In this document: positions 1-39,486 of the stretch, piece by piece
Layout of the letters: every line of letters begins with the position of its first letter
Position numbering within the stretch: position 1 is the stretch's first letter
Position numbers and translations under genes: made by a program
The notes under the pieces: model-generated
Database searches by the model: none
Seen by the model: the letters and a program-made list of their open reading frames with translations, nothing else
Told to the model about the DNA's origin: nothing
Origin: Bacteroidales bacterium
GTDB lineage: Bacteria > Bacteroidota > Bacteroidia > Bacteroidales > UBA932
NCBI GenBank assembly: GCA_017934185.1
Contig: JAGBJY010000014.1
Span: 1-39,486, forward strand
Reading direction: 5' to 3'
Length of the DNA stretch: 39,486 bases

Positions 1-612
1 GCCACCTTTCCCATCCGTTATCCGTCGGCATCCTGCGAGTGGAGAAAGAATACCGGGACGTGGGAAACCTTTATCCGGACCGACACCGAGGATGCGCCGC
101 AGGTGGTGCTCATTGAAAGCGGCGGCCGCTATATCGCCACCGTTTGCCACGAGTTCATTGACGGGCACGACCTTTGGGTATGCTATCCCATTTATGAAGG
201 CAAGGTGAAGCTGGCCTGTGGGCTGGGTGTGGAGAACAACAGCGTATTCAAGGTGCGATGGATTGGCGATACCCCCACGCTCACCTATCAGGAAGGGGTC
301 ACCGCTGAGGATACGTTCTACATTTCCTCCGGTGGCGTAGGCGTGGAGCCTGTGGAAGACATGACCTACGCCCAGGGCCGCGCCCTGCCTTATATCGAGC
401 TCAGCGGCGGTGTCAGGCCGGATGGAAGCTACGCCTCACAGGCGTACCGTGCCTTCAAGGAAGAGGGACACTTTGTCCTTCCCGTGCAGGCATCGGCCCT
501 TCCGAAGAATATTGTGGGCTGGGATACCTGCACCAAGGTTGGCCAGGGCCGATGGCTTTTCACCCGGAACCAAGACTATACTTATATTTACAACGCCAAC
601 GAAATTCGGTAA
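1..612 (+). CDS. 3' part of an unrecognised protein (host)
   Basis: The reading frame is open from the first base of the window to the TAA at 610-612, so this is the C-terminal portion (about 203 residues) of a gene that starts outside. I do not recognise a family. The visible part is soluble-looking, rich in aromatic and glycine residues and beta-prone, with no membrane segment or obvious catalytic motif; it reads like the tail of a secreted or carbohydrate-related protein, but that is only an impression. It ends 52 bases before the interrupted regulator gene and belongs to the host chromosome, not the prophage. Confidence 0.75.
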   Translation, partial: ATFPIRYPSASCEWRKNTGTWETFIRTDTEDAPQVVLIESGGRYIATVCHEFIDGHDLWVCYPIYEGKVKLACGLGVENNSVFKVRWIGDTPTLTYQEGVTAEDTFYISSGGVGVEPVEDMTYAQGRALPYIELSGGVRPDGSYASQAYRAFKEEGHFVLPVQASALPKNIVGWDTCTKVGQGRWLFTRNQDYTYIYNANEIR

Positions 613-664
613 ATTTTTGGGCCGCCCGTTTCACTTTTTGCGGAGGATTCTGTAAATTTGTGAT

Positions 665-814
665 GTGAAACAAGGGTTTTTCATCATTACCACCGTTTGC
701 GTAGCGCTTAGTCTGTGGCTTTCGCGCTATATCCCTGCTGGTGCCTTCAAGCAAATCCTTTCTCCGCTCCTGTTTACCACCACGGTTACTGTGGCGTTTT
801 ACGGCTCATTCCTT
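665..814 (+). pseudogene. 5' fragment of host AraC-type membrane regulator, interrupted by the prophage
   Basis: Fifty codons from a GTG start (the only start before an in-frame TAA at 653-655) up to the left prophage end. They encode two hydrophobic segments (about residues 4-20 and 31-50) with no partner domain. The frame continues for a few codons into phage DNA and stops. Joined through the CCTT direct repeat (811-814 and 35890-35893) it enters, in frame, the regulator fragment at 35890-36886, giving about 380 residues with several membrane helices followed by a C-terminal AraC HTH. A TAAATTTG box at 653-660 could be the -7 element of its promoter, which would give a nearly leaderless mRNA; the upstream -33 element is poor, so this is tentative. 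Confidence 0.8.
811..814 (+). repeat. Target-site duplication, left copy (CCTT)
   Basis: CCTT directly abuts the left prophage terminus and is repeated at 35890-35893 directly after the right terminus. In both places the first C is the third codon base of the interrupted regulator, so collapsing the two copies restores the frame. Mu makes 5-bp duplications; the fifth base differs on both sides here, so the visible duplication is 4 bp. Confidence 0.75.
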
Positions 815-823
815 TATGGGGGT

Positions 824-835
824 AAAAACGAAATG
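824..835 (+). promoter_or_regulatory. Transposase end-binding-like box L1
   Basis: AAAAACGAAATG, 9 bases inside the left terminus. The same 12-mer occurs inverted 9 bases inside the right terminus (35869-35880). This placement is what is expected of a MuA-type L1 site; the binding function is inferred. Confidence 0.75.
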
Positions 836-914
836 TGTGTATGTATGAAAGAGTGGAAGTCCTGAAAATGGCAGTAGAGCGTGCTCTGTGAGGGTTTTGG
901 GTAAAGAGCCTGTA

Positions 915-926
915 AAAAACAAAATG
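915..926 (+). promoter_or_regulatory. Transposase end-binding-like box L2
   Basis: AAAAACAAAATG, identical to the two internal right-end boxes (inverted at 35846-35857 and 35821-35832). About 90 bases separate it from L1, recalling the wide L1-L2 spacing of Mu. A weaker match (AAAAACAAAAAA, 1221-1232) could be a third left site. Confidence 0.65.
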
Positions 927-1170
927 TAACACGGACCGCACATTGGCATAACTTTTTGAGCGGCCATTTAGACACTGTTTAAGCGCCGTTTTAACATCTT
1001 CACTCAGGATTGCCCAGAATAGCCCCAAAAACGGCCTAGAATACCCTAAAATTGACAATATGCCCTGGCTTGCATGCCTGGCTCCATCTATTAAAGTGAC
1101 CATGGATCCGGCGATGTGACCAGGGCTTTTCATGTGTCCTTGCGTCACTACTTTAACGGGCATTTTTGGC

Positions 1171-1266
1171 GTTAGACGGACATTTAGACGGACATTTAGA
1201 CGGACAAATTTTCGGACTATAAAAACAAAAAAGCGCCGTTAGACGGACATTTAGACGGACAAATTT
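1171..1266 (+). repeat. Short tandem repeats TTAGACGGAC in two blocks
   Basis: Block A (1171-1210) has three and block B (1238-1266) two copies of a 12-base unit, ATTTAGACGGAC, each block starting GTTAGACGGAC and ending AAATTT. Between them is an A-rich stretch with a weak transposase-site match. The regular 12-base period and repeated block boundaries suggest a multi-site protein-binding array (enhancer- or iteron-like) rather than chance. Function unknown. Confidence 0.7.
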
Positions 1267-1450
1267 CAGAAAAAAAATGCGCTTCCGAGGGGGTATAATG
1301 ACATAAATTTGCACGTTAAAGGCCAAAAAACGCGCTTTAGCGACCCTTTAATTACATGATTTTGCAGGAAAAATTAACGATAATTCGCTGATAATGTGTG
1401 AATTGACTTAAAATAGGCTTGGAAAATGTGTGTGTGATGCTTATTGCATG

Positions 1451-1477
1451 AAAAACGGGAGCGCTCCCCCGCTCCCG
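1451..1477 (-). terminator. Intrinsic terminator of the leftward micro-gene
   Basis: On the minus strand CGGGAGC (1471-1477) pairs with GCTCCCG (1456-1462) across an 8-base loop and is followed by five T residues (1455-1451). It lies 17 bases past the stop codon of the small gene at 1494-1613. Confidence 0.8.
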
Positions 1478-1493
1478 AAAAACGACTAAAGGA

Positions 1494-1613
1494 TTAGTCT
1501 TCTACCCAGAACTTGAAGTATCTTGCACGGGTAGGATAGACTCTCTTTCCATTTTTTACAATGTATGGAGTAAAAACCCAGTGGCCTTTTTTTGCGAAAT
1601 TACCATCAGACAT
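1494..1613 (-). CDS. Leftward micro-protein, 39 aa
   Basis: A 39-codon gene with a strong ribosome-binding site (AAAGGAGG) placed 9 bases before the ATG at 1613; an alternative ATG six bases upstream is too close to it. The product starts MSDGNFAKKG, is basic and aromatic-rich, and ends in FKFWVED. The gene has its own terminator. Its first codons and leader closely match, in inverted orientation, those of the rightward micro-gene at 1773 (shared TAGAAAGGAG leader, then ATGGTAATTTCGC over the GNFA codons). Function is unknown; size, charge and position beside the repressor suggest a lysogeny-expressed accessory peptide. Confidence 0.65.
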   Translation of the reverse strand: MSDGNFAKKGHWVFTPYIVKNGKRVYPTRARYFKFWVED

Positions 1614-1681
1614 TTTCATACACCTCCTTTCTACCTATGGGCATAATGGTGTGCCCGATTTATCTCCATTACTGAAGATGG

Positions 1682-1715
1682 AAAACCCCCAAGTATGGGA
1701 GTACCGGGGGGTTTT
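1682..1715 (+). terminator. Hairpin between the two micro-genes
   Basis: AAAACCCCC (1682-1690) pairs with GGGGGTTTT (1707-1715) around a 16-base loop; it is A/T-flanked on both sides and could terminate in either direction. It sits between the divergent micro-genes, so it may act as an attenuator in their leaders. Confidence 0.5.
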
Positions 1716-1772
1716 ATTCCTTTGAGGGCGAGGGTAGGAACAGACCTTCCGATAGAAAGGAGATGTACTTCT

Positions 1773-1904
1773 ATGCCCAATGGTAATTTCGCTTCTGCAA
1801 AGATGAGAAAAAAATCTTTACGTTGTATCAAAAATCTTAAAAAATTATCCTATCGTGTGAAAGGTGATGCTGGCCTTTACCAGGGCCAGGGCGGTGATGG
1901 ATGA
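1773..1904 (+). CDS. Rightward micro-protein, 43 aa, paralogue of the leftward one
   Basis: ATG at 1773 follows AAAGGAG with a 9-base gap. The product begins MPNGNFASAK, is strongly basic in the middle (many Lys/Arg, about residues 10-30) and ends in the region antisense to the 3' end of the repressor. The start region matches that of the leftward micro-gene, but the C-terminal halves are unrelated, so one copy may have lost or swapped its tail. Because the last 20 codons overlap the repressor gene, the true C-terminus may be a by-product of truncation. Function unknown. Confidence 0.5.
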   Translation: MPNGNFASAKMRKKSLRCIKNLKKLSYRVKGDAGLYQGQGGDG

Positions 1905-2807
1905 GGACGGGATGTCCTGAGGATCGAAGCGGGGATTGTAACTTTCCAGGCGGATATAGCCGTCCTTGCTTGAGTGCCGGATGTACTTGAGGACCGTGAA
2001 GTCGTCTCCGTCGAGCGTATATGATATAATATAGATACTGCCCCAGATGATGTTGTCTGGGTGCAGTTCTACTTTTTTGAAGATGACGATGTCCCCGCTT
2101 GCGATCAGCGGCGACATGGAGTCTCCCCTGGCGTAGATGGCACCGTCCACCGGCGGAAGGTTTGGTATGGTGATATAGTCTGAAATATCGGCAGTATGAT
2201 CTTGATAAACTGCAAGAAAACCCGCTGACGCCTCTATTTCATAAATCGGTACTTTCCTAAGTTCTTTTTTCTGGTCAGTTTGTAAATCAAAAGATTGTAC
2301 GGCCGCCTTTTCTGGCAGTATCATAGGTGGTGTTCCATATAAAATCCAATCCTTGGAGTATTTAGGAAATATACAGCAGAACGACTCCACCCAGCCTAAA
2401 ACTTGTTTTTCGTTTCCAAAAAATAAATCATTGGAATCAAATGGCCACTGGATTGCTCTATTAAATTGTTTTTCATTAGAATTGGCTTTTTTTGCAAATG
2501 CTTCTAATGAAATACCCTCTCGCTCCAATAGGTTTAAAATTCTTATCAAAGGAGCTTTTCTGTCTACTATAGGCGGAGTATTTCCATTTAGCATCTCTCC
2601 AGTACCTGTCAAAAGCCAAACCATATTGAGGTCTTGATAAAAACTCAATATCTTGTTGATTGTCTTTTTACCAATATCGTATTTCCCACGGCGAGCATTA
2701 TTAAGAAGACCCACAGAAAGGCGTGCGTTTACTGTGACTTGATTATCATTCAAGCCCCGATATTCCATATATTTATCTAATCGGTCTATTACTCTCTCGG
2801 CTTCCAT
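1845..2807 (-). CDS. Lysogeny repressor: duplicated N-terminal HTH-like domain plus S24 peptidase domain
   Basis: A 320-residue CI/LexA-type repressor, transcribed leftward as in Mu and many temperate phages. The C-terminal half is a peptidase S24 domain: Ala195-Gly196 is a candidate self-cleavage bond, Ser230 (in RGDSMSP) the nucleophile and Lys274 the general base. The N-terminal half looks like two related DNA-binding modules (about residues 8-70 and 85-160), each ending in a W-(L/I)-L-x-G-(T)-x-x-M phrase (MVWLLTGTGEM and KDWILYGTPPM). I chose ATG 2807; a TTG at 2822 would add five residues but lies inside operator-like sequence. The start overlaps half-sites of the presumed operator, so autoregulation is likely. 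The S24 domain suggests induction by RecA/SOS. Confidence 0.88.
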   Translation of the reverse strand: MEAERVIDRLDKYMEYRGLNDNQVTVNARLSVGLLNNARRGKYDIGKKTINKILSFYQDLNMVWLLTGTGEMLNGNTPPIVDRKAPLIRILNLLEREGISLEAFAKKANSNEKQFNRAIQWPFDSNDLFFGNEKQVLGWVESFCCIFPKYSKDWILYGTPPMILPEKAAVQSFDLQTDQKKELRKVPIYEIEASAGFLAVYQDHTADISDYITIPNLPPVDGAIYARGDSMSPLIASGDIVIFKKVELHPDNIIWGSIYIISYTLDGDDFTVLKYIRHSSKDGYIRLESYNPRFDPQDIPSSSITALALVKASITFHTIG

Positions 2808-2857
2808 ATTGAGGAATATCAAAAAAATATTTGCGATATTGAGAATTTATCAATATC
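2806..2857. promoter_or_regulatory. Early operator cluster (repressor/Cro binding)
   Basis: Four related half-sites: ATATTGA (2806-2812), ATATCAAA (2816-2823), GATATTGA (2835-2842) and TCAATATC (2850-2857). The last two form a perfect 8-bp inverted repeat with a 7-base centre lying exactly between the -33 and -7 elements of the early promoter. The first two overlap the repressor start. Sites of this kind are expected for the repressor and the Cro-like protein. Confidence 0.75.
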
Positions 2858-2861
2858 TTCG
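2831..2861 (+). promoter_or_regulatory. Early rightward promoter
   Basis: TTGC (2831-2834), 19 bases, then TATCTTCG (2854-2861), one mismatch from the Bacteroidota TAnnTTTG -7 element. Predicted transcription start near 2866, giving a leader of about 58 bases before the Cro/Ner-like gene at 2924. The operator palindrome occupies the spacer. Confidence 0.7.
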
Positions 2862-2923
2862 CAGTGTGGTTTTAGCACCACGGGTTGCAAATTAAGAAAA
2901 ATAAACGCACAAAAACAAATACG

Positions 2924-3307
2924 ATGAAACAGATTAAGGTTACACCCAACGAGCGCAGGCGCCTCCAGGAGCGCTTTGACGTAGGCGAGAACTACGTGAC
3001 TCAGGTCCTATCATTCTCCAAGGACGGCCCCACCGCTAGGCGGATCCGGCTGGCAGCCCTGGAGATGGGAGGCCGGTATGTGGATCCGGAATTCTCGCCG
3101 AATTGCAGGACTACATACGTCAACGGTCAGATCATACAGATCTTCGCAGAGGGCGTGGAGCTCCGAATTGAAATTGCAACTGGAAACTATACGGTGACTC
3201 AGAAGGAGAAGCTGCTGGAGAAGGCTGAGAACGCGACGATGAATCAGTGGCAGGCCGCTGCGTTCTACGCTCAGACGGTGGCTGAAAGTGCAATGATAGC
3301 GAAATAA
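2924..3307 (+). CDS. Cro/Ner-like early regulator, 127 aa
   Basis: First gene of the rightward early operon, directly opposite the repressor, which is where Mu carries ner. The N-terminal third contains a helix-turn-helix-like stretch (about residues 10-45, with ENYVTQVLSFSKDG). The rest is a mixed alpha/beta region without a recognised domain. I start at ATG 2924; an earlier TTG (2885) adds a Lys/Asn-rich extension that looks non-coding. The role as an anti-repressor or early autoregulator is inferred from position and the HTH. Confidence 0.65.
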   Translation: MKQIKVTPNERRRLQERFDVGENYVTQVLSFSKDGPTARRIRLAALEMGGRYVDPEFSPNCRTTYVNGQIIQIFAEGVELRIEIATGNYTVTQKEKLLEKAENATMNQWQAAAFYAQTVAESAMIAK

Positions 3308-3311
3308 TACT

Positions 3312-3401
3312 ATGGAGCACTACAGCGAGAGAAGAGTTCTCAAGGGGCACTTCGATATCGAGGGGTGGACAACAGAGTTTCTTGATAAAGTTGGAGATTG
3401 A
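3312..3401 (+). CDS. Very small early ORF, 29 aa
   Basis: ATG 3312 to TGA 3401, tightly packed between the Cro-like gene (4 bases) and the zinc-finger gene (3 bases). The product is short and charged, with a mid-region DIEGW. No family is recognised. Tight spacing on both sides is the main argument that it is translated. Confidence 0.4.
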   Translation: MEHYSERRVLKGHFDIEGWTTEFLDKVGD

Positions 3402-3404
3402 ATT

Positions 3405-3908
3405 ATGAGAGATATACATTGCGGCCAGTGCGGGAAGTTCCTATTCTCCACCGACAAATCAGATGGCGGTGCAGCTGCCGAGGCTTCAGATCATGGCGTC
3501 ATTTCCAAGATGCCATTACTATACGGCATCCCTGGCGTATTCTTCTTCTGCGGAAAGGATTGTTGCAAGCAGTGGTTTCGTGAGCACGTTTCCGAGCAAG
3601 AACGCAAAGAAGGCAACGATCGCCTCCAGAAGGTCAAGGATTCAATGGAAGCGGGAAAACCCGCCCTTATCGCCGGGCTGCAACGCATCCAGAAGGCCGG
3701 CGAGGAGTTCAAGAAGATGAAACCGCAAATCCGGTCTCAAATGACGAATGGAGGCCGTTACTATATGCCGGTTGTGAATGGCCAGGATATTTCAGAAACC
3801 TGGTTCTTCACGAAGGAAGGTGCGATGCGCGAGCTACGAAACTACCTCAAGCGAATGATTGACAAGCAGCACAATGGGAGTAAAGAAAGCAAATTATCAT
3901 CAATATAG
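3405..3908 (+). CDS. Small zinc-finger-like early protein, 167 aa
   Basis: N-terminal CGQCGK (residues 6-11) and a later CGKDCC (about residues 49-54) give a CxxC...CxxxCC arrangement typical of a treble-clef or zinc-ribbon site. A Lys/Glu-rich helical region follows (about 60-110), then a short beta-like C-terminal part. It recalls small phage Com-like or zinc-ribbon regulators, but I cannot assign a family. It lies in the early operon upstream of the transposase. Confidence 0.6.
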   Translation: MRDIHCGQCGKFLFSTDKSDGGAAAEASDHGVISKMPLLYGIPGVFFFCGKDCCKQWFREHVSEQERKEGNDRLQKVKDSMEAGKPALIAGLQRIQKAGEEFKKMKPQIRSQMTNGGRYYMPVVNGQDISETWFFTKEGAMRELRNYLKRMIDKQHNGSKESKLSSI

Positions 3909-4047
3909 AGCACGCTTCCTAATAGCGACCGAAATCGCTAAAATAGACTGCCGGGAGGCGGGCGTCTGCGGCCGGAAAGCCATGAAGGAGGATTAGTTAG
4001 TTATCAGTTAAGTGTAATTGCGTGGGCCACCGGCCGGGCCCCAATAT
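3909..4047 (+). other. Structured leader before the tRNA-like element
   Basis: About 140 non-coding bases with a small hairpin (AGCGA/TCGCT, about 3922-3937), a GC-rich segment and an isolated AAGGAGG. No gene or strong promoter is seen. Confidence 0.35.
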
Positions 4048-4135
4048 AGCGGGGTAGCTCAGTTGGTAGAGCTTCGTGCAGTAAGCGGTAGCACTAACCG
4101 CTTGGTCGCAGGTTCGAATCCTGCCCCCGCGACCA
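4048..4135 (+). tRNA. tRNA-like element with an aberrant anticodon domain
   Basis: The 88-base segment has a 7-base acceptor strand AGCGGGG pairing with CCCCGCG (first pair A:G mismatched), a canonical D arm GCTC-AGTTGGTA-GAGC (4057-4072), a canonical T arm GCAGG-TTCGAAT-CCTGC (4108-4124), a discriminator A and an encoded CCA (4133-4135). Between the D arm and the next hairpin are 10 bases instead of one, and that hairpin is a 7-bp stem AAGCGGT/ACCGCTT with the 7-base loop AGCACTA. The loop lacks the universal U33, so it cannot be a normal anticodon loop (the nominal anticodon would be CAC). It may be a degenerate tRNA or a tRNA mimic. Confidence 0.6.
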
Positions 4136-4153
4136 GATTAAAGATTGTTTATT

Positions 4154-4339
4154 ATGGAAAAAGTAATCATCACCATCATCCTTGCCGTCGTCGCCATCGC
4201 GGCGCTGGTGTGGGCATGCTCGTTCAAGGTGAGCGGTCTGGCCTGGTTCCCCGGCTTTTTCGTGGCCGTGTGCTGCGGAATCGGCATCATGGACGTTAAC
4301 AATGTAGGTAAGGAGGATAATAATAACACCGGTCGTTAG
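4154..4339 (+). CDS. Small two-helix membrane protein, 61 aa
   Basis: ATG 4154, 18 bases after the CCA of the tRNA-like element. Two hydrophobic helices (about residues 4-23 and 28-47) are separated by a short polar turn, with an Asn/Asp-rich hydrophilic tail. Such peptides occur in phage early regions as superinfection-exclusion or membrane-active proteins; no family is recognised, so the role is left open. Confidence 0.6.
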   Translation: MEKVIITIILAVVAIAALVWACSFKVSGLAWFPGFFVAVCCGIGIMDVNNVGKEDNNNTGR

Positions 4340-4411
4340 GACCGGCCTAAGGCCCTGGGAAGCCCGCCCTCTCCAGCCTGGCCGTTGGGGGGGCACCAAC
4401 TGGAACGGAAG

Positions 4412-6466
4412 ATGAACATTGACAACATAGTTACAGTGACGGTGCAGCAGCTGACGGACGCCAGCTCCGGCGAGGCCGTGATGAGTAGGGCGTGTTATGA
4501 CAAACTCGTTCAGCGCAAACTTATCACCGTTATCCGTCCTGGCAAGGGCCTGGATCATCCTGCCCTGGTGGACTTCGATTCCCTTCCGACCCGTTTCAAG
4601 CAGCGTTTTATCGCCATTTACGGCGACCCCCACAAGCAAATGGAGAAAGAGCAGGAGTTGCGGCTGGATCCGGCCGCCCGTGTCTTCTTCGAGGACTATA
4701 TCCTTCCGGATGACACTCATATCAAGGCAGAGAAGATTGCCGAGTTCACCCTTAATGCCTCAGTGCTGAATTCCCTTATCGACATGGAGAAGACGCAGGG
4801 AGTGAGCCGCCGGCTCTACGGCAACAGCACGCCTATCAACTGGCCTCCCATCTATGCCGAGTGCGAGAAACTGCGTGAGGCCTACGGGCACACCCTCCCT
4901 AAGAGCACGGCCCGCCTGAGGGACAAGATCCGCGAGTATAAGCGTGACGGCTACGCGTGCCTGGTGAGCGGTCACCTGGTGAATGCCAATGCCTGCAAGA
5001 TCACGCCGGAGGCCGGGCAGTACATCATCGCCCTCAAGTGCTCCAGGGTGCCCGTGTACAACAATGCACAGATCTTTGCGAAATACAACGCGGTGGCGCC
5101 TTCTCGCGGCTGGAAGCCGGTGAAGTCTCAGGCCGCCATCACCAGTTTCCTTGAGCGCCCGGAAGTGAAGATTCAATGGTACGGATCGGTTGTCGGCGAC
5201 ACGAAGGCCAAGATGCACTATACCCGTATGAATTCCACCATCCTTCCCACCCTGCCCAATGCGCTCTGGTACGGCGATGGAACCCGGCTCAACCTCTTTT
5301 ACAGGGCTTATGTGGACGGCCGCTACAAGCTGGCCACCCTGAATGTCTATGAGGTCATCGACGCCGCTACGGAGGTTTTCCTGGGCTGTCACATCAGCAA
5401 TACGGAGAATTTCGAAGCCATCTACGAGGCCACCAGGAACGCACTGGAGTTCGCCGGCTGCAAGCCTTACGAGTACGTGACCGACAACCAGGGCGGCACG
5501 AAGCGGGCCGACGCCCAGGAGTGGCTGCGGAAGGTGGCCACCTGCTTCCGCACCACGGCCCCTCACCAGGCACCTGCAAAGACCATCGAGTCCGTCTTCG
5601 GCCGCTTCCAGGCCCAAGTGCTACATCAGGAATGGTTCTATACCGGCGGCAACATCACCGCCAAGAGCGACGCGGCACGCATCCACCGCGAATTCATCGA
5701 AGCCAATATCGACAAACTGCCCACCTATAAAGAGGTAGTGGAGATATACATGAATGCCCGGCAGCGCTGGAATGCGATGGAGCATCCGGATAAGAAGCGC
5801 TATGCCGGACTTTCCCGGCTTCAGGTCTATCAGTCCACGGAGAACCCGAAGGCTGTCCCTCTGACGGACGCCATCCGCCGCGACCTGTTCTATGTCACGA
5901 CGGCCAGGCCTTCGAAATTCACCGCCTATGGCATCTGGTTCACCGTTTCCGGAGAGAAACACCAGTATGAGGTTTTTGGCAAGGACGGCGAGCCGGATCT
6001 GCTTTGGCGCCGGGAGAACACCGACCGGGAGTTCTACGTGTCCTATGACCCGCGCGACCTCTCCACGGTGCGCCTGCTGACGTTGGACCAGTACGGATAC
6101 CGCTTCGTGGCCGAAGCCGGCCCTTACAGGATGAACCACCGTGCCCTGCAGGACCAGACTGCGGAGGAGCGGAGTTTCATCAGGCAACAGGACGCTCGGA
6201 ATAAGATTGACCGGATCCAGCGCAATTTGGCCCTTGACGAACTGCTGCACCGCGAGGGGATGGCGCCGGAACAGCACGGATTGGTGGATCCCGGCCTTTC
6301 CTCCCTCAATGAAAGCAAAAAGAGTTATGAGCGTCTTTTGGAAAAGGCCCGGGGCGCGGAGGAGCCGGAGCCGGCCGAGGTCTATCCGGATACCCTCGGC
6401 CAGCAGGAGAAGGCCGACAGCCTGCGGACGCAGTACAATCCGACTGCAGCCTTGAACAGGATTTAG
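4412..6466 (+). CDS. MuA-like DDE transposase, 684 aa
   Basis: The phage transposase/integrase that cuts and joins the prophage ends for integration and replicative transposition. The catalytic triad is visible with Mu-like spacing: Asp289 (WYGDGT), Asp358 (VTDNQG) and Glu393 (KTIESVFGRF); in MuA it is D269, D336, E392. The N-terminal region (about 1-230) should hold the end-binding helices; the region after about 480 corresponds to the MuA beta-barrel and MuB-contact tail. ATG 4412 is preferred over TTG 4385, which would begin in a G7 run. It is followed 30 bases later by the MuB-like ATPase, the usual A-B pair. Likely targets are the AAAAACRAAATG boxes at both ends. Confidence 0.95.
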   Translation: MNIDNIVTVTVQQLTDASSGEAVMSRACYDKLVQRKLITVIRPGKGLDHPALVDFDSLPTRFKQRFIAIYGDPHKQMEKEQELRLDPAARVFFEDYILPDDTHIKAEKIAEFTLNASVLNSLIDMEKTQGVSRRLYGNSTPINWPPIYAECEKLREAYGHTLPKSTARLRDKIREYKRDGYACLVSGHLVNANACKITPEAGQYIIALKCSRVPVYNNAQIFAKYNAVAPSRGWKPVKSQAAITSFLERPEVKIQWYGSVVGDTKAKMHYTRMNSTILPTLPNALWYGDGTRLNLFYRAYVDGRYKLATLNVYEVIDAATEVFLGCHISNTENFEAIYEATRNALEFAGCKPYEYVTDNQGGTKRADAQEWLRKVATCFRTTAPHQAPAKTIESVFGRFQAQVLHQEWFYTGGNITAKSDAARIHREFIEANIDKLPTYKEVVEIYMNARQRWNAMEHPDKKRYAGLSRLQVYQSTENPKAVPLTDAIRRDLFYVTTARPSKFTAYGIWFTVSGEKHQYEVFGKDGEPDLLWRRENTDREFYVSYDPRDLSTVRLLTLDQYGYRFVAEAGPYRMNHRALQDQTAEERSFIRQQDARNKIDRIQRNLALDELLHREGMAPEQHGLVDPGLSSLNESKKSYERLLEKARGAEEPEPAEVYPDTLGQQEKADSLRTQYNPTAALNRI

Positions 6467-6496
6467 ACGTGACACACACAAAAAACAATTCAATAT

Positions 6497-7366
6497 ATGG
6501 ATGAGAACAAAAAGACTGAAGTGAGGAACCGCCTGGCACGTTACTGCCAGCGCTACCACTCCAACAACATGGCGGCTGCCTCGCTGAAGAACATCAGCGC
6601 CGCGACCATTTCGAACATCCTTAACCAGAAATGGAACCTGATCTCCGAGGAGATGTGGCGCCGGCTGGAGTCCCAACTGGTGCGGAATGAAGGCTGGCAG
6701 ATCTTCTCCACGGCAGCTTACCAGGACATGACGCTTTACCTTGGCTACGCCCAGCAGCAGAGCAACGTGATGTGGGTGGCTGCTCCGGCCGGCATCGGCA
6801 AGAGCACGGCAGCGGCCAGTTACGCCGCGCTGAACAGGAACGTTTTCCGCCTCACCTGCGCACCTGACATGACCCGCTCGGACTTCGTGCATGAGTTGGC
6901 CGGTACCGTCGGCGTGCGTGCCAACGGGATGAGCATCCGGGAGTCCTTCCAGGAGATACTGAAGCACCTTGTCACCCTGGATCATCCGCTGCTCATCTTC
7001 GACGAAGCCGACAAACTGGCCGACAGCGTGATGTACTACTTCATCGCCATCTACAACGCCCTTGAGGACCGCTGCGGGATTGTGTTCCTGTCCACGGCCG
7101 CCATCAAGAAACGCATCACCAGGGGTGTGCTGAAGGATAAGAAGGGTTACGATGAGATCGAGAGCCGGATCTGCCGGCGCTATATCGACCTAACGCCTGT
7201 GAGCGCCCGTGAGATAGAGCAGATCTGCCTTGCCAACGGCCTGCAGGATGCCCAGGCTATCGCCCGTGTGAAGTCCGACGTGAAGGCCTACGGGAATGAC
7301 CTCCGCCGCGTGAAGCAGTCGGTGGGCCGTGAACTGCTCCAGGCTAAAAGAGAAGAGGGAGAATAG
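6497..7366 (+). CDS. MuB-like AAA+ ATPase, transposition target selector
   Basis: 289 residues. Walker A is APAGIGKST with Lys102; Walker B is LLIFDEAD with Asp169-Glu170. The N-terminal part (about 8-45) is helical and HTH-like, as in MuB, where it binds DNA. In Mu this ATP-dependent DNA-binding filament marks target DNA, stimulates the transposase and gives target immunity. The position directly behind the transposase and the length (MuB is 312) support the call. Confidence 0.92.
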   Translation: MDENKKTEVRNRLARYCQRYHSNNMAAASLKNISAATISNILNQKWNLISEEMWRRLESQLVRNEGWQIFSTAAYQDMTLYLGYAQQQSNVMWVAAPAGIGKSTAAASYAALNRNVFRLTCAPDMTRSDFVHELAGTVGVRANGMSIRESFQEILKHLVTLDHPLLIFDEADKLADSVMYYFIAIYNALEDRCGIVFLSTAAIKKRITRGVLKDKKGYDEIESRICRRYIDLTPVSAREIEQICLANGLQDAQAIARVKSDVKAYGNDLRRVKQSVGRELLQAKREEGE

Positions 7367-7370
7367 AGGT

Positions 7371-7610
7371 ATGAAGAATCGTATATTCGCAATAGAGGTT
7401 TCTGCCGCAAAAGGCGCCATTATTCTTGCCTCAGATGAAGAGTATGATGAAGATGCAGTGAAAGAGTTGCCTTTCTATCTTGACCATGCTGAATACGTTA
7501 AAAAAGACTTTGTGCTTGGATGGATAAAGGAACACGCCAAAGATTATTTTGAGTGTTTTGCTGACTGTTGCCAATTCATACGTGACTTTGAAAACATGAT
7601 GGAGGAATAG
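7371..7610 (+). CDS. Small acidic early protein, 79 aa
   Basis: ATG 7371 sits four bases after the MuB-like stop. The product is acidic, with a DEEYDEDAVKEL stretch and a Cys/Phe-rich C-terminus. Base composition is clearly more AT-rich than the MuB gene, as is the next small gene, suggesting a separately acquired pair. No family recognised. Confidence 0.6.
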   Translation: MKNRIFAIEVSAAKGAIILASDEEYDEDAVKELPFYLDHAEYVKKDFVLGWIKEHAKDYFECFADCCQFIRDFENMMEE

Positions 7611-7613
7611 GAT

Positions 7614-7763
7614 ATGGGTATAACGGATAAAAAATATCTTCTTGATACCATTATAACGGCCGTATCTGAATATTGTTACGAATCTGGAGACACGGATTTC
7701 AACATAAAAGTAGATATTCAAGCCGATTACGGTTGGTGCTCCGCTACCGAAATAAAAGAATAA
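7614..7763 (+). CDS. Small early protein, 49 aa
   Basis: A 50-codon frame from ATG 7614 to TAA 7763, three bases behind the previous small gene and one base before the RecA-fold ATPase gene. The tight packing and shared AT-rich composition support expression. The product begins MGITDKKYLLDT and ends ATEIKE. Function unknown. Confidence 0.55.
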   Translation: MGITDKKYLLDTIITAVSEYCYESGDTDFNIKVDIQADYGWCSATEIKE

Positions 7764-7764
7764 T

Positions 7765-8394
7765 ATGAAACGGTCTATCTCAGCAGTGCAGGCGCTGGCG
7801 GTGCGCAATAAGACGCTGGAGGTGGCTCCCGAATGGCGGGGTTGCCTGGGCGATGAGATTGCGCGTCACGGCGTAGTCTTCATCTGGGGCAACAGCGGCA
7901 ACGGCAAGAGTTCGGTCGTGATGGCTTTTGCCAAGATGCTGGCCGCCTGCGGGAAGGTGCTCTACGTGTCAAAGGAGGAGGGGTACGGATTGAGCTTTCA
8001 GAACACCCTTCGCCGGTTCAGCATGCAGGAGTGCGGAAATGCCTTCCAGGTGGTGGACAAGGAGACGGTCGAGAGCCTGACGGAGCGCCTTGACAAGGCC
8101 AGGAGCCCGGAGTTTGTGATCATCGATTCGGTGCAGGCCATGGGCATCGGTTCCCGGGCATTCAAGGAGCTGCAGGGCCACTTCCGTAACAAGCTGCTGG
8201 TGCTGGTCTCCCAGGCAGACGGAAAGCGTCCCTTGGGGCGTGCCGCGCAGAACATGATGTACGAGGCGGATCTGAAGTTGTGGGTGGAAGGGCATACGGT
8301 GTTCTCGAAGGGCCGGTTTATGGGTGAGACAAAGGAATTCGTCACCTGGGAGGAAGGTGCCCAGCGCTACTGGGAGGGACGCAAAAAGGAGTAA
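7765..8394 (+). CDS. RecA-fold P-loop ATPase, 209 aa
   Basis: Walker A GNSGNGKSS with Lys48, Walker B FVIIDSVQ with Asp121, and LLVLVSQ after it as sensor-like strand. The order and spacing match the single RecA/RadA/KaiC-like core, like AAA_25 or phage RadA-type proteins. It has no zinc finger or Lon-like tail, so it is only the motor domain. In this position (early replication block) a role in recombination or replisome loading is likely but inferred. Confidence 0.8.
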   Translation: MKRSISAVQALAVRNKTLEVAPEWRGCLGDEIARHGVVFIWGNSGNGKSSVVMAFAKMLAACGKVLYVSKEEGYGLSFQNTLRRFSMQECGNAFQVVDKETVESLTERLDKARSPEFVIIDSVQAMGIGSRAFKELQGHFRNKLLVLVSQADGKRPLGRAAQNMMYEADLKLWVEGHTVFSKGRFMGETKEFVTWEEGAQRYWEGRKKE

Positions 8395-8398
8395 GTGT

Positions 8399-9106
8399 AT
8401 GCCAAAAAGTGAAGTCTATAACTGCGATTGCATGGATTATATGAAGACGCTCCCTGATAAGGCGTTTTCATTAGCCATTGCAGACCCTCCTTATGGGATT
8501 GGTATATCCAAGAGCACTTCTTTAGGAAAGAAAAGCTCAGCTAAAACATTAACATATTATCCTAAAAATAACTGGGATAACAATATCCCTTCTAAAGCTT
8601 TTTTTACTGAGCTGTTTCGCATTTCAGAAAACCAGATAATATTTGGTGCAAATTACTTCTGTCACATGTTACCACCCTCGCCATGTTGGGTGGTTTGGGA
8701 TAAGTTACAGCCCGAGGATATATCTTTTGCAATGGCGGAACTAATTTATACTTCTTTTAGGAGAAGCACACAGATGGTTAGAGTATCAAGGGCATTTATT
8801 GGAAATAAAGTCTCTAATAATGAATATCTTGCACAAAAGTGGGTAAAAATCCACCCCACACAGAAACCAATTTGCTTGTATAGTTGGATTTTGAACAAGT
8901 TTGCAAATAAGGGAGACACAATATTTGACCCGATGATGGGGAGCCAGTCTAGCAGGATTGCAGCATATAAAATGGGTTTTGACTATGTGGGCTGCGAATT
9001 GGATTCTGAGTATTTTGAACGAGGGGGGGGGAGATTTGAGAAGGAATGTTTAGGCAAAGAAATATGCGAAAACGGTATAACAATAATACAGCAAACCTTG
9101 TTTTGA
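8399..9106 (+). CDS. DNA methyltransferase (DPPY class), 235 aa
   Basis: Motif IV DPPY at residues 29-32, near the N-terminus, and motif I-like FDPMMGSQSS near residue 180 give the beta-class order (catalytic motif first) of N6-adenine or N4-cytosine methyltransferases. HPTQKP precedes motif I, as in this family. No restriction partner is nearby, so an orphan enzyme protecting phage DNA is the simplest reading. The gene is distinctly AT-rich next to its GC-rich neighbours, indicating recent acquisition. A run of nine G (9023-9031) lies in the codons for the C-terminal part. ATG 8399 is preferred to the upstream start that would run inside the ATPase gene. Confidence 0.88.
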   Translation: MPKSEVYNCDCMDYMKTLPDKAFSLAIADPPYGIGISKSTSLGKKSSAKTLTYYPKNNWDNNIPSKAFFTELFRISENQIIFGANYFCHMLPPSPCWVVWDKLQPEDISFAMAELIYTSFRRSTQMVRVSRAFIGNKVSNNEYLAQKWVKIHPTQKPICLYSWILNKFANKGDTIFDPMMGSQSSRIAAYKMGFDYVGCELDSEYFERGGGRFEKECLGKEICENGITIIQQTLF

Positions 9107-9107
9107 T

Positions 9108-9410
9108 ATGGATATGGCTACAATCGTAATACGTTCAAGGACTAAGGACCACATAACGGGAGATTACTTCTGGGAGTATTGCCGGCTCGATGTCTGGAGG
9201 GACGGCATGGGGCTCATCCGGACCAGGGGCAAGAGCATTACCAGGCAGCAGGCCAAGGCGTACATCGAGAGGAACGGCCTGACGGAGTCACACTCCACCC
9301 CGGACGGGCAGATATATGAAGCGCCGGACAGGCCGTTCAAGAGTCTTTTTCCCAACGGGATAAGGACCCGCCAGGAACTTGAAGCAATAGAAAAAACCGA
9401 TCATATATGA
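9108..9410 (+). CDS. Early phage protein, 100 aa, unrecognised
   Basis: Starts one base after the methyltransferase stop and overlaps the next start by four bases. The product is basic and beta-like in the first half, then has a helical QQAKAYIERNG segment. ATG 9114 is an alternative start. It is part of the early operon; no function can be given. Confidence 0.6.
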   Translation: MDMATIVIRSRTKDHITGDYFWEYCRLDVWRDGMGLIRTRGKSITRQQAKAYIERNGLTESHSTPDGQIYEAPDRPFKSLFPNGIRTRQELEAIEKTDHI

Positions 9411-9865
9411 AACGCAACTACAAACATTTCTACGCGCTGCTCAAGGAGCATCCGCAGGTAGACAAGGATGAACTTGTCCTGCAATTCACTGACGGCCGCA
9501 CGACTCATCTCACGGAGATGACCGGGAAGGAGTACATGCAGATGGTCGGTGCCCTGGAGGAAGCGTCCGCACCGTCCAGGGCGGAACTCAAGCGCTGGAG
9601 GTCCTCTGCCCTTCTTCGCATCGGCCGCCTGGGCATCAACACCATCGACAACTGGGACGGCATCAACGCCTTCGTCTCCTCAAAGAAGATTGCCGGCAAG
9701 CCGTTTTATGAACTCACTGTAGCAGACTTGCAGCAGTTGGTGAGGAAGTTGGAGTCCATCGAGCGGAAGGGTGGCTTGAAGTCGGCCGAAGAAAAGCCAG
9801 AGGAGCCTCATCCTGCGGCCTTACAGGCACTTTCATGGATTCCGCGCTCTACGGTAGCATCGTAA
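9407..9865 (+). CDS. GemA/Mu gp16-like protein, 152 aa
   Basis: The central and C-terminal region (about residues 60-125) contains W-D-G-I-N-A-F and a helix pair ending LQQLVRKLESIE, resembling the gp16/GemA family (DUF1018) found in Mu-like phages, usually just before the late regulators. The gene overlaps the previous one by four bases. GemA modulates host gene expression in Mu; the same role here is only an inference. Confidence 0.55.
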   Translation: MKRNYKHFYALLKEHPQVDKDELVLQFTDGRTTHLTEMTGKEYMQMVGALEEASAPSRAELKRWRSSALLRIGRLGINTIDNWDGINAFVSSKKIAGKPFYELTVADLQQLVRKLESIERKGGLKSAEEKPEEPHPAALQALSWIPRSTVAS

Positions 9866-9893
9866 CAGGAAACACACTTAAAACAGTAATCTA

Positions 9894-10358
9894 ATGGAAA
9901 AGGAAAGAACATTATCTTCGGGCGTCGATACGACGTTCAAAGACAAGGATGGGAAGGCCATCCAAGTGCATTCCTATGTGAAGGATGCCAACGGAAACAA
10001 GTATTACATCAACAGCCATTGCCAGGCTGTCCCTGAAGGCGGAGAAGCCCCTGCAGTGGAACTTCGCAGTCTCCTGGAGTCCTCTGAGGTGACCGTCATG
10101 ACGGCGGCCGAGGTGCTGAATGCTCCTTCTCCGGAACCCCGGCGCAGACGCGGTGGCCGTCGCTCGAAGCAGGAGACCCCCGCAGAAGAGACCCGTCTGC
10201 CGGCTGCGCAGAGTGGCCAGGAGAATAATTCTGAAGGGCTGCAGCCTGTCGATATGCGCATGGTCCTGTCCGTCATTCCGGACAATGTCCTGGCCGGGGA
10301 ACTGCGCCGGAGAGGATATTATCTTACGGCCGTAAAGCCTGCCGTGATTACCCTTTAA
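9894..10358 (+). CDS. Early phage protein with basic linker, 154 aa
   Basis: An N-terminal beta-like domain (about 10-60, with KDANGNKYYINSH) is followed by an Arg-rich, disordered-looking linker (about 82-110, RRRRGGRR) and a short helical C-terminus. The linker suggests nucleic-acid contact. Not recognised. Confidence 0.55.
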   Translation: MEKERTLSSGVDTTFKDKDGKAIQVHSYVKDANGNKYYINSHCQAVPEGGEAPAVELRSLLESSEVTVMTAAEVLNAPSPEPRRRRGGRRSKQETPAEETRLPAAQSGQENNSEGLQPVDMRMVLSVIPDNVLAGELRRRGYYLTAVKPAVITL

Positions 10359-10369
10359 ACATCGTTCAA

Positions 10370-10708
10370 ATGAAGCAGATTGTACCGGAACTGTCACGCA
10401 CTGCAGCCAAGGAACTGGTAGATGAGCAACGGAAAGAATACCGGTTCATTGGTTCAGAAAGGCGCATTCCAGGACTGATTTTGTGGGAATACGACCTGAC
10501 TACCGGAGAACTCCGACAGGCGCCGATGAAGAAAGAACTGCAGTTGACCATCGACGGCCGGCTGAACAAAAACAACAAAGTGGAAGCCGGGCAGTTTTGC
10601 CTGTATGTCCAGGCGATCAACCAGGAAAACGCCATGCGAAAAGTCCGGTCGATGCTTCGGAGAAAAACCATCAGAAACAAACTCTTAAAACAGGATAACA
10701 ATGGATAA
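10370..10708 (+). CDS. Early phage protein, 112 aa
   Basis: Helical N-terminus, a central beta part (about 25-70) and a strongly basic C-terminal helix (about 85-108, MRKVRSMLRRKT). It overlaps the DUF3164 gene by eight bases. Unknown function; the basic tail suggests DNA or RNA binding. Confidence 0.55.
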   Translation: MKQIVPELSRTAAKELVDEQRKEYRFIGSERRIPGLILWEYDLTTGELRQAPMKKELQLTIDGRLNKNNKVEAGQFCLYVQAINQENAMRKVRSMLRRKTIRNKLLKQDNNG

Positions 10709-11387
10709 CAGCAAGACCAAGGCGGTGGAGATGACCGCCGAAGAATTCGCCGCTTTCCAGGCCTTCAAGGCCGAGCAGGCGAAGAAAGAAGCGGAGGCCC
10801 GTGTAGAGGCGCTTCGTAACGGCTATTCCGAGATGGCCGAGGCCTTCATCAAAAAGACCATCAAGAAACTGACTCCGCTGTCGGAGAACATCCGGAAAAA
10901 GAAGGAGGAAGTGCTGGAGGAGTTCTCTGCGCTGCAAAAACTCAAGGCAGAACTGTTGCAGATCGACGGCAAGGACATGCCGAAGTCGCATACCTTCACC
11001 AACAAGGAGGGCACCATGCGTGTGACCATCGGCGTTTATGAGACCGACGCTTATGATGACACCGTGGAAGAGGGCATCGCCAAGGTGAAGGGCTACATCG
11101 AGAGCCTGGCCCAGGATGAGCGGTCGCAACAGTTGGTGAAGATGGTGATGAGCCTGCTGGCCAGGTCGGCCAACGGTGCCCTGAAGGCGTCCCGCGTGGT
11201 GCGCCTGCACAAGTTGGCCGATGAGTCCGGAGATCCCACCTTCATCGAAGGCGTGCGCATCATCGAGGCGGCCTACCGGCCCGCTGTCAGCCGCACGTAC
11301 ATCCGCTGTGAGGTGCGCACCATTGATCCTGCTTCTCAGGTGATCAAAGACTGGGAAGCGCTTCCCCTTGGAATGACGGAGTCCTAG
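10701..11387 (+). CDS. DUF3164 family protein, 228 aa
   Basis: A long Lys/Glu coiled coil (about residues 10-90) is followed by a region (about 95-215) with SRVVRLHKL and TYIRCEVR...W..LPL, matching the DUF3164 pattern in Mu-like phages, where the genes lie in the early region near gam/gemA. The family's biochemical role is not established. Operon position fits. Confidence 0.75.
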   Translation: MDNSKTKAVEMTAEEFAAFQAFKAEQAKKEAEARVEALRNGYSEMAEAFIKKTIKKLTPLSENIRKKKEEVLEEFSALQKLKAELLQIDGKDMPKSHTFTNKEGTMRVTIGVYETDAYDDTVEEGIAKVKGYIESLAQDERSQQLVKMVMSLLARSANGALKASRVVRLHKLADESGDPTFIEGVRIIEAAYRPAVSRTYIRCEVRTIDPASQVIKDWEALPLGMTES

Positions 11388-11407
11388 ATTAACAGGAGGT
11401 GTTCAGG

Positions 11408-11686
11408 ATGAAGCACAAGCGCAACAGTCGGCTCATAGACAAGCGGAACAGGAAGATCTGCGCCCGGTATTACTACTGGACGGAGGTACAGCGCATGCGC
11501 TTTGACGATGCCATCCACCAGTTGTCAGAAGAGGAATTCTTCCTGAGCGAGGCGACCATCCTGAACATCCTCCGTAAGATGGAGCGTATCGGCACGGCCG
11601 AACTTCTGCGTAACGCCGGGCTCAAGCGCCCCAGGAAAGCACCCGCCATCACGGCGGACATGCTGGCCTTTATGTCTGATAAGTAA
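11408..11686 (+). CDS. HTH protein in the Mor/late-activator position, 92 aa
   Basis: ATG 11408 lies nine bases after an AGGAGG; the GTG at 11399 would overlap it. The protein is very basic, with RNRKICARYYY followed by an HTH-like LSEEEFFLSEATILNILRKM (about residues 41-60). RN..I..RY...LSE.FFLSE.TI is a recurrent pattern in small Bacteroidota phage and element proteins. It is the last gene before the RNA-rich switch region, where Mu places mor, so it is the best candidate for a late-gene activator. Homology to Mor itself is not certain. Confidence 0.6.
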   Translation: MKHKRNSRLIDKRNRKICARYYYWTEVQRMRFDDAIHQLSEEEFFLSEATILNILRKMERIGTAELLRNAGLKRPRKAPAITADMLAFMSDK

Positions 11687-11715
11687 ACAAGGTGCAGAAA
11701 AGCCCGTAGTGATAC

Positions 11716-11806
11716 GTGCAGGGAAAATCCGTTTGATTCCGAATCTTCATTAGTTTCATAAATATCATAACCGTCAACTTCCCGAATTTTCCCGCTGCAC
11801 TTTTTT
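11716..11806 (+). ncRNA. Structured leader/terminator-like RNA before the 11817 gene
   Basis: GTGCAGGGAAAAT (11716-11728) faces ATTTTCCCGCTGCAC (11786-11800), which pair with a two-base bulge; inside is a small GATTC/GAATC hairpin. TTTTTT (11801-11806) follows at once, so the element can act as a long intrinsic terminator or attenuator before the gene at 11817. No strong promoter is seen within it. Confidence 0.5.
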
Positions 11807-11816
11807 AAAACATACA

Positions 11817-12440
11817 ATGAAAAGAGAAGAAATGAACTACATTCCAGCAGACAAACTGATTGCCGAGATAGAAAGCCGTATGGCGGATTGTAAACTCCCG
11901 GATGGAACATTCCCGACAAAAACAAATGCCGTCAGATACGAAGAACTTTCCTGCCTTCGCAATTTAATCACCTCTCTCCAGCAGGAGCAGCCGGATAATG
12001 AAGATATAGACAAGGTTGCACAAGAACTTTATGAGTATCTTTATGAACTCAAGAGGCGCAACAATGTCCCGACTAATCTTTATGACAAGCAAGAGATTAT
12101 TGACCTTTGGAAGGCCGGGATTGAATATGGACGCAATCATCCGAAGCAGGAGCAGCCTTCCCTTCCCTCCGGCCTTGACGAAGCGGCGATAGATGCGGCG
12201 CAGTTAGATATGCAGGATAGGCAGATAATGGAGGCAACGAATGATGAAAGACTACGATATTCACGAATCTTCAGACGCGGTTTCAAAGCCGGAGCGGAGT
12301 GGATGGCGGGACAGGGATTGGAAGGTGAACAGTGTATTGGGCATTATGATGCCGAATATGGCCAAGTAATGACCTCTTGTCATTTTCGTGCAAAATTAAA
12401 AGATGGCGAGGAATGCCTTATCATCCGAAAGAAACAGTAA
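11817..12440 (+). CDS. Gut-phage modular protein, 207 aa
   Basis: Acidic and helical, with a glutamine/proline linker repeated twice (about residues 57-61 and 117-122, QQEQP and KQEQP) separating three helical blocks; the last contains FKAGAEWMAGQG, a phrase common in unassigned proteins of Bacteroidales phages. It is AT-richer than the structural genes and lies between two structured RNA segments. Function unknown. Confidence 0.6.
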   Translation: MKREEMNYIPADKLIAEIESRMADCKLPDGTFPTKTNAVRYEELSCLRNLITSLQQEQPDNEDIDKVAQELYEYLYELKRRNNVPTNLYDKQEIIDLWKAGIEYGRNHPKQEQPSLPSGLDEAAIDAAQLDMQDRQIMEATNDERLRYSRIFRRGFKAGAEWMAGQGLEGEQCIGHYDAEYGQVMTSCHFRAKLKDGEECLIIRKKQ

Positions 12441-12445
12441 CCATA

Positions 12446-12550
12446 GGGCGCGTCAAAGGCAGTGATTAAGAGTAACCTTGCAAGCAAATTTGGGATTGCT
12501 GGTGAAGCCGACATCGTAGAGCCAAAGTGAGGATGCCACGCGCCCTTTTT
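12446..12550 (+). ncRNA. Candidate structured RNA with closing stem and U-run
   Basis: GGGCGCGT (12446-12453) pairs perfectly with ACGCGCCC (12538-12545), enclosing 84 bases with internal hairpins (AAGG/CCTT and AGCAA/TTGCT), and is followed by TTTTT (12546-12550). For a plain terminator the loop is far too long, so a folded RNA ending in an intrinsic terminator is more likely. No clear own promoter; it may be processed from the upstream transcript. I do not recognise it as a known class. Confidence 0.5.
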
Positions 12551-12581
12551 ATTAACCCGACGAAAGCCGTGCTTAAAGGTC

Positions 12582-12612
12582 TTGCAAAAGTAAAAAAAAA
12601 TAAAGATATTTG
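12582..12612 (+). promoter_or_regulatory. Promoter for the 12616 RNA
   Basis: TTGC (12582-12585), exactly 19 bases, then GATATTTG (12605-12612), one mismatch from TAnnTTTG. The predicted start (about 12616-12618) coincides with the first base of the long helix of the following RNA. An A-rich spacer adds to the promoter-like look. Confidence 0.7.
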
Positions 12613-12615
12613 CCA

Positions 12616-12761
12616 TGTCCAACATATAGCGCGATCTTGAATGAGGAACCCCTCCCTCATTAGGATTTGGCAAAGAGTGAGTTACTCAGGTCCGTCGTGT
12701 CCGTAAGGCTCGACAGCATTTTGCCTCAGGCACTATGTGTTGGACAGGACCTGAGTTTTTA
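12616..12761 (+). ncRNA. Structured RNA with two interleaved helices (pseudoknot or switch)
   Basis: Bases 12616-12629 pair with 12733-12746 (14 bp, one G-U). Bases 12684-12693 (ACTCAGGTCC) pair perfectly with 12747-12756 (GGACCTGAGT), which is followed by TTTT. The two helices interleave, with their 3' strands adjacent, so they form a pseudoknot or exclude one another. Further hairpins: AATGAGG/CCTCATT (about 12639-12660), GUCG...CC-GUAA-GG...CGAC (GNRA tetraloop, about 12694-12714) and TGCC-TCA-GGCA (about 12722-12732). The transcript runs into the BRO-N gene at 12774, whose start codon region repeats TGTCCAACA from the RNA 5' end. Confidence 0.65.
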
Positions 12762-12773
12762 TCGTTTTTAGCA

Positions 12774-13508
12774 ATGTCCAACACTAAAAACTCCGCTGGC
12801 ACCGTACTGCCGCAGGCGTTCACCTTCAACGCTTCCAACCAGCAGGTGAGGACCGTCACCATCGACGGGGAGCCTTACTTCGTCGCAGCTGATGTCTGCA
12901 GTTGCCTTTCCATTTCAAACAACCGCCAGGCCGTGGCCTCATTGGATGACGATGAGAAAAGGGTGTCAGTAGTAATGACACCCTTGGGAGGACCGCAATC
13001 TATGACGGTTATTAACGAGTCCGGCCTTTACGATCTGATCTTCCAGTCGCGCAAGCCGGAGGCGAAGGCCTTCCGGAAGTGGGTGACCTCGGAGGTGCTG
13101 CCAGCGCTCCGCAAGACCGGAGAGTACCGCCTGCAGGCCCGGAAGACCGGGCGTCCCATCCGCGGGGAGCGGGTGAACGCCGACATCCTCAATCTCCTCT
13201 GGCTGATCGGCGAGAGCCTGGAGCCCGGGGACATCTCCACTCTGGCGCTTGAACTGGGCGTATGCCGGCAGACGGTGAGCCGTGTGCTCAACGGCCAGCA
13301 GCGCAGCAGCCGGGTGCTGATGGCGCTGTACCGGAAGGCCCAGCAGAACCGCGAGGCCTTCCTGCTCTACAACCAGCCCCGCATGATGGCGGACCGCCTC
13401 GTTAGCGGGGAGCCTGTACCCCCTGGGAATCACCTGCCGGCCGTGCGCTTCGACGGCCGCAAGCGCGGCGCCCAGCACGGAAACCAGAATGCGCGGAAAA
13501 ACAAGTAG
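12774..13508 (+). CDS. BRO-N antirepressor-like protein, 244 aa
   Basis: Residues about 10-115 form a BRO-N domain (VTIDGEPYFVAADVC...SLDDDEKR...VINESGLYDLIFQSRKPEAKAF), typical of phage antirepressors. The rest contains a HTH-like stretch (about 150-185, LALELGVCRQTVSRVLNG) and a basic glycine/asparagine-rich tail. It is the first protein after the structured RNA at 12616. I start at ATG 12774; an earlier in-frame ATG at 12735 would lie inside the RNA helix. Its start region can pair with the RNA (12738-12746), so translation may be RNA-controlled. The likely role is relief of repression or control of the lytic switch. Confidence 0.8.
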   Translation: MSNTKNSAGTVLPQAFTFNASNQQVRTVTIDGEPYFVAADVCSCLSISNNRQAVASLDDDEKRVSVVMTPLGGPQSMTVINESGLYDLIFQSRKPEAKAFRKWVTSEVLPALRKTGEYRLQARKTGRPIRGERVNADILNLLWLIGESLEPGDISTLALELGVCRQTVSRVLNGQQRSSRVLMALYRKAQQNREAFLLYNQPRMMADRLVSGEPVPPGNHLPAVRFDGRKRGAQHGNQNARKNK

Positions 13509-13517
13509 GAGGGCGCC

Positions 13518-13730
13518 ATGGTAAGCTTTGAGAAGGAAGGCCTGGTGATAAGGCTTTCAGGCGTAGACGTGGAAGGCTGGCTGGAGCTTATGTCCCAGCT
13601 GTCGGTAGCCCTGATGCTGGCCAGCACGGCCGACAATGATATTATGCCGGAAGGCGGCCTCTGGCGGGTCGCCAATCTGATAGAGGACCTTCTGCCGGAC
13701 TGGGAAACCGCCCGCAAGATGGAACAGTGA
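13518..13730 (+). CDS. Small phage protein, 70 aa
   Basis: Begins nine bases after the antirepressor-like gene with GGAGGGC just before ATG. Predominantly helical, weakly acidic, with a hydrophobic middle (SQLSVALMLAS). It is the last rightward gene before the convergent head operon. No family recognised. Confidence 0.6.
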   Translation: MVSFEKEGLVIRLSGVDVEGWLELMSQLSVALMLASTADNDIMPEGGLWRVANLIEDLLPDWETARKMEQ

Positions 13731-13733
13731 ATA

Positions 13734-13763
13734 AATAACCCGCGGCACTCACCGCGGGTTATT
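13734..13763. terminator. Bidirectional terminator between convergent operons
   Basis: AATAACCCGCGG (13734-13745) and CCGCGGGTTATT (13752-13763) form a perfect 12-bp stem with a 6-base loop, A/T-rich at both ends. It separates the rightward switch region from the leftward head operon and should stop transcription from both sides. Confidence 0.9.
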
Positions 13764-13765
13764 CG

Positions 13766-14266
13766 TTAATGAAGGGTGTGACCGATGGTCACTTTTAGCG
13801 TGACATGTGCAGGTTCCGTCTCCGGCTCCAACCGCTCCGTCACTACGCCCGTGTATGTCTGCTCGTAGACCTTGATACCGTGGTCCCAGGTGTAGAAGCG
13901 GGAATTGGTGCGGATAAGTTGCGCTTCGTCATCTATCCGGTATCCCTGCAGCAACTTGTGCACCTTGGCACGCAAGGCGGCTCTCTCGGATATCCTGTCC
14001 GTGGTGGTGGATCCGTAGTGGGTGTCGTCGTAGCAGTCGATGATGAGCCGTGCACGGACGGTGGCCTCTCCCTTCTGCGAAAGGCCGGCGATGTTGCTCC
14101 AGGAGACATCGGCTGCGTCGATGAGAAGGGCCGGGAAGGTCAACGGGTAGGTGTCACGGTTCTCCTGGTTGATCATCTCCAGTTGGCCGTAGTCTTCGTC
14201 GATGGTGGAGAGTTCGGGCATCTGTTGCCCGAACAGGTTAATGAGACTTTCCAGTAGTTTTTCCAT
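13766..14266 (-). CDS. Head-tail completion/tail terminator-like protein, 166 aa
   Basis: Last gene of the leftward head operon, overlapping the gpG-like gene by 29 bases. It has an N-terminal helix with LLESLINLFG, then an alpha/beta region including TFPALLIDAADVSW and a RARLIIDCYDDTHYG strand-turn. This layout resembles the small gp37/tail terminator proteins of Mu-like phages that cap the tail tube, but I see no diagnostic motif. Confidence 0.55.
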   Translation of the reverse strand: MEKLLESLINLFGQQMPELSTIDEDYGQLEMINQENRDTYPLTFPALLIDAADVSWSNIAGLSQKGEATVRARLIIDCYDDTHYGSTTTDRISERAALRAKVHKLLQGYRIDDEAQLIRTNSRFYTWDHGIKVYEQTYTGVVTERLEPETEPAHVTLKVTIGHTLH

Positions 14267-14828
14267 TTGAGTGAGTGTTTATAAAGTTCTGCAGTTCTTT
14301 GTTGACGACATCCTGTACGATGGCATCCACCTCCTTGCTGGGGCCCAGGAAGTGCCGTCGGGGAATCTTTATCCGGCTGCCGGGTTTCTTGAGCGCCATG
14401 CGCTTCCAAAACTCCGTCTCCGGAGCATTGACGCCCATCCGCTCCTTGTGCTCCAGGTGCTTTGCCCAGAAGAAACGGCGCATCCGCTGAGTGACGCCTA
14501 TTTCGTCGCCTTCATTGTGGGTGGCCGCGTAGACTTCATTGTTACGGATGATCACCTTTCCGGGAAGCGGCTCATAGTCGGTATTCATCATCAGGTGGTT
14601 GCTTCCGGAGAGAAGGGGGCCGTACTGGCCGGAAGCACCCCGGAAGCCCAGGGAGGTGCGCAGCGGTGTCTGCCAGGCCTCTCCTCCGTAGAAGCGCCCC
14701 TTCCGGAAGTTCTCCCGGACGGATGCCTGGACAGCCCGGCCGACCTTCACCGGCAGCGTTCGCTGGTAAAGTTTCATCAGGTCTTCCAGGTTCTCCCTGA
14801 TCATCTTTTCAATGTCCGGTGCTGGCAT
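14238..14828 (-). CDS. Virion morphogenesis protein, Mu gpG-like, 196 aa
   Basis: Matches the Phage_tail_S/virion morphogenesis family (Mu gpG): an N-terminal helix, then NFRKGRFYGGEAWQ, LLSGSNHLM, VYAATHNEG and a C-terminal PRRHFLGPSKEVD. The HNEG and PxRxFLG phrases are hallmarks. It acts in head-tail joining or tail assembly. Gene order F-G is the same as in Mu. Two small rightward transcripts appear to be encoded in the gap between this gene and F. Confidence 0.85.
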   Translation of the reverse strand: MPAPDIEKMIRENLEDLMKLYQRTLPVKVGRAVQASVRENFRKGRFYGGEAWQTPLRTSLGFRGASGQYGPLLSGSNHLMMNTDYEPLPGKVIIRNNEVYAATHNEGDEIGVTQRMRRFFWAKHLEHKERMGVNAPETEFWKRMALKKPGSRIKIPRRHFLGPSKEVDAIVQDVVNKELQNFINTHSNGKTTGKSH

Positions 14829-14842
14829 TTTTTCGCTATTTG

Positions 14843-14873
14843 TTTGATTTTTGTTTTATTTTGTCTACCTTTG
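14843..14873 (+). promoter_or_regulatory. Perfect consensus promoter, rightward
   Basis: TTTG (14843-14846), 19 bases, TACCTTTG (14866-14873): every position of the Bacteroidota consensus TTTG-N19-TAnnTTTG is met. It points against the head operon. Expected transcription start about 14878. Confidence 0.85.
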
Positions 14874-14877
14874 CTTT

Positions 14878-14970
14878 GTCCTTAGTGACTAGCCGGTGAG
14901 TATTACTGTGGGGCGTAGTTCCTATTCGAGTCGCGCCGGAAAAGAGTAGTTTCTGCTGCTCTTTTTTTTG
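14878..14970 (+). ncRNA. Small RNA, about 93 nt, opposite the head operon
   Basis: Starts about five bases after a perfect consensus promoter and ends at a strong intrinsic terminator: AAAAGAGTAG (14941-14950) pairs with CTGCTCTTTT (14957-14966, one G-U) and eight T residues run to 14970. The body has GC-rich pairing potential (GCCGG near its start, GCCGGA near its end; GGGGCG/CGCGCC) and no open frame of note. It lies on the strand opposite the head operon, between its F and gpG genes, so it is antisense to the polycistronic transcript. Class unknown. Confidence 0.75.
14941..14970 (+). terminator. Terminator of the 14878 small RNA
   Basis: Ten-base-pair stem with a 6-base loop and T8, the clearest intrinsic terminator in the window. 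Confidence 0.9.
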
Positions 14971-14997
14971 CTATTTCGACATTTTCTTATAAGAACT

Positions 14998-15028
14998 TGC
15001 ATTTCTAGAATCGATTTCATATATTTGC
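14998..15028 (+). promoter_or_regulatory. Second rightward promoter in the F-gpG gap
   Basis: TTGC (14998-15001), 19 bases, TATATTTG (15021-15028), a full match to TAnnTTTG with the common TTGC variant upstream. Expected start about 15033. It would transcribe a hairpin-rich segment and then run antisense into the F gene. Confidence 0.7.
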
Positions 15029-15032
15029 AGAA

Positions 15033-15087
15033 AACATGCGGGGGGTAGACCGGGAAACCGGAGCCTCCCGCTCCCCTTTTAAAAGGG
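15033..15087 (+). ncRNA. Candidate antisense/hairpin RNA at the F 3' end
   Basis: GCGGGGGG (15039-15046 region) pairs with CCTCCCGC, enclosing a CCGG-GAAA-CCGG hairpin with a GNRA tetraloop; the palindrome CCCTTTTAAAAGGG (15074-15087) follows and contains the F stop codon. There is no T-run, so the 3' end is unknown. It could be an antisense regulator of F, or on the other strand simply the 3' structure of F mRNA. Confidence 0.45.
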
Positions 15088-16377
15088 TTCATCATAGACA
15101 ATTTGTTCATCTTGAATGCAAACGACGCGCTTGAATTTGATGTATTGTCCATCATGCTGCTTTTCAAGTCCTCTGAACATGCCCAATGCCCTTCTAAGTT
15201 TCTCCGGAGTATAACCTCCATTCGGAAATAGTATGATGGCCACTTCTGTCTTGCGTTTAGATGCGCAATGAAGCAATCCCTTTTTTATGTTTTCCACTGT
15301 CCCGGTTTCCCGGCTTGCTATTTCACAAAGCATTCCATCCCAGGTTCCTTCAGTGAAACGCTGATATTTTTCTCCGTGGAATTCACTCTCAAGTATTACT
15401 GAATGTCCATTTGCAAATCCTACATCTTGCACAGTCACCTCATAATCCCCCTTATTTTTATCGAAGTTGTGTTCGACGTGGGTTGCTTTTAGTGCCCCTG
15501 TTTTTTCGTTGAATTCAACATTCTCATAGTCAGGGTCATTTTTGTATTTCCGATACAGTTCTCTCCTGCGTTCCATCTTGCGATCATCCCAGGCTTTTTG
15601 GATACGGCGTTTATCTTCTTCAGTCCTTCTCATGCTGGACGGGCTGCGCTTCTTCAGGAAGTTATCCACCGCCTGCTGGGCACCTGGGTAAGCTTCGGTG
15701 ATGTACGGATGGGTGTCGCTGAACAACTTGCCGTCCTGGGCCGGGTTGTTATCCAGGCCGGGCATGGGGAGCGGCGGGGTGTAGCCGTCCAGGGCTTCGG
15801 CGTTCACCGGCTCATCGGTCTGCATGAGGCTGCACTTGCAGTTCCAGCGGTCACCAGGGCGGTGCTCCTGCCAGAAGGGGTGATTCACCGGCAGGGTGAG
15901 TTTCTTTGTCCAGTAGTGCTCGTGCAGCGGATCCGGAGTGATGGATGTAGTAGGCATCCAGCGCACATTGGGGAACACGTCCTGCTCTTCCAGGAAGTGC
16001 TTCCAGTCGGCCGCCAAGTGCGCCCGATGGACGGCCGTATCGTACTCCGTCTTCAGCCACTGGTGGCAGTAGTGGTCGGTCATGCCCTTGATATCCCGCT
16101 TCCATTTGTCGAAACTCTTGAGTCGGCCGGTCTCCCTGTCGATAAGCTGAGCAGCGATATCATTCTGCATCCGGTGGGTGCGGAAGGCCGAGAAGACGGC
16201 ATTGTTGGTGCGCAGTTCGTACAGGAAGCGGTCGGTGACGACTTCCGGGTCGATGCTTTCGGCCAGGCCTTTTGCCGTGGCCAGGTTGAACCGACGCAGC
16301 GTCTCCTCGAAGATATGGGTCTCAATCTCCGTGTGTACGTCAATCTCTTTGTAGTAGATGGCACGCAGGCCGTCCAT
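15079..16377 (-). CDS. Mu F-like head morphogenesis protein with C-terminal nuclease-toxin-like domain, 432 aa
   Basis: Residues about 1-250 are the Phage_Mu_F head morphogenesis/minor capsid domain, ending in the diagnostic DRWNCKC (Trp178, Cys180, Cys182). After a basic linker (about 255-290) a separate domain (about 295-432) has the strand-helix layout of BECR-fold tRNase domains found at C-termini of contact-dependent toxins and of Phage_Mu_F proteins: NGHSVILES, then TVENIKKGLLHCASKRK, VAIILFPNG, LRRALGMFRG and a final strand. The DNA for this domain is AT-richer than the rest. It would be carried in the virion. The frame stays open for at least 33 codons upstream of ATG 16377, with a CSCPVC motif but no start codon. 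Confidence 0.85.
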   Translation of the reverse strand: MDGLRAIYYKEIDVHTEIETHIFEETLRRFNLATAKGLAESIDPEVVTDRFLYELRTNNAVFSAFRTHRMQNDIAAQLIDRETGRLKSFDKWKRDIKGMTDHYCHQWLKTEYDTAVHRAHLAADWKHFLEEQDVFPNVRWMPTTSITPDPLHEHYWTKKLTLPVNHPFWQEHRPGDRWNCKCSLMQTDEPVNAEALDGYTPPLPMPGLDNNPAQDGKLFSDTHPYITEAYPGAQQAVDNFLKKRSPSSMRRTEEDKRRIQKAWDDRKMERRRELYRKYKNDPDYENVEFNEKTGALKATHVEHNFDKNKGDYEVTVQDVGFANGHSVILESEFHGEKYQRFTEGTWDGMLCEIASRETGTVENIKKGLLHCASKRKTEVAIILFPNGGYTPEKLRRALGMFRGLEKQHDGQYIKFKRVVCIQDEQIVYDEPF

Positions 16378-16479
16378 GAGCGCCTGCGGGCTGAAGGATA
16401 TGCCATGCTCGGCCCCATCGTTGCGGAAGCCGCTACCGGTACTGCAGACCGGGCAACTGCACCTGTACTGCCCGTCTAG
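16378..16479 (-). other. In-frame, start-less N-terminal extension of the F-like gene
   Basis: From just after the portal stop codon to ATG 16377 the F frame is open and encodes plausible protein (RCSCPVC zinc-ribbon-like, then GISFSPQAL). No ATG, GTG or TTG lies in it. The frame is -1 relative to the portal and overlaps its end. Options are a non-canonical start, a -1 frameshift from the portal gene, or a sequence error. Confidence 0.5.
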
Positions 16480-17840
16480 AAGAAGGGCAAAGGATCGTCT
16501 TTGGACGCCCCGTCCTGCGGGGCTAGGCCGAAAAAACGCTTGAAGCGGTCAAAGAACCTGGCACTCTCTTCGTTGGTCGGCCGCTGGTTCAGTTGCTCGG
16601 CCAGTTGCCGGGTCCGCTCGGCTTTCTTCTGGGCCTCGGCCTCCTGCTGTGCCTTCTGGGCGTCGTAATCATCCGGCTTCTCGACGTCGAATGTCTTATA
16701 CAGGTAGTCGTCGGACATCGGCAGGCCCATCTCCTTGAGTTTGGAGACCACGTTGATCTGGACCTGTTTGTCCTGGTACTTCTGCTCCACCCGGACAAAC
16801 TCTCCGCCTTCGGTGTTCACGCCCAGGGCGGAGAATATCTCCGTCATGTCGTAGTTGAGCAGATCCAGGATGAACTGCACGTCATCGTCGGTGATCTTCA
16901 GTTGCTCCTTTGCCTGGACGGTGCCCAGGGCCTGCGTCCCGTTGGTGTCGGACTTCGTCGTGAGGGTGTTGCCCAGGACGGCGACGGACATCTCGTCGTT
17001 ACAGTTGGCCGTAAAGCGCTCATAGAGGTCGTTTGTGCCGCTTTTACCCTGTGCTTCATGTAACTGCATGCCGGAACCTTCCGGATGGATATACACGGCA
17101 TTTATGCCCTGTTGCCGGGCATCATTCAGCAGGCGCTTCCGTGCCTCTTCGTCTCCGGCCGTGTAGGTGTACTCACGGATGGGCATGCCGAAGATCTGGC
17201 AGAACTGCGCCCAGTCTCCCAGGTTGCCGCGCTTATAGAGTGCATACGGTGCGCACGTGGCCAGCTTGCCAAGGCCCCTTGGATTATCGCAGATGACCAG
17301 GCAGTTGGCGAAGGCGTCCAGGGGGATGCCGGTCACGTCGGTCTCGTACAGAAGCACCTCCCGCTTGACCGGGTCGAAGTGCTTCCTGTCTATGAGGTCG
17401 AAAGTGATCCATCCCCGCTCATCCCGGCGGAACTGGCAGAGGGTGAATCCCCAGAGTTTGGAGTTGACCGCCTCCTTGATGAAAGAGCGGAACCAGGGGC
17501 TCTTGATCTGTTCGTTCACCTCATCCACCGGCTTGCCGTTCCGCTGGAACTCGAAGCGCTCCCGGGCAACCGCGCTCAGGCGCTTGTCGATGATGCCGGA
17601 GAGGTGGCCATCGGTGGTGATGATGGAGTGATAGATATCGTAGAGTTCCGTCCGGTTGTAGAAATCTATGGCGCTGGCGCTCTCAATGGACGCCATGTAC
17701 CGCCTGATATTGAAGTGGAACAACTCCGGGCTCTGCAGGATGATGGTCGGGTTCTGCTGCCCGGGCATGATATCGCTTGCTCCGGCCGAAGTGATGGTCT
17801 TTTTTGCGGCGGGCCGGCCGCGTTTTCTGGTCTCTTCCAT
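16476..17840 (-). CDS. Portal protein, DUF935 family, 454 aa
   Basis: Mu gp29-type portal, forming the dodecameric vertex for DNA packaging and tail attachment. Recognised by the conserved middle: GHLSGIIDKR (about 80-90), FDLIDRKHF, ICDNPRGLGKL, FGMPIREYTY and NDEMSVAVLGNTLTT. A Lys/Arg-rich N-terminus and a Glu/Lys/Gln-rich helical tail flank it. The length is normal for the family (Mu gp29 is 512). It lies between DUF1320 and F in the leftward operon. Confidence 0.93.
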   Translation of the reverse strand: MEETRKRGRPAAKKTITSAGASDIMPGQQNPTIILQSPELFHFNIRRYMASIESASAIDFYNRTELYDIYHSIITTDGHLSGIIDKRLSAVARERFEFQRNGKPVDEVNEQIKSPWFRSFIKEAVNSKLWGFTLCQFRRDERGWITFDLIDRKHFDPVKREVLLYETDVTGIPLDAFANCLVICDNPRGLGKLATCAPYALYKRGNLGDWAQFCQIFGMPIREYTYTAGDEEARKRLLNDARQQGINAVYIHPEGSGMQLHEAQGKSGTNDLYERFTANCNDEMSVAVLGNTLTTKSDTNGTQALGTVQAKEQLKITDDDVQFILDLLNYDMTEIFSALGVNTEGGEFVRVEQKYQDKQVQINVVSKLKEMGLPMSDDYLYKTFDVEKPDDYDAQKAQQEAEAQKKAERTRQLAEQLNQRPTNEESARFFDRFKRFFGLAPQDGASKDDPLPFF

Positions 17841-17855
17841 GGTGGATAGTTTGCG

Positions 17856-18296
17856 TTAAAGGTGGGTGGGGCGCAGTTCTTCCGAAGATATCTGCCAGGG
17901 GGAATTCTGCGCCAGTTTCTCTTCCGGCAGCCGGGGTGCTCCGGCGATAGTGATCTTCCCGGCGGCGACAGCCTTCAGCCATTCGATGGCTCGGTTGTAA
18001 CGGTCCTTCCGGACTTCCGACATCTTATAGGGGTTGTGCTGGCAGAAGATGTGATAGATGGCGATGTCGAGCGCCATCATGAGTACCAACTGGTTCCTTT
18101 CTGTACCGGTTGCTCCGAAAATGGCGTCACAGTCGTAGAACTTGTCCATGTAGGAGCGCATCTCATCGATGGCTCTGTCTTCGCAGATCTCGATGATGGC
18201 GGAGTCTTCTGTGGGGCTGTCGTGCCTCAGGAGCGCGTCCAGTATCTCCCGGTGGATGCTGGCATCGTAGTCTTCCAGCGTGATAAATTGGCTCAT
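17856..18296 (-). CDS. DUF1320 (Mu gp36-like) head-tail connector protein, 146 aa
   Basis: N-terminal ITLEDY, then a helical bundle with EDRAIDEMRSYM and LVLMMALDIAIYHIF and RYNRAIEWLKAVAAGKITI, all typical of the DUF1320/gp36 family, which is a head-tail connector-like adaptor. The placement between terminase and portal differs from Mu, where it follows the capsid gene. Start codon ATG 18296 is 36 bases after the terminase stop. Confidence 0.88.
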   Translation of the reverse strand: MSQFITLEDYDASIHREILDALLRHDSPTEDSAIIEICEDRAIDEMRSYMDKFYDCDAIFGATGTERNQLVLMMALDIAIYHIFCQHNPYKMSEVRKDRYNRAIEWLKAVAAGKITIAGAPRLPEEKLAQNSPWQISSEELRPTHL

Positions 18297-18331
18297 ATTG
18301 AAACGGTGTTTAATAGGCGTTTAAATGGTTG

Positions 18332-19858
18332 TCACATCCGGTTGGAACTGTCGATGAGATCGTCCCTGGATATGGTCTCCACGGTGTTCCCGTCAAGGGC
18401 TGTCCGGCGGTTGATCTCAGCGACGGCGCCTTCCACGCAGTCCGGGCCGTCGGCCGGATAGGGAAGGGTCATCTCGAAGAGCCGGAACTGGTCCAGCAGT
18501 TCCTTCATGTGCGGGTTGTCGGCCTCCTCTTCGTTGAAGAGCCACGCCCCGTTGCGGTCGATAGGCTCCAGATTCGCCTCGATACGGGAGGCCTTGTCCG
18601 TCTTCGGCCGGGCGTCTCCGTTGATGAAGAGACTGTCTCCGCGCCGCTGGTTCTCTTCGCGGATGAGCGGCAGGAACACCTGCTCATAGAAAGGATCCTG
18701 CAGGGAGTTGTTTTCCACCACGTAGAAGACCGGCACACGGCCGGCCACCCAGGCCTTGCACTGGTAGAACCAGTCGATGAAGACGGCGTTGGACGGCCGG
18801 TCCACGAAGGCCTTCAGGATGTAGTATGTAGTCCGGATCTTGCCCATGAGGCAGACGGCCTTCGTCGAACTGGCCGACTTCCCTTTGTTGGAAGTGGAAG
18901 GGTCCCCGTAGCAGACCAGGAACTTGAACTTTGAGAGCGCCGGCATCTTGCCCAGGGGGAGGTTCTTGAACACCTTCCCCTCGTGGATGGGATTGTTCAT
19001 GTATTCTGCCTGGAAGGCGCCGGTGGAGATAGTGGCTTTCACGCGCTCGATATGCTCCTGGCTGTTCTTCTCGGGCCAGCTGCTCTTCCCGTTCTTGTCA
19101 ACGATGTTCACCACCATGTGCTTGTCGGCCTTTGCTCCCAGCCGGCCGATGACGGTATCCTTTGCGATGAGGTTGCCCTTTGCCAGGATGAGCGTCGGAG
19201 CGCTCACCGAACGTGTGGGGATGACGGCCCTTTCGATGAATTCCGTCTTTTTGTCCAGGATGACGGGATTCCGGCAGTCCTTGTCGGTGTCGTAGTCGTC
19301 GATGTCGATGATGTCCGGACGTACGGATTCATTCCTGGTACCACGCGGTGCGTTGCCATAGCCGACCGCCAGGAAGGTGAGGCCGCTCCGGGTGACGAAG
19401 TTTGACTCTTCCCACTTCGTGAGGGACTGCTGTTCCCCGTAGAAGTCGATGATCCGGCCGTTGGCCTCCAGGTTGGCACGGTAGGGCGCCAGCAGCCGCA
19501 CGGCGGCATCCTGCGTGGCACTGACCATCAGGAGATAGTGTTTCTTGCCGGTGAGCATCAGGAAGAGTTCCTCCATCATGGAGACGGTTGACTTGGCCAA
19601 CTCGCGGGCCCAACTCCAGACCTCGAACCATTCGGCATTCCTGCTGATCCGGTTGATGGCTTCCTTCTGGAAGGGTGCGAATGGGCAGGAGGCGTAGTTC
19701 GGGAAGAAATACGCCATCCACTCTACCGGATGCTTTTCCAGGTAGGCCTTCTTTTTTGCCTTTTCGGCCGCAGTCAGCCTTTCCGGAGGAGTCGCTTTCT
19801 TGATATCATTTTTGAATTGCTCCCACTCAAGATGAGCTCTTTTATCAATCTCCTTCAT
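18332..19858 (-). CDS. Terminase large subunit, 508 aa
   Basis: Packaging motor ATPase plus headful nuclease. N-terminal ATPase: adenine-binding FAPFQKEAI, a deviant Walker A in WARELAKST (about residue 85), Walker B in DIIDIDDYD (about 180-190). C-terminal RNase H-fold nuclease: VCYGDPS (about 310), the later FYVVENN and FINGDARPKTDK. The length is standard. It follows the small subunit by three bases. Confidence 0.94.
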   Translation of the reverse strand: MKEIDKRAHLEWEQFKNDIKKATPPERLTAAEKAKKKAYLEKHPVEWMAYFFPNYASCPFAPFQKEAINRISRNAEWFEVWSWARELAKSTVSMMEELFLMLTGKKHYLLMVSATQDAAVRLLAPYRANLEANGRIIDFYGEQQSLTKWEESNFVTRSGLTFLAVGYGNAPRGTRNESVRPDIIDIDDYDTDKDCRNPVILDKKTEFIERAVIPTRSVSAPTLILAKGNLIAKDTVIGRLGAKADKHMVVNIVDKNGKSSWPEKNSQEHIERVKATISTGAFQAEYMNNPIHEGKVFKNLPLGKMPALSKFKFLVCYGDPSTSNKGKSASSTKAVCLMGKIRTTYYILKAFVDRPSNAVFIDWFYQCKAWVAGRVPVFYVVENNSLQDPFYEQVFLPLIREENQRRGDSLFINGDARPKTDKASRIEANLEPIDRNGAWLFNEEEADNPHMKELLDQFRLFEMTLPYPADGPDCVEGAVAEINRRTALDGNTVETISRDDLIDSSNRM

Positions 19859-19861
19859 GGC

Positions 19862-20308
19862 TCAATACTTGGTTTTGAGGAATGCATCCCATAGGTCTGT
19901 GAATTCAATAGCCTTGACTGCGTCGACTCCGCGCAGCCAGGAGAGGAATGCGATACCGGCGCTCACCAGTTCGCGGATGCCGGATTCGCTCTCGATCTTG
20001 TCAATGGCGGCGGCCAGTTTGGCCAGGATGTCCGCTTCTGCGGATGTGGGCGTCCGCTGCCCCTCCTCCCGCTCAAGGATGGCGTCATTGATTCTCTGCA
20101 CGTGGGCGTACAGGTTCTTGAGCGTCTTTTCCTTGCCTACTGACATGGAGGCCTTGAGCTCAGGCCAGCCGTCATCCTTCGCCCACCGGGCGATGGTCTG
20201 CCTGGTGCAGCCCACCTTGGCAGCTATCTCCTCGAAGGTGAATTCGCCATGGAGATAGAGTTCCTTGGCGATGGTTTTTTTCTGGGTATTCTTCAGGGTG
20301 TTCGCCAT
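19862..20308 (-). CDS. Terminase small subunit-like protein, 148 aa
   Basis: An HTH near the N-terminus (about 15-45, FEEIAAKVGCTRQTIARWAKDDGW) followed by helical oligomerisation regions, as in phage small terminases that bind pac sites. First gene of the leftward operon. ATG 20308 is chosen over a TTG at 20329. Divergent from the protease gene at 20481. Confidence 0.85.
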   Translation of the reverse strand: MANTLKNTQKKTIAKELYLHGEFTFEEIAAKVGCTRQTIARWAKDDGWPELKASMSVGKEKTLKNLYAHVQRINDAILEREEGQRTPTSAEADILAKLAAAIDKIESESGIRELVSAGIAFLSWLRGVDAVKAIEFTDLWDAFLKTKY

Positions 20309-20480
20309 GTGTTTGATTTTTTTCTGCAAAAATGGCTTCTGGTTGCTTCAGTTGCAATTTTTAAAATTATCCAATACCATTTTTCGTTATCGCACATATC
20401 AAATTTTGATATTGCGTAATTCTGAAAATTGCAACTAAACGCTTTCTGGCGCATTTTTGTGTCGAAATTTTTTATCAAAA
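20309..20480. promoter_or_regulatory. Divergent late control region with palindromes
   Basis: Separates the leftward head operon from the rightward late operon. It carries a 17-base palindrome ATATCAAATTTTGATAT (20396-20412) whose arms equal the ATATCAAA half-site in the early operator, nested within a wide perfect 12-bp inverted repeat AGTTGCAATTTT (20350-20361)/AAAATTGCAACT (20425-20436). I see no complete TTTG-N19-TAnnTTTG promoter in either direction, so both late promoters probably need an activator. Confidence 0.65.
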
Positions 20481-21611
20481 ATGAAAGCGCCTATGCCCAA
20501 AGGTAAATTTTTCAATGTCATCGCTACCGGGAACGGCCGCGCATCTCTCATGCTGTATGGTGAGATCGGCGGTGAAGACGGTGTGAGCCCTGAGCAGATT
20601 GTGACGGAGATGTCTTATCTCTCCAATGAATATCCCATGATTGACGTGCATATCAATTCAATGGGCGGAGAGGTCTTTGCGGGCATCGCCATTTTCAATG
20701 CACTCAAGGACAGTCCGTCCATTGTCAATATCTACGTTGACGGTCTGGCCGCCTCCATCGCCGGCGTCATTGCCCTTTGCGGCAAGCCGTTGCACATGTC
20801 CCGTTTCTCCCGCTTGATGCTCCATGCCGTCTCTGGATCTTGCAAGGGCGGAGCGCGTGACATGCGGGAATGTGCAGACCTTATCGAAGGCCTGGAAGGC
20901 ACCCTGGCCGACATGATCAGCCAGAAGTGCGGCATGCCGTCCGAGGAGGTCAAGCTGACGTACTTCGACGGGAAGGACCATTGGCTGACTGCCGACGAGG
21001 CCGCACGTATCGGCCTTTGCGACGATATCTATGACATGGCGGGGGCCGACAGCCTGGGCTCCGCTCCAACCAACGAGCAGATTTATCAGTTCGTCAATCT
21101 GGCTGAGAAGAAACATTCACCAAACAATAAAGACATGGAATTCATTGACAAGATCAAGGGCATTGCCCCGTTCAAGGACCTGAGCGAAGACGCGATTCTC
21201 GCCAAGGTCAAAAGCATGTCCAACGAAGCCGCCAAGGTGGACGGTTTGCAGCAGCAGATCAGCACCCTGAAGGCCGAGAATGCCGAACTGAAGAAATCGG
21301 CTACGGACGCATTCCTCGATCAGGCTGTCTCCGAGGGCCGTATCTCCAAGGAGCAGAAGGATCAGTACCGCAAACTGATGGACGCGGATGCCGCGACCAC
21401 CCGTGAACTCATCAACTCCCTGCCGAAGTCGGCCCATCAGGTGAACATCCAGGACGTGCTGAACGGCGCCGCCAGTGCCGGCAACGCCACCGACCTGTCC
21501 AAGATGTCCTGGGACGAGATCGACAAAGCCGAGCGCCTGGGAGAGCTCAAGGATAAGTTCCCCGAGCTCTACAAGGCCAAGTTCAAGGAGAAGTTCGGCG
21601 TCTCCCTGTAG
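20481..21611 (+). CDS. Head maturation protease (ClpP-like, S14) with scaffold domain, 376 aa
   Basis: Residues about 20-190 are a ClpP-type serine protease: GGEVFAGIAIFNAL, nucleophile Ser92 (GLAASIAG) and His115 (LMLHAVSG). The C-terminal part (about 220-376) is Lys/Glu-rich, coiled and scaffold-like (AAKVDGLQQQISTLKAENAEL). Mu encodes protease and scaffold by nested genes (I/Z); here an in-frame ATG at 21135, after a Ser/Pro/Asn linker, could start a separate scaffold. ATG 20481 is used; an upstream TTG adds eight unlikely residues. First gene of the rightward late operon. Confidence 0.9.
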   Translation: MKAPMPKGKFFNVIATGNGRASLMLYGEIGGEDGVSPEQIVTEMSYLSNEYPMIDVHINSMGGEVFAGIAIFNALKDSPSIVNIYVDGLAASIAGVIALCGKPLHMSRFSRLMLHAVSGSCKGGARDMRECADLIEGLEGTLADMISQKCGMPSEEVKLTYFDGKDHWLTADEAARIGLCDDIYDMAGADSLGSAPTNEQIYQFVNLAEKKHSPNNKDMEFIDKIKGIAPFKDLSEDAILAKVKSMSNEAAKVDGLQQQISTLKAENAELKKSATDAFLDQAVSEGRISKEQKDQYRKLMDADAATTRELINSLPKSAHQVNIQDVLNGAASAGNATDLSKMSWDEIDKAERLGELKDKFPELYKAKFKEKFGVSL

Positions 21612-21636
21612 TGTAACCCCTAATCGCTGAAATACT

Positions 21637-22557
21637 ATGGCAGTACAGAAAGAAATCTGGCAACGGACCATCATCGAGGGCCTGTTTGCCGACAACACCT
21701 TCATGGCGAAGGCCGTCAACGACGACATGTACGTCAACGAAGGGAAAAAAGTCCATATCCCAAATGCCGGGGCTCCCTCCGGCGTTGAGCTGAACCGCTC
21801 CACGGTGCCTGCCACCGCGCAGAAGCGTATCGAGCAGGACGTCGAATACACCCTGGGCGAGCTCACCACCAATCCGGTGCACATCCCCTATGCCGACACC
21901 GTTGAGCTGTCCTACAACAAGCGCAACAGCGTGATCGACCAGGACCGCAAGCAACTCATCGAGTCTGCCGCAGAGGCCATGCTGGGCTACTGGTGCCCCG
22001 CCGCCGCCAACCGCGTGCTCGCCACCGGCGCCGCACAGACCGCCTGGACTCCCTCCGCCACCGGCACCCGTAAGAAGATCACCCCGGCCGACGTTGCCGC
22101 CCTGCAGACGCGCATGAACGCCGACAACGTGCCCATCACCGGCCGTTTCCTCCTGCTGGACGCCTACCAGTACGAGGCCCTTCTGTCGGCGCTCACCGAG
22201 ACCCAGGCCATCGGCTTCTTCCAGGCTGCCGACGTCAAGCGCGGCGTCATGGGCATGCTGTACGGTTTCGAGGTGATGATGCGTGCCACCGTGCTCCGTT
22301 TCGCCACGGCTACCAACCCGCTGGAAGGTACGTTCAAGGCCAAGAGCGAGGCCGGTGCCGCCACCGACAACGCCGGCGCCCTCGCCTGGCAGCAGGACTC
22401 CGTGTCCCGCGCCCTGGGTGAGGTGAAGATGTTCGACAGCGTGGACAATCCGCTGTACTATGGCGACATCTATTCCTTCCTTGTCCGTGTCGGTGGCGCT
22501 ATCCGCCGCTATGACAAGAAGGGCGTGTATGCCATCATCAACGGCCCCGCCTCCTAG
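21637..22557 (+). CDS. Major capsid protein, 306 aa
   Basis: Follows the protease/scaffold gene by 25 bases, as in most tailed phages. Sequence features are those of HK97-fold capsids of this phage group: an N-terminal arm, VNEGKKVHIPNAG, a helix VIDQDRKQLIESAAEAML (spine-like), GRFLLLDAYQYEALL and a conserved closing beta region. GC-rich codon use with strong bias, consistent with high expression. Confidence 0.88.
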   Translation: MAVQKEIWQRTIIEGLFADNTFMAKAVNDDMYVNEGKKVHIPNAGAPSGVELNRSTVPATAQKRIEQDVEYTLGELTTNPVHIPYADTVELSYNKRNSVIDQDRKQLIESAAEAMLGYWCPAAANRVLATGAAQTAWTPSATGTRKKITPADVAALQTRMNADNVPITGRFLLLDAYQYEALLSALTETQAIGFFQAADVKRGVMGMLYGFEVMMRATVLRFATATNPLEGTFKAKSEAGAATDNAGALAWQQDSVSRALGEVKMFDSVDNPLYYGDIYSFLVRVGGAIRRYDKKGVYAIINGPAS

Positions 22558-22567
22558 TCATTTCCAG

Positions 22568-22606
22568 AACCGAAGCCGCCTCTGGCCCCTCCGGGGGCGG
22601 CATATT
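22568..22606 (+). terminator. GC-rich hairpin after the capsid gene
   Basis: GCCGCC and GGCGGC arms with inner CTGG/CCGG pairing and an AT-rich tail (ATATTTAATT). It may end part of the transcripts or stabilise capsid mRNA; there is no long T-run. Confidence 0.55.
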
Positions 22607-22621
22607 TAATTCTACAACCAA

Positions 22622-23800
22622 ATGCTTCCGAGAGTAAAAATCAACTATCTGAACGGTCTGCTGGGGACCGTGCCGGCTAACCAGGACGGCCTGCTTGGGC
22701 TGCTTGTTCTGGGCGCTGCTGCCGTCTCAACCACCTTTGAGCTTGGGAAACACTACCGCCTTGTGCGTCCCGGTGACCTGGTGCCCCTGGGCATCACGTC
22801 CGCCAATAACGCACGCATCGTGGAGTTGGTGAACCAGTTCTATGCGGAGGCAGAAGAGGGCACGCCTGTCTATCTCATCGGCCTGGCTGCAACATCCATG
22901 ACCACAGTTCTGGACGTCACCACCGGTCCGATGAGGGACAAGCTGCAGGAGCTGCGCGGTGCGCTGCGCGGCCTTATTGTCGCGTCTGCTTCCACCGCTA
23001 CGGCGGAGGTGACGGACGGCCTGGATCCGGACGTGCTTAGCGCCATGCCCAAGGCACAGGCGTTGGCCGATTGGTCCGCAGACAACCTCTATGCTCCTAT
23101 CTTCGTCATCCTGGAAGGACGTCAGTTCACCTCTGCCGAGGATGCTCCCGACCTGCATACCCTCGCGTTCAACCGCGTGGCCGTGTTCATTGGCGATGTA
23201 GTCGCGGATTCCCAAAATGCCGCCATCGGCACGCTGGCAGGCCGAATCGCCATATCTCCCGTGCAGCGTAACATCGGCCGCGTGGCCACCGGCACCCTTG
23301 CGCCTGAGCAGCTGTTTATCGGTTCTATTCCAGTAGATCAGGCTATGTCCGTCGTGGATGCTCTGTACACGAAAGGCTATATCTGCCCGCGTATCTACGT
23401 GGGTCTCTCCGGGTATTACCTGGTTGATGACCCGCTGGCCGTGGCAGAGACGGATGACTACGCGCACCTGACAGCCCGCCGCACCGTGGACAAGGCTGCC
23501 CGCATCGCCTACCAGACGCTGCTGCAGTTCCTTCTCGACGAAATCGAGATCAATACGGACGGCACCATGCTGAACCCGGTTCTCAAGAGCTGGCAGGCAG
23601 CAGTCGAGGATGCCATCAACAGCCAGATGTCCGCCGCCGGCGAACTGTCCGTGGTGAATGGTAGCGGCTGCAAGTTCTACATCGACCCCGCTCAGAACGT
23701 GCTGGCTACCTCCAAAGTAGAAGGCACACTGAAGGTCCGTCCTTTCGGCTATGCCCGTGAAATCGTCGCCAACATCGGCTTCCTGACCAATAACAACTAA
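22622..23800 (+). CDS. Contractile tail sheath protein, DUF2586 family, 392 aa
   Basis: Conserved features of DUF2586 sheaths from Bacteroidota phages: start MLPRVKINYLNG, GLLGLLVLGAA, a long alpha/beta middle, YVGLSGYYLVDDPLA, RTVDKAARIAYQTLL and a C-terminal strand FGYAREIVANIGF. It forms the contractile outer tail and establishes myovirus morphology. Confidence 0.9.
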   Translation: MLPRVKINYLNGLLGTVPANQDGLLGLLVLGAAAVSTTFELGKHYRLVRPGDLVPLGITSANNARIVELVNQFYAEAEEGTPVYLIGLAATSMTTVLDVTTGPMRDKLQELRGALRGLIVASASTATAEVTDGLDPDVLSAMPKAQALADWSADNLYAPIFVILEGRQFTSAEDAPDLHTLAFNRVAVFIGDVVADSQNAAIGTLAGRIAISPVQRNIGRVATGTLAPEQLFIGSIPVDQAMSVVDALYTKGYICPRIYVGLSGYYLVDDPLAVAETDDYAHLTARRTVDKAARIAYQTLLQFLLDEIEINTDGTMLNPVLKSWQAAVEDAINSQMSAAGELSVVNGSGCKFYIDPAQNVLATSKVEGTLKVRPFGYAREIVANIGFLTNNN

Positions 23801-23806
23801 AGACCT

Positions 23807-24220
23807 ATGTTCAACAGTAAAGAATACGAATGGGCAGACGTCACAGTTGTGACGGCTGGCCGTGACGTCCAGGGCATCAGGGGCGTAAGCTACACGTCCG
23901 CACAGGAGAAAGAGGCGCTTTATGCCAAGGGAAACAAGCCCCACGGCATCCAGCGCGGGAACAAGTCCTACGAGGGCTCCATCCGTCTCCTGCAGTCCGA
24001 ATACGAGGCGCTGAACGCCGCTGCAGGCGGTGACGCGCTGGACGTCAACTTCAACATCATCGTCTCCTATGGCAACCCGTCCAAGGGCGATGTCATTCAC
24101 ACGGACCTGCTCTCCGGCGTGGAGATTACCTCCAAGCCCAAGACGCTCAACCAGAATGACAAGTTCATGGAGATTGAGCTTCCGATCATCATGCTTGACA
24201 TCATCGAAGATTACCAGTAA
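23807..24220 (+). CDS. Tail tube protein, 137 aa
   Basis: Directly after the sheath, in the usual sheath-tube order. All-beta with YEWADVTVV, GVSYTSAQEKE, GNKSYEGSIRLL and a terminal FMEIELPIIMLDI; size and layout match tube proteins of Mu-like phages. It polymerises into the inner tail tube. Confidence 0.85.
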   Translation: MFNSKEYEWADVTVVTAGRDVQGIRGVSYTSAQEKEALYAKGNKPHGIQRGNKSYEGSIRLLQSEYEALNAAAGGDALDVNFNIIVSYGNPSKGDVIHTDLLSGVEITSKPKTLNQNDKFMEIELPIIMLDIIEDYQ

Positions 24221-24222
24221 GA

Positions 24223-24257
24223 TGGGAGGGGCCGGCGCCATCCCGGCCCCATCCATT
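24223..24257 (+). terminator. Hairpin after the tube gene
   Basis: GGGGCCGG and CCGGCCCC arms, extended by GATGG/CCATC, just after the tube stop. It has an AT-rich but not T-rich tail, so partial termination is likely: tube and sheath need far more protein than the downstream genes. Confidence 0.65.
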
Positions 24258-24294
24258 TAAAAAGCATTTAAACACACTTTACAACACGCAAGAA

Positions 24295-24594
24295 ATGTTT
24301 ACCTACACAGAAGAACAGCTGAAGAGCTGGAAAGAAAAATACGGTGAGGTCTTTGAGATCTCATGCGAAGACAAGAAGGCCGTCCTGCACAAGCCCGGCC
24401 GCAAGGAATTGTCCTTTGCCATGGCCGGTTCCAACCAGGCGAAAGACTCAGTGAAGTTTGCCGAAATCCTCCTGAAGCAGTGCTGGATTGACGGTGACAA
24501 GGAGTTCATGGAAGACGACAATTACTTCCTGTCGGCCGTGCCCGTTCTGGGCGCCCTGGCAGAGGTGAAGGAGGCTGAAATAAAAAAGCTCTAG
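24295..24594 (+). CDS. Tail assembly chaperone, upstream frame (gpG-like), 99 aa
   Basis: Between tube and tape measure, where nearly all long-tailed phages have a chaperone pair. The protein is small, helical and acidic, ending EIKKL. Its last codons ATA AAA AAG carry a perfect -1 slippery heptamer (24582-24588) ahead of the stop. A fraction of ribosomes should slip and read the downstream frame, making a fusion of about 153 residues. Confidence 0.85.
   Translation: MFTYTEEQLKSWKEKYGEVFEISCEDKKAVLHKPGRKELSFAMAGSNQAKDSVKFAEILLKQCWIDGDKEFMEDDNYFLSAVPVLGALAEVKEAEIKKL
24582..24588 (+). other. Programmed -1 frameshift site A-AAA-AAG
   Basis: In the chaperone frame the codons are ATA-AAA-AAG-CTC-TAG; a slip of -1 at AAAAAAG gives GCT-CTA-GTG and enters the 24594 frame exactly. 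The heptamer is in the required phase (X XXY YYZ) and of the most efficient bacterial type. Confidence 0.85.
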
Positions 24595-24755
24595 TGCTGG
24601 CCGATGGGCGTCCGGAGGCGGACATGATTGGTTACTTCAATACTCTCATCCGCTATTACTTGCACATGAACCCGGACGACCTGTCAGACCAGCAGTGGGC
24701 ACAGACTATCGCACAGCTGAAGCATATCCGTCAATCAGAAAGTAAGCCTCAATGA
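24594..24755 (+). CDS. Tail assembly chaperone, -1 frame extension (gpT-like)
   Basis: Open frame overlapping the upstream stop (TAGTG) and ending four bases inside the tape-measure start (ATGA). It encodes ADMIGYFNTLIRYYLH and a helical, Gln-rich end, typical of the T part of G-T chaperones that hold the tape measure. It could also be started from the overlapping GTG, but the slippery site makes a fusion the more likely form. Confidence 0.8.
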   Translation: MLADGRPEADMIGYFNTLIRYYLHMNPDDLSDQQWAQTIAQLKHIRQSESKPQ

Positions 24756-26410
24756 ACATTGCCCAGTATATCATAGACATCGCCGCCCAGGGGGACGGTC
24801 AGGCCTTATCGAAGATCAAATCCGTACAGGGAGGTCTTGACGCGGCTGACCGCTCCGCATCGCGGCTGTCCGGGAGGCTCACAAAAAGCCTTGGACAGGC
24901 TTTTCGGTCAATCCCTGGCGCGGAGTTCATTATGAACCCCGTTGTGGCTCTGACGGCCGGAATAGGCGTCGTTTCCAAGCTTGGAATGGAGACTGAGAAG
25001 ACAGCCGTAGCCTTCAACGTCCTTGTGGGCAATGAAGACAAGGCGGCCAAGATGCTGGGCGAGATTAACAAGTACGCGGATAACACGCTGTGGGACCGCA
25101 GTACGACGCAGTCCGCCGCCCAGACCATGCTGGGCTTTGGCGTGAGCACTGAGACCGTTGTTGATGACCTCAAGATGCTGGGCGATGTGGCCCAGGGTGA
25201 TAAGAACCGGCTCCAGCAGCTGGCCCTTGTCTTTGGTCAGATCAGCGCAGCCGGGAAGCTCCAGGGACAGGACCTCCTGCAGCTCATCAATGCCGGTTAC
25301 AACCCGCTGCTGGACATCTCTGCGCAGACAGGAAAGTCCGTCGCTCAGCTCAAAGATGACATGTCCAAGGGCCTTGTCACCTTCGACATGGTCCGTGCGG
25401 CCTTCCAGCGGGCAACCGGCGAAGGCGGCAAGTTCAACAATATGACGGAGCGTATCGCCCAGACATCATACGGGGCGTTTGAGCAGCTGAAGGGTAAGCT
25501 CATCAGCACTCTCCTGGAGCTTTACAACGTCATTCAGCCCTTCATAATTCCTGTTTTAAATGCGCTGGGGAAGGGCCTGGACTACATCGCAAGTGTAGCT
25601 GACTGGGCCTCCCAGCATTTGAATACCCTTATCCCCGTCTTCGCCGGCCTGGCAGCGGGCATCGCGGCATACAACCTTGCCACCAATGCAGCTGCTATCG
25701 TCACCGGCATTTTCTCCGGCGCCATGAAGATACTGAACGTGGTGATGTCGCTCAATCCGGTTGGACTGGTGGTGGCTGGCATTGCCGCCCTCACTGTGGC
25801 CATTGTAGCCTGCTGGAATAAGTTTGCCGGCTTCCGTGCCGTCATCATGACAGTGTGGGAGACGGTCAAGGGATTCGGAAACATCATGAAGCAGTACGTG
25901 ATTGACCGTATTACAGGCATCATCACCGGCATCGGTTATGTTGGTGACGCCATCGGCAAGCTTTTCAAGGGTGACTTCAGCGGAGCCTGGGAGTCGGCGA
26001 AGGCCGGCGCAGCCCAGATCTCCGGAGTGTCGGCCGTCGCATCCGCTGCGGCCTCAGCAAGAGACCTGGCAGCCGGTGTCAGTGGTCGCTTCTCTTCCAA
26101 CCTGGAGGCAGAGCGGCAGAAGCAGGCGGCTAAGAACACCATCAGCGACCCTACGGCGGCAGCCGGTGCGGGAGCCATGGCCGGCATGGGCGCAGCGGTC
26201 GGTAGCGGTGCGGGGGCATCCCCCAGCTCCACCGCCAATTCCATCACTACCGGCGGAACGCGCAATACGTCCATTGTGCTCAATATTGGGAAAATCTTTG
26301 AAGATGTTAACATTACCAACGTAGAGGGCCGTGACTTCCGGGAGCTGCGTGACGCTGTCCTGGAAAGCATCAACCGCTCTCTTGAAATAGCAGTAAGCGC
26401 AGGTCGATGA
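24752..26410 (+). CDS. Tail tape measure protein, 552 aa
   Basis: Sets tail length and probably helps DNA entry. The N-terminal third is helical with a conserved tape-measure phrase (TAVAFNVLVGNEDKAAKML, then GQISAAGKLQGQDLLQLINAG). Several hydrophobic helices span about residues 265-400 (FAGLAAGIAAYNLATNAAAI, VGLVVAGIAALTVAIVA), and the end is Ala/Gly-rich. The gene overlaps the chaperone extension (ATGA). At 552 residues it predicts a short tail. Confidence 0.92.
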   Translation: MNIAQYIIDIAAQGDGQALSKIKSVQGGLDAADRSASRLSGRLTKSLGQAFRSIPGAEFIMNPVVALTAGIGVVSKLGMETEKTAVAFNVLVGNEDKAAKMLGEINKYADNTLWDRSTTQSAAQTMLGFGVSTETVVDDLKMLGDVAQGDKNRLQQLALVFGQISAAGKLQGQDLLQLINAGYNPLLDISAQTGKSVAQLKDDMSKGLVTFDMVRAAFQRATGEGGKFNNMTERIAQTSYGAFEQLKGKLISTLLELYNVIQPFIIPVLNALGKGLDYIASVADWASQHLNTLIPVFAGLAAGIAAYNLATNAAAIVTGIFSGAMKILNVVMSLNPVGLVVAGIAALTVAIVACWNKFAGFRAVIMTVWETVKGFGNIMKQYVIDRITGIITGIGYVGDAIGKLFKGDFSGAWESAKAGAAQISGVSAVASAAASARDLAAGVSGRFSSNLEAERQKQAAKNTISDPTAAAGAGAMAGMGAAVGSGAGASPSSTANSITTGGTRNTSIVLNIGKIFEDVNITNVEGRDFRELRDAVLESINRSLEIAVSAGR

Positions 26411-27009
26411 CAGAGTATAGGTTCATTTTGGAAGAGATGTACCGGCAGATGGTAAGCCCCATTCCGCCCTTTCTTTTCAACCCGGTGCCCCCCGCCGGAC
26501 AGACCCCTGTTATGCAGGATCTTTCGACCATGCCGGACAACGTGCTGGCAGAGATGCTGATAACCAATGCCAAGGGCGTGCCTATGGTCTTCCCGCTCTA
26601 CTTCTCGCTGGAAGGTGGCCCGTGGTGGCTCCTTCCGTATGAGCCGCAAGTGACCATCCAGGGCTCCAATGTACTGGTAAAAAAGCAGGTGTCTAAGGGC
26701 GTCGTCCGTGGCACCATCAAGGAGCGTTGGAGCCAAGGAGACTACCGTATCAATATCTCCGGCATTCTCATGAGCGAAGACGGCCAGTATCCGTCCGATG
26801 ACGTGAAGCGGCTGTGCTCCTACTGCGAGGCTGGGAAGGTGCTTGTCAAATCCCCCCAGATGGAGCTGTATTCCATCACGCAGATAGTAATTGAGAGTTG
26901 GTCCATGCCGTTCACATCCGGACAGGCGAACCAGGCATTTACCATCGACGCGGTGAGTGATGACATCTATAAGCTGTTGCTGAGGAAGGAAGACTTGAAA
27001 CAAATTTAG
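26407..27009 (+). CDS. DUF6046-like tail/baseplate protein, 200 aa
   Basis: Overlaps the tape measure by four bases and precedes the baseplate hub. The C-terminal part (about 85-195) has GSNVLVKKQV...GTIKERWSQGDYRINISGIL and IVIESWSMPFTSGQANQAF, which I associate with DUF6046 proteins of Bacteroidota myophages. By position it corresponds to Mu gp43, a baseplate or tape-measure-end protein. Confidence 0.7.
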   Translation: MTEYRFILEEMYRQMVSPIPPFLFNPVPPAGQTPVMQDLSTMPDNVLAEMLITNAKGVPMVFPLYFSLEGGPWWLLPYEPQVTIQGSNVLVKKQVSKGVVRGTIKERWSQGDYRINISGILMSEDGQYPSDDVKRLCSYCEAGKVLVKSPQMELYSITQIVIESWSMPFTSGQANQAFTIDAVSDDIYKLLLRKEDLKQI

Positions 27010-27012
27010 GCG

Positions 27013-27966
27013 ATGTTTACGATGAAGTTTGACATAGAGGTCGGCAGCTACAAGCTGGGCATGGTGGAGAAGGTGGAAATTATCCGCTCCGTCGAGCAGC
27101 TTGCAGACACTGCCGTTGTCACCCTTCCAGGTGCCGAGTACAACATCGCCCTTGACGTGGAACAGAAAATCCATCGCGGTGACCATATCGTCATCAATCT
27201 GGGCTATGAAGAAATAGGCATGGTGCAGGAGTTTGAGGGCTGGGTGCAGCGCATCGGCTCTGACAACGGTGCCATCACCCTGGAGTGCGAGGATGACCTG
27301 TTCCTTTTCCGCAAGTCTCTGTCCGATCAGCAGCTTAAGAATGTCACGCTGGCGTCTCTGCTGCAGACGGTGGTGGATGGTGTCGGAGGCGGCTTTTTTA
27401 TTGACTGCTCCTACAGCTGGACCTACGAAAAATTCGTCATCAACAGCGCGACCGGCTATGACGTGCTGCGCAAGATTCAGGAAGAGTGCGGCGCTGACAT
27501 CTACATCCAGGGGAAGACGCTGCATGTACATGCGCCCGGAGAAAAGGTGGGAAACACCATCTACTACGACTTCACTCAGAATGTGCAGGACTGTGACCTT
27601 ACCTATCGGCGCACGGAAGACCGGCGGGTCCGCGTTGTGGTGAAGGCACTCCTGCCAGACGGGAAAGTGAAAGAGCGCGAATATGGCACTACCGGCGGAG
27701 ACAAGGTGACGGTGAAGTGCGCGTCCAGCGATGACGCCTCCATGAAGCTTCGCGGCGAGAGCGAACACAAGCGCCTCACCTTCGACGGCTACGACGGAAA
27801 TATCGTCACATGGCTTATCCCGTATGTCAAGCCGGGAGACAAGGCCGTGCTGCATGACAAAGACTACGAATACAAGGACGGCTCCTACTACGTGCGGGCC
27901 GTTACAACGGAATTCAGCTCTGACGGCGGAAAACGCACCGTAGAGCTTGGATATAGACTGACGTAA
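27013..27966 (+). CDS. Baseplate hub protein (gpD/gp44-like), 317 aa
   Basis: All-beta start (FDIEVGSYKLGMVEKVEI), then VTLPGAEYN, a helix-rich middle (LASLLQTVVDGVGG, GYDVLRKIQEECGADIY) and a C-terminal beta part. This follows the T4 gp27/Mu gp44 hub fold (late control D family). It links tail tube to spike. Position after the tape measure and before the spike agrees. Confidence 0.85.
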   Translation: MFTMKFDIEVGSYKLGMVEKVEIIRSVEQLADTAVVTLPGAEYNIALDVEQKIHRGDHIVINLGYEEIGMVQEFEGWVQRIGSDNGAITLECEDDLFLFRKSLSDQQLKNVTLASLLQTVVDGVGGGFFIDCSYSWTYEKFVINSATGYDVLRKIQEECGADIYIQGKTLHVHAPGEKVGNTIYYDFTQNVQDCDLTYRRTEDRRVRVVVKALLPDGKVKEREYGTTGGDKVTVKCASSDDASMKLRGESEHKRLTFDGYDGNIVTWLIPYVKPGDKAVLHDKDYEYKDGSYYVRAVTTEFSSDGGKRTVELGYRLT

Positions 27967-27970
27967 TGGT

Positions 27971-28474
27971 ATGACACCGGAAGAAAGACTACGCAGAAAT
28001 ATCATGGCCGTCGTTGGGCCTGCGCCTATCACTGTCTACCAGGGCATTGTTTCCAGGGTGGACGGGATTACCTGCACTGTGCGCTTTGGTGAGATGGAGG
28101 TAGACGGCATCCGGCTGCGTGCATCGGAGGCATCGCAAGATGCGCAGATGCTCATTGTGCCTAAAGTGGACACGGCCGTGATTGTGGGCTCTCTCTCCGG
28201 AGACCTTTCCGAACTGGTAGTGCTGGCCGTCGATGTCATCGAACGGATTGAGATAAATGGAGGGCAGCTAGGAGGCCTCATCAATATCGAAGCTCTCACG
28301 GACAAGCTCAATGAGCTGGTGAATGCGTTTAACAACCACACGCACACCATTCTATCCGGAAAGATTAAGTGTGGCCCCTATCCGAATGCTGCGCCGGTCC
28401 AGGTGCCGGCCGTTACCAGCAAGGCCCAGCAGCTGAAGAAGTCCGACTATGAAGATGAAACCGTAAAACACTGA
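27971..28474 (+). CDS. Baseplate spike protein (gpV/gp45-like), 167 aa
   Basis: OB-fold-like N-terminal part (about 20-90: VYQGIVSRVDGITCTVRFGEM, VIVGSLSGDLSELVV), a short helical linker and a C-terminus with NNHTHT (about 123-128), the H-x-H motif that binds a metal ion in the tips of P2- and Mu-like spikes. It pierces the outer membrane at infection. Confidence 0.82.
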   Translation: MTPEERLRRNIMAVVGPAPITVYQGIVSRVDGITCTVRFGEMEVDGIRLRASEASQDAQMLIVPKVDTAVIVGSLSGDLSELVVLAVDVIERIEINGGQLGGLINIEALTDKLNELVNAFNNHTHTILSGKIKCGPYPNAAPVQVPAVTSKAQQLKKSDYEDETVKH

Positions 28475-28478
28475 GGCA

Positions 28479-28787
28479 ATGAACGGAATTCAAATGAAAG
28501 ATTTTGACCTGAGTGTCAATGTAGAATACGACAGCGCGGGACGCATTGTCTCCGGACTGGTGGTTGGCGACATCCTTAACCAGAACCAGGCGCTTATCCT
28601 GGCACTGCACAAGGGTGAACTGAAAAGCGATGTCTCCGTTGGCGTCGGCATCGACCGAATGATTAACGACAGCGACTGGCTCTCCTGGCAGCGCGAAATC
28701 CGCGACCAGCTGGAGATGGACGGACAGACCGTGGAGTCCGTGCTTGTCGATAGTAAATCAATAAAAATCAAGGCAAGTTATGTTTGA
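28479..28787 (+). CDS. Baseplate wedge protein, gp25/gpW-like, 102 aa
   Basis: Small protein between spike and lysis cassette, with GDILNQNQALILALHKGEL, GVGIDRMI and a terminal VDSKSIKIKASYV; this resembles Mu gp46/T4 gp25 wedge proteins. It overlaps the holin gene by eight bases. Confidence 0.78.
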   Translation: MNGIQMKDFDLSVNVEYDSAGRIVSGLVVGDILNQNQALILALHKGELKSDVSVGVGIDRMINDSDWLSWQREIRDQLEMDGQTVESVLVDSKSIKIKASYV

Positions 28788-29253
28788 CACCATCAGAAAC
28801 TTATTGGCCACCATTGCCGGTGTGCTGCTGGGCTACTTCGCCCCGCTGAAAGACATAGTCTTCGTGATTTTCTTCATCTTCCTGCTGAACTGCATCTTCG
28901 GGCTGCTGGCCGGCGTGGGTGTTGAAGGGGAGCGATTTAATCTGAAAAAGTTTTTCCGCTGCATCATGGAGACGCTTGTGTTCTACGTCATTGTCCTTTC
29001 CATCTACATTATTGGCGAGAAGATGGGAAATCCTGACGGAGCCGTGCAGTGCATCAGTGGAGTGGTATATGCAATCATCTACTTCTACGCTGTGAACATC
29101 CTACGGAATGCGCATAAGCTGCTGCCAAAAAGCCAGGGTCTCAAATTCATCTACTACGTGTTGAGCTTTGAGATTCTGAAGAAAATCCCCTACCTGCAGC
29201 AGTACCATGAGCATGAGAAAGAGGTGGAAGAGTCTATAGCTAAGGAGGACTAA
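28780..29253 (+). CDS. Holin, 157 aa
   Basis: At least three and probably four membrane helices (about residues 7-22, 25-48, 64-83 and 93-110) followed by a charged cytoplasmic tail (HEHEKEVEESIAKED). Similar multi-helix proteins next to an endolysin in Bacteroidales phages are annotated as holins. It sits directly before the M15 peptidase gene, supporting a role in timing lysis. Confidence 0.8.
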   Translation: MFDTIRNLLATIAGVLLGYFAPLKDIVFVIFFIFLLNCIFGLLAGVGVEGERFNLKKFFRCIMETLVFYVIVLSIYIIGEKMGNPDGAVQCISGVVYAIIYFYAVNILRNAHKLLPKSQGLKFIYYVLSFEILKKIPYLQQYHEHEKEVEESIAKED

Positions 29254-29256
29254 ACT

Positions 29257-29688
29257 ATGGGTGATATTTCCAGGAATTTCTCTTTTTCAGAGTTTGAGCG
29301 GTCGCAAACAGCGGCAGCAAAAGGGATTGACAACCACATTCCTTCCGAAAGCATCCGGGAAAACGTCCGGGCGCTCACCAATAACGTGCTTCAGCCGCTC
29401 CGTGATGCGCTAGGAGCAACGCTGGTAGTTGACTCCGGCTATCGTTGCAAAGAGCTCAATGAGCTGGTAGGAGGCGTCGAGCAGTCGCAGCATCGCAAAG
29501 GCGAAGCCAGCGATGTGCGGAGCCCCTTCTACACGCCTCTGCAGATTGCCAGAAAGGCCGTAGAAGAGCAGCTGCCGTTTGACCAGCTGATCTTGTACCC
29601 TACCTTTGTGCATTTCAGCCACAAGCGTAAAGGAAAGCAGCGTGGACAGATATTGTATAACCGCCGGTATACCGGTGAAAAGATATAG
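29257..29688 (+). CDS. Endolysin, peptidase M15 (D-Ala-D-Ala carboxypeptidase-like), 143 aa
   Basis: FSFSEFERS start, VDSGYRCKELN, then the zinc ligands in SQHRKGEASDV (His and Asp) and in FVHFSHK (His), the HxxxxxxD...HxxH-like layout of peptidase M15A. It cleaves peptide bonds in peptidoglycan. No signal peptide, so it needs the holin. Full length for this compact lysin type. Confidence 0.9.
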   Translation: MGDISRNFSFSEFERSQTAAAKGIDNHIPSESIRENVRALTNNVLQPLRDALGATLVVDSGYRCKELNELVGGVEQSQHRKGEASDVRSPFYTPLQIARKAVEEQLPFDQLILYPTFVHFSHKRKGKQRGQILYNRRYTGEKI

Positions 29689-29694
29689 CCTATC

Positions 29695-30216
29695 ATGTGT
29701 AGGTTTGCTAAATCGTTTTTTGTGTGTTTGCTTGTCTTGGCGGCCTGCTCTCCGCGCTACTTCAACGGGGGGCAGGTGGCTAGGACTTCATCTCATGAAA
29801 GCGCTGCCGACAGTACAGGCGTGCACAGAACCATTGACTATTCCAGCATCAGCGGCTTGCAGCAGAACATCGACTGGAAGTCCAGCATGGACGTGACGAC
29901 GGTAAAAGAGGTCCTGTCTGCCCCAGATTCTTCCGGAAGGCAGTATGTCATCGAGCGGACGACTACGACCGCAAAGACGCAATCGCAGAGCGCTTCGACT
30001 GCCACACAGACAAAAGAAGAGAACCTGCAGGCATCGGTGGACAGCACGTCCCATGTTGAAAAAGAACAGACGCAGCAGACAGAGCAGAAAAAAAACTTCT
30101 CTACAAAGGTCCGGGTTGGACCTCCATGGTATGTGTGGGTGATAGGTGTTCTTATTCTTACAGCAGCTGTTTACGTGCTGTTTAAACGGTTTGGAACTAA
30201 TTTTTTTTCGATATGA
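29695..30216 (+). CDS. Single-molecule spanin (u-spanin) candidate, 173 aa
   Basis: N-terminal lipoprotein signal with lipobox LAAC (Cys18), a long Ser/Thr/Gln-rich periplasmic stretch (about 25-140, heptad-like TQTKEENLQ...QQTEQKK) and one C-terminal membrane helix (about 147-165, YVWVIGVLILTAAVYVLF). An outer-membrane lipid anchor plus inner-membrane helix in one chain is the defining layout of u-spanins such as T1 gp11, which fuse the two membranes in the last step of lysis. It comes straight after holin and endolysin. Confidence 0.8.
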   Translation: MCRFAKSFFVCLLVLAACSPRYFNGGQVARTSSHESAADSTGVHRTIDYSSISGLQQNIDWKSSMDVTTVKEVLSAPDSSGRQYVIERTTTTAKTQSQSASTATQTKEENLQASVDSTSHVEKEQTQQTEQKKNFSTKVRVGPPWYVWVIGVLILTAAVYVLFKRFGTNFFSI

Positions 30217-30491
30217 AGGTAACAGTGCTCATGCGTCAGACCCTTTCTGACATCGCATTGGAAATATATGGAGACATCGCCGGGCTTCCAGGTATTGCCC
30301 GCGCTAACAATATAGCCATGACGGCAGACCTGCAGGTGGGACAAGTCCTTGAGTGTCCGGATGTGGTATATGACGCCTACCTGCAGAACTACGTGCGGAA
30401 GTACGGCATCAAGCCGGCAACAGAATACGATGGCACCGGAGAGATTCGGCAGCGCATCTTCACAGAACAGTTTACACTAGAGTTTAGTTAA
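30213..30491 (+). CDS. LysM-like tail protein X, 92 aa
   Basis: Overlaps the spanin stop by four bases. QTLSDIALEIYGDIAGLPGIARANNI and LQVGQVLECP form a LysM-like module as in tail protein X families (P2 gpX, Mu-like). Probably a tail/baseplate component that follows the lysis cassette; return to structural genes shows the cassette is embedded in the baseplate cluster. Confidence 0.7.
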   Translation: MKVTVLMRQTLSDIALEIYGDIAGLPGIARANNIAMTADLQVGQVLECPDVVYDAYLQNYVRKYGIKPATEYDGTGEIRQRIFTEQFTLEFS

Positions 30492-30492
30492 T

Positions 30493-31353
30493 ATGGCTAG
30501 AACGATTCGACAAATAAAAAGCGCCATGACGCAGCAGTTCATGAACGACAGCGTCATCATCGAAAGATACGGCTTTGCTGCCGGTTCCACCTTTGAGGAC
30601 ACCTTCAGCGCAGTCAGCCTTGAGTCCATCTGGTTTTCCATAGTGGCTTCTGCTATCTATGTGCTGGAAACGCTGTTCGATGCCTTCAAGGAAGACGTTG
30701 ACGCGAAGATTGCTACGGCCGTGCTTGCGTCAATCCCGTGGTATCACAAGATCTCGCTGGAGTTCCAGTATGGAGACAGCCTTGTATTCGACGAGTCGAC
30801 GCAGCAGTTTGTCTATCCGGTTATTGATGAAAGTAAGCGCATTGTCAAGTACGCCGCCTGTAGGGACCTTGGAGGTATGGTGCTTGTCATTGCATCGAAA
30901 GACAACGGTTCCGGAGCTCCTGGGCCCTTGTCTGCCGATGAGCTGGCCGCCTTCACGGCTTACCTGAAAGAGCGCAAGCCGGCAGGCGTTCTGCTGCAGA
31001 CGGACAGCCTTTACCCGGACCAGGTGCGCGTCAATCTGGCGGTCCAGTACGACCCCCAGGTGCTCACTCCAACCGGGCAGCTTATTTCAGATCCGTCTAT
31101 CTATCCGGTAGAGGATGCAATTAACGAATACTTGAACAATATTCTTTACGGCGGTGAGCTGAACAAAACGCGCCTGGTGGATGCTGTACAGGGAGCTCCT
31201 GGAGTAAGAGATGTCGTGCTTGGCACGGTGTCAGTGAAGCCGGCAAATTCGTCCACCTTTGAACCAGTTGCCGGTAACAACTATGTGAGTGTGTCCGGTT
31301 CCTTCGTTTCCAATGAACTCAGAAATGGTATAAGCTATGTTCTTTCTATTTGA
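30493..31353 (+). CDS. Baseplate wedge protein, gpJ/gp47-like, 286 aa
   Basis: N-terminal helix (ARTIRQIKSAMTQQFMN), then FSAVSLESIWFSIVASAIYVLETLFDAFKEDVD as in Bacteroidota baseplate J-like proteins, and a C-terminal beta region with LVDAVQGAPGVRDVVLG, the conserved J phrase. It builds the baseplate wedge. It overlaps the next gene by 17 bases. Confidence 0.82.
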   Translation: MARTIRQIKSAMTQQFMNDSVIIERYGFAAGSTFEDTFSAVSLESIWFSIVASAIYVLETLFDAFKEDVDAKIATAVLASIPWYHKISLEFQYGDSLVFDESTQQFVYPVIDESKRIVKYAACRDLGGMVLVIASKDNGSGAPGPLSADELAAFTAYLKERKPAGVLLQTDSLYPDQVRVNLAVQYDPQVLTPTGQLISDPSIYPVEDAINEYLNNILYGGELNKTRLVDAVQGAPGVRDVVLGTVSVKPANSSTFEPVAGNNYVSVSGSFVSNELRNGISYVLSI

Positions 31354-31825
31354 CGTTGACAAGTGGATTATCCACCAGCTGCCGCCCATTCTCCGGCGGT
31401 CCGGCATATATGCTTTTCTTCGAACGATGCTTTACCCGTTGAAGCAGCTGCAGACGGCATTCCTGAACTACCGTTCACAGGTGAACCGGCAGCTCACATA
31501 CAATGCCTTCCAGGACTATCTTGAACGGTTCTTAAACGGCCTTTTCTTCTTTGAAGGACGAGTTATCTACATTACCGATATGGTGACTGAGGTTGCATAT
31601 CTTGCTTATGCTTCGGAATCGGCGGAGGATGTCTATATGTCTTTTGTCAATGAAGATCCATCCTATTCGCTCAACCTGAGCAGCGTTGATCCGTCGCAGA
31701 TAACGGGACAATTTGTCGTACATGTTCCGGCCGCTTTGACAGAGGCTGATGTTGCAACGGTCACCAATTGGGTGAACTACTATAAAATGGCAGGTACACA
31801 ATTTACTATCGAAGTATATGAATAA
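31337..31825 (+). CDS. Mu gp48-like baseplate/tail protein, 162 aa
   Basis: Position after the J-like protein and before fibre genes equals Mu gp48 / P2 gpI. Mostly helical N-terminal half (LKQLQTAFLNYRSQVNRQL), beta-like C-terminal half. No diagnostic motif, so the call depends on order. Confidence 0.62.
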   Translation: MFFLFDVDKWIIHQLPPILRRSGIYAFLRTMLYPLKQLQTAFLNYRSQVNRQLTYNAFQDYLERFLNGLFFFEGRVIYITDMVTEVAYLAYASESAEDVYMSFVNEDPSYSLNLSSVDPSQITGQFVVHVPAALTEADVATVTNWVNYYKMAGTQFTIEVYE

Positions 31826-32585
31826 GTTTCTTACTTTCGCGGGCGTGCAGCCCGTCTATTTGGGCGACATCGACTTCATTCAGAACGCCGCCTCTGACAT
31901 CTTCAGCCAGCTGGCCGGTGCCTTGATGAATCAGGCCCCAGAAAATTTGAACGCGGTCCTTTACGGTGTGGAAATTACGCATCCTGCAGAATTCCAGGTG
32001 GCTTGGACCAGTGGCGCCGTCGTACTGAATGGAGAAATACTGAAGGTGCTCCCTGGTTCACTTACATCGCAGACTAGCCGTAGTCCGGTGCTGTTCTTTC
32101 ATGTTCTCTCTACTCTGAGCGGAGAGCGCACTTTCAAGGATGGGGTGTCAAGGGAATGCTATGAGACCCGGACAGCTACGCTTAATGAGACATCCACAGG
32201 CGGAGTTGCTGAGCGTACCGTGAAAAGACTCCATGCAGAAAAGGACATGGACTACGACGCCTTTTGGAAGACATCTGATGTAATGAGTTGCAAGCTTTTG
32301 CAGCGCGGAGGTCTTTTCTTCCTGGACTTTGTAGCAAGTATCCAAGAGGGCCAAACCTCTTTTGATGCGCGAATGAAATTTCAATTGACCTCTGAGAAAG
32401 CGCTTCCGACAGGCCCCATCAACACATATGTCGGGATTGGATATGAGACAGGTGTCGTTCCGATGTTTTTGGGATTAAATGTGCTGAATACATCCGGCTC
32501 TATTTATGAAATTACGGTGATCACCTACAACGTAACGGCGGCAAGCGGTAATGCACGTTTCACGGGAATGCTACCGGTATATTAG
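31818..32585 (+). CDS. Baseplate-to-fibre adaptor-like protein, 255 aa
   Basis: Starts inside the previous gene (8-base overlap). NKFLTFAGVQPVYLGDIDFIQNA at the start is a phrase I associate with tail-end proteins of gut Bacteroidales myophages. The rest is beta-rich. It precedes the fibre gene, so it may link the baseplate to the fibre. Confidence 0.55.
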   Translation: MNKFLTFAGVQPVYLGDIDFIQNAASDIFSQLAGALMNQAPENLNAVLYGVEITHPAEFQVAWTSGAVVLNGEILKVLPGSLTSQTSRSPVLFFHVLSTLSGERTFKDGVSRECYETRTATLNETSTGGVAERTVKRLHAEKDMDYDAFWKTSDVMSCKLLQRGGLFFLDFVASIQEGQTSFDARMKFQLTSEKALPTGPINTYVGIGYETGVVPMFLGLNVLNTSGSIYEITVITYNVTAASGNARFTGMLPVY

Positions 32586-32609
32586 TCGCTAATGTAAAAA
32601 ATAAATACC

Positions 32610-34766
32610 ATGGTTAACATTTACGAAATATTGCAACGCGCGGCCTCTTTGAAAGAAGAGACCGCCCTGAACAGCATCAGCCCGGAGCGGGCTGGTGGCA
32701 TCATGTATGACACGTTGCTTGCGCTCAATGACCTGTGGCTTCAGCAGGGCTCAGCGCTGGTCATCAGCAAGATCTACGCAAGCGTGGCCGCCATGGAGGC
32801 GGACACCGCGCCCGTGAGCGACCTCACCGGCAAGCCTCTCCGGCCCGGTCAGATTGTAGTCATCGCATCCTCCGACTCCGACAATGGCTCCGTCTATCGC
32901 TACAACGGCACCGATGCGCCCAGTTGGTCCCTGGTTGGTGCTATTGGCAACCTCACCCCGGTAGACAGCCTGGACTCAGACAGCACGACGCTTCCCCTGG
33001 CCGCCCACCAGGGAAAAGTGCTCGACGGTAAGATCAGTCAGTTAGGCCAATATGAAGATAATGAGCGTTTCCTTGAAGCACATACAGACAATGCGAATAG
33101 ATTGCTGTATGCTGTTCGGAAAAACGGTGACTTCGTGTTTGGCGTTGGCGTCCCATCAAGAATTGCGGAAGAATTGCAGAACAAGGAGGATGTAATACCG
33201 GGTAAGTCTTTGATAGACTCTGAATTTGCCGACGGACTTTCGCAGGGTTTTTCGGAAGATTCCCTATTAGCATTGCTGGATAAAGATGGCCGTATCATTA
33301 AAGAAATTCCAAGGAGCCAACAAGTTGAGGTTAAGCCGGGGATTCCGATGTATCATAAATTGCTTGACGCGATGCGTGATAACTGCTATGATATATTTCT
33401 CCTTGGGTCACAACTTGTCCAAGCGAATGGGGTATATGATACGAATGTTGGAGCGCACGATACATTCGTTCCTGCAAAACTCATTAGACAATTCAATTAT
33501 ATTGGACTATCCGGCAAATTGCCTCAGTTGAAACAAGGTAGATTACAATCTATTGTCATTGGCGGTGTGCAGGCCACAATCCTCTATATGGGAACTTATG
33601 TATATGCAATAACGGATGGCAATGGTGTTGTGTATAGGATGGCGTATCCTAAACTCCCAGAAGTTACGGATAGCAATACGGATATTGATGCTATAAGCAT
33701 TCCGCTTGATGGTATGACCATTGATGGAGTTTTTGAAACCAACGATGGTAATTTTCTTGTGCAGGTTTACGATAGTACATCCCCAGATACACATCCAACA
33801 AGAAGTCTTTACAAAGTCACTCTTGATGATGAGTTGAATGCTACGGTAAGTGACAATCCAGTTATTGTTTGCGTTCCAAGCACTGTGAATATTGTGGCTG
33901 TGCGCGAACATTGGTCCTTCAAACAATATGGAGCAATGATACTGATTTCCCCGTATGGCGGTGGCAGAACGGGACAGTTGTGGTTATCAAAAGATTATGG
34001 TAACTCTTTTGAATGTATTTTTAATGTGGCAAACGACACGACCTATGTTGCCACTAAGCCCAACGGACAAGGCGGATATGGTGCTTATGGGATTCATCCG
34101 GAGGGAGCGAATATGATTCCTAAACAAGGAAATGATTTTTGGGAGAATGTAAGTTCTATCGGGAACGGAAGCAGACATATCCATAGTTGTTGCTATGATG
34201 AAGAATTTGAGCGCATCTGGTTGGTAATGGGAGATGATAAGTATCTTGCGACGGGAATCTATTGGAGTGATGATATGGGCAAGACTTGGCATCGTAAATC
34301 ACTTGTGTTTAACTACCCGGATATTGATATGGGAGGCACTACGCAAATGCTTCAGGTCATAAGCATGAAGACTTGTGTACTCTTTGGAACTGACGGGTGG
34401 GGAAACGGAATCTTCAGATATAACCGTGGCAGAAAAGATGATGATGTCGAGATAGAACTGGTTTTCGGATGGGATGAAAACCGGGATAACCTTGAGGGCG
34501 TTGCGAGCCATAATATCATTACCCCGGAAGGTGTTATGCTGATGGTGTTCGCATCTAACAGTCAATCTCCCTTGCCACGCGGTGGAGTTGTCGCGTCGGA
34601 TGGATATCATTTTCGGAAAGTATTTGTCGATACTTATGCCGATGGAGAAACACTTGCAAGTCAAAAGATAGGTTGGCCTTCGTTCCTGAGCATGCATAAC
34701 GAGGACTTGTATATCCGCACAAAGGATAAGAAAGAGATTATTCTTATTGAAAGTTTTAACAAATAA
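32610..34766 (+). CDS. Tail fibre / receptor-binding protein with Asp-box propeller, 718 aa
   Basis: Residues about 1-150 are a conserved attachment part (ALNSISPERAGGIMYDTLLALNDLWL, PLAAHQGKVLDGKI) with GC-rich codons. From about residue 145 the DNA is markedly AT-richer and the protein becomes a beta-propeller: SKDYGNSFECIF and SDDMGKTWHRKS are Asp-boxes (S-x-D-x-G-x-x-W/F) of sialidase-like folds. It should bind, and possibly modify, a surface glycan. The composition break marks a swapped receptor-binding module. I see no complete sialidase Arg triad, so catalysis is uncertain. Confidence 0.82.
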   Translation: MVNIYEILQRAASLKEETALNSISPERAGGIMYDTLLALNDLWLQQGSALVISKIYASVAAMEADTAPVSDLTGKPLRPGQIVVIASSDSDNGSVYRYNGTDAPSWSLVGAIGNLTPVDSLDSDSTTLPLAAHQGKVLDGKISQLGQYEDNERFLEAHTDNANRLLYAVRKNGDFVFGVGVPSRIAEELQNKEDVIPGKSLIDSEFADGLSQGFSEDSLLALLDKDGRIIKEIPRSQQVEVKPGIPMYHKLLDAMRDNCYDIFLLGSQLVQANGVYDTNVGAHDTFVPAKLIRQFNYIGLSGKLPQLKQGRLQSIVIGGVQATILYMGTYVYAITDGNGVVYRMAYPKLPEVTDSNTDIDAISIPLDGMTIDGVFETNDGNFLVQVYDSTSPDTHPTRSLYKVTLDDELNATVSDNPVIVCVPSTVNIVAVREHWSFKQYGAMILISPYGGGRTGQLWLSKDYGNSFECIFNVANDTTYVATKPNGQGGYGAYGIHPEGANMIPKQGNDFWENVSSIGNGSRHIHSCCYDEEFERIWLVMGDDKYLATGIYWSDDMGKTWHRKSLVFNYPDIDMGGTTQMLQVISMKTCVLFGTDGWGNGIFRYNRGRKDDDVEIELVFGWDENRDNLEGVASHNIITPEGVMLMVFASNSQSPLPRGGVVASDGYHFRKVFVDTYADGETLASQKIGWPSFLSMHNEDLYIRTKDKKEIILIESFNK

Positions 34767-34777
34767 TAATTGCAATT

Positions 34778-35746
34778 ATGGACAAATGTTTAGTAACAAG
34801 ACTGAAAGGGACTGCCGTGGCAGATTTACCTTTTTACGATGCAATTCGCCTTTGGATTAAATGGGGGGACAATACAACTTTTCCTATTAAGGCAACTGGT
34901 TCATTGGAAAATATTTTCTTTGGAGGAATTGGAACAACGGTTAAGGTCATCAGCAACGGAACAATCAAGGTCGGAAGCGACAATGTTGGAACGGAATACA
35001 CTATCACGGAATCTTCCACTTCCACCATTGACATTATTCCCTCCGATGTTGCGCAGGATACCCTTATCATATTGAAGGGGCTTTCTTCAATCTCGAAATG
35101 GGGGCCGACCACAGGGTCGCCTCACAGAATGGCGCATACGGATGATTCTTTTTCCTTGGCAGAAACCAGTATTGCCGGAACTACGGTCGCGCTTCTCGCC
35201 GGCGCATCCGAACCTTGCGATTTAGCTGTTCTTGAAGTACTTCCAAACAAGAGCACTATAACGACATTGCTTTGGAGTCTTGAACAGAACGCATACAAGG
35301 GGGATATTCACCACCTTGCTGCAATTCCTGGCCTTATCGTCACAGGCACTGCTCTTGCAGCGTTCAATTCCGGTGTATATGGCGACATTGCCGTTTTTAA
35401 CGGGAATACCGCTATAAGGAATGTTGAATTGCGGAGGAGTGACCGGATTGTTGGTATGATAGACAATCTTTCCGGGTGTTCCGCCCTTTCGACAGTAGAT
35501 TTGCAATCAACACAAGTAACCGGCAATCTTGCCGCACTTGGAAATTGCGTCAATCTGACAAAGATTGTTCTTTCCTCGACATCGGTTACCGGAACGGTAG
35601 AAGATTTGGTCGCGGCATTCAATGCGGCCGGCAAGACAAGCGGTTCTATTTCTATCGGTTTCCAACGGACCGGAGTTACCTACAATGGTTCTTCTGTTTC
35701 CGGAACGACCTTGACTTGGAACGGGAGTAACATTACTATTTCTTAA
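34778..35746 (+). CDS. LRR-like tail-tip adhesin, 322 aa
   Basis: Middle and C-terminal parts (about 205-290) contain leucine-rich repeats (NLSGCSALSTVDLQSTQ, ALGNCVNLTKIVLSSTS) and end in a Ser/Thr/Gly-rich beta region (TGVTYNGSSVSG). Similar surface LRR proteins follow fibre genes in gut Bacteroidales phages. Last gene of the prophage, in Mu's S/U fibre or moron position. Function as a second host-range determinant is inferred. Confidence 0.68.
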   Translation: MDKCLVTRLKGTAVADLPFYDAIRLWIKWGDNTTFPIKATGSLENIFFGGIGTTVKVISNGTIKVGSDNVGTEYTITESSTSTIDIIPSDVAQDTLIILKGLSSISKWGPTTGSPHRMAHTDDSFSLAETSIAGTTVALLAGASEPCDLAVLEVLPNKSTITTLLWSLEQNAYKGDIHHLAAIPGLIVTGTALAAFNSGVYGDIAVFNGNTAIRNVELRRSDRIVGMIDNLSGCSALSTVDLQSTQVTGNLAALGNCVNLTKIVLSSTSVTGTVEDLVAAFNAAGKTSGSISIGFQRTGVTYNGSSVSGTTLTWNGSNITIS

Positions 35747-35767
35747 CCCCTAGGTGACTGAATAGAG

Positions 35768-35794
35768 AGAGCGGACCATCTGGCCCGCTCTTTT
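35768..35794 (+). terminator. Terminator of the late operon
   Basis: AGAGCGG (35768-35774) pairs with CCGCTCT (35785-35791), with TTTT following. It lies 22 bases after the last phage stop codon. Confidence 0.85.
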
Positions 35795-35820
35795 ATATGT
35801 TGTGTGCGAAATTATTCACG

Positions 35821-35880
35821 CATTTTGTTTTTTACTCAACTCACGCATTTTGTTTTTCGATTGGAGAACATTTCGTTTTT
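35821..35880 (-). promoter_or_regulatory. Right-end transposase boxes R3, R2 and R1
   Basis: Three inverted copies: CATTTTGTTTTT at 35821-35832 (R3) and 35846-35857 (R2), CATTTCGTTTTT at 35869-35880 (R1). R2 and R3 share a longer direct repeat, TCACGCATTTTGTTTTT. Spacings of 25 and 23 bases mean they lie about two helical turns apart, like the clustered R1-R3 sites of Mu. R1 equals L1 and is 9 bases from the terminus. Confidence 0.8.
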
Positions 35881-35889
35881 TTGATTATA

Positions 35890-36886
35890 CCTTGTTTTCA
35901 AACATGCGGACGGCCTGCGTATCCGGAGAGTATGGGGCTGGACGCTCCTCATCTGGGGGCTGATTGACTTCATCTATCTTGCCGGCGATATATTTGCCCG
36001 TTCTCAGGTGATGGATATGAGCGCTCAGCATATCACTACCATAGAGCTGCTTTTGGGCAACCTGCTGGGCTGGCTGCTGCTGATGTATCCTACGGAAGCC
36101 GTCCGGCCCGGATGGCTGTCGTTCCGGACCGGGCTATGGCAAGTTCTTCCCATGTATGTGCTGGTAGGCCTGGATTACCTGATTCCCCTAAGTCTGAGGC
36201 CCCTTATCGCGTTATATCCTTTTGCGCTCATTCCGCTGCTTATTACCCATGTCCGCACGTATAAAAACTGGTGCGAAGAGAATTTCTCCACCCTGGATGC
36301 GTTTGATGTCCAGTGGATTGTCCACTACCTGTGGATGGTGGCGCTGGTGGGCGTCAATTATATTTTCATCTGCGTCACCCAGGCCCCGGCACGCGGCTTC
36401 ACCCAGCTGTGGTTCACGATTGCCATGTTCGCCTACAGCACGGAGCAAATCCTTTACCGCAAGGACCCTTGGGAGATGGTGCGTGGGCGGGAAAAGGCAA
36501 GGGAACCGGCGCCGGAGGCCATAACGGAACCCGCGCCCTCGCCCGAGAACAGTGAACTTCGCCAAAAACTGGACCGCTGGATGGAGGAGGAAAAGCCCTA
36601 TGTCAATCCGGCCTTCCAGCTGTCGGACCTGGGGGCGGTCCTGCCCATGAACCGGACCTACTTGTCCCACTTCATCAAGGCGGAATATGGCTGCACCTTC
36701 TACCAGTTTGTGAACCGCTATCGCGTCGCGGAGGCCAAGCGCCTGAAACTGGAGCAACCGGATTTGAAGATGGACGAGATTGCCGCGCGCTGCGGCTTCT
36801 CTTCCCGCACGGTTTTCTCCAACGTGTTCACCCGCGAGGAAGGCGTTTCGCCACGCGAATGGTTTAAAAAATGTAATCCTGCGTAA
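35890..36886 (+). pseudogene. 3' part of host AraC-family membrane regulator
   Basis: Begins with the right CCTT copy and runs in frame to TAA 36886. It encodes the remaining membrane helices (for example WGWTLLIWGLIDFIYLAGDI and LLLGNLLGWLLLMYP) and a C-terminal AraC/XylS DNA-binding domain of two HTHs: LSDLGAVLPMNRTYLSHFIK and MDEIAARCGFSSRTVFSNVF, followed by GVSPREWFKK. Such regulators sense through the membrane part and control nearby surface operons. A truncated product from GTG 36008 or ATG 36011 is conceivable. The regulator is inactivated in full-length form while the prophage stays. Confidence 0.85.
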
Positions 36887-36932
36887 AAAAATTGCGCCAA
36901 AAAACATTCTGCGTCAATTTCTGCCCGGGCAG

Positions 36933-36965
36933 TTGTGTCCGAGCAGTATTTTTTTATTACATTTG
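36933..36965 (+). promoter_or_regulatory. Promoter of the host small gene/lipoprotein operon
   Basis: TACATTTG (36958-36965) matches TAnnTTTG; TTGT at 36933-36936 is 21 bases upstream. The predicted start lies about 38 bases before ATG 37008. An A/T-rich tract precedes it. Confidence 0.55.
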
Positions 36966-37007
36966 CTCAATTCGTATAGGGAGTAACATCGTAATACACA
37001 ACAATAA

Positions 37008-37172
37008 ATGGAAACAAAGAACAAAATCATTTATGCCCCCCCCATGGCGGAGACTGTGGAGGTGAAGGCTGAAGGCGTTGTCTGCGAGAGCGGACGGCGT
37101 GGCTCGTACGGAAAGGCCAACGACGGTGTTGACTCCAGCTCGCTGGACGATAGTGGTATTTGGATCTGGTAA
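37008..37172 (+). CDS. Small host protein, 54 aa, upstream of surface lipoprotein
   Basis: ATG 37008 to TAA 37172. It resembles the short peptides (start METKxxIxYxxPxxE, then a VVCxSG phrase, acidic and Trp-rich end) that often precede fimbrillin-like lipoprotein genes in Bacteroidales. An eight-C run (37035-37042) lies in its codons for Pro. The gene is followed by GGAGG and the lipoprotein start 16 bases on, so the two are probably one operon. Function unknown. Confidence 0.65.
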   Translation: METKNKIIYAPPMAETVEVKAEGVVCESGRRGSYGKANDGVDSSSLDDSGIWIW

Positions 37173-37188
37173 CAAGGAGGGAAGCATC

Positions 37189-39138
37189 ATGAAAAGCATG
37201 TTGAAGATTTCTTGCCTGAGCGCTGCCAGCATCGCAGCCCTGGCCTCCTGCCAAAAAGAAATGACTCCCGCCGTTGCTCCCGAGCAGCCGTCGGCAAAAA
37301 CGTACACCCTTACTGTTGACGCCACCAAGGGTGAAGATACCAAGGCGCTGTCCCTGGACGGCCAGGTCCTGAACGTAAAGTGGGCCGATACCGACCAGGT
37401 GAGCGTTTTCGCCGGAGACTGGAGCGGTGATCCGATGGGCACCCTGACTGCCGCCGCCAGCGAAACCGGCAGCACCACCCTGACGGGCGCCGTCACCGGT
37501 GCCAATAAAGGTGATAATCTGAACTTCCTCTTCCCCCGTGCCGAATGGAACTACACCGGCCAGAAGGGTATTCTTTTGAGTGACGAGAACTCCATCGAGA
37601 AGAAATACGACTACGCCGCAGCTACCGTGACGGTGAACGAGGTAGATGGTACTACCATCACTACCGATGCCGCCAACTTCACCAGCCAACAGGCTATTGT
37701 GAAGTTCCGCCTGACCGACGGCGTCAGCCCCGTTGCAGTTAATAGTTTGACAATCAGTGCTAACAGTGGCAAGTTGGTAACTAATAAGAGTTACCGGGGA
37801 TTGGAGCCCAAGACCTACTATTACGGAAACGGATACTACACCGTGGATGCAGGTTCGGGAGGATATAATGACAACGAGGTGCACAATAAGTTGGTTGACA
37901 ACGACCTGGGTACTAAATGGGGCCAGAATAAGCCCAGTGGTGGCTGGTACATCGAGTTCCACACCGCCAGTGCAATCCAGGTGGACGGATATATGCTCAG
38001 AACAGCCAATGACACGGGGGGGCAATCTAATCGAAATCCTACAGACTGGGTGCTGAAAGCCAAAAAGAACAGTGGGGACAGTTGGACTGTCATCGATACG
38101 AAAGTCAACAACAATGACCTGCCCAATGCAAATAATACAGAGACGGACTTTGATGTGGCTACTCCCGGTGAGTACCGCTATTTCCGCCTTGAAATAAGCA
38201 ACAACAAAGGGAATGGAGGATATATGCAACTTTCGGAAATGCGGCTGTTCAATTATGCCGACTTTGGTCAAGGAACCTCATATGGCAATATTACCGTAAC
38301 GCCCGATGCCGCTGCAAGCGAGCTCACCGTGGCTCTGCGTAACGAGAACGCCGGCGCCGATACATACACCCTGACGGCCACTGTCGGAAGTGGTACCTAT
38401 ACTTTTAGCAAGAGTGGCATTACCTTCGAAAATGGCAAATACTACGACATCCGTGTGCCGATGAATGCGAAGAAATTGTCATACATCAACTTGAATAAGA
38501 CATCAGCCAACCTGTTTATCGGAGGCACCGTAACGCTTTCCGTTTCATACTCTTCCCCTTCCGATGCCGTAGATAAGACAGTGAGCTGGAGCAGTAGCAA
38601 TACCTCTGTCGCCACCGTCAATGCCTCTACGGGTGAAGTTACCGCCGTGGCTGGCGGCACCGCCACCATCACCGCTACCGCCAACGACGGCGGTGGTGCA
38701 ACGGCCACCTGCTCGATTACAGTTTATCCGGAAGGTGCGATTGTATGGGATGAAAGCAATTGGGGTAGCGAATATAGCTATCAACAAGGAGCGCCTTATA
38801 CCAATAGCAACATTACATTGACTATGAACGGAAATGCTGTATTCGGTATTAGTTATTGGGGAAATGCCACAATAGTGTGTAGCAGTTATGGCGCTAAAGG
38901 TAACTTTGTATTCTCGAATTCGCTCAGTAAGAACTTCACCAAGATAGAAATAGACCCCGGCGACCATGGCTATTCGTGGGAATATGCAACCCTGGGTACT
39001 GGCTGGACGGTTAGTGGCGATTACATGACTGGATATAAAGTCACATGGACAGGCAATGCAAGTACGGTGTCTCTATTTGACAGCGACGACTGGCTTGACC
39101 AGTCAAGAGTGAACAGCATAATGTTTATTCTGAATTAG
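37189..39138 (+). CDS. Surface lipoprotein: fimbrillin-like, discoidin and Big_2 domains, 649 aa
   Basis: AGGAGG precedes ATG 37189. The signal peptide ends in lipobox LASC (Cys21). Domains in order: fimbrillin-like (about 35-190, VKWADTDQVSVFAG, LNFLFPRAEW), F5/8 type C discoidin-like carbohydrate binding (about 205-365, LVDNDLGTKWGQ, GWYIEFHTASAIQVDGY, YRYFRLEISNN), a fimbrillin-type remainder, Big_2 Ig-like (about 425-510, TVSWSSSNTSVATVNASTGEV) and a C-terminal beta domain. It is anchored in the outer membrane and probably binds glycans. The DNA of the discoidin and last parts is AT-richer than the rest, suggesting domain shuffling. The upstream AraC regulator, now broken, is a plausible controller. 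Confidence 0.85.
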   Translation: MKSMLKISCLSAASIAALASCQKEMTPAVAPEQPSAKTYTLTVDATKGEDTKALSLDGQVLNVKWADTDQVSVFAGDWSGDPMGTLTAAASETGSTTLTGAVTGANKGDNLNFLFPRAEWNYTGQKGILLSDENSIEKKYDYAAATVTVNEVDGTTITTDAANFTSQQAIVKFRLTDGVSPVAVNSLTISANSGKLVTNKSYRGLEPKTYYYGNGYYTVDAGSGGYNDNEVHNKLVDNDLGTKWGQNKPSGGWYIEFHTASAIQVDGYMLRTANDTGGQSNRNPTDWVLKAKKNSGDSWTVIDTKVNNNDLPNANNTETDFDVATPGEYRYFRLEISNNKGNGGYMQLSEMRLFNYADFGQGTSYGNITVTPDAAASELTVALRNENAGADTYTLTATVGSGTYTFSKSGITFENGKYYDIRVPMNAKKLSYINLNKTSANLFIGGTVTLSVSYSSPSDAVDKTVSWSSSNTSVATVNASTGEVTAVAGGTATITATANDGGGATATCSITVYPEGAIVWDESNWGSEYSYQQGAPYTNSNITLTMNGNAVFGISYWGNATIVCSSYGAKGNFVFSNSLSKNFTKIEIDPGDHGYSWEYATLGTGWTVSGDYMTGYKVTWTGNASTVSLFDSDDWLDQSRVNSIMFILN

Positions 39139-39176
39139 CTCACGCACCGGATCTTTACTCCACATCCAATAACTCA

Positions 39177-39210
39177 TCCCCACATCTTCCATCGCTGAAG
39201 ATGTGGGGAT
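39177..39210 (+). terminator. Terminator after the lipoprotein gene
   Basis: CCCCACATCTTC and GAAGATGTGGGG form a perfect 12-bp stem with a 7-base loop about 40 bases beyond the stop codon. There is only a weak T tail. Confidence 0.75.
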
Positions 39211-39259
39211 TCTGTAAAAAGGCAAGGTGTTTGGACAGTAAGCATCTCCATCTCTGTGC

Positions 39260-39313
39260 ATGGCGTTTTCTATGCAGCACCGGATGAATGGCGTTTTCCA
39301 TGCAGCACCGGAT
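39260..39313 (+). repeat. Tandem 26-base repeat
   Basis: Two copies starting ATGGCGTTTTC and ending CAGCACCGGAT, separated by two bases, with one T/C difference. A longer related unit recurs near the window end. Confidence 0.7.
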
Positions 39314-39486
39314 TAACAATATCTCATGGCTGGCCGGGAACTGACTAACAATCAACCACTTACCGGAAATCCTCTGCGCAAAAGGAGCCGAGGAATAATC
39401 GGAAACAGCTGTTGGTCAACAACTTAGCGGCCAGCAATAACTGACGTTTCCAGGCAGCCCGGATGAACACTGTCTCACGGCTGGCC

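Follow-up and report, generated by a model that had tools for sequence, protein, structure and literature searches.

The window, that is, the whole 39,486-base stretch that we analysed, is an entire contig of a 2.13-Mb draft genome, and its gene content reads as that of a Mu-like phage, with a transposase (4385-6463; PHROG 310), AAA ATPases, a Mu portal protein and Mu F-like proteins. A tRNA-Thr with anticodon AGT lies just upstream of the transposase gene (4048-4135, forward strand; 44.4 bits with Rfam). An S24-type phage repressor is encoded on the reverse strand (1845-2822; Peptidase_S24, E 4.5e-12; PHROG 4, transcriptional repressor), and a BRO-N protein that resembles an antirepressor, hereafter Ant, is encoded on the forward strand at 12774-13508 (Pfam Bro-N, E 1.2e-25; best PHROG match, PHROG 130, anti-repressor Ant, E 1.2e-48). 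The repressor is the presumed target of Ant. The nearest named protein relatives were from Prevotella and Bacteroidales; together with the type of the promoter described below, they point to a host that probably belongs to Bacteroidota. The ant frame is also open from an upstream ATG at 12735; we took 12774 as the start because the pairing target described below sits at the TG of the ATG in 16 of 26 relatives.

Ahead of ant, on the same strand, we found a compact element. It starts with a predicted promoter, TTGC (12582-12585) followed after 19 nt by GATATTTG (12605-12612), which we take to be of the Bacteroidota type. A scan of 12500-12900 for a sigma-70 promoter and a short-loop terminator gave none; the candidate promoter would be of the Bacteroidota type and the stem has a loop of 53 nt. 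Three nucleotides past the TTTG, where the RNA is predicted to start, begins a strand that we call S (12616-12632). It is a copy of the target and pairs over 17 nt, with one mismatch, with the antisense strand A (12730-12746; S:A score 16.7). A predicted hairpin (12633-12667) separates S from a core, the closing stem of which pairs 12684-12693 with 12747-12756 over 10 bp and encloses a small predicted hairpin with a GUAA loop (12701-12708). The 3' strand of this stem abuts A and is followed by a T-run up to 12760, the predicted 3' end of a short RNA. Nucleotides 12737-12746 of A are complementary over 10 bp to the target T (12775-12784), which consists of the TG of the start codon and codons 2-4 of ant, and no other of the 22 targets compared suited A as well as T did.

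These observations bear out all the sequence features of the initial annotation, which had described the promoter arrangement, a 14-bp helix (12616-12629 with 12733-12746; 14 pairs are indeed present), the 10-bp helix that interleaves with it and precedes T residues, and a repeat of the RNA 5' end at the ant start, such that 12738-12746 complements both. The repeated 9-mer, TGTCCAACA, occurred three times when both strands of the window were scanned (0.29 expected; three were reached by 1 of 100 shuffles), at 12616-12624, at 12775-12783 and, reversed, at 12738-12746, all within 170 nt. The region folded better than every one of 200 shuffles, with z-scores of -4.24 for 12600-12800, -4.06 for the 147-nt RNA (12616-12762) and -3.98 for the 79-nt core (12684-12762). 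For a hairpin formed around the start codon of ant, the fold was no better than that of shuffles (z -0.26). No DNA homolog of the element was found in INPHARED by blastn, and the genome itself holds one copy. Among 299 genomes of the family of the window, the matches listed besides the window itself were only short, the best being 30 bases long (E 2e-4).

We gathered BRO-N loci from viral contigs, genome contigs and genomes, reduced them to 297 nonredundant leaders, and scanned these for a promoter box, S, A, a T-run and T. This three-strand scan gave 29 matches, three of which (L162, L212 and L073) were removed by eye because of non-ATG starts and weak pairing. The remaining 26 leaders share one order of parts: promoter box, S, 5' strand of the closing stem, A, 3' strand of the closing stem near a T-run, and T at the ant start codon. 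The same scan with swapped targets gave 10.2 matches per round at the lowest threshold against 29 real ones, 3.0 against 19 at a score of at least 24, and 0.45 against 15 at a score of at least 28; the bottom seven of the 26 fall in a range of scores that swapped targets often reach too (7.35 per round at a score of at least 20). A score of 24 was reached at three of the 5,892 other gene starts. The best of these, L393:522, has the three-strand layout ahead of a gene for a Rha regulator (Phage_pRha). Rha (PF09669) had matches in none, and ANT (PF03374) in one, of 247 genomes of the class of the host. The genome of the window contains a second BRO-N gene (L068, at G000:C55:1425-1718), whose leader gave no match in the three-strand scan.

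Two other scans were weak when taken alone. A search for the two helices gave 15 matches, two of them the window itself and one its copy L001, compared with 1-7 in each shuffled set. When no promoter box was required, the three-strand scan picked out 29 of 189 leaders, compared with 8-17 when targets were swapped. The relatives share the layout without similarity at the DNA level: blastn of the leader yielded no usable match to the first 54 relatives collected, and base pairs were therefore counted in a register fixed by the helices rather than on an alignment. Thus L002, whose protein is 60 percent identical over the best segment, has the same parts in other letters. Named hosts are available for 4 of the 26, all of them Bacteroidota (L002, through L070, L071, L072 and L086), including Prevotella sp. 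S7-1-8 for L002/L070 and Bacteroides acidifaciens DSM 15896 for L086; the other relatives are viral contigs. L011, L049 and L075 looked like members by eye and stand outside every count of 26.

A ranking of targets on leaders that had been picked with the help of T is partly circular. As a clean test, we selected leaders by box, S:A helix and T-run, without using T. This selection retained 22 of the 297 leaders (22 of the 286 with an ATG; 99 have the box), against 0.3 per shuffle, and 8 of 4,077 starts of other genes, two of which, L237 and L393, we read as real. In 19 of the 22 leaders the region of their own start was the best partner of A when compared with the other 21 targets. It ranked second in L457, and L075 and L086 failed; L086 is a weaker member with a split target, and in L075 the start codon may, as judged by eye, have been misplaced. 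Further evidence came from the 16 leaders in which T begins at the TG of the ATG, where 141 of 144 A:T cells pair at positions +2 to +10, and all four Watson-Crick types are present at +5, +6, +7 and +10. Split A:T matches were seen in L045, L046, L368 and L002. The arms thus vary between phages while their pairing is preserved. The initial annotation had held that a lack of compensatory changes in homologous phages would speak against its helices; what the relatives displayed was wholesale change with pairing kept.

The other parts of the layout also recur in a fixed register. A TAnnTTTG-like box precedes S in all 26 leaders by selection, and S begins 3-5 nt past the TTTG in 21 of them, at 0 in one and at 11-14 in four; in these four the helix is split and, by eye, its earlier part begins nearer. 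A TTG 20-27 nt upstream of the TTTG, for which there had been no selection, was present in 18 of 26 leaders (4.4 expected). A T-rich stretch near the closing stem was part of the selection, and a helix at the position of this stem beat mononucleotide shuffles (P <=0.05) in 22 of 26, those that missed being L375, L457, L159 and L368.

The layout is that of the C4 locus of phage P1. The P1 record lists putative targets a1 and b1, the C4 RNA, targets a2 and b2, and then icd and ant; in the window, S takes the place of a1b1, the stem with A inside it that of C4, and T that of a2b2. For both C4 (RF01695/RF03163) and the window, copies of the target flank the RNA on either side, upstream of an antirepressor operon and on one strand; a closing stem surrounds the antisense strand, and the folded stretch is 79 nt long. 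A tetraloop hairpin within the core is common to C4, c4-2 and the window. The window differs from C4 in having a single 10-nt target on the start codon, whereas a2 and b2 lie upstream of icd, and one 10-bp antisense stretch instead of the two-part a' and b'. Unlike C4, the predicted RNA has S at its 5' end, and the stem is followed by a T-run, in place of which processing is described for C4 (PMC5320573). By the account in that source, RNase P cuts at the 5' end of the closing stem of C4, after which the target mRNA is bound, and the C4 RNAs of P1 and P7 differ by 4 nt. C4 is further described as binding the ant mRNA near its ribosome-binding site (PMC12197685, PMC5320573) and as acting in trans (PMC8546580).

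The C4 models (RF01695/RF03163) did not match the window, while the positive control, P1, was matched by C4 and c4-a1b1; as a leader RNA, the window matched no Rfam family. The c4-2 RNA (RF02944), which reportedly stems from a 2017 paper, belongs to the same Rfam clan as C4 (CL00128). Its model is about 79 nt long and comprises an outer closing stem with a U tail and two hairpins, one of which has a tetraloop. Compared by eye with the structure line of this model, the predicted core of the window (12684-12762) has the outer stem, the tetraloop hairpin and the U tail. The c4-2 model itself gave no match in 12560-12830 or in the whole genome of the window up to an E of 10. Since neither model matched, we did not file the window as a member of C4 or c4-2, yet it would work like one.

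Several relatives are matched by c4-2. L046, L374 (on the contig of L050) and L075 were above the cut-off, and L373 (L045), L298 (L153), L455 and L175 were below it, with E from 3.9e-5 to 0.0032. All these matches lie on the core, and they concern five of the 26 leaders (L046, L045, L153, L455 and L175) in addition to L050, in which no clear target was visible, and L075. No c4-2 match at E <=0.5 was found in the leader for 15 of the 20 leaders that were scanned permissively, and none for L026, L071, L086 and L025, which were scanned at the c4-2 cut-off only. On contig L458, c4-2 has a match below the cut-off (63-153, 32.4 bits), at a place other than the ant leader. The initial annotation had recognised no described RNA class. 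This holds for the sequence of the window, but the kind has been described, as is apparent from the layout of P1 C4 and from the c4-2 matches in relatives.

In the class of the host, c4-2 was found in 3 of 295 genomes, and above the cut-off in one of them (G121), which has six copies (L502 and L505-L509). These copies show antisense pairing too. Their S/T repeats are exact over 13-15 nt in L502, L505, L506 and L507, with a sequence that differs from copy to copy; in L508 and L509 they span 8-9 nt. The 8-mer and S are distinct in L509, where S pairs as TGCAAAA. In contrast to the element of the window, which precedes an antirepressor gene, the G121 copies precede small genes of a kind that we did not recognise, and Pfam gave no match for the three that were tested (after L502, L506 and L509). 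L502, L505 and L506 have near-identical c4-2 cores and paralogous 77-aa proteins behind them, while their arms are different. A model that we built from the c4-2-like sequences contained 6 pairs only.

The sar RNA of phage P22 also resembles the RNA proposed here in being antisense against the translation of ant, and it is not known to precede ant on the coding strand along with a target copy. By the account in PMC12197685, it is an antisense RNA by which translation of ant is blocked. In the literature that we searched, which lay outside the primary papers on C4 and c4-2, we came across no RNA of this sort described from Bacteroidota; a mechanism acting on the start codon may be new.

The element is real, its layout is conserved, and we read it as a divergent form of the C4/c4-2 kind. 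Its anatomy, the conservation of its layout, the cognate pairing and the likeness to C4 and c4-2 support an antisense RNA of this kind that blocks translation of the antirepressor at its start codon, and we give this reading a probability of about 0.7. As read from the sequence, the mechanism is likely the following. The promoter would start an RNA at or beside 12616, and many transcripts would stop near 12761, at the closing stem and T-run. The result would be a short RNA of some 147 nt, which might be cut back further to the core (12684-12762). Strand 12737-12746 would pair with the ant start and first codons (12775-12784) on the read-through mRNA and block its translation; no Ant would then be made, the repressor would hold and the virus would stay dormant. 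S would act as a decoy that occupies A in cis and keeps a newly made transcript from silencing itself. In 22 of 26 leaders A pairs more strongly with S than with T, and it must therefore be freed somehow; trimming or strand exchange could do so and allow action in trans. The presumed link with lysogeny rests on the assignment of the antirepressor and on the precedents of C4 and sar, as presented in PMC12197685 and PMC8546580.

It is less probable, though still to be reckoned with, that the element acts in cis only, A pairing with either S or T within one transcript and the closing stem being a conditional terminator set by a protein, a ribosome or processing, with no RNA acting in trans. S, A and T do lie on one strand behind one promoter, and in nested folding the S:A fold of the window (-53.6 kcal/mol) is close in energy to the closing-stem fold (-51.4 kcal/mol); the two helices could alternate or stack as a pseudoknot. 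Nested folding, which ignores pseudoknots, gave a mean pairing of 0.63 for S:A and of 0.12 for A:T in cis in the mRNAs of the 26 leaders. Removal of S raised the latter to 0.32, by more than 0.2 in 8 of 26, but in the window A:T in cis stayed at 0 whether S was present or not. Since A:T in cis is low in these folds and the T-run separates A from T, the evidence favours a released antisense RNA acting in trans over a switch in cis only, without proving either; the C4 precedent, as described in PMC8546580, also acts in trans. The initial annotation had inferred an RNA switch that sets the lysis-lysogeny decision, a role that is presumptive in its reading as in ours. Its promoter-driven RNA, two helices, start-codon pairing and antirepressor target all recur in the relatives, while a self-contained switch in cis is weakened by the low A:T pairing (0.12 vs 0.63 for S:A).

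Two further explanations do without an RNA. S/A and A/T are inverted repeats, and phase-variable inversions are common in Bacteroidota, so that the three strands might be recombination repeats by which part of the leader is flipped. We find this very improbable: each locus has its own repeat sequences, the promoter is not enclosed by them, and the closing stem and the promoter register would be left unexplained. In addition, G-U exceeded A-C in S:A, as RNA pairing permits, by 32 to 17 with a symmetric scorer and by 33 to 8 when the register came from a scorer tolerant of G-U. No such excess was seen in A:T (6 to 21 with the symmetric scorer; 12 to 13 in the G-U-tolerant register, or 12 to 12 once the A of ATG was left out). 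Repeats that arose by chance in an AT-rich leader could account for matches such as those obtained with swapped targets at the lowest threshold (10.2 per round) or without the promoter box (29 vs 8-17). They would hardly make the leader's own target the best one in 19 of 22 cases picked without T, give 22 leaders against 0.3 per shuffle, pair 141 of 144 A:T cells or place TGTCCAACA three times against 0.29 expected, and we consider chance the least credible explanation of all.

To our knowledge, little is known of the means by which temperate phages in Bacteroidota stay dormant and emerge from dormancy. The antisense RNA proposed here is a candidate switch whose specificity can be read from the sequence, and members with named hosts exist. 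If it acts in trans, immunity groups would be predictable from about 10 nt, the catalogued motif c4-2 would gain a mechanism, and many members missed by the c4-2 model could be found by their layout. More tentatively, and with the odds somewhat against it, the C4/c4-2 layout may serve phages and mobile genes of Bacteroidota as a general system of antisense addresses, and the window would be a member beyond the present models. An address of about 10 nt would be present in the start codon and the next codons, in the antisense strand, and in a 5' decoy copy, and only genes with the same address would be silenced. The start codon would be targeted because Shine-Dalgarno pairing plays only a small part in these hosts, and the near-identical c4-2 cores with different addresses before paralogous small genes in G121 are as such insulation would require.

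Some other leaders contain part of the layout or carry other motifs. L129 has 13 A:T pairs without S. Four leaders that are not assigned to Bacteroidota (L101, L119, L162 and L186) gave weak matches in the three-strand scan without the promoter box, with the target on a Shine-Dalgarno-like AGGAGG or AGG; these may be due to chance. The viral contig L026 has two matches to Acido-Lenti-1 RNA (142-186 and 556-600). In Porphyromonas gingivalis phage005b (L498, PP754928.1), the same parts precede an annotated anti-repressor, with an A:T match of 8 bp, and the leader carries an annotated hypothetical CDS on the scale of 33 codons (1352-1450 of the locus) that is perhaps not a gene.
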